From assembly GCA_030998015.1 (NCBI GenBank), contig JARWMV010000232.1:2914001-2978000 (forward strand): 64,000 nucleotides of DNA, given 5' to 3'. The notes under the pieces are model-generated. The model saw only the letters and a list, made by a program, of their open reading frames with translations. It had not been told where the DNA came from and searched no databases. Position numbers and translations under genes: made by a program. Origin of the DNA: Ceratorhiza oryzae-sativae (Eukaryota > Basidiomycota > Agaricomycetes > Cantharellales > Ceratobasidiaceae). Shown here one piece after another: positions 1 to 64,000 of this stretch (position 1 is its first letter; every line of letters begins with the position of its first letter).

Positions 1-513
1 CTCTGCCACCGCTCCACCACTGATCCCACCACCTCCGCCCGCACCCGCTCCACAACGCACACCTTCCGCATCGTTGCATCCACAACACCTCACCGGCCCG
101 CCCACCTCCAGCTCCGCCCAAATACGACCATACCAACGGTCGGTGGGGCGAGTCCAGGGCACCTCTCGACCAGCTTTTCCACGAGCTCATTTCCACGAAC
201 GTCCCATCACGATGTCGAGGCACGAGCCTGGTACGATGCTAACCCTCAGCGCCGATCCTCGGGCGGAGCTGGACCAGGGCTAGGCTTCGCGGGAAGTGAT
301 GCGGCTTCGATCTACTCGGTCGATGCTTCGGAGAGCGGGTATGGGAGCACCACCGATGATGAACCCACGATCCGGGCACACTGGTCAAGCAGCGAAAGTG
401 TCATGACCGAGGATGGCGACCCAGGCACTGACACCGACGAACGGGACCGAAGCAGGGACGAGGACGAGGTTCCCAAACAAGCCGGCACACCCGGTCCACG
501 AGGGGAACAGTAG
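1..513 (+). CDS. 3' end of unknown low-complexity protein (partial)
   Basis: The window opens inside a gene. Frame 1 is open from base 1 to a TAG at 511-513, giving about 170 residues. The last 100 are rich in Ser, Gly, Asp and Glu (for example AASIYSVDASESGYGSTTDD), the kind of disordered acidic tail common in basidiomycete proteins. Over the first 250 bases frame 2 is also open and reads as a more natural Pro/Ala/Ser-rich stretch, so the true frame may change inside this piece through an intron or an indel. No domain is recognisable and the start lies outside the window. Function unknown. Confidence 0.5.
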   Translation, partial: LCHRSTTDPTTSARTRSTTHTFRIVASTTPHRPAHLQLRPNTTIPTVGGASPGHLSTSFSTSSFPRTSHHDVEARAWYDANPQRRSSGGAGPGLGFAGSDAASIYSVDASESGYGSTTDDEPTIRAHWSSSESVMTEDGDPGTDTDERDRSRDEDEVPKQAGTPGPRGEQ

Positions 514-1339
514 ACACCGACGTGATAAACCAATAGATCGCGCTTTTGCTTTTCTCCAAACCCACTATAATTTCCTACGCCGCCTGTCATACATACATCT
601 TAGTCTCATCACCTTTGCGGTTAAAGCTGGGCTACCTCAATTCCCTCGTGCTCTCGGTCTGCAGTATACTTTTTCCCGTTCTTGTTTGTTCTTTATTCTA
701 TAGCTTAGCTGTACGATGTTGCTTGTATGAAAAAAGCTAGTCCATCCCCGCCTGTTTGTCTGAACCAAGAAATGAATTTTGCGTTTTTTCTCCAAGTCGT
801 GTGAGGCTTATCAACATCGATTAGGTGGCGCGAGAGACTAACGTACGTTATCCTGTTTGCTGATCATTGATTGCTCACATATAAAGGAACGGTTTGCGAT
901 GAGAAGGCAGTTGTGTGCCTTGTTGGGAAGATGGAGGCGATTGATAAGGTATAAAAGCCTGATTTAGACCATATGATGCTGTGGGCGCAACAGGGTCAGA
1001 TTTCTTGGCCTCTGTGCTCTACATGGCTCACTATATATTTCTTTTCGGAGACGGGTCGCTGGGTTCCTTAGTCTATGTCTGACGGTCAGCATACGTATCA
1101 AGTGTCTAAGCGCATTGTGCCGTATATCTCACTATTTTTATGTGACAAATCCTCTCTCCCAAAATTGCTTACAAGCCAGCGGCTTGGCTTGAGAATCCAA
1201 CTTCAGTTACTTTCATTTGTATCTTCAGACTACACAAACAGGCCGCACTACTGTAAAACGAATCAGAAAAAAATTCAACCGATTCCAACACATTTAAGGG
1301 GAATGAGACACACCTATGGGCTCAAGGGGAAGGTGCCGT
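514..1339. other. Gene-free stretch
   Basis: This is the AT-rich 3' flank of the partial gene at the window start and the 3' flank of the secreted-protein relic on the other strand. Only short frames without coding character are present. I see no repeat or RNA gene. Confidence 0.4.
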
Positions 1340-1613
1340 AAGCAGAGAGAGACGCAGCTCATCATTCAAGCACACTTGAATTGCGGAACAAACAGCGAGA
1401 GTGACCGGCACGCCAGTTCCTAAATTTTAAAAAAAATCCCTGCATGGGCGCCAGCGGTGACGCGGCATGCTGCAGATACTTCAAGATGGCTTGAATCAGC
1501 ATGCGGATGCGACGCGAGGACTGTCTGGAACACATACCGGTGTTGCAAGCCGTATGACACGCCCCCATCGCCACAGGGCTACCTTAAACAGTGGCTAGCG
1601 CAGTCACCTTCAT
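1340..1613 (-). pseudogene. Relic of a cysteine-rich small secreted protein gene
   Basis: The reverse strand starts MKVTALATV, then has an in-frame TAA, then continues GSPVAMGACHTACNTG up to a donor-like GTATGT. After a candidate intron the family signature is still traceable in shifted frames (VPVTLAVCSAIQVC, compare VPAALVACSAVQGAC in the neighbour at 2383-2700). The gene has therefore lost its reading frame through a stop in the signal peptide and at least one frameshift near the T-run around 1425-1435. A TATA box survives upstream at 1693-1700. It is a decayed paralogue of the next gene, on the same strand. The family is a small Ala/Gly/Cys-rich secreted type widespread in Agaricomycetes, of unknown function. 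The 3' limit is approximate. Confidence 0.6.
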
Positions 1614-1692
1614 GCTAGTAATATAGGCGATTTAAAGTGGAAACAGTTTGGATGGTCGAATGGAATGGTCGGGAGATCGCTCTCCGTGGAGG

Positions 1693-1700
1693 ATTATATA
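1693..1700 (-). promoter_or_regulatory. TATA box of the secreted-protein relic
   Basis: TATATAAT on the reverse strand, about 80 bp before the ATG at 1613. The paralogue at 2383-2700 has a TATA box at the same distance, which supports both gene starts. Confidence 0.5.
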
Positions 1701-2382
1701 CCCACCCTTTACAGCGCCTAAGAATCCGACGATTCAATGAATAATATAGTAGGTTTGTCTGTGGTACATGCGATAACGCCGCGATAGAACCATTTGGGTG
1801 TCAATCCACCTGTGTCTAGCCACGTCACAGCCACGCGGTGATCAACTCGGGTCTAGCCCTCTGGCCTCCGTTAACGGAATGTGGAGTTGCTCTTCTAGAG
1901 TTAATCGATTTGCGTATACGATCAATACTGCACTCCTCCACAGCAGAAGAAATATCGAAGTAACCGCCAACCAAGGACTGAAAAGGATTCTCATTTTGAA
2001 GATCCTTATAAAATGAAGAGTGAAGTCTCGACATGGAAGGGTTCGAATACCGATGATTTAGCTTTACTCCATCGTCTTCATTATATGATGACATCCTGGC
2101 AAGTAATGCCACTTTGATTGTTGGCGACCAGCCTGGCAAAGTTGATGCTCATCGTGAACCCCAGGAACGACGACAACGCGTTGCCAATCTTGACGCTCAT
2201 GTGTATATTTAATTGAATGTTATACTTATGATATCGAGTCCTCCGGCTGGTTCACGAGGGACCGGGTAGATATCCATCGTGGTCACATTTGTGATTATAG
2301 AGATTTATGAACATATTGATGTAAGACGCGTTTCAAACAGGTCACCAGGCAGATAGTCGATGCGGCCATGGGGATAACAATT

Positions 2383-2700
2383 TCAAGGCGTGGGAGCAGC
2401 CAAAAGAGGGGTGCAAGCGGCCATACAAGCGCCTTGAACAGCGGAACAAGCGACTAGTGCGGCTGGGACGCCAAGTCCGAGTGTAAATGTGCCTGCGACA
2501 GAACCGGCGCTGGTGCAGCATGTAACATAACCTAAACGGTTCAAGAGTCGGTCAAATAGGCTAGTAGGAGTAAAGGCCAACGAACTCACCGGCGTTGCAA
2601 GCAGAGTAGCACAATCCCATTGCCACTGGGCCAGCTTGGGCTTGCCGGACGTTCATGTGACGGCAACGAGGGAGACAATAGAGGTGATAGAAAACTTCAT
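2383..2700 (-). CDS. Cysteine-rich small secreted protein, frameshifted in the signal peptide
   Basis: Two exons on the reverse strand, 2700-2590 and 2531-2383, with a 58 bp GT-AG intron at 2532-2589. The mature part reads cleanly across the junction: it holds GPVAMGLCYSACNAG, then YVTCCTSAG, a Gly/Ala-rich middle, VPAALVACSAVQGACMAAC and a short Ala/Pro tail, with paired cysteines. A plausible signal peptide starts at 2700 (MKFSITSIVSLVAVT) but runs into TGA. A single-base shift near 2655 would join it to the mature part. Either the gene is freshly inactivated or the assembly has an indel here; apparently clean genes elsewhere also show one-base shifts. Secretion is inferred from the hydrophobic start. 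The family is common in Agaricomycetes and its function is unknown. Confidence 0.6.
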
Positions 2701-2776
2701 GTTGGTAGCAGATGAGGAGGGTAATTAAGTCGAAGGGAAATGTTAGGTCCTGACGGCCTCACTGCGGACTCTGGTG

Positions 2777-2786
2777 ATTATATAGC
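2777..2786 (-). promoter_or_regulatory. TATA box of the small secreted protein gene
   Basis: The reverse strand reads CTATATAATC about 80 bp upstream of the ATG at 2700. Confidence 0.5.
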
Positions 2787-3181
2787 CACAGGCTGGCACC
2801 TCGTTGCGGCATGAAGTGTCACATGTGAAGAGGTATCACAGGGTTCAGCGCGGAGAGACGCTGGCGCGAGCCGAGTCAGGCTTTGCCAACCAATCATGAG
2901 CCACCGACCTAGCCACGCGGTTACACCCACTGTCTTGCTGACACATCGTTTTAACTATTTAAGTCATAGGTTGCATCGATAACCCTGAACTGAAATAAAA
3001 AGGTGTGGCTAGAACCTATTGGGTGGCAAAGTATTTGATTCGTTTTGCGCCCATCCGACGCATGGTCAGGGAAGTTTGTGAAGAAGCCACGGTGCTATTG
3101 TCTCCGGTATCATGAGGTCCGGCATAGGACGTGACTTGAGGAAAGCGTAAACAAATGATAGGTATAGGTTTACTTGGAAGT
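2787..3181. other. Gene-free stretch
   Basis: Upstream flank of the secreted-protein gene and 3' flank of the methyltransferase relic. I see no coding exon or repeat. Confidence 0.35.
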
Positions 3182-4060
3182 TCATTTCCGAGAAAACCGG
3201 AGTATGTGGAAGTGTTCTCGACCTGCTCGCCTTTGAAGCAAAACCCATCAAGCTAGAGAATAAAGTGACTGGGGCAAGTCACGTAGTTGAGCAGATACCT
3301 TCCCAACAAACCCCGCTTGCCCGACTTGAGCTATAATCTCGGGAGGGTTGTTCTGCTTTAACACGACCAAATAAAAGCAGCTCGAGCCCGAAAACAAGTT
3401 CTGGCTCAAGGTTATTATGAGAGTATCTTGTCTAGGGAATGATGCTCGCATCCAGATTGTTCAAAGGCGCCAGCGATGCCCCCTGCTGTTTGAGCGCCAA
3501 ATGCTTCTTCCGCGGGTATATATGGGGGATTTAATATCAATACATCAGCGCTGTGGCAAAGTCTATCCTGCGGCAGTGCTACCAGGTCACAAACTACCGC
3601 GTCAATTTTAGCCTAGGCTAGATATAAGTGTTTATTAAGTATATCTCAACTAGACTTACGTCGTTTCGAGCTCCTGTTGCCAATGTGCATCTTGCGACAT
3701 GGACATTAATATCTGCTCCAATGATTACTTTGAACCGTGTCGTTTAGGAAGTGGGGTTGGTGCATCGAGAGATATCCTTACAGCATGGCTCATTTCCAAG
3801 TATACTGCTGAGAAACGCCGAGACACGTCCCGATCCTGAGCTAATTATGCTTTTTGGATGTAGAGAGGGAGTTTTCAAGCGTTCTACATACCGATTTCCA
3901 TGCAGGTTGTTGGCTTGCGCTCTCGAATAAACCCTGCGTCTTGTTCTAGGGCCTCGAGGACAAGAAATGCGTCCTCTCTGATTTTAGTTGAAGAAAGAAA
4001 TTGTCAAAAATCGAATTTCGGGAGGTTGGGTCGCTTTATATCCCGCCTCTGCATCGTTTC
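3182..4060 (-). pseudogene. MTQ2/N6AMT1-like eRF1 methyltransferase relic
   Basis: Exon pieces on the reverse strand match the MTQ2/N6AMT1 family, which methylates the glutamine of the GGQ loop of release factor eRF1. In order they are: EDAFLVLEALEQD; ERKPTTCMEIG; SGRVSAFLSSILGNEPC; ADINVHVARCTLATGARND; SADVLILNPPYIPAEE with the catalytic NPPY; then CFYLVVLKQNNPPEI; and finally FASKRAGREHFHILRFSRK followed by TGA at 3182-3184. Introns with good GT-AG borders separate several pieces. Lesions are clear. The SAM-binding loop, normally E-I-G-x-G-S-G, has lost about two residues. There is a frameshift between the NPPY exon and CFYLVV and another before the last exon. No start exon can be read. I call it a pseudogene. 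Whether the genome has an intact copy elsewhere cannot be seen here. Confidence 0.6.
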
Positions 4061-4427
4061 CTCGCGCAGACCTACCATCTTCTACGCCCCTCCCTAGGTT
4101 CGCACAAGGCCCAAAGGGGTACCCTCCAATATCTCGTGCTTCATCGATTTTGTGGCTTATAGTCCTCTACACGCCAGAACACCTCACGAGCGCTCAATAC
4201 GTCAACGGGCCTGTTCTTTGCCACACATACAACTCATGGATAGTATGACCACAGTTCTACAGAACATATAGTTTATATATACAACATTCATTTATTTCAC
4301 AAATCAAACACGAGTAGATCAACTGCATAACAGCGCCAGGGAGCTTTATTTGCTTGTACACTGTATGGTAGTTTATTTTATAGCCAAGCGCTAGCCAAAC
4401 AAAATATAATCTCCTACCGGTACCACC

Positions 4428-5256
4428 TCAAAGAGTAATGCTTGGCAACTCCGGGTCCTTCCCTCGTAGATTATTCTCCCGATATTGCACGATGGCCACA
4501 AAGGCGTCCATCCCAAGGACTAGAGCTTCTTCTCTCGAAATCTCTTTTTCTCGAACGCATAACTCAATGTATGCTTGTTTCTCCCAGAAACTAAAATTGC
4601 ATTCTCGCCCCAGTTGGAGTAGTTTAATAGGAGAAATTCCGATGGTGTCAAGACGGTGAAAGCAAAATGCCCGAAGTGTGGGGCAGTCATAAGCTGAGGC
4701 AATGCGCAGCGCAGAGATGAGAATTGGGGTATCAAACTCGAATGGCCCCTCAATGACACTATATCGGGAAAGTACAGCGAGTCATATATCACTCATAGAT
4801 AGACACTTACGAGGCATACAATATGCGGAACATGTTATTAAAATCGGCGGCCGTGTATTGGGGACATTGGATTTCAAGAGTTGGTTTGAGGCAGGGGCGC
4901 TGCTCTCCTTTATTGGCTATGTGCTCCCTGAATACAGTGAACTTGCTAAGTTTGCGATTATGAGTCTTGAATAACGTATCCCCAACCTGGTTCTTCCGTC
5001 AAATCTGTGCTTGTATCAGCTGTTTCATCATGATACGCACTATGAGATGAACATCGCTTGCATCGAAGTCGACCGTTGTAGAGTATTTTGAATGTTCAGG
5101 GAGCTCAGATACGTATATAACGCGTAGGAGCCCTGAAGCCACATTTGAGGGCTTATCACCCTGCCCTCCGGGTGTTACATTGTTGCGCTCTGTGGTTGGC
5201 TTAACCTTCACGTCAGAGCCAACAGCTGGCCTAGATGCAGCCGATGGAGTATCCAT
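4428..5256 (-). CDS. BTB/POZ domain protein, copy 1 (no membrane anchor)
   Basis: Three exons (5256-5041, 4986-4811, 4758-4428) with introns of 54 and 52 bp; 240 residues, frame intact. A disordered N-terminus of about 65 residues leads into a BTB/POZ-type fold: VDFDASDVHLI, then VGDTLFKTHNRKLSKF, then FNNMFRILYAS and VIEGPFEFDTPILISALRIA. A C-terminal helical part follows (CPTLRAFCFHRLD, FWEKQAYIELC). This layout is the expanded BTB family of Agaricomycetes, often assigned to protein-protein interaction or Cullin-3 adaptor roles; no specific partner can be named. The gene is the most downstream of three head-to-tail paralogues (next at 5539 and 6834) that share both intron positions. It differs by ending shortly after the helical part, without the C-terminal hydrophobic segment of its two neighbours, so it is probably soluble. 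Confidence 0.8.
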
Positions 5257-5538
5257 GACGAACCGGTTGTGGCAAGAATCTGAACATCAATCGGCCAGTG
5301 GCAACATGTCCTTTTGCGTGAGATAATATCACGCCGAGGGCAATACATAGCGGTGCGTTTTCGTAGCGCAATGTCAGGGAAGCGCTCACGTCACATTGTT
5401 ACAACGAAATTACTCGGCCAGTTAAGGTCACTTCTCGTGTATAATGACAAAAAATCTATCGGCTAACGGGGAGGTGAAAAGGCGGTGCCATGGGTGTATG
5501 CTTGCATTTCGTATGCGATCAGAGTGTCTGAAGGGATA

Positions 5539-6494
5539 TTATACAGAACCAAATTGTCTTATCATGCCTGCCATCACCGTCAAGACAAAGAAAAAGCCCC
5601 AAACCGCAACCCTGCCCTGCTTGTCGATTAGCTCTGCCAGAGGTGACCCTCGACGAATCACACCTAGCCGCAGCTCTTTCAGCCAATTTATTCCCCCTTC
5701 TCGCTGTCTCTCCTCTCGACGGTTTGCGATCTCTACGAACGTATCGATCCCGAGTATGTAGGCCTCGTCCTTCGAGATAGCTTTGTTCCTAGCGCAAAGC
5801 TCGTCACACGCTTGCTTCTTCCATTCTGGAACGTCGCATTGGCGAGCAATTTGTAAACGTTCCAAAGGCTCAAGTGGGCTAGAGGAAAGGCTCGAAATGC
5901 AGAATGATTTGAGCGCAGGATAATTGTATGCAGAAGAGACTCGGAGTCCAGATATAAGAACTGGCTCATCGAATTGGGATGGCCCTTCAAAAACCCTGGC
6001 CAGGGACATCGTCACAACCTACTCTGATCCTTGAGGTTTTACTTACGAGGCATAAAGGATTTTGAATGTGTTCTTGAAATGGGCCTCCCAATAGGCATCA
6101 CCACCCAGATCAATTGCTGGAGGCTGGCGGTTGGGACTATCTCTCTCGGCGCAATCGATGTATCTCTTCAGTACTGAAAACTTGTTCAACAAGTCTCTGT
6201 GTGTTTTGAATAGGGTTTGTCCGATCTGAATGATGCTGACTCGGCCAGGTGAGCTATACGGATATGGTGGGCCTTGATACAACATACCCCAAAGTGAAAG
6301 TTGCTAGCTCCAAAATCAACGATGCTATCATATGGTGCAGATTTCCCCAGGCGGTTATAAGACTCGTTGATGGGGGCTTGTTTGCCTGCACTCTGGTTAC
6401 CGACGCCCAAAGGCTTTGCGTCACAATGCACTGAGCCAGTCACTGTCCCCCCATTCGAAATCTTAGATGTCGAGTCCGAGGCAGTCGAATTCAT
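5539..6494 (-). CDS. BTB/POZ domain protein, copy 2 (tail-anchored)
   Basis: Three exons (6494-6288, 6225-6047, 5995-5539), introns 62 and 51 bp, 280 residues, frame intact. The BTB core is VDFGASNFHFG, IGQTLFKTHRDLLNKF, HFKNTFKILYAS and VFEGPSQFDEPVLISGLRV, followed by the family's helical region (FCISSLSSSPLEPLERLQIA, VPEWKKQACDELCARNKAIS). It ends in a hydrophobic stretch (VAVWGFFFVLTVMAGMI) close to the C-terminus, the shape of a tail anchor. Start: an upstream in-frame ATG at 6686 exists, but the ATG at 6494 gives an N-terminus like that of the paralogues and is preferred. It sits between the other two BTB copies, and the shared intron phases show tandem duplication. Confidence 0.8.
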
Positions 6495-6833
6495 CCTGAC
6501 CACAACACGTGTAACCTTGGCAAAGGGAGGGAGAGAAAGGATGATGGGAGTTGGCCACTCATCAATAGGTGGCAACTGATGGGTTATGCGTGGGTAAGAC
6601 CACATGCGAATGGAAATCGGGTCGGCGCACACGGGGACGGACCTTGCGATCCTAAGAACATTATGATAGCTTCGAGAGACAAACACGAACAGCCGCAGTT
6701 ATAATAATGGTTTAGCAAGGAATCGCATATATATATACAAGACTAAATTGACATGCTATTCGATTTTCATAGATGTATACCAGAATATAAACCGTTTACG
6801 CAAACCGGCGAATAATTAAAATCCCAAACCGAA

Positions 6834-7848
6834 TCAGACACGAATTATGCTAGAAAGAATGATGAATACGGCCGCGCATAACCAGAATAAACAAAGAACG
6901 TCAATCGGCTCCAATTTCTTGACAGTCTCGAGCCATTGTGCATTCTTCTCTGGCACAAAAGGCGCAGTGAACCCGGCCTGGAGCTTATCCCTTTTACCTA
7001 CCACCACTTCTGACGCTCTTCGTTTCTGCTCCTCCTCTCTACGCTTGGCAATAGTCACAAAGGCATTGATCCCCAGCACTCGGGCTTCTTCCTCGGACAG
7101 AGCCTCTTCACGTGAACAAAACTCGGCGTACGCCCGTTCTTTCCATGATTCAATCTGGCATTCCTGTGAGAGTTGGATCCGTTGTATAGGAGGAAGTTGG
7201 GCCGTCTCGAGTCGTGTTGTGCAAAAGGTTTTCAGCCCAGGGTATTCGTACACGGTTCCAATTCGAAGCCCAGAAGCAAGAACTGAGGGCTCAAAGTTAA
7301 ATGGACCGTCTATCACTCTGTATGCTATGACGTTATATAGCATCCTGTTTATGTACCAACTCACTCACGAAGCATAAAGGATCTTGAACGCATTTCTGAA
7401 ATCGGCTTCCCTCTGCTTTCCGTGCCCTATCTTAATAACCGGTATAAAATCGGGATGGTTATCCTCAATATGTTGAATATGTTCATCAAACTTGACGAAT
7501 TTCTTTAGTATATACTTGTGCGTCTTGAATAATGTATTGTCAACCTGAAACGAGGGTTAGCGCTTCAAGCACAGCCCAGAACGTGGAACTCGGGACGTGA
7601 CGTACTCCCAGGTGGAGATCACCAGCACCAAAGTCAACAACATCTTGGTAGAGCGTACCATCTGAAAACGAACCCGAGGTGCAGTGGTGGCACATGGGAA
7701 AGTAAGACCATTCGTCGACTCGTTTCTCGTTTGTGTGCAACGACGTCGGGCGGTCAAATTCAGAACCGAGTGCGGTTTCCATGTCCGAGATCGTTGACAT
7801 TACGTCGGAGACCATCACCGGAGAGTCGCTGTTCGAATGCATGTTCAC
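6834..7848 (-). CDS. BTB/POZ domain protein, copy 3 (tail-anchored)
   Basis: Three exons (7848-7606, 7544-7369, 7317-6834), introns 61 and 51 bp, 300 residues, frame intact. BTB core: VDFGAGDLHLG, VDNTLFKTHKYILKKF, DFRNAFKILYAS, VIDGPFNFEPSVLASGLRI. The helical part (LKTFCTTRLETAQLPPIQRI, IESWKERAYAEFCSREEALS) is followed by a charged linker and a C-terminal hydrophobic segment (IDVLCLFWLCAAVFIILSSI), suggesting insertion in an organelle membrane with the BTB domain facing the cytosol. It is the first of the three tandem copies in transcription order and most like copy 2. What it recruits is unknown. Confidence 0.8.
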
Positions 7849-8348
7849 AGACCCTTAGAACCTGCCAAGAAGGGAAAAGTGGTGGTCGTAGTAACAAGCA
7901 AGGAGGAATGTGTATCGCCACAGCTCGGTTGGTTAATCCACCCGTGAGAGTAGTTCACGTGATACGAGTGATGACCGCTCATGTAGAGATGGTCTCAAAG
8001 GTGCCGACATTACATAGAATGCGACACTACTCTCATCACAACTGGGTCGTTCGTGACATTACAAAGGCCACAAATCCTAACGTACAACGCACACAACTAG
8101 AAAAAGTACCGTCCTAAAAATGTCCCAAAGATTAGAAAAAGTGGTCCCTAGAAAGGGATCGATTACAAAACGAACATGCAATGCAATGCGTTTAACAGAG
8201 TCCATGATGCCGAGAAAATCCAGAAACAAAACACGTTGTAGTGATATCGAAGAACACAACAGAGTGGATGCGAGAGCAGAGGGTGATCGAAGCGTGGGCA
8301 GTGATAGCACAAAAAGTCCTGGTTATAAAGCACATAGTCCTTGGTTCG
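7849..8348. other. Intergenic region upstream of the BTB cluster
   Basis: Lies between the start of the third BTB gene and the stop of the DUF4203 gene, both on the reverse strand. Short frames here have no coding character. Confidence 0.4.
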
Positions 8349-11088
8349 TTAGTTCGGGGCGTCGCGGCGCGATTGTCCGCTCATCTGGCGAGCATGGGTT
8401 TGGTAGGATAAAATTGGTCCAGTCGATTGTCTGTGACGAGAATCGCCGCTCCTCCTTCCCAAGCCATCTCCGCTTCGTCGTGTCGAGGCGTCACCGCTTG
8501 GGCGGGTCGCGATCTGCTCTTGGTACGCCTGCCAAGCTGCAACCTTCGTGGCGGCCGAGTCTTGGCGGGTATGCCTCTTGCGTCTCTCCTGATTCTCGGC
8601 CTCGCCACCCCCAATCTCCTCCTCGATCTCCTCCTGGGGAGCCGGAGCATGATGACTTCCACCAAACAACTTGGGAATCTTCTTGCTCTTCTTGGCTGCA
8701 GCCTCCTCGGCCAGCTTTCTCTCGTAAAGGGCCTTTCGCTCTGCCTCTTTGCGTTCCATGACCTGCTTTTCGATAGCCCGACTACGCTCCCATCGGCTCT
8801 TGGCCTTCTCGAGTTCCGCAAGTTCGGCCTCGGCTTTGAGTAGGGGCTCCTGCAACGCGCGCATCTTTTCCCGATGACGCTCCTGCATCTCCTCCCACGT
8901 CTTGATACGCGCCGGGCGAGCCATCCGAGGATCCTGGCCCGGACCGGGAGAGGCTGACTTTCGGGGCGGAAGGATGATTGGTGGACCTTGGCTGTGATGA
9001 CGTGCGTGGGTCGGACGTTCTCGGCCACGGTCTTCGGACGACGAGCCGGATGCATCGAGCGCCATCGGATTGCTCGACGACCGGGCGTGGGTCTTCGGCC
9101 TGGGGGCCACGATCGCAGTGTCGCCGAGCCGACCCATCTCCAGCATGCTCTCCCTTCGCTTGCGCATCTCAACCGCCTCGACAACCGCTTCGGGTAACGC
9201 AGCCGACATCGGTCGTCCGTTGATGACACCAGAAGGAATAGGCGGGGTCACACCGCTCGGAGGCGTAAACAGCTTGCGTTCACGCACGTACTTGTCCCAC
9301 TCAGATTCTGGAGGTGCTTGGACATGAACGGGAGTGCGGAGCGCGTCGAACGAGACGGTTCTAGACCTGGGAGCCTCGGTCTCGCGTGGTACAGTCGAGG
9401 CCGATCGACTCCCGGACGAGTTGGATATACCCTCTCCCTTGAGCTGAGCAATATTCTTCTTGATCGCGTCGATTTCAGCCAAGAGCTCCTGCCTACGTCG
9501 AGCGGCCTCGGTCTCCTCCTTGGCCTGGATGGCATCCTCCATGCGGGCCTTTGAGTCTCGGCGAACCCCGCCAGCTCCACCAGCAAGATCGTCAGTGCCA
9601 AGGTCGAGAACAGGAAGCGCCCCGATGCTCTGCGGTCGTCCGGAAATCCCAGCAGAGGCAGGATCAGGCATCATCACAGCGGATTTCGGGGATTGAAGCG
9701 GGACGGCAAAATAATCGCCACGTGTATGCGCGGCTGCAGGAGTAGTTGGTGTGATGTCCTTGAAACCATTGAGCAAGCTGAACTGCGAACTCGGTCGGCC
9801 GTCGTAAGTGAGAGCGGTAGGCGTCGCGTCGGACGAATTATCCTTGGCGGTAGAACCAACATGGTTGCGATTTCCATGGCGCTTCTCCCATTCGTCCAAT
9901 TGTTCGTCAAATGCCCCAAGCCGTTCCGCAGCAGCAATTTCAGCATCCTCTTCGCGCTTGCGTTCCTCTTCATTGATTTCCTTCAGACGCTTCTTGAGGA
10001 CGCCGAATAGCCTGAATTGAACAGCCCCACCCATGAGTGCAATCGCTGCGATAAGTCCCAGTTCGATTTGCTCGGTCTGATAGAGCGGATATGGCTTGCC
10101 GATGTTGTAGAATACGGGGAACAAGCGCATGAACCCAAGATTCCAAATGTAGAACTACAAGCCGAAATGAAATCGGATGAGCCACAGGTCTGATCGGAGA
10201 ACAAGGGTGCTCACCTCTTTCAGCCCGGCCGTGGTAAAACAATCCACGCCTAGGATCGTGGCCGAGGCACCGACCATGGCAGTCGAGGCCAGAAGGATGG
10301 TGTAATGGAATTTGGGGATGGTGCAAAGCACAAATCCGACGACTGCACATGCGACGTAAAATATCCAGCGGAAGCCGACCTGGTGGATAAGACCCCCTTC
10401 GCGGAAGCACTGTATCCAGAGCGCCAGCGCGAAACCGCCCCAGGCGCCGATAAAGAATTTGGTGTGCTTCCAAAAGAAGATCGAGAGTCCGCCGCCGACG
10501 ACACCGGCTACAGCAGAAGCCAGCAGGAACATGCCACGCACGACCTTGGACGGGGGGTTGATCGCGTCCAGGACCCCAAACTTGAGAATGAGGACGATCG
10601 TCGTGAGAGCGAGGGTGTAGAACCCGATGAGGAAGAAACTAGACCATCTATTCTTGTGTCCCCAAAAGGCGGTGGGGAGACCGGTGAGAATGAGCAGACA
10701 GCCGAGGACACCAAATGTCGGATCCACGCGAGTGTCGAGGTGGATGGAGGGGACCACCGTAGCGCTAGGGGTAGCACTGGGTAGCCGAGGCGGTGGTCGA
10801 TGCGGTGAGGGTATATGAGACCCTTATCACGGTCGCCACACTCGACAGGGTTTCGACGCTCGAGAGAGAGCGCGAGATGGATCGTGTGGCGAGAACCGGC
10901 GCTGTCGTAGATATATCTGTAAACGTTACAGTCGGCGCAAGCGAGGCTGCCGAATTGGTCGTCGACGTCGCAGAGACTTGGGAATTCGTTACGGAGCGGG
11001 TGCCTGGCGCGGTGGTGCTCTGGGCCAAGACCAGGCTGGGCAGAGCCAGTCCTGCCAGGCATGCCAATGCACTGCGGGGAACGAGCAT
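8349..11088 (-). CDS. DUF4203 (TM7S3/TM198-like) membrane protein
   Basis: Two exons (11088-10215, 10154-8349) with a 60 bp intron at 10155-10214; about 890 residues. Order: a signal peptide (LACLAGLALPSLVLAQ), a Ser/Thr-rich external stretch of about 90 residues, then about seven hydrophobic helices typical of DUF4203 (GVLGCLLILTGLPTAFWG, MFLLASAVAGVVGGG, FIGAWGGFALALWI, WIFYVACAVVGFVLCTIP). A long charged cytosolic tail of some 550 residues follows, rich in Glu/Lys/Arg with a predicted coiled coil near the end (KAEAELAELEKAKSRWER). Related fungal proteins are uncharacterised; animal TMEM198 acts in Wnt signalling, but that role should not be carried over. One oddity: the signal-peptide part and the membrane part are in different frames, and removing a single T around 10768 joins them. 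All other parts are intact, so I suspect a sequence error. Confidence 0.75.
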
Positions 11089-12973
11089 GTCGTGAACGAA
11101 GGGGGGGGAGGAGATCGCCAGACAAGCGTGCGGGCGAAGGCGCCAGATGATATAAGAGACACCCGAGGGGGCTACGGTTCCGGCCAATCGGAGAGCGATG
11201 TGCCGCAAGTGGGACCAGATGAGCACAAAGAACAGCCGAGGTGTGACGGACAGACAGGACTAACCGCAAACGCCTGGAGATCGAATCCCAAACCACCCGA
11301 ATTTCGATTAGTCGCGAATCGACGCCGCACCAGCTGTCAAACGAGGGGACTTGAATGCGGGCGTCTAGTCGTCAATCCAGCGCCTGATATATGCACCAGC
11401 TCTGTGAGAAGTAGCGCGTCGTAACCTGAGAAGCGCGACATCGCATGTGAGATGAACCGCGTGTAAACGAGCCCAAGATGAACGGCAAATTAACGGATCG
11501 CACGATTGGGGGTGTCCATCAGAGGTGTTGCTGAATGCAGACTTACCGCTCTGTTCCCAGCGCAAAATGGGGGGGGAAGTTGAGCTGCACTCAATATAGG
11601 AGCTTATGAATTGCTTGGACCGCCAGCGGGTTGGGGGAGAAAATGTGCGGAACTATGGCGAGGAACGTTCTAGTGGCTGCTCCACACGTCTTGGGCGGGG
11701 TCGACGTCGGTCACAAGCACAGCTGGCCCTGTCTTGTCCCATGGATCATTGGCGTGGACGGCGGTGCCATCCAATAGCGTATTATGTCATCCATCCATGC
11801 ACACATAAAACCGCCCAGTTCGCTGCATATTTGATTTGCGCACCCGCCGACACTCCGGCCCGACTCGGTCCCTAGCCCCTGCTGTGCAATACCCGTCCGC
11901 AAAAATGGAATTTATTCCCTGAACATGGCGTTGAGATGCGCTAATCGCTTAGCCTCAGCCTTGTCCCCAGACAGCTGTCGATGAAAAAAAGAAAGAAAGA
12001 AAAAAGGTCGAACGGTGTCAAACTACCACTTGGAAGGCACTCTTTACGTATTTCAGCGGGGGCCGAGTTACTGAGGTCCTGGGTTTCACTAGTTCGGCTG
12101 ATCGCTGATCCATCGTTCGGCAGCCGGCGGGTCAAGCTCACTGAGCAAAACTAGCGCAAAGATTCCAACCACGCATTCTTCTCGTGCTGGGATTTACGTG
12201 GAATCCATTCTTGGATATCTCACTTCTGGTGGCTGACGCACCCCTCCCTCTCACCACCCTACGTCATACATAGTCTCGAGTGGGCTAGCTTGCATTCTCC
12301 TCCTATCCCGTTCATCGACTCTGGGGCATCTTGAACGGATTCGTTATCCTTGGAGCAGAACATTGTCCTTGAAGGGATACATTGTCCCAAAAGAAAAAAC
12401 GTACATCATTCGAGAACCCACCGAAGTCAATGCTCGTCTTCCCCTCGAATCAACCAGATTGGAAAACCCACTTGGTGTCGGACCCCTACCACATGCGATT
12501 CAGGCTCAAGCTCTGGCCCATTCACTCTGCGCTGGTCGCCCCACTCTATACACGCCAATCTTCGAGACATCTATTACATCCGCGTAACCATCGGAGCAAC
12601 AATAAGAATGCTAAATTACGAGCGAGCTCGGGTGTTCAACAGCTGGCGGGGTCTCGATTTCCAAAAACGACCACATGGAAGATATTTTACCAATCACAGC
12701 GACCTGCCTTCCTCCGCTTGAACACTGATTGACCATGTGAACGCTCCAGAATCCCAGGTGACGAACGCGAACTGTACGTCCTTGCCTCGTGAAAAGATCC
12801 TGACCCCTATGGGGCCAATGAATTTTTTTTAAAATTCCCATTCCGCTTGTCCTGCTCCGGCCACTGTCGAGCACCGAGTGCCGGCGGGTACATATACCCT
12901 TCCCGTTTCCCGTGTTCACGTTCACACTCCTCTCCCCGACCCCCGACCCCGAGGCCGAAGCTCCCCGCACGAG
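11089..12973. other. Intergenic region between divergent genes
   Basis: Upstream of the DUF4203 gene (leftward) and of the small membrane protein gene (rightward). It contains G-runs near 11101-11109 and 11571-11576 and an A-rich tract near 11980-12005. The reading frames present are short and have no family likeness. A TATA-like CATATA at 12891-12896 precedes the gene at 12974. Confidence 0.4.
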
Positions 12974-13830
12974 AATGAACGCTCAGCCTCTCCGAATCCC
13001 GCGTTGGTGATCCTAACTCTGACATGGGCGTTGGCGGTCATTGGCTCTGCTGCGGGGCTCAATGCAATCATCAAGTGAGTGTTGTGCACTCAGTTTGATG
13101 GTGCATTCTAAAGTATACAACAATGCCAGACGGAACAACCAAGTGGCCGCGATCCGCAAAGCAGTAGCCCCACTCCGCATCACCGTCAACGTCAACACGA
13201 ATGATCTCCTCCGCTCCGGGATCGTCCTCGCTGTAAGCTAATCTCACTTTTTACCCACCCCCATCACCCCCGCGCTCAACTTGATCAAAAACAATCAAGG
13301 TCGGATGCTTGCTCCTTGCGATCGCGTGCTCGATCTTCATCGGCCTCATCTTGCTCGACTCGCGCAAGTCGTCCTCGGGATCTCGACTCGGACCCTTGGT
13401 GCCCAAACGGCCACCCTCCTGTTCTTGTCTGTTTGGTTGTTCGCAACGCTCGTTGCCGTGACCAAATTTGCGGCCCACGGAAGCGCATTGGTACACGCAT
13501 ATAGCGGTGGACAGGAGTTGCCGGATACGCTCGTTAGGGCAACTGAAAAGGCGCTCGGCTTTTCGAGGGTTTACTGGGACCAATTGTATGGTATGTGCTA
13601 CTGGCTATTTAAAGCGCATACACCTTGCTTATCGTTCGTCCGAAGTGCGCATCTTGACGGTTGCTCCTTGGGTCACGTTCCTCTTTGCCTTGATCGCTAC
13701 CGTTGTTACCTTTGCTGCCTCGCGCGAGCGTGGATCGAGTGCCACGACCCAATCCCACGCAACCTGGCCGGACAGGGAAACAGGCGAGAAACAGGAGAGT
13801 GAGATGCGCGAAAATACGAGAATCGAGTGA
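12974..13830 (+). CDS. Small four-helix membrane protein, unknown function
   Basis: Four exons (12974-13074, 13130-13232, 13300-13590, 13646-13830) with introns of 55, 67 and 55 bp. The hydrophobic segments are LVILTLTWALAVIGSAAGLN, VGCLLLAIACSIFIGLILLD, LLFLSVWLFATLVAVTKFAA and VAPWVTFLFALIATVVTFAA, and the tail is short and acidic (TGEKQESEMREN). I do not recognise the family; it resembles the many basidiomycete four-pass membrane proteins of unknown role. Two frame problems occur. The ATG at 12974 runs to a stop after 11 codons unless one base is gained or lost before the first helix. In exon 3 the frame changes between the second and third helices near 13360. Since the helices and splice sites are well kept, these look like one-base errors, though real decay is possible. 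Confidence 0.55.
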
Positions 13831-14199
13831 TTGTTTTTCCCTTATTGTAATTTCTTTGCATCGTTTTATGTAAATAATTCTTCTTTTCCTCTGTACCCCT
13901 GTTGCCCGCGAAATGGTTATACCAATCGATGATAGTTCTTGTCTGTAACCAAAACTTCCGGACCCATTCCCAAGGATAAATACCTTTCATTTTAAGGTAC
14001 GATCATTATGTAGCTGGACGGTCAATAGCTGTGAATTCAAGGCATCAAACGCGGGGTTGGCGGGCAGTGAACACATGAGCTTCGTCTCATTCGAGTCCTG
14101 ACTTCGAGCAAAGGCTCGTGAAAAAGTGTCCACGCGACGCCCAGTCAGAATGGATTCTTCAACCGATATATTGTTCCTGATCACCAAGTCACATCATCC

Positions 14200-15539
14200 T
14201 CAAACGGAACCCTTGGCCGCCTCTGGTCTCGCCAAATACATCTTCACCATCTCCGCCGCACTGGCTACAGAAGCACTCTTTGCATGTGCATCCAGTTGTC
14301 CAAGCAATAACATGCTCTCCAATCGACTCGGCTCGGCTGGGAGCTTGAACATGCGTGCAAAGTCTTCTTCAGTGAGTGGCGGAAGACCATCAGCTGCGCG
14401 TTGAGCGTTTTCGTCGGCTCGTTTGGCTTCTGCGCGGGTGCGCTCACGGGCGTGTTGTCGGGCATGGTAAGCGAGGTTGCTCTCCTCGGCTTTGACTGCA
14501 TCGGCAGCGTCGACGAGGCGTTCAAGGTGTGCAGTGGGATTTAGGTCGAAGGGGACGAAGGAAGGCTTGAGAGGTGCAGATGGGAAAGCCGAAGGTGAGG
14601 CAGAGGTTGGTGCCGAAGGTTGGGAAAGTGTTGAGATAAAGGCACTCAACAGGGACGAGTTCCGGATTGTGAGCGGGAACTCCTCCATGATCGACGAAAA
14701 AGTGAGCTGGTTATTAATTAAACTGTTGCCAAGCGTGAGCCGTGTACTGGCTGTGTTGGTAATCCGACAAACCTCGGGGTATCAAACTTTTTAGCTTTGT
14801 GTGCTCGTCGGAATGCCGCTGTCAATCGGAAGGCTTGAGCGACGCCACTCCGCGATTTGCGCCGGAGATATCTATTCTTAACAATTTAGATGTTCGTATT
14901 GGTATGGGGATCAATATACTCACCATGAACAACAACCACTCCTCCGTGACGGAGCTTCTCTTGATGTAGCGCTTGCTGCTCGATAAGTGATTGTCTCAAG
15001 AATGCTCCTAGGGTGCAAGCCTGGTAGAATCCAACGACGCTGTCGTCTCCTTGCACTTCATTGAGTTGCCTAAGCATCGCGACTTGGTATCTCGCATTTG
15101 CTAGAGCATGAGCTGAGTGAGTCCAAACCCTAATGAGTGTACGAAAATTCGTGCATACCTGCCGCCTTGTTGGACTTTTCATCATCATCCGCAATGTTTG
15201 GCATTGCAAACGAGTTTGTAATATTAAGGATCCCATCGAGGTCTATCCCAAGTAATAGCCCATTTGCGTTCGAGGTTTCATGACTGTGCTTCATAATCTT
15301 CATCACGACCTAGTTGACAGAAACCGCTTCCCGTCAACTCTGGAGCGCTCCAGCAACTATTGACTCACAAGGCCATCCAATTCTACACCAGTCAACGGAA
15401 TCTCTGCCTCTACGTCCATGAGCTTAGCCATCGATGCTGGGATAGTTTCATGTGTGGCTGCCGCAGACGGCGCAGACGATGGCGCAGCTTGTTTCTCGGG
15501 CATACTGGCGGCAATAGCCGCAGCCATAGAGGTCGCCAT
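14200..15539 (-). CDS. Translation initiation factor eIF3 subunit h
   Basis: Five exons (15539-15369, 15309-15159, 15100-14924, 14871-14773, 14722-14200), introns 50-59 bp. After an Ala-rich N-terminus the protein follows eIF3h: VELDGLVVMKIMKHSHETS, LLLGIDLDGILNITNSF (the MPN fold), RYQVAMLRQLNEV, VVGFYQACTLGAFLRQSLIE, LRHGGVVVVH, then FRLTAAFRRAHKAKKFDTPS, LTFSSIMEEFPLTIRNSSLL and a C-terminal helical part with SRLESMLLLGQLDAHA. eIF3h is an inactive MPN subunit of the eIF3 complex that acts in cytosolic translation initiation and re-initiation. One base is missing in exon 4 near 14830 (expected AAGGCC, read AAGCC), which breaks the frame in an otherwise perfect gene; a sequence error is the simplest reading. 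eIF3k is also in this window, at 52323. Confidence 0.85.
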
Positions 15540-17446
15540 GTTGATTTATTTGTATAGTAGTTGCTCGAATCAAGCTTCCGAGGGCACTAGCCTGCGCGAA
15601 TGGCGATCACAAGAATATTTTGGTCTCGGATGTAATCGACAGGGTCATCCGGTTGATCTATGCACAAGCACCGACAAACATGAAAGGCACGCAAGCATAA
15701 AAGGTTCACCTCACGGTCACACCCAACCTATCAATCCGTGTTCTAGACGTATATGATAATTTATTTTTACTCATCCCAATATAAAATAAATACTCGTGTA
15801 CTGCTCCCCCTGCTAGTCGTCTCATACCGTGAAAATAAACCGTTCGTGATGTGCGACAAAATACATATCAACAGACCATGCTACTTTACTGTTCAGATAA
15901 TGGCTTCTAGTTCCTGGACTACCCGTGAACTAGCAATCGCAGACTGACAAACAGACTAATGGACACCCCTAGGGGGGCGCCTTCTGGATTGGAGACCTCG
16001 TCTGTCCTATGAGAAACTCGCGAGTTGATAGTCCCAAAAAGGGGCTCGCACCTAATAAGGTCACATTAGAAGAAGTTTTACCGACAACTTACGGCAGTGC
16101 GTATCGGTGAGGGGAAATACTATAATTGAATTGTTCTTTTCGTCTGGATTCCAAACGGTTCGCGTGGAGCGTTTATCCAGAAACACGAACGACAATGCAA
16201 GCAGGGCAGGTCCGAAGGCTACCGCCTGCGAGTGCACGTGTGCTTGAATTATTACTAGTTGCTAGATTGACACTTGAACGCGCAGCGTTGGTTTTGGGAG
16301 ACTCAGAATCGAGCACGGTCGAAGCGTTGGTATGCACCAGCAGGTTTCCTGAAGAGCGACTAGCTCCAAGTGGATTATGGCTCACACCCACTGACTAGGG
16401 AACGCAATCGTATATTCAGGGACGCACCTAAAGACGTAAACATCCCGTCCGTGTCTCTCTATCGCTCTAATTATCAGAAGTATCCCCTTTGTCAACGAGA
16501 TCAATTACAGATTATAATACCTACTGGTTCAACTACAATCTATACAATTATTATATCGCTCGTGTTTGTACGGGTTTGCAGCGGGTATATGAGCCCAAAA
16601 ATTTACTGCCGTCATTCTAAACATGACTTGTCCAGGTTATATGCGCTGGTGTGTAATTGGGGCTGGTGTCTGTAGAATATGACAGAGCGGCCACATTGTG
16701 CATAAATTTGGTTGGTGCTCCAGTTTGTCAAGACGAGTGGAGCATGTTGTTAAACGGACAAAGGCACATGCCTGAACTCTCACTGGATAAGCGTGCACAA
16801 AACTTGACCGTGGCTCTTGGATGCTGTGGCATCCCAACTCAAGGCAGCGAGTAACCCAGATTTAATAGCCCTGGGTTCATCTATGGCTACTGTAACTGAA
16901 CGCATTATATGTGTAGTCCTAAGAGTCCTTAGCGGATCGAAAGAGACGATGATGAAGAGAGCCTCAAGGCCGGGGCGTGGTTGCATGCGAATCGCTATAG
17001 TCAATATTTTGAGAGAATATATAACTATCATGCTCAATGTCTTGAAAAAAACTACTGGAGATCTAAGGCGACCGGAGTCTCATGTGCTTTCAGGTCTGGT
17101 CATGGTACCTGGCCCGATGTTAGGCATTGAACAGGGGGAATTCACTGATTCAAGATGTCTTTATCATGCAAAAACTGGAAAATGTGCCGGAATTTTGATT
17201 GTAATGAGCCATGGGACTCGCGAACGTAATTGCTAGCCCTAAAGCTCGAGCTAATGTAGCTCCAGTAAACTGGGATGGCATCTCGTGAGAAGTTCGCACG
17301 CTGCCAAACTTGGCGCGCGCTTCAAGTTCCAGCCAAGGCATTTCATCATATTCCCTGGTTGATTGTCTTGACTACGCCTCCTTGACTGCCCTCGCTTTTT
17401 AGGCTTCCCGGGAAAACCTGACCCTATCATCGAAGAGGCTGAAGTG
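15540..17446. other. Long intergenic region between eIF3h and the SPX-EXS gene
   Basis: About 1.9 kb between divergently transcribed genes. The longest frames (16126-16398 and 16817-17236 forward, 16780-17037 reverse) show no family likeness, conserved motif or convincing splice pattern. Both promoters should lie here. I see no repeat or RNA gene. Confidence 0.4.
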
Positions 17447-20400
17447 ATGAAGTTCGCTAGGTGAGTCAGGGTATTGATAGGCTCGTAACTGCTGGGGCTA
17501 ATTGCTTGCCGCTCAAGATATCTCGAGGAAACCCAGGTGCGCATGGTTCAAACGACTCGTTTTGTTCATCAAACCTTAAGAAACAATAGACTCCAGAATG
17601 GAAAAAGGCCTATATGTAAGCACCGGGCTCCAATTTTTCCGTTATCAAGCCTCTCACACTTTTCCAGCGATTACCGCGGTCTCAAGAAGCGAATCACTGC
17701 AGTTCGCAAAGCTAACGAGTCGCCGCGGGTTCAAGGGCATCATAAGACAGATAATCGACGCTCGTCTGTAACCCAACCTAGTCCAGGCAGCCTTGCGACC
17801 GGCCACAGAAGTTATGGAGCAATCGGCCGCACGCCTCCGAATGCGGTAGGACGGGGCTCAACTAGTGGCGTGGGACGCACGCCTGCCTCATTCGTTGGAT
17901 TTTCCCCGAGTTTAGCTATGGGCCGTAGTCCTCCCGCTGTCCACAAATCTACAGTGTCGGCACGGACGAGAATTAGCAATGATGAGCTAGGCGCCGATTT
18001 CGAGCTTCCTCCCGCAATGGATAGTGTCGAATCGTTAAGGACGATCAGTGCGTCTCATGGCACAGCGAGTGTAGAGCGGCGAAGAGCCGTCCCAAGCCGC
18101 TTTTTCAGTGAAACGGTACGTTTCAACCTGGTAATGATGCTATCTTTCATACAATGCTCATATCAACGCAAACTCAGCTATCTGCCGTACCTAGTCACGG
18201 TAGCGCGTTCCAACATAAAACGGATTTGGAACAAACCCCTACTGTTCCAGCTATGGCCGCCGTCGCTCCAGTTACTGACCTTCCGCCAACCGTGGAGCCT
18301 AGAAATCGAAGGCTCTATTCGTTCAGTGGAATGAGGCGACGCATGACGACCGGTTCGCGAGTGAGTGAGTATTAGACATATATGCTCATACCAAATTCTT
18401 GATTCTAATGCCTTTCACTCTACGAAGCTGAAATTACGCATTCCCCCTGGGCTCCTGCTAATGTGGATGAGTTGTTAGCTGGACTGGGTCCGAACGAACT
18501 AGCGTTTTTCAATGCTTTAGAACAAGAACTAGACAAAGTAAGCTGGCATCAGATATATTCACACCAACAACTAATCTAGCACCTGCGTAGGTGGAGAATT
18601 TCTATTCCGAGCGAGAACGGGACGCCAAACTAAAGGTCTCAGTACTCAAGGAACAATTTCAAGAACTTCGCGGGCATAAACAGCTGTCTAACGTAGGTCC
18701 AAACTTCCACCAGTGTCACATAACTAACGCTTATCCTAGGAGAGTAACCAAGAAGGTCTCTGGCCCGGTTTCTTACAGCTTCTCGATCAAATTCATGTTC
18801 CGTTGGTGACTGCCAATCCTAACAGCAAGTCTCCGGATACTTCCATCAAGACCGGAACTCCCCATACAAACCAAGGGGCCCATGCTGGTCCGAGTTTGGT
18901 GCACGACCCGGACGCATATCAACGGGCGAAAAAGAGGTTGAAAAAGGCGGTGTTGGAGTTTTACCGGTGAGTTAGATTTTTGACGGGTGGCGTCCAGGAT
19001 TTGACATTTTGGCGGTTCGTCAAGTGGAGTGGAATTGCTACAGAACTACCGAGTTTGTATGAATTAACCTCTCATGGTTCGTACGCTGACAGATAGGGAC
19101 AGATTCTGAATTTGACTGGTTTTAGAAAAGGTTTGCATTTGGCTGTATGGTGTCAATCAAATTTATACATCTTAATCCCAGCGCTCAAGAAGTTCGAGAA
19201 AGTAACTAAGGTAGTCACAGTTCAAATGATGCAACGACTGAAATGAAACTCACCACTATAACATTAAGGTACCAGCTCAAAATATTTATATGAAGGAACG
19301 TGTAGAAACACGGAGCTTCGCGTCTGGAGAAGTGTGTGATCAACTCTTGAAAGAGATTGAGAGGATTTACGCAAGGCGATTCGGTAGGTTTGGATATATA
19401 TGAATCTGACGCACGCACGCACGCTCATGTACTACTCCTGAAACTTAGAAGGAGGCGACGAGAAGAAAGCGCGAGATAGACTTCGAGCAACCTCTCGCCA
19501 GAGTACCCATCATTTTAGTACCTTCCGATCTGGAATGTTGCTTGGACTTGCCGTTCCCGCACTTGGCATGGGAATATACTATGGTTCGTGTCTCTATTTC
19601 GGTGTACATGCGGCCGCTCAAATCATGTATCAGCATGCCAAGAAGATCGCCGAGAACAAATCCCCGAGTGGGCGGCGCTCTTACAAGTATATGCGGCACT
19701 TTCCGTTCCCGTCTTGTTTTCGCTTCTCATAGGGTTGAATATCATCGCCTGGGCTCGAGCGCGAATCAACTTTGTTTTCATATTTGAACTTGACGCACGG
19801 ACGGTTATTGATTCTAGAGAGTATATAGAGGTAATTCCTTCTCAACATGTCACCGGTTGATCGCTGATCGAACGTTGTCCGACACAGCTCCCAGCGTTCC
19901 TAATCACAACGCTTGCATACGCATTCTGGTTCTCGTTCTCTCGTGCAGGGGTCGAACATATTGCGTCCACGACCTGGCCGCTCATCTGGATTATCCTCAC
20001 AGCAGTCGTTCTCGCAAATCCGTTACAGATGTTCCACCGGAGCGCGCGCTATTGGCTCCTGAAAACTGTTGGGAAACTTTTCATTAGTGGGCACACGCGC
20101 GTCGAGTTTCAAGACTTCTGGATGGGTGATCAACTTTGCTCCATGGTGTATACGATGGGTAACCTATGTGAGTTCCGAATTGGTTTGACCTTGAGCTAGG
20201 ATGCAACTGAAATGGTCGGCTAGATTTCTTGGCTTGTGCTTACACGGACCATTGGCATCATATACAAAAACGCTGCCAACTTGGTCCGCATTGGAGTATC
20301 CCGATCGTGCTCTCAGCGCTCCCGTCGTTTATCCGGTTGGTGCAATGCATACGCCGATATATCGATAGCAAGAACCACATTCATCTTGTCAATGTGAGTC

Positions 20401-21279
20401 TATAAATCCTTTTTAGGATGATTTGGTATAACTGGCTAGTTACTTGTAGGGAGGGAAATACACTGCGGGCATCATAAATTATATCACGTATTACGCGTGG
20501 CGGCACTATGGTTCGTCAAATTTCTTTCTGGCTCGAAAGATCCAAAACGATCGGATGCGTAGGGAGTAACAGAGACTTTCGACTTGGGGTGTGGATCTTG
20601 TTTGCAACGATTAATTCTTGCTATACGTCCTACTGGGTGAGTGTGATCGCCAGATAAAGGCACGTGTATGCTCACAGTCGGTGGTAGGACTTGACCATGG
20701 ATTGGAGCGTCCTCCAAGTCCAAGGCATAAAATACAAGTTTCTCCGGAAAGAGTTGGTATACTCTAGCCACGTTCCCGTAAGCACCACGCTGAAGCACAT
20801 TTCAATTAGCTAACTGACTCATTTTTAACAGGTCTACTATCTTGCGATCGTAAGCCACAGACTGGGCTTCGCCCGATCTAGTTTTCTGATAAAACCGCAT
20901 AGATCACGAACGTCATCATTCGTTTCATTTGGATAGGGTACATTCCCCGAAGAGGAATCTCGGCTGGAATTCGCTCGTTTTTGTTTGCGTTGCTCGAGAT
21001 GCTGCGCCGTATCCAGTGGAACTTTTGTAAGACGTTTTTCTATTGCTTCTGTTGTTTTTGGCCGGTTACCAACGCGTTCTGATGCACACAGTCCGTCTTG
21101 AAAACGAACACCTCGGAAACGCCGATCAGTTCCGCGTTACCCGCGAGGTACCGTTGCCGTACGTATTTACAGGCCAAGACTCGGATGATGAGGCCGAAGA
21201 AGGGAAGAGGTCGAGGCCTAGGTCCGTCAGGTTGCCGGTTGTGGGAAGGAGGGATCGTGAACAAACGCTTGGAGGATGA
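17447..21279 (+). CDS. SPX-EXS phosphate exporter (SYG1/XPR1 family)
   Basis: 22 exons and 21 introns, mostly 45-65 bp; every junction keeps the frame and the sum is 2658 bp (885 residues). The first exons are tiny: MKFAR, then YLEETQ, then TPEWKKAYI, then DYRGLKKRITAVRKANE, the hallmark start of the SPX domain that senses inositol pyrophosphates. A Ser/Gly/Arg-rich insert follows, then ELAFFNALEQELDKVENFY, ERERDAKLKVSVLKEQ and YRILNLTGFRKALKKFEKVT closing the SPX. Membrane helices follow (MLLGLAVPALGMGIYY, LSVPVLFSLLIGLNIIAWA, LPAFLITTLAYAFWFSF), then the EXS region with ISGHTRVEFQDFWMGDQLCS, WSIPIVLSALPSFIRLVQCI, DLTMDWSVLQ and FFRLENEHLGNADQFRVTRE. Homologues export inorganic phosphate (human XPR1) or link to G-protein signalling (yeast Syg1). 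No defects seen. Confidence 0.93.
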
Positions 21280-21590
21280 ATGATATTCTTGCTTTTCGAG
21301 AGATTTATTTTACTTCTTGGATATGATCTTACGACGTATATACAACCCGTACCGCACAAATATATTCTTGTACATTCGCACAACTGAGACTGGGAATGGG
21401 TCGTCGCCCATCATTTCTTGGCTCAACAGCGAGTTATTGGCGCATCGGGTGGCTGGTCTTACGCATCCGAGTGAGTGTTTGACATATCAATAGAAGAGAG
21501 TACAACACAAAAGAATAAAATACACCATTCAAGACAACAACAGGCGAGACAGTAATAAAAATGTCATAGTAGCAATCGAACAGCAAGCGT

Positions 21591-22185
21591 CTAGAGATCC
21601 TGCGACTCGCCCTCCTTGCCTGCCTTTCCGGTCTTGGTCTTGTTGGGCAAGAGCTCGGGAGGAATGTATGGAACAACACCACCCTGGGAGATGATGACGT
21701 GACCGAGCAGCTTGTTCAACTCCTCGTCGTTCTTGATCGCCAGTTGGAGGTGGCGAGGGACGATACGCGCCTTTTTGTTATCTATGGGAATACGCGTCAG
21801 TTTGAGTTATCGATGCGCAGAACCAAGGCGTTACGCACCGCGTGCTGCGTTACCAGCCAACTCGAGGATTTCAGCGGCGAGGTATTCAAGGACCGCAGCG
21901 AGGTAGACTACAAACGTATGGAATTAGTTGGGAGCTAGGCCGCATTCACTGAGGTTTGACGTACCAGGTGCGCCGGCACCAACACGTTGAGCATAGTTGC
22001 CCTTCTTGAGCATACGGTGGATACGACCGACTGGGAACTGGAGACCAGCCTTGGCCGAGCGAGATTGGGTCTTTGCGTCAGCAGAACCGGCCTTGCCGCC
22101 CTTGGCGCCAGATTTTCCACCCTTGCCTTTGGTGTCGAGTCAGCAACACACACGAGTGAATGCACGCATGCAACTTACCAGACAT
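21591..22185 (-). CDS. Histone H2A (ends in SQDL)
   Basis: Four exons (22185-22179, 22126-21965, 21907-21839, 21781-21591), introns 52, 57 and 57 bp; 142 residues, frame intact. The first exon is only seven bases (ATG TCT G). The sequence is canonical H2[79 protein letters not shown]. The C-terminal SQDL is the SQ-[DE]-hydrophobic motif phosphorylated by ATM/ATR-type kinases at DNA breaks, so as in other fungi this H2A also serves the H2A.X role. It is transcribed divergently from H2B at 22779. Confidence 0.97.
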
Positions 22186-22778
22186 GTTTGTGAGTAGAGT
22201 AAGTGAAAAGAGTTAGGGTGGGAGATACGAAAGATGCGGGGGGAGCGATGTGGACGATTCGGAGACGAGTGCGGCTATTTATTATGCGCTTGGGGCCTCG
22301 GAGTTGTTTGCCATGGCTTGTCAATCACGTGCGCCGGTCGGTGAGAAAAACAAACGAGACAGGGTCACATGACACGGCGCATTGGCCGCAAGACACAGAC
22401 CTGCGTGGTTCCGGCACGCAGGCGATGCTGGCTCAGCTGTTCGCACACAGTGCGCTCTCGGGCGGACTGCAAGAGGCAAGTCGCATGCGGTGGATTGGCG
22501 CGAGTCCTCAAATTGGCCCGGCGCTTGTGGGAGATCTGATGACGAAGCCATCTGTGTTTGTTGTGCCCGACCCTTGGGGCACGTGAGGGCAGGGAGTCTC
22601 CAACAACATAAAGAGTCACTCTGGCCGCGACTGGCTCTCATCACTCTCCACCGTCGACCACCCACCCCAGGCCGCTCCGCCACTTTTAACCTCCTTCCAA
22701 ACCTACCTCGTAAGTCAGATGCGCCGCATACTGCCATTCAAACGCGTGGCTCATTGACTGCGCCGTCACAGATTCACA
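22186..22778. promoter_or_regulatory. Shared divergent promoter of H2A and H2B
   Basis: 593 bp between the two histone starts. It contains three inverted CCAAT boxes (ATTGG at 22381-22385, 22494-22498 and 22512-22516), each in a GC-rich setting (ATTGGCC, ATTGGCG, ATTGGCC). Co-regulation of the pair in S phase is inferred from the arrangement. Confidence 0.6.
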
Positions 22779-23337
<559 letters not shown>

Positions 23338-24133
23338 ATGGGTGCTATTTAATCGGACTCTTGTTTCGATCGCGTGTTTATCCTGTCGTACTTTTTGTTA
23401 TGTACTCTTAGTGTCCTATATATATTCATTTTGCACTTTCCGTATACCTATCTTGCGTCCCACCAGACCTGTGGCAGTGGTGTTTCCATGCGAAACGTAC
23501 CGCTATGCTTTGTGATGCATTGGTATTTCCCGTTAGCGACACTTGCATTGATTATTCTAGAAATTGTATGCCTCTATCAAGAGTCAACTCACGAATTAAC
23601 CAGCCAGATTCGTGGAATCAATCTCGAGTTAACTACAACCGTGTATGTTGTCCTAATAGCGTCAACGGACAAAGTCACATTCAATTGGCCTCAGGGGCTC
23701 ATCGATCTATTTCAGTGTGCGTACAGTATGCGGCAAGTGGGGTAGCCACCAGCTCCAGACAAAAATATCAGCCATACAATATACATGTTCATATTGGCAC
23801 GTCTGCTCGAGGAACGTTCGTGACGGCCAGGTACAAATCACAGCTCTCGATGGGTGGCTCGTTCGATATTACTTAGGCGCTTAAGGGCAAATGGAGGCAT
23901 ATGATGAGAAGATATGTGCAATATACTCGCTTTGGTGGTATTAGAGTGTTCCAAGTAGGCCAGCAGATATTCGGTGAGCATGGCATTTATTCAGATTCTG
24001 TTTAAGATATATAGCCCCTTCCTCCAAAGGTAGCGTATAAAACAAGATACTAGAGGTTCCTCTGTTGAGGGACCGTCTGCTAAGGGTTCCCCTAGTATCC
24101 AGTTTTATGCGCCATCCTCCACCAGGGCGGGCT
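23338..24133. other. Gene-free stretch between convergent genes
   Basis: Holds the 3' ends of H2B (forward) and of the Zn2Cys6 factor (reverse). No coding exon, repeat or RNA gene seen. Confidence 0.4.
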
Positions 24134-27003
24134 CTACAAGAAAAATTCATTATGGAACCCAAAACGATTCGAGGCGCACTCACACATAAAAACCAAGGGG
24201 GAACCCCTCTTGGCCATCACCGTCTGCCAACTCACTTCGCCGGGCCCAGCCCGCTCCCCAAGCACGGCTGTGAGAAGCTCATTGGTCTGCATGTCCACCT
24301 CCCTCACCACCGGCCTCAGGCAGCTCCTCAGGAACATGCCCTGCTCCATGCTCCCGGCCATGCAGCCTGCGATGAAAATGCAAAACGGCAGGCCTCGCAC
24401 GACCGGGAACCGGAGGTCGTCCGCCGGCGTCGGCTTCCGGCCCGGCGGGAGGTAGCTGAGCCCGAGTTCCCGCAGTGCCCCGCACGTGTCTGCCACGGCG
24501 GTGATAATGTCGTGCACGCGTGGGCGCTCGCCCGAGAGCACGCTGTGCAGGAACACCCGGGCGCCACAGCGGAACACTTCCCGTGTGGCTGGCGGGAGCA
24601 TGCGCCGGAAAGATCGCATGCGCGAGTCGGCGGCCGTCGCGGGCGTGGGTTGGACGGGAGCCGCGACGGCGCCCCTGGGCTCGCTCGACGTTTCCGAGGC
24701 CGCAGTGGATGGTTGTGGATTGGACTGTGCTTGGGGAGCGGGCTGGGGACTGGATGCATTTGTTGCCTCGCTGCTGCTGATAGGCGCTGGATCGCGGGTG
24801 CGCACACGAGGCGATGACGCTTGCGGAGCGGGTGCGACGGCGGCGGCGGAGCCATCTCCCGGTTCAGATGGATCGGATTCTTCGATATTTGATGCTGCCT
24901 GCTTGCTCGACGAGGGATCGCTTGGGCTGGCGGAAGGTGGGGCCATTGCGGCAGGACGAGAGGCGGGGGAAGCTTGGGCAGAGGTTGAAGGGGGGAGGGG
25001 GGTCTTGATCTCTTTCAGCGACGTAGACGAGGCGGTCGGGCTGGGGGCACTCGCCATAGGAGCAACAACGGGGATCAACTTGGTATGTGGGTTAGACATT
25101 GCGACGCTTGGATGAGCCACGAGTGATTCAGGAGACGGGGGGATGAGCAACGCGTCAATGCGTTTGGCCCAGCGAGACAAGTCCATCACGCTGAGAGAAC
25201 CTTGGCGGACATGCTCGCCTTTCCACGATGCCATTGCGGCCGTTTCAGCGAGCGCAAGAAGGATCTTGGACGGAATATCGAGCAAGTCATCGAGGCGCGG
25301 CTCGACGGCGACGCGAACGCCATTGGCATCGGCTGGAGGAGCAGCGTCAGCATTCTTGAACGCTGCCCGATATGCGTCGAGGAGAGATGGGGGGCGTCCG
25401 AGGCTGATAGCAGAAAATATATCTATGTGAATCGCAACTTGGATGATGGCCCTTTGCCTGTCACCACCACGTCTCAATGCAGATGCGAGATCTCCTGAGA
25501 AAGCCACTATGCCAGCCAACCACCGTGAGGAGATATCGAGGAGGGACCCGGGGCCTCCAGTGGCGCCTTGGGACCCCCGACGAGAGGCAGAACGCGTGAC
25601 CAAATCCCCAAGCCCCCCAAAATGCAGCAGGGTATAGTGAACCGCGAGGGCGTTTGTATCATTGCGCGAGGCAGCTTGTTCGAATGAGGGTCGGAGCGCA
25701 TTGAGGGCACTAACACACGCATTGTTACTTGCTGCAAGTTCGTGTAGAAGCTCTCGGTGTGATGGATGGTGTGGATCCTCGCTTGAAGTCAGGAAGCGCA
25801 TACGGTTTTGGTGATGCCTCGCCTGTGCGATCACAACACTTCGAATCGGTTCCTCACGATACGCAAATGCGAGCAGCTCATGCGAAGATAGGTTAAACCC
25901 TGCGAGCTCGTGCAAAACGGGGAAGGGAACGTTGACATAGTAAGCCTAGATGGTGGCTGATGTTTAACCAAGGACAATCGATGAGCCGAGGCACTCACCA
26001 ACTCTGGGGCTTCCGCCGGAGCACTACCAACCACGGGATCGATGGAAGCGCTTGGGGCTTGAGGTTTGGTCTCTCCCTGAGGCGCCTCGCTGTCCGGGAC
26101 GTCAGACGGAGGGACCGACTCGGCTAGGTCATAATATTAAGATTAAGAGTGATAATGTTTGTCTGCACTCACAATCGTGCGCAAGCTCATCAATTTCCAT
26201 GTTGTCCATTTTCTCATGTTGATTGGCGCTGGACGCCTGTTCGCTCGGTTGAGCTGCGTCCTTCTTGGTCAAGGGCATGAGCTGATAGTGACGGGGTTGC
26301 TCGTCGTCAGATACATCTACAATTATAGAGCAACAAAAATGAGGGAGTCTCTCGAAAAATGATTACTGCACGACATACCCGAATCATCTATCGCCATGGA
26401 GTCGGAAATTCCAGAACCACCCACGTTGTACTGAGCGCCGCTGGGGCCTGTGCTTGGATGGGGTTGAGATCATTATGGCCACGCAGGCTCTCGAAAGACA
26501 GGAATGGAACCGGAACGCTGGGGTCTTGTCTACTGTGCAGGCCGCTCTTGGGAGAGTTTTCTAAGGGGGGGGTTATCAACGGCAGCGATAGTAGAACATG
26601 AGCGGGGACTGACCAGCAAGGAACCGCTTAATCATGCGTTTGAAGACCTCTACTTTGGCGCCCTACCGACCGACGCCGCGCGCCAATGTCAGGGTCGCGA
26701 GTGGTAACAATCATGCCGCACACACCTTTAACCATTCAGGCCGATTGCGTGATATCCAAGGCATTCGATGTGAAGGCGCCGACAGGACTCGCATGAGTGT
26801 TCGTGTTTCCCTTGATCACATTTCTACCGAATGATCAAGCGAATAAGACATTTGATGTAGTGCATTCTAAGGACGCTAATCACCTTGCGGCGAATACGAC
26901 AAGTCAAACAGCCTTCCTTACTCCTAATGCCTTTGGGCTTGCGTTCGGAGTTCGGAGATGTTAGGCGCTCCTTGGATGCTACGTTTTCCTTTGGTATGGC
27001 CAT
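24134..27003 (-). CDS. Zn2Cys6 fungal-type transcription factor
   Basis: Seven exons (27003-26884, 26823-26726, 26662-26614, 26560-26379, 26316-26173, 26123-25999, 25945-24134), introns 49-63 bp. The first two exons carry the binuclear zinc cluster: CLTCRIRRKKCD, then HSCESCRRLHIEC, i.e. C-x2-C-x6-C-x8-C-x2-C-x6-C, preceded by a basic stretch. The linker has PEWLK and KVEVFKRMIKRFLAE. The large last exon is the helical fungal regulatory domain (VLHELAGFNLSSHELLAFAY, LLHFGGLGDLVTRS) followed by a Pro/Ser/Ala-rich part and a C-terminal block with RMLPPATREVFRCGARVF. It should bind DNA in the nucleus; target genes are unknown. Two single-base losses break the frame: after the last zinc-cluster Cys near 26753, and in a CCCC run near 26465. 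Both look like sequence errors because the flanks continue normally in the shifted frame. Confidence 0.8.
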
Positions 27004-28716
27004 GTCTGTTTGGATATATCTAAACCTTCACGGGAAGGTCAGTGTCGAGATATTTAGCGAGCAGATGTAGACCCAACCAGGATACACCAAATATTTCAAT
27101 TTCTTCGGTTTGAGTAGAGACGCTGAGTTACCTCGAGTCGAAGGGGGGGGAGCGTAGGACGCGCGTCAAGTTTATGACGCTGCCCTACATATAGACGGCG
27201 CTTGATCCGAACGTTCGGTGATTTGCATTGTAGCGAAAAAGCGCTACAAGTAGCGCATGGTGGCATTCCACTGATGACACGTTGCTAATCCCAGACAGAC
27301 AGAATCGGACGTCCTGAAGGGCCAACTTTCGTGCGCTCCTGCTTATACTCACGATCGATAAAGACGCATTTTTGGTGTGTTAGGCCTCACGCGCTTCTAG
27401 GAGCCGTTCGGAATCTCAAACCCTGGGAACCGGTGAGCGCCAATTGAACTTAGCGGGGATGCTGGGGCCATCAGTTCTTCGCCCGGCTTTGGCGCCGCCG
27501 AGGCCAGGCGCCTACGGGCTACATGTTATAACTGCCCGCAATGTGGTGGATGGCCTGCAGTACGTGGTTCTGCGTACGTACGTCAAATCAGCTTTCGTGA
27601 GGCGCAGCTTATGCCTCGTGGTCAGCCGCAGGTAACACCTTTAATGTTTGATACCGACGGTCCCGAATAGGCGCCTACATTTTACATTAGCCTCGTGTTT
27701 CCCCACGTAGGCGAAATAAAAGGCGCTCATCGTATAGTTCTCTGGAGACTTGTTGGCCGGGCACTGGTGCCCCGCCGCTTCCGAAAGCCTTGACTAACAT
27801 ATGTAAAGTTTTATGTCCGAACATATCACAGCGTGGTTCGTTATGCGGTCAATGGATGTCATGTCAAGTGGTATCACCAAGAGACGCGCAGACTGCTGCA
27901 GTTCGAGATCGAGCCTCATACACCGTCCTATCTCGGCCCACGCTTTCACAGTGCACTTTTTCTTCGCTTGGCCAATTCTTAAACGTTGTATGACAGGTTG
28001 GGTGCCACAATAAACTATTAGCTACGCCGCTTTAATTCGGTGGTGCAGATCGCAGGTAGAGGGCCGAGAATCTTGCCGCCGGCTGTGTAGGTCAAATGGT
28101 CTTGTTCGCCACCATAAAAGAGGCCTTACTCGCTTGACACCTGTGTGGGCTGGAGGTCTAGAACAAATGGGAGTTCTGCGAGTTAGCTCAAGGAGACACC
28201 CCCCAATAGCTGTGAGGTTAGGGGCTAATTTTCGGGTTTAGGCCGGAGGTTAGCTAGGCGAAAGGGGGTAAGGGGAGTCTTTAAGTCGACCCAGAAGCCT
28301 TGGCAGGGAGGCAGGAAGGTGGCCTCATGTTACTTGCTGCTTCGGGAAGCGCATAAAATAATGTAAATACAGATTAGCCTTCGCATCACCTTACAATAGG
28401 CCCTGCCAGAGTACAGTGAGTATGTATTCTCCATCCTTTTGGCAATATTGAGACGGAGGGATATTCAAATTCCACCTCAAGGATGTTTTGTCCACGTCGT
28501 TCGTGATACGCAGCCTAGAAACGCGTTGTCTGCCCAGGGCTCATGCGGTCTGCTCATGTGGGTGTATGAAATATAGTAGGATATCCAAAAAGTTTAAATT
28601 CACTGTAACCACATCGCAGCTTGTGCGTTATTCATCTTTCTGTATTCAACCTGTCTACCTGATTCGTGGAAGTTGAGCAGTTGTTTCATTCGGAATGAGG
28701 AACTTCCCTTGACCCT
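27004..28716. other. Gene-poor flank left of the transposon
   Basis: Upstream of the transcription factor gene and bordering the transposon. Several GGCGCCTAC/GTAGGCG-like words occur around 27505-27515, 27666-27676 and 27707-27713, but no ordered repeat or coding exon is evident. Confidence 0.35.
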
Positions 28717-28724
28717 CTGAACCC
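28717..28724. repeat. 8 bp target-site duplication, left copy
   Basis: CTGAACCC directly before the left terminal repeat; the identical octamer stands directly after the right terminal repeat at 36886-36893. Confidence 0.9.
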
Positions 28725-28744
28725 TAGGCTCGTGACCAGCCGTC
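28725..28744 (+). repeat. Left terminal inverted repeat
   Basis: TAGGCTCGTGACCAGCCGTC; the right end read inward on the opposite strand is the same except T for G at position 15. Confidence 0.88.
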
Positions 28745-28856
28745 GTAGCAAGTTGACCTGTGCCATTCCGGGGAGATTACAAAAGATAGAGCCACGAGGC
28801 AATCATCAAAGAAGCAGATAAGTCAGGGAACAGGTCAACTTGCTACGACGGCTGGT
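28735..28856. repeat. Left-end hairpin of the transposon
   Basis: 28735-28761 and 28830-28856 are perfect 27 bp inverted copies (outer arm begins ACCAGCCGTCGTAGC) with a 68 bp spacer. The outer arm overlaps the terminal repeat. Confidence 0.85.
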
Positions 28857-29298
28857 ACAATTCACCTAATGAGTTCGGCCGAACGAGTTCGGACGAGGTT
28901 AAAGTTCAGTTGCGGGTTGACTTGGAGGATTCGGCCTCGGCGCTTATATGGCATCCGTGACTTCGCGGGAAGCTTGTATATTAATCATATAGTACACGGA
29001 CGCCCTAAGATATCAGACTGTATGACAACGTAAATATAGCTGGCTGAAGGCTATCACCTTACTTCTCTAGACAGGGGAGTTGGATCCGGGTAGGACGCCA
29101 GTGGAAACTCAGTTGCCCAGTTGTAGGATGAGCCGGATCAGGTCTGAACCTTTTTTGTTTGTATATAATTTACACTCAAACTGATTTTTGGGCTTAAACC
29201 GCAATAAACTAACGAGGAACATCGTTCGACCAAAAATACATACATCACGATCTGGTCACTAACTCACGTGATATGTATTTGCTGTCACGGCGTTCGCG

Positions 29299-32200
29299 TT
29301 AGGTCTCATTTTCCCTACCCAAGTCGAAATCCTCGTCCAGCTCTAACCCGTAAACCATATCCCATACATCTGCTATGTCGACATCTAAACTCACGTCCTC
29401 TTCGCTCTCCAGTGGTAGTCTTGCGTCGAGCAGCTCTTCTTCAGCTAGCACATCCTGGCCGTCGTCGCTGTCGTCGCTTGCGTCATCAGGTTCGTTGTTC
29501 TCCCAGTCAACCTTCATCGAGGGCAAATTTGGGATCTAATAGAGATATAATAGTTTGTCTTGATCATGAACCGAGCGTATCTGGTCGTACTTACGTTTGT
29601 AGATAGTGAGTTTCTTGATGAAGCTCGAGTTGCAGCAACAGCACCAGGATGACGAGGTAAGGCTGTATGAGGAATAGTGTGGGCAATATCGGGGCCTCGG
29701 TAAGCGTTTTGTCTCGTTTTGAAATCCTTGTTGTATTCTCCTAAACCCGACATGTTACCCCATAATAGGCTCTCAAGGCCGAGGCTCTGTGTATCAGCGA
29801 TTGGCTCGCATTTGTTGTCAAAGGTTCGTCCCTCTTTAATATCATGAACTTCGTACTTCTCCAGGCTCTCCATTATTTTCAGAATGTCCCGCATCTTGTC
29901 CGGAGACGAATGACGAGAGGTTCGGTAGTTTCCGATCATATCGTTGAAGTCCTTCGTAAGTGTTCGTAACGCACCGATACATGGTGTGATCATAGTGAGC
30001 CACTCCCAAGTCTCGTTACTTCCGTGCGCACTGTACACTCGCTAAAGACAGGTTAGCACATATTTTAAACATCTGACTCGACTTAACTCACTTTGATCCA
30101 ATAAATCAGGTGCTCTTGTACGAGGTCTAACTCGACGAACGCTTTTGGTCGGCCTGTCGGGTTTGCTAACCAGTTTTGGAGTATCAAGTCGCTGTAACAT
30201 CTAGCTATCATATAGACTCATAATAATATAGCGGGAATCTTACCGTAGCTTTGGCGGCCACACAACTTCGCAATAATGGATGAGTTGCAAGAGCGCGCGG
30301 GCATATTGAGGACGACCTGATCCTCGGAAGGAGAGCGCGAATAGTTTCAATACACTAAGTACACGACCAGAATGTCCGCATTTGACCGCATCAAATAGCT
30401 CTTCAAGATTGAGTGCATCTCGTAAGAAGTATACAGCACCTTCGTAAACCATATCACCAGCTTTAGTACCAGAATCAGCATACAGACGATCGCTTTGAAG
30501 CTTTGAGGCACAAGCTGTATTGATGTATGAGTCGTAAAGTACCTCCGCATCGCAAAGCAGCTGTTCCCATGACGGTTTGCATTCAGATTCCTCGGTAGAA
30601 GCAGTGGAATCGCACGCTTGTAGGCGGGCCAAGTAACTCTCAAGAGTCTTGCACTCGGAAACGCGAAGCAAGCAATGAATGATTCGAGCACCAAGCAAGT
30701 CCATAATAAGGTCCTTGGCGACGGCAAATGGTGGTAGAGATGTCGCTACGAAAGGCTTTCTTTCGAGTATGCTATTGTGGAAAAAGAGCGACGCAGGAGC
30801 GGTTTCTCCAGCTGTCGGACTACCAAGGTGAGTAGTCAGGACGCTAACGACTGCAGCCATTTTCGTATGGAATAGACCTAGCACGTATTCTAAGTTACCA
30901 AGGGAATTCTTTAGTTCTTCTTGCCCCATTCGAGTGTTTTGAGCACCATCCAAATTCAAACCAGATTTAAGATCGCCAGACACGAGAATAATATCTTGAA
31001 CGAACTCCTTAGCATCAATATCTATTTCAAGCTCTTTGAATATCGCTTCAAAGACTGATATTACTCCACTGATTGATGATTCATCGATATCCATGGCTGG
31101 GAGTGGATAGAAGTTCGTTGTATGCGCTTCGATTACCGGGGGTACAAGTGGCTGCGAGCTATCGAGCGTAGTCCAATAATCCTTGAAACACTCTCCACCA
31201 TACTTCAAGATCATGTGTACAATTGCATGCGTCATGAGCTTTCGATGTGTCTCTCGTTCTGTTTCGTTATGAAGGACATGATCTGGCTCGAGAGGCCCAG
31301 CAGCAGCAAACGCCGACCTAGCTGCAGAATAATCGAGAGACTCTTCCGTCGCATCATGAAGCTCGAATAGTGTTGCACAAGTCCCGTTTTCTTGTGAGTC
31401 TAAAGTGTAATTGTTAGTATATTGTCGGGCACAAAAAGATTAAGCCTAAATGGCTGGTATGATAATCATATGAAGTACGTACCCGTACGCCCAAGAGTTT
31501 GCTGCGCTGACTTCAGGACGAAATTAATATTATCGAATATTACGCCATGGCGACGTGTCTTCCAGCGCTTTTTGGTCAATTTGCGGCACCCGTTTGCAAG
31601 CATCTTAACCGCCCCAACTGAAGGGTGCGACCTAGCCTGAGCATCCGTCTTGGGTGCTGAGTCCAAATGTTGTCCGGCTTTATCAGTATTGGAGTGTGGT
31701 GTGCCCCGGTCGGTTTTTCCTCGTATAAGATTACTGTAGGAAGTTAGAGTGCCGAGGTGGGACAAAATGTCATATCCTTGACGTTGAAGTCCTATTCCAA
31801 ACATGTAAAGTCCAAGGCACGTTTGAAGCAAATTATTCCTGCGACTGTGCTGCCGTAGAAGCACTGTGATAGCGCATAAGATCGCCTGCGTGCCACAATC
31901 AAACACGTTGATCTAAATATTGATTGGGTCATGTTGCTCACTGTTTGTCCCACCCGTGACACTTCGCTCAACCTCCTCCGCGCACCCACAGGCGTTACAA
32001 AATCCAGCATCATCCGGATTGTTCGAGGGCATGTACTTTTGACCACCTCAAGTATATTGCTGACCTTGAAGCTTTTGTGTAGGTACTCGGGATCAATTTT
32101 ATCTTCCGAAGTTCGAAGTGCACCACTGGCCGTCGCTTTCTTTGCTTCGGCACGAAGCTCGCCTCCAACGTATCGACGTATCCACCTAAGAAACAGGCGT

Positions 32201-32865
32201 CGGCCAGGCTCGCTCTGATGAGAATGAGCCCAGTATCCTAGCAGCGTTTGAACCTCGTTTGTGTGTGCCCAGAAATGTTGATTTCGAAGTTTCGTGGCAT
32301 CGTTGCGACGCTTCGGATTAAACACGAAGAGGAGAAGTTCAGTAAATGTCTTTTCGTAGCTGGTGAGCTTCTCTATTAGTTCTTCAAACAGGATTAATAA
32401 GATATCCTTTTCATTCGCTTGCTTGAGGTTTGGCGCCGCGTGATCTGAACCTGTTGCTGATCTTGCCTGGATTGATTGGACTGATTGAATCACAGTGAGT
32501 AGTTGTATATTTAACTAAAATCTTACCTTCGGATTTGATGTGCGCTTGGATTTTCCTCGCTTTGGCTTCAGATCGGTTGACTTTTGGGAACCTGATAGGC
32601 CTCGTGTTAAACCCGGTGGGGGTTTTCCATTTGTTTGTTGAGAACCAAGAACTGGTACGAGTATATTAATACTGATATGCATAGGTGTAACAATCGGTTC
32701 ACCGCTGTTACTTCTACTGGCCTCATCTTCTGTTTCGGACTCCTGTTGTCCGGAACCGTATGTTTGGTGTAACGAACACGTTAGAGCATGCCATCTACAC
32801 ACCGTAAGCCAGTCTTCCTCCATCACCACCTCCAAATAATCTGATTCTGAGTCTTCGAAACTCAT
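29299..32865 (-). CDS. DUF6589-type protein, candidate transposase
   Basis: Seven exons (32865-32527, 32466-31942, 31885-31483, 31399-30244, 30191-30092, 30041-29595, 29535-29299), introns 50-83 bp; 3207 bp, 1068 residues, frame intact. The likeness to the basidiomycete DUF6589 family is seen in RHGVIFDNINFVLKSAQQTL, YGGECFKDYWTTL, YARALLQLIHYCEVVWPPKL, LILQNWLANPTGRPKAFVEL, DLVQEHLIYWIK and GSNETWEWLTMITPCIGALR. The N-terminus is acidic then basic (KPKRGKSKR) and the C-terminus is strongly acidic (DDASDDSDDGQD). The family occurs in many Agaricomycete genomes and has no assigned function that I know. Being one of only two genes inside a defined transposon, it is the best candidate for the DNA-cutting enzyme; I could not assign a catalytic triad by eye. 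The fixed Asp/Glu residues of the middle region (FDNIN, ELDLVQEH) are the places to look. Confidence 0.85.
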
Positions 32866-33217
32866 TTTCAGTAAGAGACTCTCCTAGTAATCCAAGGATG
32901 GCGATGAATCTCTGCTATGCAGATTGCCAGGACCCAAACATAAGCCTCTAATCATTTTTTGCTCAAGCGGTTCTGATTAGCGTACTTTTCTCAGCTATCC
33001 TGTTTATTCCCAAATACTCAAGAATCGTGAATGGTTTGAGAACTCAGGTGTGTAAATACTAGTGTCAGGATAAGAGACATGAGCTAGCGCGCTTTAATTT
33101 CCCACTTTAGGATGCCGCAGACTTTACCACTTTTGATTAATTTCATCTCCTGCTGATTCCGCCCGCTACCCTACCCCGTAACCTCATTCCTCCTGTGCAC
33201 TGTACAATTCCAACATT
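32866..33217. promoter_or_regulatory. Divergent promoter inside the transposon
   Basis: 352 bp between the start codons of the DUF6589 gene and the helicase gene, so both must be driven from here. No clear TATA box; the last 60 bases before the helicase are C/T-rich. Confidence 0.5.
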
Positions 33218-36079
33218 ATGCCATCACAATTAAACAACATATTAACCCCATCCGTCCGAAGCAATTACAAAACTTTGGAGCAGCTCATTTGTCAGAACTT
33301 TGGGTGGAAATCCGCACACCAGTTCCAAATCGATGGAACGCTACTTCAGTTGCTCCGTTACGATACAATTGTTCATGTTGGAACTGGGCGTGGAAAGACT
33401 GCTGTGGCCGCAGGTCCATTTGTACTTGCAGAGAATGCAAAGAAGCTGTCAATTGTGGTCTCGCCGCTGGTGGTTTTACAAGAGGAGATGGTAAGCCCAG
33501 AATTTATATGTGAAATATGGCACGTCAAATTTGGATAGCTAACTAGTTTAAAAGAAGGACACATTTCAGAATACTTTCAACCTGCGAGCGATTGTAATCA
33601 ACAGTAATACAACATCAAGTCTTTCGGAAATTTTACTGGCAAGCAAAGATTCTGTTTTCTAGTCTTTGAAACATGCTAAACTGTTCATAGGATATAAAAT
33701 CCGGAGGGATTCGCATTATACTAATATCACCTGAAACGCTCCTCTCCCGCCGCATCATCGATGGGCTCCTCAGAGATCCAGAGATCTCAAAAATGGTTTT
33801 CTCCATTATAATAGACGAAGCGCACTGTGTTTCGTTTTGGAGTGATACATTTCGCAAGAAATATGGTGCGCTTCACCTCATTCGACCCTTCCTCCCTCGA
33901 CATACCCCAATTGTTGCACTGTCGGCTACACTCACACCCCGTGTGCGACGCGACATAATCACCAAATTGAACTTATCTTCAACCCACATATTCATCAACG
34001 AAGGAAACGACAAGCCCAACCTCACTGTTATTACTGCACGAGCCAAGTACCCACTCATATCATTATACGACCTTGCATTTCTCATCCCTTTGATCACATT
34101 TCATCCTCTCGACATCCCAGTAACCATGGTGTATGCAGATAATATTGATGTTGGTCAGCGCATTGTGCGCTTTCTCATCTCACTTCCGCCGCCTCATCTC
34201 CAAAATGCTGGAATTATTCGCCCATATAATGCACGACTCACTCAGTGTTACCGAGCCCTCGCTATGAAAGACTTACAAGCAGGCAATATTCGAGTGCTTG
34301 TATGCACTGATGCGGCGGGAATGGTGAGTGTAATAAAACCATGACTGTTGCGCTAGCTGATACAAGAACTAATTTGCAGGGCTGCGATCTCTCCAATATT
34401 GAACGTGTGGTCCAATGGCGGGTGGTTGGCCTTTCTGCTCTTATACAGCGTTGGGGTCGAAGCGGCAGATCTGGAGAAAGGGCTCTTGGTATTCTTCTCT
34501 ATGAGCCCTCTGCTGAAAAGGTCAATCCCACGCGTCCAGGATCTCAGTCAACTCAGAACGCTCAAACTCCAGGCAAAAAGCGACGTCAGCGCCGAGCGCT
34601 TCTCAAGGGAGGGTTTCGGTCAAGTGTTGCTGGTGCTGAACCTGACCTACAGGACGACTCACCTGGTGAAGGCGTGTATGCATTGATACAAACAAACGGC
34701 TGTCGACGAAGAATCTGGAATAAAGTATATGGAAACGAACCAGTTGGTATGTGTATCTCGCCGCAATATCTATACGCCCAGCTAATTCAAGCTTGATACG
34801 AGCAGAGCTGACTGTCCCTTGCTGCGACCGTTGCGAACCTAGCGTGCTCGATCATATCAAAACTACTAAACCGCCTATGGAGCGGAAGGCTAAGCTACCG
34901 CCAAGGGGCATTCCATTCAAACCAGCACAGCGCCAGCTCGCTGAATGGCGTGATGCCGTTCTCAAACGTGACTTCAAAGGCGTGACTTGGGCTTCGAGTG
35001 CTATCCTTCCCCACGAAACAATTGAATCGCTCACGTCGTACGGCCCAATAGGTACTACTGAGCTATTTGAGCAGCTAGTACGTGGGAAAGCTGAGCATAA
35101 ATGGTGGGAAACCTACAGTCAGGAGCTAGGCAATCTAGTGCTTGGGCTACATATTGAGTACGTGCCTCTCCCTCCAAAGCCAAAGAAACGCGTACTCGAT
35201 TTGTTACCTGAAAACGACGCAAACAAGCGCGCCAAGAGTATGCACACTCCAAAAGCTGGCGACTCTACTTGCACAGAAGTAGTATCGACTCAAGCTCACA
35301 GCTTTCGAGTCAACGCGCAGCCTCCGTCATCTAGCATGGAAATCGATCCCCCGCAAGCGCCATCCATGATGACAAATTTTTCAATAAATTTCGACTCAGC
35401 GCCAGCCCCGGCCCAGCCCCACATTTATCACCCTTTTGCCGAGACTCAGATTACGCCTCCGACCACCACCCAACCTCGATATCCCACATATCCCACATAC
35501 CCCACATACCCAACTCCACAATACCTGTATCCCACATACCCAAACTCAGCATGCCTGCAGTCGAATCCTTCATACGAGCATAACACGGCTCACACGCCCT
35601 ATTCCTATGTGATGCCTTCTACGCCCTGGAGGGAAGTGCAATCCTACGGGCCACACACGCAGGGAGACCGAACCTCTGAGGCCACATATCATCAAGCTTA
35701 TCCGATTAATACACAAGAAGCACACCAGGTGAGAACATGTTTTGGCCCTTTTATTTGATTGACAAGTAGTCCAACTATTCTAGGACTTGTACGGCGTTGT
35801 CCAACAGAATGCAGTTCAAAGCATCCCGACTTTAACCACATGGAATCGTAATCAGGTACGCCATATAAATCCCTACGTTATGCGATCGGTTTACCAATAC
35901 TCGCAATATAGTATCAGTCGAGCCAATCTACGAGTCGCCCGGGCCCCCAAATACTGTCACACGCTTCAACATCGAACTCCGAACAAGCTGCTCGTCCGGC
36001 TGCCCAGCAATCGGCGCCTCGGAATTCCCCATACCCCGATTACTGCTCGACTTTCCGCGTTTACGGTTCGCAGCAATGA
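33218..36079 (+). CDS. RecQ-like superfamily 2 helicase of the transposon
   Basis: Seven exons (33218-33490, 33570-33638, 33691-34323, 34380-34746, 34806-35728, 35784-35855, 35912-36079), 2505 bp, 834 residues, frame intact. Helicase motifs in order: a motif 0-like start (FGWKSAHQFQIDGTLLQLL), motif I GTGRGKT, motif Ia region IVVSPLVVLQEEM, motif II DEAHCVSFW (the RecQ form), motif III ALSATLT, motif IV region MVYADNIDVGQR, motif V region VLVCTDAAGMGCD and motif VI QRWGRSGRSGER. After the helicase core come a CCDRC pair resembling half a zinc site and a long Pro/Tyr/Ser-rich tail with a run of YPT repeats (about 35479-35550). RQC and HRDC domains are not evident, so it is not the host's own RecQ. 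Intron 2 (33639-33690) uses a GC-AG border. It probably unwinds or remodels element ends or repair intermediates during movement. Confidence 0.85.
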
Positions 36080-36668
36080 AGCTACAATTTGTTTAGGCTT
36101 GTGTATGTACAAGAATCAATCAATTGCTGGTATCCGTTCAGAGGGCAGGCAAGGCAATCTAAACCTTTGAGATCTGGCTAGCCTAGGAATCGAACTTACG
36201 TTAAAAAAAGTTAAGCGCAGCAAGCCCACTACGCTATTACGATGTCACAAGTAGACAACATGTGATGTTATATATCACACGACCTACTTCGGGGCTTGCC
36301 GACACGGTTGTGACTGTCCCTGCGGTCACACGCCTCGTTGTCAGGACTAGTTCTATCCACTGACAAACTAAAATGTCGCCCACACAAAATCGCCCCGACA
36401 GATTGATACCGTTCAATCGGTATATGCTTAGCATTGTATCCTACATACATCTAAATCCACTGATTCGATCACTGGGCACCGTTAAGGCTCTCAAATGTTG
36501 ATTCTACATGATTCTGGGCAACATCAGCATCGAATTCCCCGGGTTCCGTTCAGTAGGTTCGTAATAACCAGGCAAAACTTCTCTTGAACTCATTGTAATT
36601 GAAAACATTACAACCAGTTGTAATCAGGAGTAATCGAAAATCACAGCCGAACTGATTACCCCAATTAC
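36080..36668. other. Right internal flank of the transposon
   Basis: Non-coding stretch between the helicase stop and the right-end hairpin. It includes a GTAATC-rich patch (36588-36660). A pair of Pol III box-like words at 36186-36236 was examined and rejected. Confidence 0.4.
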
Positions 36669-36875
36669 ACCAGCCGTCTCGCCAGCTCGACCTGGTACCC
36701 CGACTTGGATGCCTCCCTGTGGCTGTCGCGTGGAAGAACTACCTCTCATGGTAAGTCATCAGCTAACCCCTGTCCTCGTGTTGATCTTACTCCATTATGC
36801 CATATTTAGAGTATATACACAAATAAAACCGCGCCAGCGGGAAGGACACCAGGTCGAGCTGGCGAGACGGATGGT
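36669..36875. repeat. Right-end hairpin of the transposon
   Basis: 36669-36696 (ACCAGCCGTCTCGCCAGCTC...) and 36848-36875 are 28 bp inverted copies with one mismatch and a 151 bp spacer. The outer arm runs into the terminal repeat. The arm is related to the left-end arm (about 19 of 26 positions). Confidence 0.85.
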
Positions 36876-36885
36876 CACGAGCCTA
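36866..36885 (-). repeat. Right terminal inverted repeat
   Basis: Read on the reverse strand: TAGGCTCGTGACCATCCGTC, one mismatch to the left end. Confidence 0.88.
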
Positions 36886-36893
36886 CTGAACCC
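36886..36893. repeat. 8 bp target-site duplication, right copy
   Basis: CTGAACCC, identical to 28717-28724. Confidence 0.9.
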
Positions 36894-38283
<1,390 letters not shown>

Positions 38284-38425
38284 CGTTGAGTTGCGGAATT
38301 CGTGTTGTAGAGTTGCTCCTATGCTTTTGGACACTTTCTTGTCATGTATTCTATTCGTTTATCTTATTCATTTGCATGAAAAAAAAAACGCATCATTTCC
38401 CGGAAATGATTGATCGAAAATAATA

Positions 38426-39006
38426 TCATGTGTCCGTTCCGTTGAAGATCAGCCTAGCGCACATCGAACGATCCGTCCGCACCCAAATGCGACTACTGCT
38501 AAACCAACTAGGAGAATACTGTAACCAGGCAGGAACTATAATTGGTATCGACTTACCTACAAACCCATTCAAACCCTTGTCGATTTGTCTTTTAAGGAGG
38601 GCCAACCCCACACAAAATATTATACCAGACGGAACATAACCCCAGCTCCGACAGACTTGAGTCCCAAGGGTCATCGAAGTTACAATCAGTAGTGTCATCG
38701 TAGTCTGAAGTGCAGAAATCTCCGTAGACCTATCGCCTTTTTCAAAGGTTTTACGGAAACCCTGTATGAGCGAGTCAATGGAGAAGTCTTGTGTCATCAG
38801 ACGCTGACTTGCAGTTGAGAAGGCGTTCACAATGAGATGTAGGCCGACCGTTGCCAGTATGAAAAAAGTGGCCGCTTTGTACACGAGTATTCTGGCCTTT
38901 AGTTTTGATCAGATCAAGTTGTCGGGCAGTTATTCTCACTGATTTAACATACCCAATGGGGATTATGCCTCTGTACATTCATGTTTATAGCCAGATTTTC
39001 GGCCAT
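38426..39006 (-). CDS. Unknown multi-pass membrane protein
   Basis: Two exons (39006-38953, 38896-38426) with a 56 bp intron; 174 residues, frame intact. Hydrophobic segments: LVYKAATFFILATVGLHLIV, TTMTLLIVTSMTLGTQV and GYVPSGIIFCVGLALL, with Gln/Lys/Asp-rich loops between. I do not recognise the family. An alternative first exon starting at the ATG at 38978 also keeps the frame by using a different acceptor. It runs convergent to the H3 variant gene and is the only open frame of note between that gene and 40.3 kb. It could be a real accessory gene or a remnant. Confidence 0.5.
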
Positions 39007-39766
39007 GGTCGTTTGGGCGCTCTGGCGCCTGAGGTGGCACAACGTTTCAGAGTCACGCCTTGGTCACGCGAGCACCCATCGCTTGTTCCACGTTATCGTA
39101 TACAAGTAAGAAACACGAGGACATTGAGCCGACTGGGTTGAGACACGGTTAAAGTAGCTTTCTCTCAAGTGAGCGATGTGACCCTGCATCATTTCTTGTA
39201 AACTTCGATTTACAGACTCGCCTACGTGGAGCTAGCCAATGTGTTCTGGTTTCACCGAGGCCTCATGAGGCTCCGCCAGTATCTTGTAGCTTAGTCAGCA
39301 AGTAGGATTCAGTAGAGGAAGTACGTGGAATCATAGCTCTGACCAAAACCTTGTGGGGTGAGCGGCACGCAGATAAGAGGTCGTTCCAACCCAAAACATG
39401 TATAATAACCCGGCAGGAAATCATGCAACCCCCAAAAATGTCCGAATTGTTGAGCTTTTGCTTAACCATTGTCAAGAAATGCCTAACCTGACGAAACCAA
39501 GCTGGGTACTTGCGACTATATCATCGGTGTGCGTGATCCTCCCCCCAACAAATCATCATACACGCACCACTCATCAGCGTGAATAACTCAAATTCCTTTA
39601 TTATTTAGAGATTTGGATACAACACAAGGGTTTCGGCGCATATATTATATTTATCGCCTCTTATTCGAAGCAAGGTGTGGATGATAAGCCAGAACTACTG
39701 CTGGCTTATGGCGATACGTGTTCGAGACGTCATAATCACTCGGCCAAATCCAATCCGCTACTGAGG
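39007..39766. other. Gene-free stretch
   Basis: No coding exon or family likeness seen on either strand. Confidence 0.35.
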
Positions 39767-39876
39767 GCTAGCCAGAACGCCGGTTCTACCTAAGCACAAT
39801 GAACGCCAGTAGGGCGTGGTAATCTGAGCTGCCCGGGCGTCAATTCTGCTTAGGTAGAACCAGGGCTCTAACTAGC
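39767..39876. repeat. Small hairpin (MITE-like) element
   Basis: Perfect 15 bp inverted arms (GGTTCTACCTAAGCA at 39782-39796 and its complement at 39847-39861). Weaker pairing extends outward to GCTAG-type ends at 39767 and 39876 and inward through the AAT/GACGCC words. About 110 bp in all, non-coding, no clear target duplication. Confidence 0.55.
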
Positions 39877-40384
39877 GAATTTGCTTTTGGCCGAGTGCAT
39901 GGCGAACACGAACGCGGGAGCAAACACCTTCATGGGGGTACACTAAATGTAGCCACTTGTCCTGGGCTTAACATACGCACAGCACGGCGCAGGCGCAGTG
40001 CGTATAGCGGAGTGTAAAACTGGGGTCTCAAACAAGGTAGCTGTGATTAGAATTAACTGCACCTAATTGTTCTCGGGAGTAATCACGTTTGCCACTGCCC
40101 AAATTGAGTCCTCGCTGAGACTGCATGCTTCACCCGTTCTCAGAATATAGGAGAAGCCAATTACTGATGAGTACTTGTTAAAACCTTTGCCATAATCCGA
40201 TTTTTTTCCATCACCCTGTATCCGAGCCCCACTCACAGTTATATGCCTCGGCCACCGATCTTTTCTTACCATTTTATAGTTCTCCTGTCCTAGATGAGCT
40301 CTTGAACGCGCTGATGGTTACTTGAAACTTATCAATTTTACGCAAAGATGCGATAGTTAGTTCAGGGTATGAGGACGATGGAAT

Positions 40385-41171
40385 ATGGCGGCGCATGAGG
40401 GCGATGAGAATAAACGAGGAGTATTCGAATTTTCCGAGGTCGTATGGCGAGAGGACGGAGGCTTTACTAAGCTAGATTAAATTACGAGAAATACTCACTC
40501 AACGAGCTTGTTGGTGAGCCATTACCCAAGTCGGAACTCTTTATTCCCGTCGAGTCCTGCTTCATTCGTGCCGCTGTCCCTCCTCCTGCTGACTCGTTCA
40601 TCAAACACATTAATCCTCTTGGGAACTCTATGGAGCCACCGAGGTATGGAAGCCCCATAATCGACGAGCTCAAGGCTTGCGAAGTAATACTTGGACATCC
40701 GCATCCGAACCTTGCTGAGTATCGAGGCTGTATCGAAGAGGATGGATATGTCATTGCGTTCTGCTTCAAGAGGTACACATGACCCTCGAAAGCGCTGTAC
40801 AGGATTCAGTTGATCTCGAATATCGCACGATCATCCAAGATATACGACTCGGAGTCGAACATTTGAATTCGCTGGGGTTTGTGCATGTACGTACCCATCT
40901 GAGCCGGGCTACCACCAAGGAATTGAATATAGTCCACTAGAATGATATAAACTAATCGAATATCATGGTATATGACAAAGGAAGAGGAGTTCTCATCGAC
41001 TACGAGTCTTGCAAACCGGAGGGGGACAAAGTCCAAGCTTGGAGAAAGGGGAAGAAGTATGGGTGGCCGTTTCATCCGGTCGTGCAGTGCGAAAAAACGA
41101 CGAATACGGTCTGGGAAAGGTGGAAGAATGGCTCCGTGAGCGGTCTGTGCTTTGAGACGCTGGTAACGTAG
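40385..41171 (+). pseudogene. Protein kinase-like pseudogene
   Basis: The forward strand carries a small basidiomycete kinase-like protein in pieces: MAAHEGDENKRGVFEFSEVV; YSLNELVGEPLPKSELFIPV; a lobe with VILGHPHPNLAEYRGCIEED; LESAVQDSVDLEYR; IIQDIRLGVEHLNSLGFVH; the catalytic-loop region NDIN-stop-SNIM; and IDYESCKPEGDK in place of the DFG segment, to a TAG at 41169-41171. Lesions are a one-base frameshift before YSLNEL (near 40476), a one-base loss after FCFKRYT (near 40788), and a TAA exactly where HxDxNPxN kinases of this family have Pro. A GT-AG intron may lie after GFVH. With three separate lesions I take it as truly dead rather than misread. Confidence 0.65.
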
Positions 41172-41558
41172 ATGGTTTGATATTTCATTGAATACCATAT
41201 GAATGGGCGAACAGCCACAAAAGATGATCGACCAAGTCCCCGGTCAGTGGCTCACGATGCACGGACTGGGCACTTTAGTATCCAGACTATTTCCGTATTT
41301 TGCTTAAAGAACACAGTTGTAGTCCCTGGGTGCAACTGTATGCTCTTACACAATGTACTCGAACAGGATATATATATGTATGTTTAGATATGCATTGATA
41401 TTTCAACACGAATTACACAGGAGTTTCAGAAGCACTGCCAAGGAGCCGCAACTTCAAGGCGGCTGCATGAAGTGAATGCTATACAATCCCTACGATAGGA
41501 ATCAGACATCTAGTGCAGACGAAAGCGTGGCACACGTACAATCCAAGTGTATGCGCAC

Positions 41559-41808
41559 TTATTTCTTCGGCTCCTCAGGTGCTTTCTTGGGCGGGGCGAC
41601 GTACATTGAAGATTCGCTGCAAGTCGGTGATTTGCAGTCGATGTGCTGGTTGAAGGATTCACGGTCCGTAAAATAAAGAGGGAGGGTCCAACAGCGGTCA
41701 ACTAGCCGGTTCTGTTGTTCAGGCCATGCTTTGCCCGACCTAGGATCTGTAACCAAGCCGTCAGTTAGTACACTATATGGTGTTTTGCTGCATATGCTTA
41801 CTATACAT
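41559..41808 (-). CDS. Small protein of 64 residues, unknown
   Basis: Two exons (41808-41802, 41746-41559) with a 55 bp intron. A TATA box (CTATATAAG on the reverse strand, 41936-41944) lies upstream, and the ATG at 41808 is the first after it. The product begins MYNPRSGKAWPEQQ, contains three Cys (RCW, CKSPTC) and ends in a Lys/Pro/Glu-rich tail. No signal peptide or membrane segment. No family recognised; the splice signals, TATA box and closed frame are the only support. Confidence 0.4.
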
Positions 41809-42923
41809 GGTGTCCTTGCAGGGGTTTATGCAATAAAATAAAGAACAGCGCGCGGTGGTCAAGGGAGCTGGGGGATATTCGAGTTTGACTATAGACGCGA
41901 TTGAGAGGTTGCAATGCACTTTGCTTCGCTGCGAGCTTATATAGACCGTACACGGCCCATTTTGACCCCAATGAATTTCTACTTCGTGGCTACCAATGGA
42001 GCGCTTCCATCGAGCTGTATGATACAGCGAGTCGGGGAGGGGAGGGGAGCTTGGCCAGTTAGCAAGGTAGCCACGATGGAGAGTCGAAGTGTGCAAAACT
42101 CGCGTAGAAGACTGAATCCGACGAGGGCACGGAGGCAAGGCCATACATTTCTTTGGACTTGGTTTGTGTTTGATAGCCTCCACGGTACTCGTGCTACCTT
42201 GGTGGCACCTATCACGAGGCTCATAGCACTGGCCTCAACGGCAACAGTCCAAACATGTGCTTGTTAGGCGATCACACAGCACCAGCAAACAATGTCAGAG
42301 GCCGGCCCGATGTTTGATTTGAAGGCTCTGCTGTGCAATGAAGGCGCTGCTAAAGTAGTCACCAGTGACGGGGTGCTCGGAAGTAGTCCGACCTATGGGA
42401 CAAAGTCGGGTATGCGAGCATCTCCTTGATCAAATGTTTTGGACTGGCTTTCGGAGTTGAATATTGAAACTAGGACCATGAATGGTGGAGGGAGCTTCAT
42501 GAACCTTTGTAAAGCAAGCAAAGGAGAGCCAGGGAGGCGTCTGGGGGTCGGACGAATCACACTCGTTGTAATTTGATCCGCGCAGAGGCAAAGCCGAGAT
42601 GATGTGCACCAGAAAAGCGGGCCAGGAATGGGCCTCGAATTTTGCTTTGCGAGATCAAAACATGCGTCTCCGGCTAGACACGAGGTACACGCCATTTGGG
42701 CACAAAGTTTCGTAGAGAATCCAATTTGGAGAAATTAGATGACATCGGATCAATGCTGTGAGAATCAGTGTTATATTTTGCCGTTTTTGGCGCGGTTATT
42801 ATCATGCTATAGGGAGGACCGGCGAGCTGGGGTATGGTGGCGAACTATTGGCCAGCCACGGCGTTTTACGACACGTGATACATGCCCACGTTTCCTTTCC
42901 TACGCGCTGCCACTGACCACGAC
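41809..42923. other. Gene-free stretch upstream of EMC7
   Basis: Contains the promoter of the small gene at 41808 (leftward) and of EMC7 (rightward). The reverse-strand frame 42393-42695 has no family likeness. Confidence 0.35.
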
Positions 42924-44014
42924 ATGCGTTTCTCACTCTACTCGGTAGCGGCGTCATTAGCACTATTTTTGTTAGTCGAAATCAATATATATGTGTGTGT
43001 TGATTTTAATAACATCTGCTTTCATTACAGTACTAGTACATGGGCGGGAGACGTTGTTGGCAGGATAGAGTGGAATGATGCGTGTCCCAGTGAGTTTTTG
43101 TGGTGGTACGCGTCGAATGAGTGGCCAAAACTTATATACGATAAGGTATATCCGAGTTAAAACCTCACACGGTTGTCGTGCTGGATGGTGGGGCATATTC
43201 CGCTGGCGTGAGACGGTCGGGAGACTTTGTTTTGTAAGTCCTGTCTCATGGGATTCCAAAGTAGGCGATACTGAGGCATTTTCGGTGGTTGGTTTTCAGT
43301 GAAGATGTCGCAGACGGAGCATACGTGCTGAGCGTATTGGCGCCGGACCATGTGTTTGAATTTGTGAGTGGCTGCCGTTGGACTGTTTGGCTTTTTGGAA
43401 GCGCAAGGTCTAAGATGGAACAAAGCACTTCATGGCTCGGCAGCATTGCCGGAATAGAGATTGACGCGCCTTTGCATTCTTAGGTTCGCATAGACGTCGA
43501 GAACACGACAGTCTCAGCACGTCCCCATGTCCTTGGGACACCGTTTGAGCTCTCTGCCAACGGACCAACTCTGCCATATCCCCTGGTGTTGTCCGCCCGA
43601 GCCAAAAACTTGTATTTTGTACCTCGTGAGGGGTTCAACGTGGCGGGAATGTTTCAAAACCCGGTACGTGCGGATGGCATCGAGTCTGAAACTTGAGCTG
43701 ACTGCGCCGGGCGCTGGGTCAGATGATGATGATGATGGTCATCACGGGCGCGATGGTGTTGTTCATGCCCAAGCTGATGGTGAGTTTGGCGGGACTGGGT
43801 TTGAGGCGGGCGCTGAAGGGCGTGGATGTAGGAGAGCATGGGCGACGAGATGAAACAAGAGATCGAACAAAAGAGACAGGAGATGCTTGGTGTGGGACCG
43901 GGGCCGGCGCCTGGGCTGCCGCGGGGCCTGGACGTGGGGGAAGCGCGCGAGCGCTGGGCGGAGGAGGCAAGGGCGGCAAGGGCGGGCGACGGAAGAAGTA
44001 GCGCATGTGTATAG
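42924..44014 (+). CDS. ER membrane protein complex subunit 7
   Basis: Seven exons (42924-42970, 43031-43089, 43146-43233, 43300-43363, 43484-43663, 43723-43779, 43832-44014), 225 residues, phases consistent. Order: a signal peptide (MRFSLYSVAASLALF), then TWAGDVVGRIEW, LKPHTVVVLDGGAYSAGVRR and DGAYVLSVLAPDHVFEF (the beta-sandwich of EMC7), VRIDVENTTVSARPH, LPYPLVLSARAKNLYFVPRE, and NPMMMMMVITGAMVLFMPKL, the single membrane helix. The tail is ESMGDEMKQEIEQKRQEM. EMC7 belongs to the complex that inserts multi-pass and tail-anchored proteins into the ER; this subunit is mostly lumenal. The C-terminal 40 residues are uncertain: in another frame the same bases encode a Gly-Lys-rich end (stop at 43999-44001) that looks more natural, so an indel in the tail is possible. 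Confidence 0.88.
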
Positions 44015-44631
44015 TCTGCGAATGTACGGGGTGATGCCCAGAGAGACGGGCACCTGCGCTCATTGGGTCGCCGGTCGAGAGGAGCAGCCGGGGTCCAGCA
44101 GGGCCGTCCGACGGATGCAAGTCACTCAGGGTCCTCGCTCTGAGCCATGGAGAAGAGCACAACGGAAAGTGTGCAGGTCGGCTTTTGCACTCTTGTTCTC
44201 TGCGCGCCCCCGCCGACCGACCGTGCGCGCCGTCCTACACACGCATACAGCCGACTGCGCGCGTCTGCCCCGCGCTTCTGCCTGCGTTGTCGGGCACACC
44301 TCTGCTCTGCTGCTCGCCTGCACGCCCACCCAGCCCCACGTCGCAGCCTGTGCGCGCCGCTGTCTTCGGCGACGCTCCCAGGCTTGTCTCGTCGCCCGGA
44401 CACGGCCCGCGCCTGGTCGGGCGGTTGTTTGTGGCCGTCGCGCAGTGCATACGCCCCGGCCGTGCGCCACGCGCGTCGTCGCCCGTGCAGCATACCCAGC
44501 CAGCGCTACTCTGCTCGGACCGCCACCCAACATCGGCATCTGACTCCGACCCTCTCCGCGTTCGCTTTCTTCCCAGCCACATCTACCACCTCCCTCCCCT
44601 CCCCCGCCCCCCGCCTGGCCCCCCTCCCACG

Positions 44632-47600
44632 ATGCCCCTCGTCCGCCGCAAGCAGGTCGCGATGCACCCTGTGCCCGCCGAGCTCGCGGCCAACCCAAAC
44701 GACACGCGCGAGGTCTTTTACCTCGAGGAGACGGGCGAAATCTTTCTCGACTACGAGTGAGTCTTGTTTCTCGTGCTCGTCCTCCACCTCTCCGTCATCC
44801 TGTGCACGTGTGCGTGACGCATCTGGGTCGGACCTCGTTCCCACCCTGGGTGCCTCGCTATCCACGTCCACCACTGCGCATCATTCGCCCCTCAATCCGT
44901 GCTCACGCTCTTCCAGATCCTACGCCTCCCGCATGACCTTTTACAAGATGAAGGTCTTCCAGTGCGAGACCACAGGCAAGGGTGGCCTCGACTATTTCCA
45001 GGCCCTCCAGTCTGAACAAAATGAAGCAACCACTCTGCTCGCACGCTTCCCAGAGCCACTCAAGGCTGCCGTCCTGAGGTCCGTTCAATGGCGTACGTTT
45101 ATCTTTCGCCTTTTTTGCCTGGCCCCGAATTCATCGCTCTCGCGTTCCTAGAGGTTGTCGGGAGACTGGATAGTCTCGTCGATCAGGTCTACGATCGCTA
45201 CGTAGACCGATACCATGCTGGCGAGAGTGAGTGTTGATCGAAGTTGCCAGCTGAGATCCTCAGGCTAACCCATTTACAGAAATCTTTGTTGATGTTCAAG
45301 GCGAAAAGTTGGCCCCCACTCCCGTTTCATTCCACGTATCTTGCTCACCAGTTTTGAACCACAGGTACTGGGCCCGCATACTCAAGGTCTTTCCACCGAA
45401 AGCACTCTTGGCCTCTTATTCCTCTCCATATCCCAACCACGTATCATCCTCAACAAACCCACTTGGCCTGTCTCCTCTCAACCCAAACTCGCGACCAAAC
45501 GGCCTGTCACCCCTCAATCCCAACTCGCTCCTAAATTCGGCCCCGCCTCCACAGGTTGACAGCGCCTCGATCGCTCATCGCATAGGTGGGGACCTGAGCA
45601 TCCCTATTGCCGACGCATTTGCAAAGGACGATCCCGCTGCGTACTTTTACCAAGTCCAGCTGATCGAGGAGGGAGATGAGGAAGACATGGGTGCACCGGG
45701 CGAGCAGAACGGGAATGGACTGGGCGGAAGTAGTGCTGGGACCAAGTGGGCTGGTAGCACGATGGAGGTCCAGATGGGTGTCATGAGGTGCTTACAATCT
45801 GCATTTCATCAAATTAATAGAATAATGCTGAGCTTTACCTTTGCTAGTCGAGATCGTCTTGCATTTAGCAAGTCGATACTTCGTCGATTCATTCGAGAAT
45901 GTGTGACCCGTGACGCGGCTATTGCTTCACCCTGGTGTGTGAAGCCCGCGTTGGCTCTAAGATACGGCCTTGAGACCGAGATGCCTAGTATGTTGCTGGG
46001 TTTTTCTCGTTAGGCGCTGCTACGCACTGACCTGTCACTTCTAGTCGCAATGCGCAAGAGCGCCGAGCGGGTCAAGGCCGGCGAGCTGGAAAAGCGCAAA
46101 AAGGTCTGGGAAGAAAAGGAAGAGAGAGAGCGGCCATCCAAAAAGCCGAAAAAGCTTGGAGAAGATAGCGGTAGGTCCCTGTCCGTTGCTTGCATTCATA
46201 TTGCTCAACTTGCGTTTTCGTAACAGACAACAGTCGTCCTCAATCGAAAATCAAAGAAACACCCACCCCAGCTCCTGTGCGACGGTATCCCATCGAGGAT
46301 TTGGATGTTGTTCTTACAGACCGAGACCGAAAGGTGCGTAAAATGACAAGTCGTTTGTTTTCAGTTATTTACACCATTTATGCAGGCTGGACGACTGGAA
46401 GTACGGCCACCGTTTAGCCGCGATGTGCCGTTTGCAGAATGGGGCCCAGGCGGCTGCGAAAAGTTCTTAGCCGTCTGGTTCGTGTTGACGACATTCAGGT
46501 GGGATTTTTGGTCTTGTGACTGGATCGGGTTGATACTGATTGCTAGCCCCTTAGCAAACCGCTACAATTGAGCTTCTTCACCATGGACGAATTCGAACAG
46601 GCTCTCAATCATGTCTACACCCCACCAACCCAGAACCGTACCCCTCGACCTGTTACCATGATCGCCGAGATCCATGTGATGCTTCTCACGCATATTCGGG
46701 ACCGGGCTGAAAAGCCAGGGACGGGACCGAGGCGCGAAGCAATAGCATCTCTCGAGACACAAAGTGACCGGATGATCGCCTCGACAGACGGACAGTCGTT
46801 TGCCGGCCATGCAAATCTATCAAACGCATGGTCTGAATTTGACCGGAAACAATATATAAAGACGAGCGGAGCCGAGGAGGATATGCAAGCCCATGTGTGG
46901 AGAACCAAGTTGGGGGGGATCAAGTACAGGGAGGTGGAGATTCGAGATATCATTGATGATGAGCGAATCAACGACTATGATAATTGGAGGGAAGAGGATA
47001 TGGGTGGGGTTGACGAGCGATCTGGATGGGAAGGAGTGTTGTTGGGATGCTTGATGGAGGTGAGTCACCCCATTTTTGATCAAATGCGACCGAAATTGAG
47101 ATTTTTGTGGCAGTATGCGTCGACGGAAACGTTCCCGCGTTTAAGATCCGTTGTCATGCAGCTTCTTTTCCCTCCGAGTGTGCCAGGTCGAGCTCCCGTC
47201 CAGTCGGACGCACCCAAGATCGCAACGCTCGACGAACCCGAATCAGACTCGGACGAGTATGATATTCGTCCGGACGAAGACGGCGACCTAACCCAGGATG
47301 TTCGCTGGGGCTGGGCGGCGCTCACTCCAAGGGACAAGCTGGAGATTCTAGCGTTTTTAGCGGATTTAGTCATGATCAGCCGGAGCGTGCGCTCGTTTAT
47401 GGAAGAGTGCGATGCCCGACTGACGACGTTGCGAAAGGAAAAGATTGAGGTCAACCGAGAGAGGAAGCGAGTGTGAGTGATTGGGTTTAATTTTTTTTAC
47501 TTTTCGTTTAAATTAATGGAACGGTTATAGTGCGGAGTTGTTGGAGGAATCGGGCGTATCAGTATCAAAGATGGAAGAAAAGATGAATGGGACCAACGCT

Positions 47601-48829
47601 GAACTCGACGAGCTCGGTGCAGAGGGATCTGAGCCTGGGTCCAAGTCCGCTACGCCCTTGCCCGAGTCTGGCACTACGACCCGGCGAAAGTCGCGAAACG
47701 CGACTGCACCGAGCTCGACCGCAGGAAGCACACCCGACCCCCACCCCGTCAACCCACGGGCAGCTGCGCGCGCACAAGCGGCCGAGCACAAGGGCCTCGT
47801 CAAGGCACGCCAGGCACACATCGAAGAGGCTGCACGGCTCGAGAAGCAGCTTGCCGAGATTGAGCGCGAGTTTCGGCAGCTCTTGGGTGCGACGCGAATG
47901 AAACCGCTGGGGAAAGATCGGTTTTATAATCGCATATGGTGGTTTGATGGAATCGCTGGTGTTGGGAAAGGTGTGGGCGATGGCAAGGGAACCAAGGGCA
48001 AGGGGAAAGCGATCGAAAAGGAGAGAGAGAGGGAGGCGCAGGGGGTTGGGAGGATATTCATCCAAGGGCCAGAAAGGGGGGAGTGGGAATATGTTATGGC
48101 CGGACGGGACGAGCGCATCGTGCGTGCTCGACGGGCTGGGGAGGAAGGAGAGGGATGTATGCTGGAACCAGGAGAGTGGGCGATGTATTCGGAGCCAGAG
48201 CAGGTGAGCATCGTTTCTATTGATATCGCCTCAAAGGTTTTGCATGTCATTTCGCAATGGTTCTGGGCGTTTCCTGCCTAAAAACCGAGACGGGTGCTAT
48301 TGAGTAACTACTGAGATGGGCGGCAGTCGGGCTGGGCGGCGATCGAGGGATTGGTATTGAGCTGGGTGTGGAGTTCTTGATCCGGACGCGATACTGATCA
48401 ACTGTGTCTGGACAGATCGAAGAGTTTATTGCTTGGCTTAATCCCAAGGGTACGCGAGAGCTACATCTGAAAAACGCGCTGGCCAAGTGGGGCGAGCCGC
48501 TGATGGCAGCGGTTGGGAAACGCAGTGCTGTGAGTGAACAATCATATGGTTTTCCTTTTCCGGGCCTGGGCGGATCTTGCGAAGGCGGCCGATCTGTCTG
48601 TGATACCGACGGCACGCGTATCAGCAGTTCGCCCGGGTGGAAGTGGGGATGGATGGGCTCGAGCTCTCGGGCTTGTAGATAGACGCTGACGCTATCGCAC
48701 GTGCAGGACATATCGGGAGTCGCGCGCGGACAGGGAGGCGAGACGAGGCGTAGCAGTCGTGTGAAGGCCGGTGCGGGGGATGCCCTGCGCGACTCTTACC
48801 TCTCGTGGACAAACAAGCGGACTAGGTAG
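44632..48829 (+). CDS. Itc1/ACF1-type ISWI remodeler subunit (WAC and DDT domains)
   Basis: 13 exons from 44632 to 48829, introns mostly 47-75 bp with two long ones near the start and end; 3144 bp, 1047 residues, phases consistent. The N-terminal WAC domain reads MPLVRRKQVAMHPVPAEL, REVFYLEETGEIFLDYESYA and SRMTFYKMKVFQCETTGKGG. The DDT region includes PFAEWGPGGCEKFLAVWF and KPLQLSFFTMDEFEQALNH. Acidic and coiled-coil parts follow (EAARLEKQLAEIEREFRQLL), then a WHIM-like end (PLGKDRFYNRIWWFDGI, IEEFIAWLNPKGTRELHLKN). Such proteins anchor the ISWI ATPase and set nucleosome spacing in the nucleus. The stretch 47060-47113 reads open but has a full GTGAGT...CAG border and interrupts the conserved CLME/YASTETFPRL; I treat it as an intron. 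The leader at 44100-44630 is very GC-rich. Confidence 0.88.
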
Positions 48830-49414
48830 CCGGAGCTGGGGTCTATTGGTTTTGATTTGCTGTCTTCGTAATTCGTGTTTATAATCCTTCCTCGTTCTTC
48901 TCTCTTGGTCCGTTGTTTAAGACGCTGTCGAGCCAGGAGCTCTTGAATCTGGAGAATGACGTTCTGTATTTGAGGAGCTTGTTTTGTGCCCTGCCAAGTT
49001 GGGACATGGCTGACTTGGCTGTAAATCACAAGGCTACTTGACAGTTGACGTGCCACTGGCGAGCGGATGGTTCTCGAATGAACATGTACGAAATGAGCAC
49101 GCTACCAACAGACATGATAAGCTGTATGCGGGACTAGGTCCATCTCAACTGGCTGGTGGAGTTGCTAGGGATGGCTTGCTATATCAAGGCGCTCGGCTCG
49201 GGTAGCTCATATGACCATACTGTAGCGGGGTAAGGCGTATGATACGCGGGATTCGTTTGCCGTACAGGCGGTTGGGGCTCAGACCTGCCACCACCGCGAG
49301 AAGGGCCACATACTGCTCAAATATATGCAAATACACAGCCACAGGGACGAGATCCACCTGCTTTAATTGTCGGCCGGCTTTGCATTTTACCGTGCTTTGC
49401 TCCTCTCTACCACC
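48830..49414. other. Intergenic region
   Basis: Between the remodeler subunit and the amino-acid transporter, both forward. No gene or repeat seen. Confidence 0.4.
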
Positions 49415-52115
49415 ATGTCCAGCAACCAGCGACCGTATGCGACGCCGATCCCCACCAATGGAACTCCGATCATGACTTATGGAACGACGATGCCCCAGGG
49501 AACTCCGATTCCGAGGAGGCTGAACGCACCTGGTGCAAGTGCAGCCACACCGAGCAGGGCATCGTTCACAGGCCGGGTGAGGGCCGCCTCGGTGAATATT
49601 AGAGATTTCGTCGGATCTTGTAAGATTTATTCTGCAAGCTCGTGTCGGTTGTTAAGCTTTTGCTCTCAGACCAGCAATCGCAAACACAACTCTACGGATC
49701 CTTTTTGGGTTCTCCTTCCACACGGAACAACTTTCCACGCAGGCTAAGGGATGAAGAGGAGAGTTTGATGTCCGACGATGGTGACCTCAGTGAGGAGGAA
49801 GAGTGGGAGGATGAAGAAGAGGACGAGGACAGGGAGCACGATGAAAATGACGTCGATGAAGAGTATGACCAAACCCAGCTTTTCGTCTCGGAACCTCAAC
49901 GACATCTCCAGCGGCCTCCCCAGCACCCAATCTCCGGAAGTCCAGGCATACCCTACAGCGACTATGGATCTAGCCCCCGATCCATCCTGCGAGCCCCGGG
50001 CTCCGTGACATCGAGTCCTGACGAACGACGTCTCCTGCTTGTCACGAAGATGCCATCCTATTCGGGGATAAGTGACGCGGGTAGCACCCGCCCGCATCGA
50101 ACGACAGGGGGCAGTGTCGGCTCACCGCGCCCCCATCGACTATCTATCGCACACCGAAAGAGTGTATCCAAGCCGCCCCGGGGATCTTCGAGCTTTGGTC
50201 AGACAGTGAGTCGTTGATGGGGTTCGGTTGAGTCCCTGGCGATTGGTATGGAATATTCATCTCCTTTTTTATGTGCACTAGTTGTTCAACGCAATTGCGA
50301 TCTTGCTGGGCGTGGGGATGCTCTCTGAGCCGCTAGCTTTTGCATACGCCGGTTGGATCGGTGGCTTCCTGCTCATTACCTTCTACGGCTTTTTGACATG
50401 TTACACGTAAGCTTGGATCTCACTTCAAAATAGGCCTTCTTTGACCCATTCTTTGGTTCAGTGCAAAGATCCTTGCGAGGATAATCTTGGCTGATGGGCG
50501 ACTACGCACCTATGCAGACATTGGCCAAAAAGCATTCGGACCTCGGAGTAATGTATTCACGAGCGCATTGTTCTGTCTGGAACTTTTCTCGCTTAGGTGG
50601 GTTGCATACGCATACATCTGACATCTATGATTCGGCAGACTTACCTCCGATGATATCATCACAGCGTTGTCTTGGTAGTACTGTTTAGCGACAGTATGCA
50701 TGCTGTGGCCCCGCAGTTTTCCTCCCACGAATACAAGGTACTCGGCCTTTTGATGTAAGCTCCGTTCCGTGTTGAAATCCCGATCGGTGCTGACCTGGTC
50801 CGGCATTTTCCCTTGGCATCGGCCTCGATTACCTCAAAATGGATGATGCTAGCTTGCTTCCCTCGATTTTCCTGCCTCTCCACCTCCTCTCCTTTGCTTC
50901 CCTGCTCGGCATCTTGGCTACGGTTTTTATTATTGTTGTGATCTTTATCGATGGGTTTTCTAAGGTACGTTGTGGTGGCAAGCGATCTCAAATCCTACTT
51001 TTTTTCACAACTCGACAATCTCTTGCCTCGCATTTAACCGGATAGACTACGTCTCCCGGAAGTCTTTGGGAAGCTGCTCCAACAGACCTTGCTCCTAATT
51101 GGGCAGCATTGCCGGTTTCATTCGGGTTGTTTATGGCAGGGGTGCGTGCAAATGCCACAGCACCCGGCCCAGGAAGCTGAATCTTTTGATTAGTTTGCCG
51201 GACATGCGGTCATCCCATCATTGGCGAGGGACATGGCCGAACCAGAGCATTTTGATAGCATGATCAACTGGGCGTTTGTAAGTCGGCTCTTTGTATATTA
51301 AAACGCCGAGCCTTCACTGACACGTCGATCAAGTTTGTCGCAACCCTAATCTATGCACTGGTGGGTGCTGGCGGGTACGTGATGTTTGGTCGGGATGTCA
51401 GCGATGAGGTGCGTCGATTAATTGATGTCCTGTGCTGGCTCGCTCATGAACAACGTGCGCGTGAAGGTTAGCGTTGATTTGATGAAGGTTCCCGAGTACA
51501 ACCAGACCCTAAATAAAATCGCCGTATGGATGCTGGTGATTAGTCCTCTGTTTGTGCAGTTGTTTTCTCCCCTTGAATTATAGTCTAACTTGGTCGTCTA
51601 GGACAAAATTCGCTCTATGTACCCGTCCCGTAAGCTCTTACCTGAAACATGTCATTTTTGCTATAAACTCAACTTGCAATTCATCTCAGCTAAATATCAC
51701 CATCGAAATCATGCTGGGCATTGACCCCATACCCAGCCCCAGCCCTCTCATGACCCTCCAGCCTCGCCTTCCCAAAACAAACAATCCCATGTCGAGCAGC
51801 CAATCAGCTCCGCGCATCCTCTATCCATTCCGACCGCTGCGCTCGAAAAGCGCAAGGCTGTCCTTCGCGTAGGTGGAGCGAGTGGCCCTCGCGCTAGCCG
51901 TTGTGCTCGTTGCGATCTTGTTCCCGGCGTTCGGTGCCGTCATGGCGTTTTTGGGCGCGTTTAGCGCGTTCATGCTCTGTGTGATTGGTCCTATATGTGC
52001 CAAAGCGGCACTGGCACAGAAGATGGGCTTGGTAGATGGAGTGCTACTGGTTATTGCCGTCGTTATGGCTGCGGCGGGGACGTGGGTTGCATTTGTGACA
52101 GGTAAAGGAGCATAG
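49415..52115 (+). CDS. Vacuolar amino-acid transporter (AVT/AAAP family)
   Basis: About 13 exons. A long disordered, acidic N-terminus (SDDGDLSEEEEWEDEEED) of about 260 residues precedes the transporter core: LFNAIAILLGVGMLSEPLAF (the AAAP signature), YAGWIGGFLLITFYGFL, GRLRTYADIGQKAFGPRSN, VLVVLFSDSMHAV, PLHLLSFASLLGILATVFII, FAGHAVIPSLARDM, GAGGYVMFGRDVSDE, LNKIAVWMLVISP, LNITIEIMLGID and, in the last exon, ERVALALAVVLVAILFP and MAFLGAFSAFMLCVIGPI. Yeast Avt1-7 move neutral amino acids across the vacuole membrane. Between LNITIEIMLGID and ERVALA the frame changes twice (about 51730 and 51870); the connecting stretch reads naturally in a third frame (PLSIPTAALEKRKAVLR). Two one-base errors in C-rich sequence are likely. 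Confidence 0.82.
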
Positions 52116-52322
52116 TGGATGGATAATATGAGAAGGCGAGTGTCAGGTTAATCAGTCAGAGCGGTGAGAGTGGATTTGGCTATGTGGGAAGTGCGTATGT
52201 TTTGTCACAGAGTGAACCCTTCACGGAACACAAATTGGGAAATAGGAATGTCGTTCGAAATTATTTTATTCAATCACTACTGCCTCTGAATACATTCAAT
52301 GCACGCTACCCAATACACTATG

Positions 52323-53435
52323 TTATGCAGTCTGGGCCTGTGAGATGATTTTTGCTAGTTCTATAAAAAACGAATTAGATCGGTCAACGAGTTGGGGATG
52401 GGATCCGAGTAAGGTAAGGAGATAACGGGCGGTTATAGCCGTCAAGGGAGGGGCTAATTGATGCAGCACTTACGGGGAAGCTGTATACTTTCCCGAATAA
52501 CGGTTGCAACAGGCTGGTTATCCGGATTTGGAGGTATAGTGATCACACCTGTAGACGGATCCAAATCCCAGGCAAGTGATTCGACATAACTGTCTAAATC
52601 AGAGTCTACACGGGATAGCGGTTCAGTGATAATTCTCGGCGAGAAGCAGATATGGCAACTACGGAACGGCATGTGCAACACGCAAGGTCGCTTCAATTCC
52701 TAAGGAATTCCGCTCACCATCCAAATCAAGGTAGGATCCTAGCCGCTTCCGTGTTATTGTCTTGAAGGCCGCGGTAACTGCACGCACTGCTACTTCGCGT
52801 ACCGAGTCCTCGAACCCGGCGACTTCGATCGTGTAGTTTTCCCGGATGCTAGCGCAGGAATCGGAGCGATAATAAGCCCAGAATGCAGGGAAGCGACACG
52901 CTAGCAGTTGGTTAGATAGCTGGGTAAGAACCTGAAGAGCCTGGGGAAGAGGATCCGGTTCCCCGTCTGGGAGTGGGATATTCTAGGGGGCCGTGTTAGA
53001 GGGAAAACGGGTGAACTCAGGCGCCTACTTGTCGTTCCCCAAGAAGCGCGACGCAAAGGTTGAAATCGCATGCTGGTGCGGCCGTCAAAGCTTTTATGAG
53101 AATGTTGATCACCACGTCGGGGTTGTACAGATCTGGGTTAAACTGGTAGCTGTGCACCGCGTTAAGTTCTGTCAAGCATTGCAACTGGCCAGGGATCAAC
53201 ACACACAGTTTGAGAATGGCCAAGTTGGCGAGGCAGTCGTACTCTTTCTCCCTGATTTGATGGTACAAATAATCTTCCAATAAACCGGCGTTGTGAGGAT
53301 TGTATCGATCTGGGGTGCGGGTACATAAGTGGGGTCGAACAGGTTGATTGGGCACTTACCAACACCATCTACCAACTGGTCTATCACCTCTGGTCGACCC
53401 TCGGGTTTCATCCAGTTCTTCACGGCTGAGGTCAT
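52323..53435 (-). CDS. Translation initiation factor eIF3 subunit k
   Basis: Six exons (53435-53360, 53309-53207, 53149-53029, 52982-52718, 52605-52474, 52360-52323), 735 bp, 244 residues, frame intact. Reads MTSAVKNWMKPEGRPEVIDQ, DRYNPHNAGLLEDYLYHQIR, YDCLANLAILKLYQFNPDLY, VVINILIKALTAAPACDFNL, then the PCI/winged-helix part (GEPDPLPQALQVLTQLSNQL, CRFPAFWAYYRSD) and the typical end ITIPPNPDNQPVATVIRESI. eIF3k is a small, non-essential subunit of eIF3 that binds eIF3l. The frame stays open upstream of 53435 but offers no earlier ATG, so this start is preferred. It is divergent from the WDR5 gene with only 121 bp between starts. Confidence 0.92.
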
Positions 53436-53556
53436 TGCTGCTGCTGAATCTATGCTCGAGGCTGTGGCTGCCAACTGTGATTGATCAACGTCGGCCTTGT
53501 TTGGCCAAAATTATTTTGTTCAGGGCTGGCTCGAGTACTACTTGGTTACAACTACC
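53436..53556. promoter_or_regulatory. Short divergent promoter of eIF3k and WDR5-like gene
   Basis: 121 bp separate the two start codons; both promoters must overlap here. No TATA box. A TTGGCCAAA palindrome-like word lies at 53500-53508. Confidence 0.5.
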
Positions 53557-55090
<1,534 letters not shown>

Positions 55091-55851
55091 TCAACCTGCG
55101 TAGCTCACCTGCTGTATTTTCACGTTGCGTCATTTAATGCACATTTGCTCGATATTTCATTACATTTGGCGAGGACGGGCTCCTCGGGGATTCCATGTTG
55201 TCTCCTCGCTCGCCTCGCGTGCCTCGCGCGACTGATCTTCCGCCTGTATCGTTGCTTTTAAATACAGATGTATACGGATACACGCGATCTCTCCGCAACA
55301 GGGCTGGCACGGGTTCAGCGGGTAAGTGTTGATGGTATACATCACCGCTATATGCCTTGCTGATTCTTAGCCACATCTTACCTAGCGCATGTGATGCGTT
55401 GTTCCCAGCTCACTCAATGTGCTTTTCATACACAGCCCACTGATGATCATGAGGGTGATGTGCACCCATTGGACCATGAGTATAGCACGAGGCAAAGCTA
55501 TCTCACGAATCCCGCTAACTATAGGCGATGTCTTCGGCTTCTCCGTCACAATCCGTCTACCGGCGCCTAATGCCCGTCGCCTTACATACTGTTTTCTGAA
55601 CATGTTTCGCGGGCCTTCCGCGTGTGCGCAATGCCTTTCTCGAGCTTTTGTATGTAGCGCACCTTGCGCTCCCGCTTTACCGACCAGAACCTCACTCGCT
55701 TCAATTTGGCATCCAGTCGTATCTGTGTTGTCATATGCCAGCGTCGGCCAGGAGATCCGGGAGCGAATACATCCTAACCTCGGACAAAAATTATAAAGGT
55801 CACTCCGCAATAATTCAGTGGTTTAACCCCTGGTGCAGTCTTGGTTTGGCG
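55091..55851. other. Intergenic region upstream of the chitinase
   Basis: Long open frames occur on both strands at 55382-55810, but neither has family likeness, splice structure or a promoter, and they mirror each other. Nothing else seen. Confidence 0.4.
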
Positions 55852-58221
55852 ATGGTTTCAATTTTGAAATCTCTTCTTGGTTTAGCCGTTCTGGCTGGCG
55901 TGCGACAGGCACAAGGTGCATACAATGTAAGCTGCTATCGGGCTATTGAATGAGCAGCTCGTGCTGGAATTGCTTCTGAACATTCTCCGTTTTCGCGAAC
56001 TTTATTAGAATGCTTGCAATAACAATGTTGTTGCATACTGGGGGCAGAATAGTTTCGGAGCTGTTGACAGGTGAGCTTTCAACCAGAATATGACGAGCAT
56101 TCTATAATGGGATTCGATTGACGATTTTCCCTGTCGCTTCCTTCTCGCCTATTTAGCAATCAGGCTGGCTGGCAGAAAACGATCGACTACTACTGGTGGG
56201 TAATCACATATATTGTTTCGTGTGTAGGAAACTGAAAAAGGTGCTTTAGCAACGACAGTTCGGTAGACGTCTTTCCTGTTGCTTTTGTTAACCAGTTCTT
56301 TGGTACTGGGGGACTCCCCGCCCTTAACCTCGCAAACTCCTGCAATCCTACAGACAACGGAGTTTTCCCTGGGACCGGGCTAGCGAACTGCCAAACCCTT
56401 GCTTCCAGCATCAAGGCATGTCAAGCAAAGGGTGAGTGAGGTCGGTTGATCTATCATGTCATAGATGGTGACTTGATGCACCAAACTGATGCTTGCATGT
56501 ATTTTAGGCAAGCTGCTTACCCTGAGCTTGGGGGGCGCAGGCGGTGCATATGGTTTCTTGACTGATGCCCAAGGCACCGAGTTTGCCGATACCATCTGGA
56601 ATCTCTTCCTGGGCGGTAGCTCCTCAACGAGGCCGCTTGGAGATGCTGTGCTTGATGGGTAGGTTACTCACGTATCTCGAGCACCAACTTGTCTGAACAT
56701 AGCATGGTCGTTTAATCATCAGAGTCGATCTTGACATCGAGGCTGGGACTGGGACTGGCTATGTCGCATTTGTGAATCAACTCCGAAGGTTGGTCCAAGT
56801 CATTTCATCGACACACGTTTCTCTCGAATTGAACCCTAGGCTTTTAGCCACTTTAATGGAGCGAGTAAAAAATACTACATTACTGCAGCTCCCCAATGCG
56901 TCTACCCCGACGCAGCCCTGAGTTCCGTTATCAATAGCGCAGTCTTCGACGCCATCTACGTCCAGTTCTGTAGGTGGGTGTTTATGGGTGAAGTTTACAA
57001 ACACTCAAGATACGATTTTCTTTGGGCGGACAGACAACAATCCATGCGGGCTCCAAAGTTATGGGAATGCTGCGCAGTGGAACTATGGAAATTGGGTAGG
57101 GGATGTGGATTTGCCGGACCACAGGCGTGCTTCTAATCCTGGCATCTTTATTGTAGGACTACTGGGCGAAGAACATTTCACCCAACGAAAACGTTAAGAT
57201 TTACATCGGTGCTCCCGCAGCCCCCAAAGCAGCGGGTGGCGGATACCAGGATATTGCTACCCTCCAGAAGATCGCACTTGAAACTCGCTCCAACTTCCCT
57301 AGGTACTTCCCCTCCTTCTAACCTACAAGAGATACTGATAACTTGGATAGTTTTGGTGGCGTCATGTTCTGGGATATATCGCAGGCCTACAACAATAGCC
57401 GCTACGACCAAGCCACCAAGTCTTTCTTAGGCTCGTGTGGAACTACATTTACATATCCCGTGTGCTATGCACCCACATGGAGTGCAAATGGTAACTACCC
57501 GGCAGGTTCGCAGGTAGGGCCGCTGGATTTCTAGGGGACAAACCGGAATAATTCAATTGACAACAATACAAAGGTCACATACAACGGATACATCTGGCAA
57601 GCCAAGTACTACGCATCAGGTACACCCGCGAACGACGCGTCTGGTTCGTGGGTACCAAGTACGGACACCTTTTGGCTCATTTTCTTGCCACTAAATTGGT
57701 CTTAGTCAAAGCATGCGGCGGATCTTCACCCCCACCATCAACTACTAACGCTACTACTACATCCCTGACTCCTACTACATCCCTGGCTCCTACTACATCA
57801 CTGACTCCTACTACGCCTCCTACCACGACTACACGTCAGTATACGATCCCATAGGTGTACTTAACCTAATCGATTGACCCATTCCGTAGCACCTATCACT
57901 ACAAATCCACCAACGAGTGGAAGTTGTGCTGGAATCGCGCCATGGGCTAGTGGGCAGACGTACACTGGTGGTAACGTCGTGACCTATGGAGGTGCGCTCT
58001 GTACTCTACAAATCCACATCTAAATCATCGCTTACGCGGTGTCCGAACAGATCACAAATGGACTGCTAAATGGTGGAATCAGGTACATGCTGTATCAATA
58101 CTTGCGCAAACTCACTCGCTGACCTCCATTTCCTCCAATACAGGCAGAGCAGCCTGGAGGCCCATCTGGGGCCTGGGCTGACAATGGGGCTTGCACTACT
58201 TCTCGTCTGTTTAGATTCTAG
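55852..58221 (+). CDS. GH18 class III chitinase with two C-terminal chitin-binding modules
   Basis: 15 exons, 1494 bp, 497 residues, all phases consistent. Order: a signal peptide ([15 protein letters not shown]), then a GH18 barrel ([51 protein letters not shown] with the DxxDxDxE active site, [35 protein letters not shown]). A first CBM5/12-like module follows ([35 protein letters not shown]), then a Thr/Pro linker of repeated SLTPTT units and a second CBM5/12 module ([40 protein letters not shown]). The secreted enzyme cleaves chitin and the modules bind it; roles in wall remodelling or mycoparasitism are family knowledge, not visible here. Both catalytic acids are present. Confidence 0.92.
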
Positions 58222-58993
58222 ATATGTATGCATGTGTCTACCATTTTTATTTTTATTTTGCATACATATTTAGAGACCTTCATGTGTCTACCATTAGCTC
58301 ATGTTAGTACCGTTGGCCAATATATTGCTTCCATCGATTTACAAACGTATTTCCCAAGCGCCGAGAAAAATGACATTTGTTTGTTGGCTCGCTCGGCACA
58401 ATTTGCACATTTCGGCAGCAAAGGCAGCCTTTTTGCAGCAGTTGAGAATGTAGAACGCTTTCAATAATCAGTTCCATTCGTATGGAACACTGCCAGTTGG
58501 GGTTTGCTAAGCATCAAAAAACTACCTGTCTCGATTCAACCGCTTCAGAAACAGTTGGTGACAACCAAGCATTTTCCATATGATCCAAACCATCTAAAGA
58601 ACCTCTCTACTGAATAGCTAGCCTTAATTCGCCGTTTCGCAGCTTTGAGGACCGAAGGAGCTGCAATAAGACATCTTTGTGTGAAGTATGTCTGTGCACA
58701 GGCGATTGCTACCATGGCATTCGCGTCACTCCTCCCACTCTTTTGAGCTACATGTCATGGTGATTGACTAGAGACCCCGGGGATACAGCGGGGTTTCTGA
58801 CCAGATTGCCTTGGCACTTGTCCCCGAAGCGCCAAACCCCGGCAGCCACCCGGTTCGGCCCTTGACGGGACAGTGCTGCGATCAAATCCCCACGTTTGTC
58901 TGGGTGATCCCCCAACCTTCGCTCATTCCCAGCACTTCAAACCTCTGAATATCGATGTGCTTATATTTTTATCGTATACCCTGCTAAGCTTTC
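58222..58993. other. Intergenic region
   Basis: Between the chitinase and the PP2C gene, both forward. No gene or repeat seen. Confidence 0.4.
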
Positions 58994-60659
58994 ATGTCTA
59001 GACCTATTATTAATTCTCAACTTCGCGCCTCGTATATCTCATGGTGTAAAGCGGCCAAATCAGTCAACCAAAGGGTCCGGGCACGATACTATCATGACTA
59101 TATTAAGGCGTCTGTCTCTCAAGGTAATCATATTCTAATCAGCCATTCCCTTTGACATCAATGAAAGGTACGACTTAAGGACGCACTGTGAGGATCCCGT
59201 TAAGTTCTGGCAACGTGATTGGCACGGCTGTTTCCAGAGGTATCCGAAGGTATGCACGTAGGTAGATGTGAAGGCCAAGCTCGTTTTGACCTCGTGTAGC
59301 TATCAGGAGGACTCATATGCCATAGCTGCTCTGTCACTAGACCCAAAGGAATTACAAACCCATTTGGCTGAAAAGTTTGGGATCCTGTCGTGGGATTCAA
59401 GACTGATTGGTCCCGAACTTGCTGGTCAAGTTGTTTTCGTGGGGATATATGATGGCCACGGCGGCCCTAGTGTGTCGCAATTTCTACAGCGCGAGCTACA
59501 TGGGCTTTTCGAGAATGTGCAGTCAGATATGGTACCTGATGTTGTTTCGTGGATGAAAAGTCAAGGTAAGTGCAGCAAAATACCAACAATCGCGCAGAAA
59601 CCTTACAAAACTCAGGTGGCTATTTCAAACGCTTCAAGGGCGGCGCGTTGTCACGTTGGACCGAACGTAGTCCAGAATCACCCACCTTTGGACTAGAGGC
59701 TCGAGCCACACTTGCATTTTTAGAGGTGTGTTATCGTGCCTCACGTCCAACGTATCAGAGAATCCCAAATCGCCCATTTCAAGGCCGACAAACGTATATC
59801 GGAACTGCCTGAATCAGAGAAATGTGGCGCCACTTCATCCGTGCTCTTGCTTCATTCCCTCGAGTCCCCTGCAAGCCCATTCTTCTCCTCGAAGAACTTG
59901 TGCATCACTGTAGCGCACTGTGGGTATGTAGGCGCCTCAGCGCCCTCCTCGCTAATTGAACCACATATTGATCGTTGACCTAGAGACACGCGAGTTCTTC
60001 TATGCGCGACAGAGGGGGGCGTAGCTCAGCGCCTGACAGAAACACATCACGCAGAAGCCCGAGGAGAAGCCGCCAGGCTACGCCGTTTGGGCGCGGGGCT
60101 CGTTACAGACTCTTTCGGTGAAGCCCGGTTCGTCTATTCTTATTTATTACCGCTAGCTGCGTCTGAGTATTATTTGATAGTTGGATGGGTGCTTTGGAAA
60201 ACACCCGCGGGTGAGGCCCACACATGATCTTTGGCTTGTGATTTGGACTGAATTATCCCAAGGCTAGGGGACTTTCGATATAAGTCGTTCGGAGTGACAC
60301 CCGAACCTGAGGTTCGTTCACAGCTAATCACAGGTATATTTCGCTATTCGCTTGCCAGTTCCAGCCTGACCGCCACACTAGACTCCGAATATGCGTTTGC
60401 GGTCTTGGTTTCTGACGGCGTAACCTCTAAACTCTCTGACGCCGAGATAGTTGATGTGGCCCGAGGTTCACCAGACCCGCGGACCGCGGCGAATGCGATT
60501 GTCAGCTTAGCCGAAGAACTGGGAAGTGAGGATAACGCTACGGCTTTGGTGGTCCCACTTGCTGGTTGGGGTAGAACCACCGGGCCAGATAAGACGTTGG
60601 AACTCAGGAATTATCGGAAGGAGATGATGATAGGGAGCGAACGACAGAGGCGGACTTGA
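58994..60659 (+). CDS. PP2C-family Ser/Thr phosphatase
   Basis: Eight exons (58994-59123, 59180-59249, 59300-59565, 59616-59725, 59784-59923, 59984-60127, 60181-60210, 60263-60659), 1287 bp, 428 residues, frame intact. The Arg/Ser/Tyr-rich N-terminus without acidic residues (MSRPIINSQLRASYISWCKA, VNQRVRARYYHDY) could target mitochondria. PPM motifs: YQEDSYAIAAL, VFVGIYDGHGGPSVSQFL (metal-binding DGHGG), KCGATSSVLLLHS, LTVAHCGDTR-like ITVAHCGDTRVLLCA, NTRGLGDFRYKSFGV, FAVLVSDGVTSKLSDAEI and SEDNATALVVPLAGWG. It resembles the mitochondrial PP2C group (yeast Ptc5/6/7 type), which acts on pyruvate dehydrogenase or related targets; this assignment is inferred. An optional short intron around 60334-60358 cannot be excluded. 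Confidence 0.88.
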
Positions 60660-61715
60660 ACAGCCACAATCTAACTATTATCCGGATGCTTGATCCTCAT
60701 TGTGAGATAGAAGCTGAACTCTTCAACGCAGACATATTTGATTCATCCTATACAGTCTTGCTCGTCCCCCCTGCCCTATTTTTGTGATTTTTTGGTGTGA
60801 TCTGTCACCCGATGCGGGACGATTGGTTGAACCCCACCAAGCGCATACTCCAACACCATTCCAAATCCCGGGGACATGCTTTCGAAATATCTACTGTAAC
60901 TAATTCCTCTTGCTGAAAGTTTACAGTGCTTATACAGACCCTAAATATATTCGTCGTTCCCCTTTGCTTATACGCCCACCTTGCTCAAATATAGACTATG
61001 GCTGTACTGTTCTGTGGCTGCAAACCCGACAGTGCTAACGTCATAAATGCGAGATATAACCTTGATAGTGCATCGTAGAGTGACGTACCGTAATAAAATT
61101 ACTGCATGCAACAAGGAGGCCACAGTGTGTCAAGCGAATCAACCCTCTGTAGCCAATCGAGGCAAAACAATCGTTCAGCCACTTAGAGCCACGTCCCTCT
61201 TCCCATGTGAGACAACATTGATCTATAGATTCTTGTGGGGATTCGATTAAAACTAATGACTTACGGATGAGGCCCCGCTTCGTGGCAAATTAAATACGTT
61301 GGCGAAGGTCAGAACAACCTCAAAATGCGACGGAGTTGGCGAGTGGCTTGGGAAAATTAGCATGCTGTAAATAAATACATCAGCTGACAACGAATGAAGG
61401 AACGTAATAATGGGGAGCAGTAAACTTTCAACGGTACCACTAAGTCGTAAACTCTGGTCTCTGAAGGCAGCTCCGTCGTCAAGGTAGGATTCGCCACGCC
61501 TGGACGTCACGGGGTGGCAAAATGGGCTCAATGTGGCCAAGCGCTCGGCAAACTAATCCATGCTAGTCATCAAAGCTCAGAACAAACAGGGCGGAAATGC
61601 AGAAGCTTCCGGATATCTGATTTTGGTTACAGGAGTCCACCTGGGACAGGGTGGCTTGAAACAGCCAGCCCGTCAAAAACCAAGTGATCTTAGCTCGCTC
61701 AGCCAAACCCCAGAA
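60660..61715. other. Gene-free stretch
   Basis: No coding exon recognised; the short frames here lack family likeness. Confidence 0.35.
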
Positions 61716-61865
61716 ATCTAGCTAGCATACACCAGGCCCACCTGTCTAACGATGCCTCCGAGCACTCACTCGATCCGAAGTAGCGGGGGCTGCCGGGGCT
61801 ACCGGCATCTAGTTAGTGCTCAGAAGCATCGTTAGACAGTAAGACTTATCGCGTGCTAGCTAGAT
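61716..61865. repeat. Hairpin (MITE-like) element of about 150 bp
   Basis: Long inverted arms: ATCTAGCTAGCA at both ends, a 14 bp unmatched gap of equal length on each side, then CTGTCTAACGATGC (61742-61755 and complement 61826-61839) continuing for 33 bp with four mismatches. The centre is GC-rich (GGGGGCTGCCGGGGC). Non-coding. I find no target duplication. Confidence 0.65.
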
Positions 61866-62595
61866 GTTGGGCATTGGCCGAGTCGGGAGAAAAGGACTGG
61901 AATCCCTGGATCGGGGTACGAAACTGTGCGTCGCCACTAAAGCCACCCTCAACTACCCATCCGGCCAACATCAAAGTTTTCGGTTCCACCACCCAGCGTT
62001 CGTTGTCATAATTCAATCCTCGTTGCCGTTGCGATGTATATCGCGGAGATGAGTGTTTGCGAGAATTCTAATCACGGAGCTTAGCCTTCAAGGCATTGGG
62101 TTTTCTCGTTGAAAAGCCTACAGGCCCCATCGGCAAGACAGACAGTTGGGTCACCCATACCAAAGCACCAGCCAGGTGTACTCAATGCCTGCAACTCGTG
62201 TATATTGGGGACAATAAATGAAACATCAACAGTGTACTTGGGTTGAAGCCAAACTACTATATAATGGTGCGATGGTGGGATGACCGTACAGTCGTCCCTG
62301 GCCTACCCCTGATTGAACAAATGCGAGGTAAGAGACTTTTTTGTATTTGGCATAGGCCCGTGACGACTTTCTAGATGCTCAGCTCAAAATGGAGGCAATG
62401 TCTTGCGGCTCCACAACAGGCATATGCACTCGTGATACGTCTTCGAGTTGAACCCTATTAGCTGACGCAGTCTGTTCCTAGCCTTCAGTTTAAGGGGAGG
62501 TCACCACAATTTGAGTGGATAGAAGACTCCCAGGGACCTCTGCATGACTGCGTGTGGACGTCTGTTCTGAAAAGTAGGAAACCAGCATTACTCTA
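61866..62595. other. Gene-free stretch
   Basis: No coding exon recognised. If the small gene ending at 62820 has 5' exons, they should be here. Confidence 0.3.
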
Positions 62596-62628
62596 ATATT
62601 CAGTCTGAGTATCTTACTTTGGGCACCA

Positions 62629-62820
62629 GTCGACGGACAAATCCAAGGTGTTGGTAGCGGACAAAAGAAACAAGAGGCACGCGTGAGTCGATCTATACGT
62701 CGAGCCTCGGATATAGTAACAGTTATGCCGGAAGAATAGAACAACGCCGCCGGTCAGGCGTTGGATAATCTTGGGTTCAACGCCCCTAACCCGGGTGGGC
62801 AAGCTGCTCAAGGAGACTAA
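62629..62820 (+). CDS. 3' part of a small unknown gene
   Basis: Two exon pieces joined in phase by a GTGAGT...AATAG intron (62683-62739, 57 bp). The first carries VDGQIQGVGSGQKKQEAR and the second is a Gly/Asn/Ala-rich end (NNAAGQALDNLGFNAPNPGG) closing with a TAA at 62818-62820. The amino-acid composition is that of coding DNA, but I could not find a convincing start exon, so the gene is either incomplete in my reading or a remnant. Unknown function; low confidence. Confidence 0.35.
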
Positions 62821-63261
62821 GCGAGAGCAGAGCAGGGCTCTTGGCATTGTACCTGTTTTTTAATTACTCGTTATTTATGAGCGGTGGGAAGACTTACGGA
62901 AGGCCACGTCAAGCCGTCTAAGTATAATCGCAGAACGGGGTAATCTTGGGAGCAATGTTTAATAATGGACATGTCCTATCGGGGCTCCCAAGATCACCAG
63001 ACGACCGAAGGCCAGGATATGTTTTCCACGTCACAACGAGTTCGTCAATCTCATCGCATGCTCGTGCTATGGGTAGCCTAGCTGATAAAAACATCCCATG
63101 GGGTGTCCGTATCTCCATTATATTGTTATATCATACATCTTAATGTGGTTCACCGATCTACGGAGACCTTGACAATATCGGGATGCAATGTATCAGTCTC
63201 TGAAGTTGTCTTATCTTGCTCGAGGATTCGACGGGCAGTGTCCAGACTGGTTCACGGATGG

Positions 63262-63728
63262 TTAGGGGGAACGCAGAGATCCACTAAGTAACCACGAACC
63301 GTTCTCGATAGTTTCGAAGGCCAGAGCAGGATCGCTTCTAACGGGAGTTGAGGTAATGTCAAATTGTGCTCATCATGAACTCACACATCATGGTCATTGT
63401 TGACTTGCAGCTCGCCAGTGTTGATAACGTACAAGTTTGGGTTTTCAATAGGCAGGGCACCAACAGCATCAGACACAGTCAAACCAGTTGCGATTATATT
63501 ATGCGAGGCACTCCTAACTTGAGTCAGCCCTGGATCGTTTGGATTGAAATCCATATAGATAATTTCAGCATCAGACGGAAGCGACATGGGAATTGTAGTT
63601 GGCGGGTCATCTTCATACTGGTAATGGATTTGCGGATGTAATAATGTTGTGGCACGATTGTGATTTTCGTCTGGAGGGAGCGATGTTTGAGAGACAATCA
63701 CATAGCGAGGTGGCACATTCGAGCCCAT
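63262..63728 (-). CDS. Conserved-looking small protein of 139 residues
   Basis: Two exons (63728-63385, 63337-63262), 47 bp intron, 420 bp, frame intact. The protein begins MGSNVPPRYVIVSQTSLPPD, has LLHPQIHYQYEDDPPTTIP, an acidic middle with IIYMDFNPNDPG, then MAVTG-like ATGLTVSDAVGALPIENPNL and YVINTGE, and ends SWLLSGSLRSP. No signal peptide, membrane helix or known domain. The regular, non-repetitive make-up suggests a real conserved fungal protein; I cannot name it. It is divergent from the gene at 63825. Confidence 0.6.
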
Positions 63729-63824
63729 GATGGTGTGGATACGATGTGAGGGCCGGTCACGTGATCGTGGGCGCGTAGCTGGACGCGTCTATTGCAAATC
63801 GAAACTCTGCTGAACATCACCATC
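63729..63824. promoter_or_regulatory. Short divergent promoter
   Basis: 96 bp between two start codons. It contains GGTCACGTGATCGTGGG (63754-63770) with the palindrome TCACGTGA, an E-box of the kind bound by bHLH regulators; it is the best candidate site for both genes. Confidence 0.5.
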
Positions 63825-64000
63825 ATGTCTCGTCGAGCTCCGTCTGTGGCTCGCAAACCACCAAGTTCTTCAAGGGCCTCGTCCATTGCACGGCCAAGGA
63901 ATCAGTCGACTGCCCCCGCTGCTACTCCCTCTCAAATATCTGCACCTGCGCCCGTTCGTACTCCCAGCACGACGCAGTCTACCGACGAGAACACCGCCAA
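63825..64000 (+). CDS. 5' end of an unknown gene (partial)
   Basis: The ATG at 63825 opens a frame that runs off the window: MSRRAPSVARKPPSSSRASS, then a Pro/Ala/Thr/Ser-rich stretch. Basic and disordered at the start; no domain in the visible 58 residues. Confidence 0.55.
   Translation, partial: MSRRAPSVARKPPSSSRASSIARPRNQSTAPAATPSQISAPAPVRTPSTTQSTDENTA

Follow-up and report, generated by a model that had tools for sequence, protein, structure and literature searches.

Within the window (the whole stretch of 64,000 nucleotides from Ceratorhiza oryzae-sativae that was analysed), positions 28725-36885 hold an element with the layout of a class II transposon which, on inspection of the sequence, looks intact. 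Two divergent, multi-exon genes, encoding a DUF6589 protein and a RecQ-family helicase, are enclosed by terminal inverted repeats (TIRs), outside which stands a direct repeat. The features are as follows.

28717..28724, unstranded: left target site duplication CTGAACCC, 8 bp, same as 36886-36893
28725..28744, + strand: left TIR TAGGCTCGTGACCAGCCGTC, no chance match in 100 shuffles
28735..28761, + strand: left subterminal inverted repeat, outer arm, co-varying with the inner arm across copies
28830..28856, - strand: left subterminal inverted repeat, inner arm, co-varying with the outer arm
29299..32865, - strand: DUF6589 gene, proposed DDE transposase, 1080 aa model, PF20231 at E=2e-111; hand-spliced exons 32865-32527, 32466-31942, 31912-31483, 31399-30244, 30200-30092, 30041-29595 and 29535-29299
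32866..33217, unstranded: intergenic region of 352 bp between the divergent starts, a candidate two-way promoter from its position alone
33218..36079, + strand: RecQ-family helicase gene, 834 aa, DEAD + Helicase_C; hand-spliced exons 33218-33490, 33570-33638, 33691-34323, 34380-34746, 34806-35728, 35784-35855 and 35912-36079
36669..36696, + strand: right subterminal inverted repeat, inner arm, co-varying with the outer arm
36848..36875, - strand: right subterminal inverted repeat, outer arm, co-varying with the inner arm
36866..36885, - strand: right TIR TAGGCTCGTGACCATCCGTC, matching the left TIR at 19/20 positions
36886..36893, unstranded: right target site duplication CTGAACCC, directly abutting the right TIR

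The TIRs are 20 bp long with a mismatch at 1/20 positions, start with TAGGCTCGTGACCA and give the element termini of the form TAG...CTA; at up to three mismatches they are the sole matches to the TIR pattern in the window, and 100 shuffles yielded 0. Both genes were spliced by hand from open frames and splice signals alone, with predicted exon joins, and both models are open throughout. Intron 2 of the DUF6589 gene offers three in-frame donors (29, 41 or 50 nt), giving proteins of 1080, 1076 or 1073 aa, and the helicase model requires a GC donor in its intron 2, after exon 2. No third gene was seen in the window element. The 19/20 TIRs, the perfect 8 bp repeat and the two intact divergent genes described in an earlier note on this DNA are confirmed by the sequence, the shuffles and the splice models; the empty site holding one CTGAACCC that it had hoped for did not appear, a joined-flank search of this one assembly returning just the two occupied flanks. 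The right element-flank junction (36877-36891) recurs in inverted orientation over 15 nt, at 93%, 314 nt inward of the right end (36548-36562), by chance or as a remnant of self-insertion. Elsewhere in the window, large open frames at 44000-48300 (+) resemble a chromatin-remodelling protein of WAC/DDT type, which we take to be probably a host gene.

At E<=0.1 the DUF6589 protein gave no Pfam domain besides PF20231, and specifically no hAT dimerisation domain, BED finger, or hAT or P domain; membership of hAT by sequence was rejected for want of such a match. Structures were predicted for one fungal family member (P0001, 75% identical to the window protein) and one animal member, and among the Foldseek/VIA matches listed those above background were exclusively DDE transposases, including Hermes, the P element and Transib, with Hermes (hAT) and P best. 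The predicted fold comprises an RNase H-like core with a D in strand 1 (DNI/DNV), a second D after strand 4 (GD) and an E in the last helix (QEH), this last preceded by a long all-helical insert, and a further helical insert is predicted between strands 2 and 3. In P0001 numbering the triad is D330, D489 and E758, and in a profile alignment it is kept from fungi to sponges; it was read with the profile, a regular-expression scan having missed one lineage (C, below). Because the models match DDE transposases and the D/D/E triad is conserved, the DUF6589 protein is very probably a DDE transposase, which supports the earlier proposal of DUF6589 as the transposase of a class II element, or else as the core partner of that transposase. 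Members of PF20231 are present in many Agaricomycetes and also in sponges, one cnidarian, bivalves and amphioxus. At its start the animal consensus (P0159, alignment A2) has a Cys-rich module, MxxCxxC...CxxC, that does not show in the fungal consensus, and one animal protein (P0200) has a weak zf-AD match below cut-off.

The helicase finds its nearest solved relatives in RecQ, WRN, RecQ5 and BLM (PDB, E down to 2e-26) and matches the NCBIfam model recQ_fam TIGR00614 at E 7e-42, under the curated cut-off. Its Pfam content at E<=0.1 is DEAD, Helicase_C and a weak ResIII match, and no RQC or HRDC domain was found in Pfam at that threshold.

Further copies were sought in the genome (48.8 Mb, 253 contigs), where at least 51 PF20231 exon matches were collapsed by hand to at least 26 loci, and at least 56 helicase exon matches to at least 30. 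The closest public proteins to the DUF6589 protein are from Ceratobasidium. Three lineages, A, B and C, have common TAGNCTC termini. Lineage A, that of the window element, ends with TAGGCTCGTGACC, of which the exact 14-mer occurs 8 times in the genome and 0 times in the reversed control; its 20-mer at up to three mismatches gave 17 matches vs 10 in the reversed control, and therefore such weak matches carry little meaning and were left unused except C237:84966, kept because 80% identity over about 350 bases supports it. Lineage B ends with TAGTCTCTTCCAC (19 genome matches at up to two mismatches, control 0), and the helicases of three of its elements share 33-35% identity with the window helicase over the best stretch. 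In lineage C the two genes converge, and the TIRs, starting TAGACTCCTTCC, are about 176-182 bp long. Element ends match gene lineage, and the pair of DUF6589 and helicase genes is kept in all three.

Both ends could be read in 10 elements, of which nine are flanked by direct repeats abutting TAG/CTA. These target duplications measure 8 bp in four elements, 9 bp in four and 7 bp in one, one element having none; in addition to CTGAACCC at the window element, they are:

C233 element: CGGGCAC
C251 element: CCTTTAAAT
C243 element: TATGGATCT
C235a element: GATCTCAAG
C232:1437932-1443451 element: TCCGGGTG
C83 element (about 13800-19321): CACTAGAC
C235b element: CAAAAATC
C10 element: GGCAAAACT

Placed back to back with a further copy, the tenth element, C237:84966-93718, has both ends present and unmatched flanks. 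The search by terminal repeat that the earlier note had proposed thus returned many elements with matching ends and duplications rather than a solitary copy, and the DUF6589-helicase pairs flanked by repeats that it had envisaged were recovered, with duplications of 7-9 bp in 9/10 of the elements with both ends. The C235a, C235b and C10 copies share 99.7-100% identity along 3.6 kb, and this identity stops exactly at TAGTCTC, so that the breakpoints are the TIR tips; the flanks are unrelated save for the short repeats. Near-identical at different sites, and each with its own duplication, these copies have therefore moved recently.

One end alone was seen at C66/C250, C55 and C232:2374285. C66:72798 (L002) and C250:19387 (L008) have the flank in common, together with roughly the first 40 bases of a left end of A type, after which the sequences diverge, and the two are likely alternative assemblies or alleles of one site, with one copy truncated. 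The ends at C237:57960 and C237:76426, 18.5 kb apart, have flanks that do not match, and their reading as one element was set aside on that ground. The surrounding stretch, C237:57600-101659, is a cluster of lineage A and B DUF6589 elements, some of them nested (L006, L007, L018, L022, L026, L027, L035, L042); TIRs abut one another at C237:57789/57813, and two A copies with 98% identity over 3.8 kb stand back to back around C237:84966. At base 431, both C74 and C237 carry TIR-like matches, beside which neither telomere repeats nor an element gene was found.

That the element carries its own helicase, as the earlier note had held, is upheld by the RecQ-family gene at 33218-36079 and by the recurrence of the pairing: 22 of the 26 DUF6589 loci found are accompanied by a helicase match no more than 8 kb away (0.25 expected with random placement), 13 pairs being divergent and 9 convergent. 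The four unpaired loci are C9 (nearest helicase 17 kb away), C55 (near the contig start, with a close copy at C237:94766 that is paired), C51 and C3:185150, and eight helicase loci have no DUF6589 match within 8 kb. For 9 of 38 public DUF6589 proteins, a contig of equal size bears one of the best 120 of 1428 helicase matches, the organism agreeing by eye in 9/9, and adjacent locus tags occur in FRC07_013844/013843 and RhiJN_10416/10415. We take these nine pairs to come from Cantharellales, Polyporales and Russulales, and on this distribution of sequences the pairing therefore looks old. Distance matrices of the two proteins correlate strongly (r=0.951, p=0.0002, 9 pairs: eight of the nine public pairs plus the window, with P0002/P0045 omitted, P0045 being partial), a figure given no weight because species relationships confound it.

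A subterminal inverted repeat, its arms 27-28 nt long, is present as well at each end of the window element. Eight of the ten lineage A ends have such arms, 26-31 nt long and 67-151 nt apart, scoring 20-27, where 20 base-composition shuffles per end reached at most 8-11; the other two (C250 and C232:2374285) retain just about 40 bases of the end. Across these eight ends, some of them close relatives, 197/208 facing positions are Watson-Crick and 13/26 arm positions have more than one pair type; arm mismatches average 1.4 within ends vs 7.1 between ends. In the window element, too, the left-end arms differ from the right-end arms while complementarity is kept within each end. Such co-variation would fit either selection for pairing or repair that copies one arm onto the other. 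The repeats of lineages B and C are short, or do not exceed the shuffle maximum, in most ends (a C83 end read two bases early was set aside from the scan), and subterminal repeats are therefore not general.

The sequences themselves establish defined ends, an 8 bp duplication, two genes, many relatives of the same plan and recent copies at new sites. We consider it highly likely that the element is a DNA transposon of the cut-and-paste kind, apparently autonomous and most plausibly of AcademH type or close kin, with the DUF6589 protein as DDE transposase and the RecQ-like helicase as core partner. The DUF6589 protein would cut the TIR ends and insert the element with an 8-9 bp stagger. The helicase is more tentatively cast as core partner, because it is still paired with DUF6589 through deep divergence; it could open the ends, where hairpins could form from the subterminal inverted repeats, or could instead process and repair gaps after excision, or resolve hairpins. 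End opening or post-excision gap processing is probably its role.

AcademH, of the Academ superfamily, was reportedly described by Kojima in 2020. It is characterised in the accessible portion of PMC10045372 as a helicase-encoding Academ lineage with target duplications of 9 or 10 bp, and in part of PMC10799480 as ranging over Basidiomycota and other fungi. The present elements resemble it in encoding a helicase (here of the RecQ family, at 22/26 loci) and in having duplications of two adjacent lengths, and differ in that these are 8 or 9 bp, with one of 7. An expansion of Academ in bivalves, reported in a section of PMC10294476, overlaps the animal range of DUF6589 (bivalves, amphioxus, cnidarian, sponges). 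A fusion to an XPG nuclease, which would tie DUF6589 to AcademX, was found neither in nine animal DUF6589 proteins scanned nor among the Pfam annotations of 54 DUF6589 matches, one of which bears PF27041. Compared by description alone, the DUF6589 element rather likely belongs to AcademH.

Kolobok elements target TTAA. KolobokH is a fungal DNA transposon with a RecQ helicase, which in the excerpted text of PMC9587614 lies downstream of the transposase domain, whereas here a gene of its own, on the opposite strand, encodes it. Kolobok as a whole stays a possible home, however, because the red-alga Kolobok-1_CCri has RecQ on the complementary strand (same excerpt, PMC9587614). With AcademH and KolobokH, helicase-bearing DDE transposons are already in print (PMC10045372 and PMC9587614, as excerpted). 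This kind of element is thus probably known under another name, the gain being the link to DUF6589. What seems new is that link, of which no report was found in the literature searched (also under PF20231 and IPR046496), together with the co-variation, from copy to copy, of the arms of the subterminal inverted repeats.

Likeness to hAT (Hermes) and P lies in their being the best structural matches, in the 8 bp duplication and in the helices inserted into the RNase H core; the predicted fold shares with hAT, P, Transib and RAG the long, wholly helical insert that precedes E. Against this stand the absence of any Pfam hAT or P match at E<=0.1 and the extra insert between strands 2 and 3. Duplications are 8 bp, as in hAT, in 4/10 elements, with 9 bp in four, 7 bp in one and none in one. 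The TAGNC termini presumably differ from the hAT terminal consensus, and we know of no hAT or P element with a helicase gene. Pfam includes KDZ and Plavaka models. The KDZ (Zisupton, Dileera, Kyakuja) and Plavaka elements are likewise abundant Agaricomycetes DNA transposons with accessory enzymes, but the accessory gene studied there is TET/JBP (PMC12730594, in the part available), and the DUF6589 protein gave PF20231 alone in Pfam at E<=0.1. The same part of PMC12730594 gives duplications of 8 bp for Zisupton and Dileera, 7 bp for Kyakuja and 2-3 bp for Plavaka.

A different classification would make the DUF6589 elements a superfamily of their own, in which lineage A ends would be read by the pairing of their arms rather than by their letters, the RecQ helicase opening the end into a hairpin; such recognition would be new for eukaryotic DDE transposons. 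It is suggested because the arms differ between the ends of one element and stay complementary within each, and we regard it as unlikely.

It is quite improbable that both genes are passengers, mobilised in trans through these ends by an unrelated transposase such as hAT or KDZ: 8 bp duplications are indeed also made by hAT and by Zisupton and Dileera (PMC12730594, same part), and one-ended copies occur, but the pair is kept in three lineages with different ends that track gene lineage, DUF6589 itself models as a DDE transposase, and the window element shows no third gene. Mobilisation by the helicase in a rolling-circle or peel-off mode, with DUF6589 as accessory, would accommodate the helicase at 22/26 DUF6589 loci and the hairpin-like subterminal repeats of lineage A; it is, however, highly improbable, for TIRs at both ends and 7-9 bp duplications (9/10) are unlike Helitrons, neither protein contains an HUH nuclease in Pfam at E<=0.1, and a Helitron was rejected on these grounds. 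A host gene cluster between unrelated repeats, its TIRs and duplications coincidental or left by segmental duplication, is scarcely credible despite the nested, duplicated stretch with several copies on C237, and was rejected, since near-identical copies break at TIR tips with flanks unrelated beyond the short repeats, and chance TIR matches in the window numbered 0/100 shuffles.

Read as a cut-and-paste transposon, the element bears on a Pfam family of unknown function: if PF20231 is a DDE transposase, many 'hypothetical' genes become mobile DNA, and transposon spread may explain why DUF6589 abounds among mushrooms and in some animals. Mushroom RecQ-like helicases would likewise in part be transposon cargo. 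The multi-copy subtelomeric RecQ-like proteins of Agaricus bisporus var. burnettii, which consist of the helicase core alone and whose role is left open by the authors in the portion of PMC7473861 available, may be the same thing as the element helicases. Compact, and with near-identical copies at three sites bearing clean duplications, the element makes activity directly testable; and the durable association of a DDE transposase with a RecQ helicase poses the testable question of why a cut-and-paste element would need a helicase.
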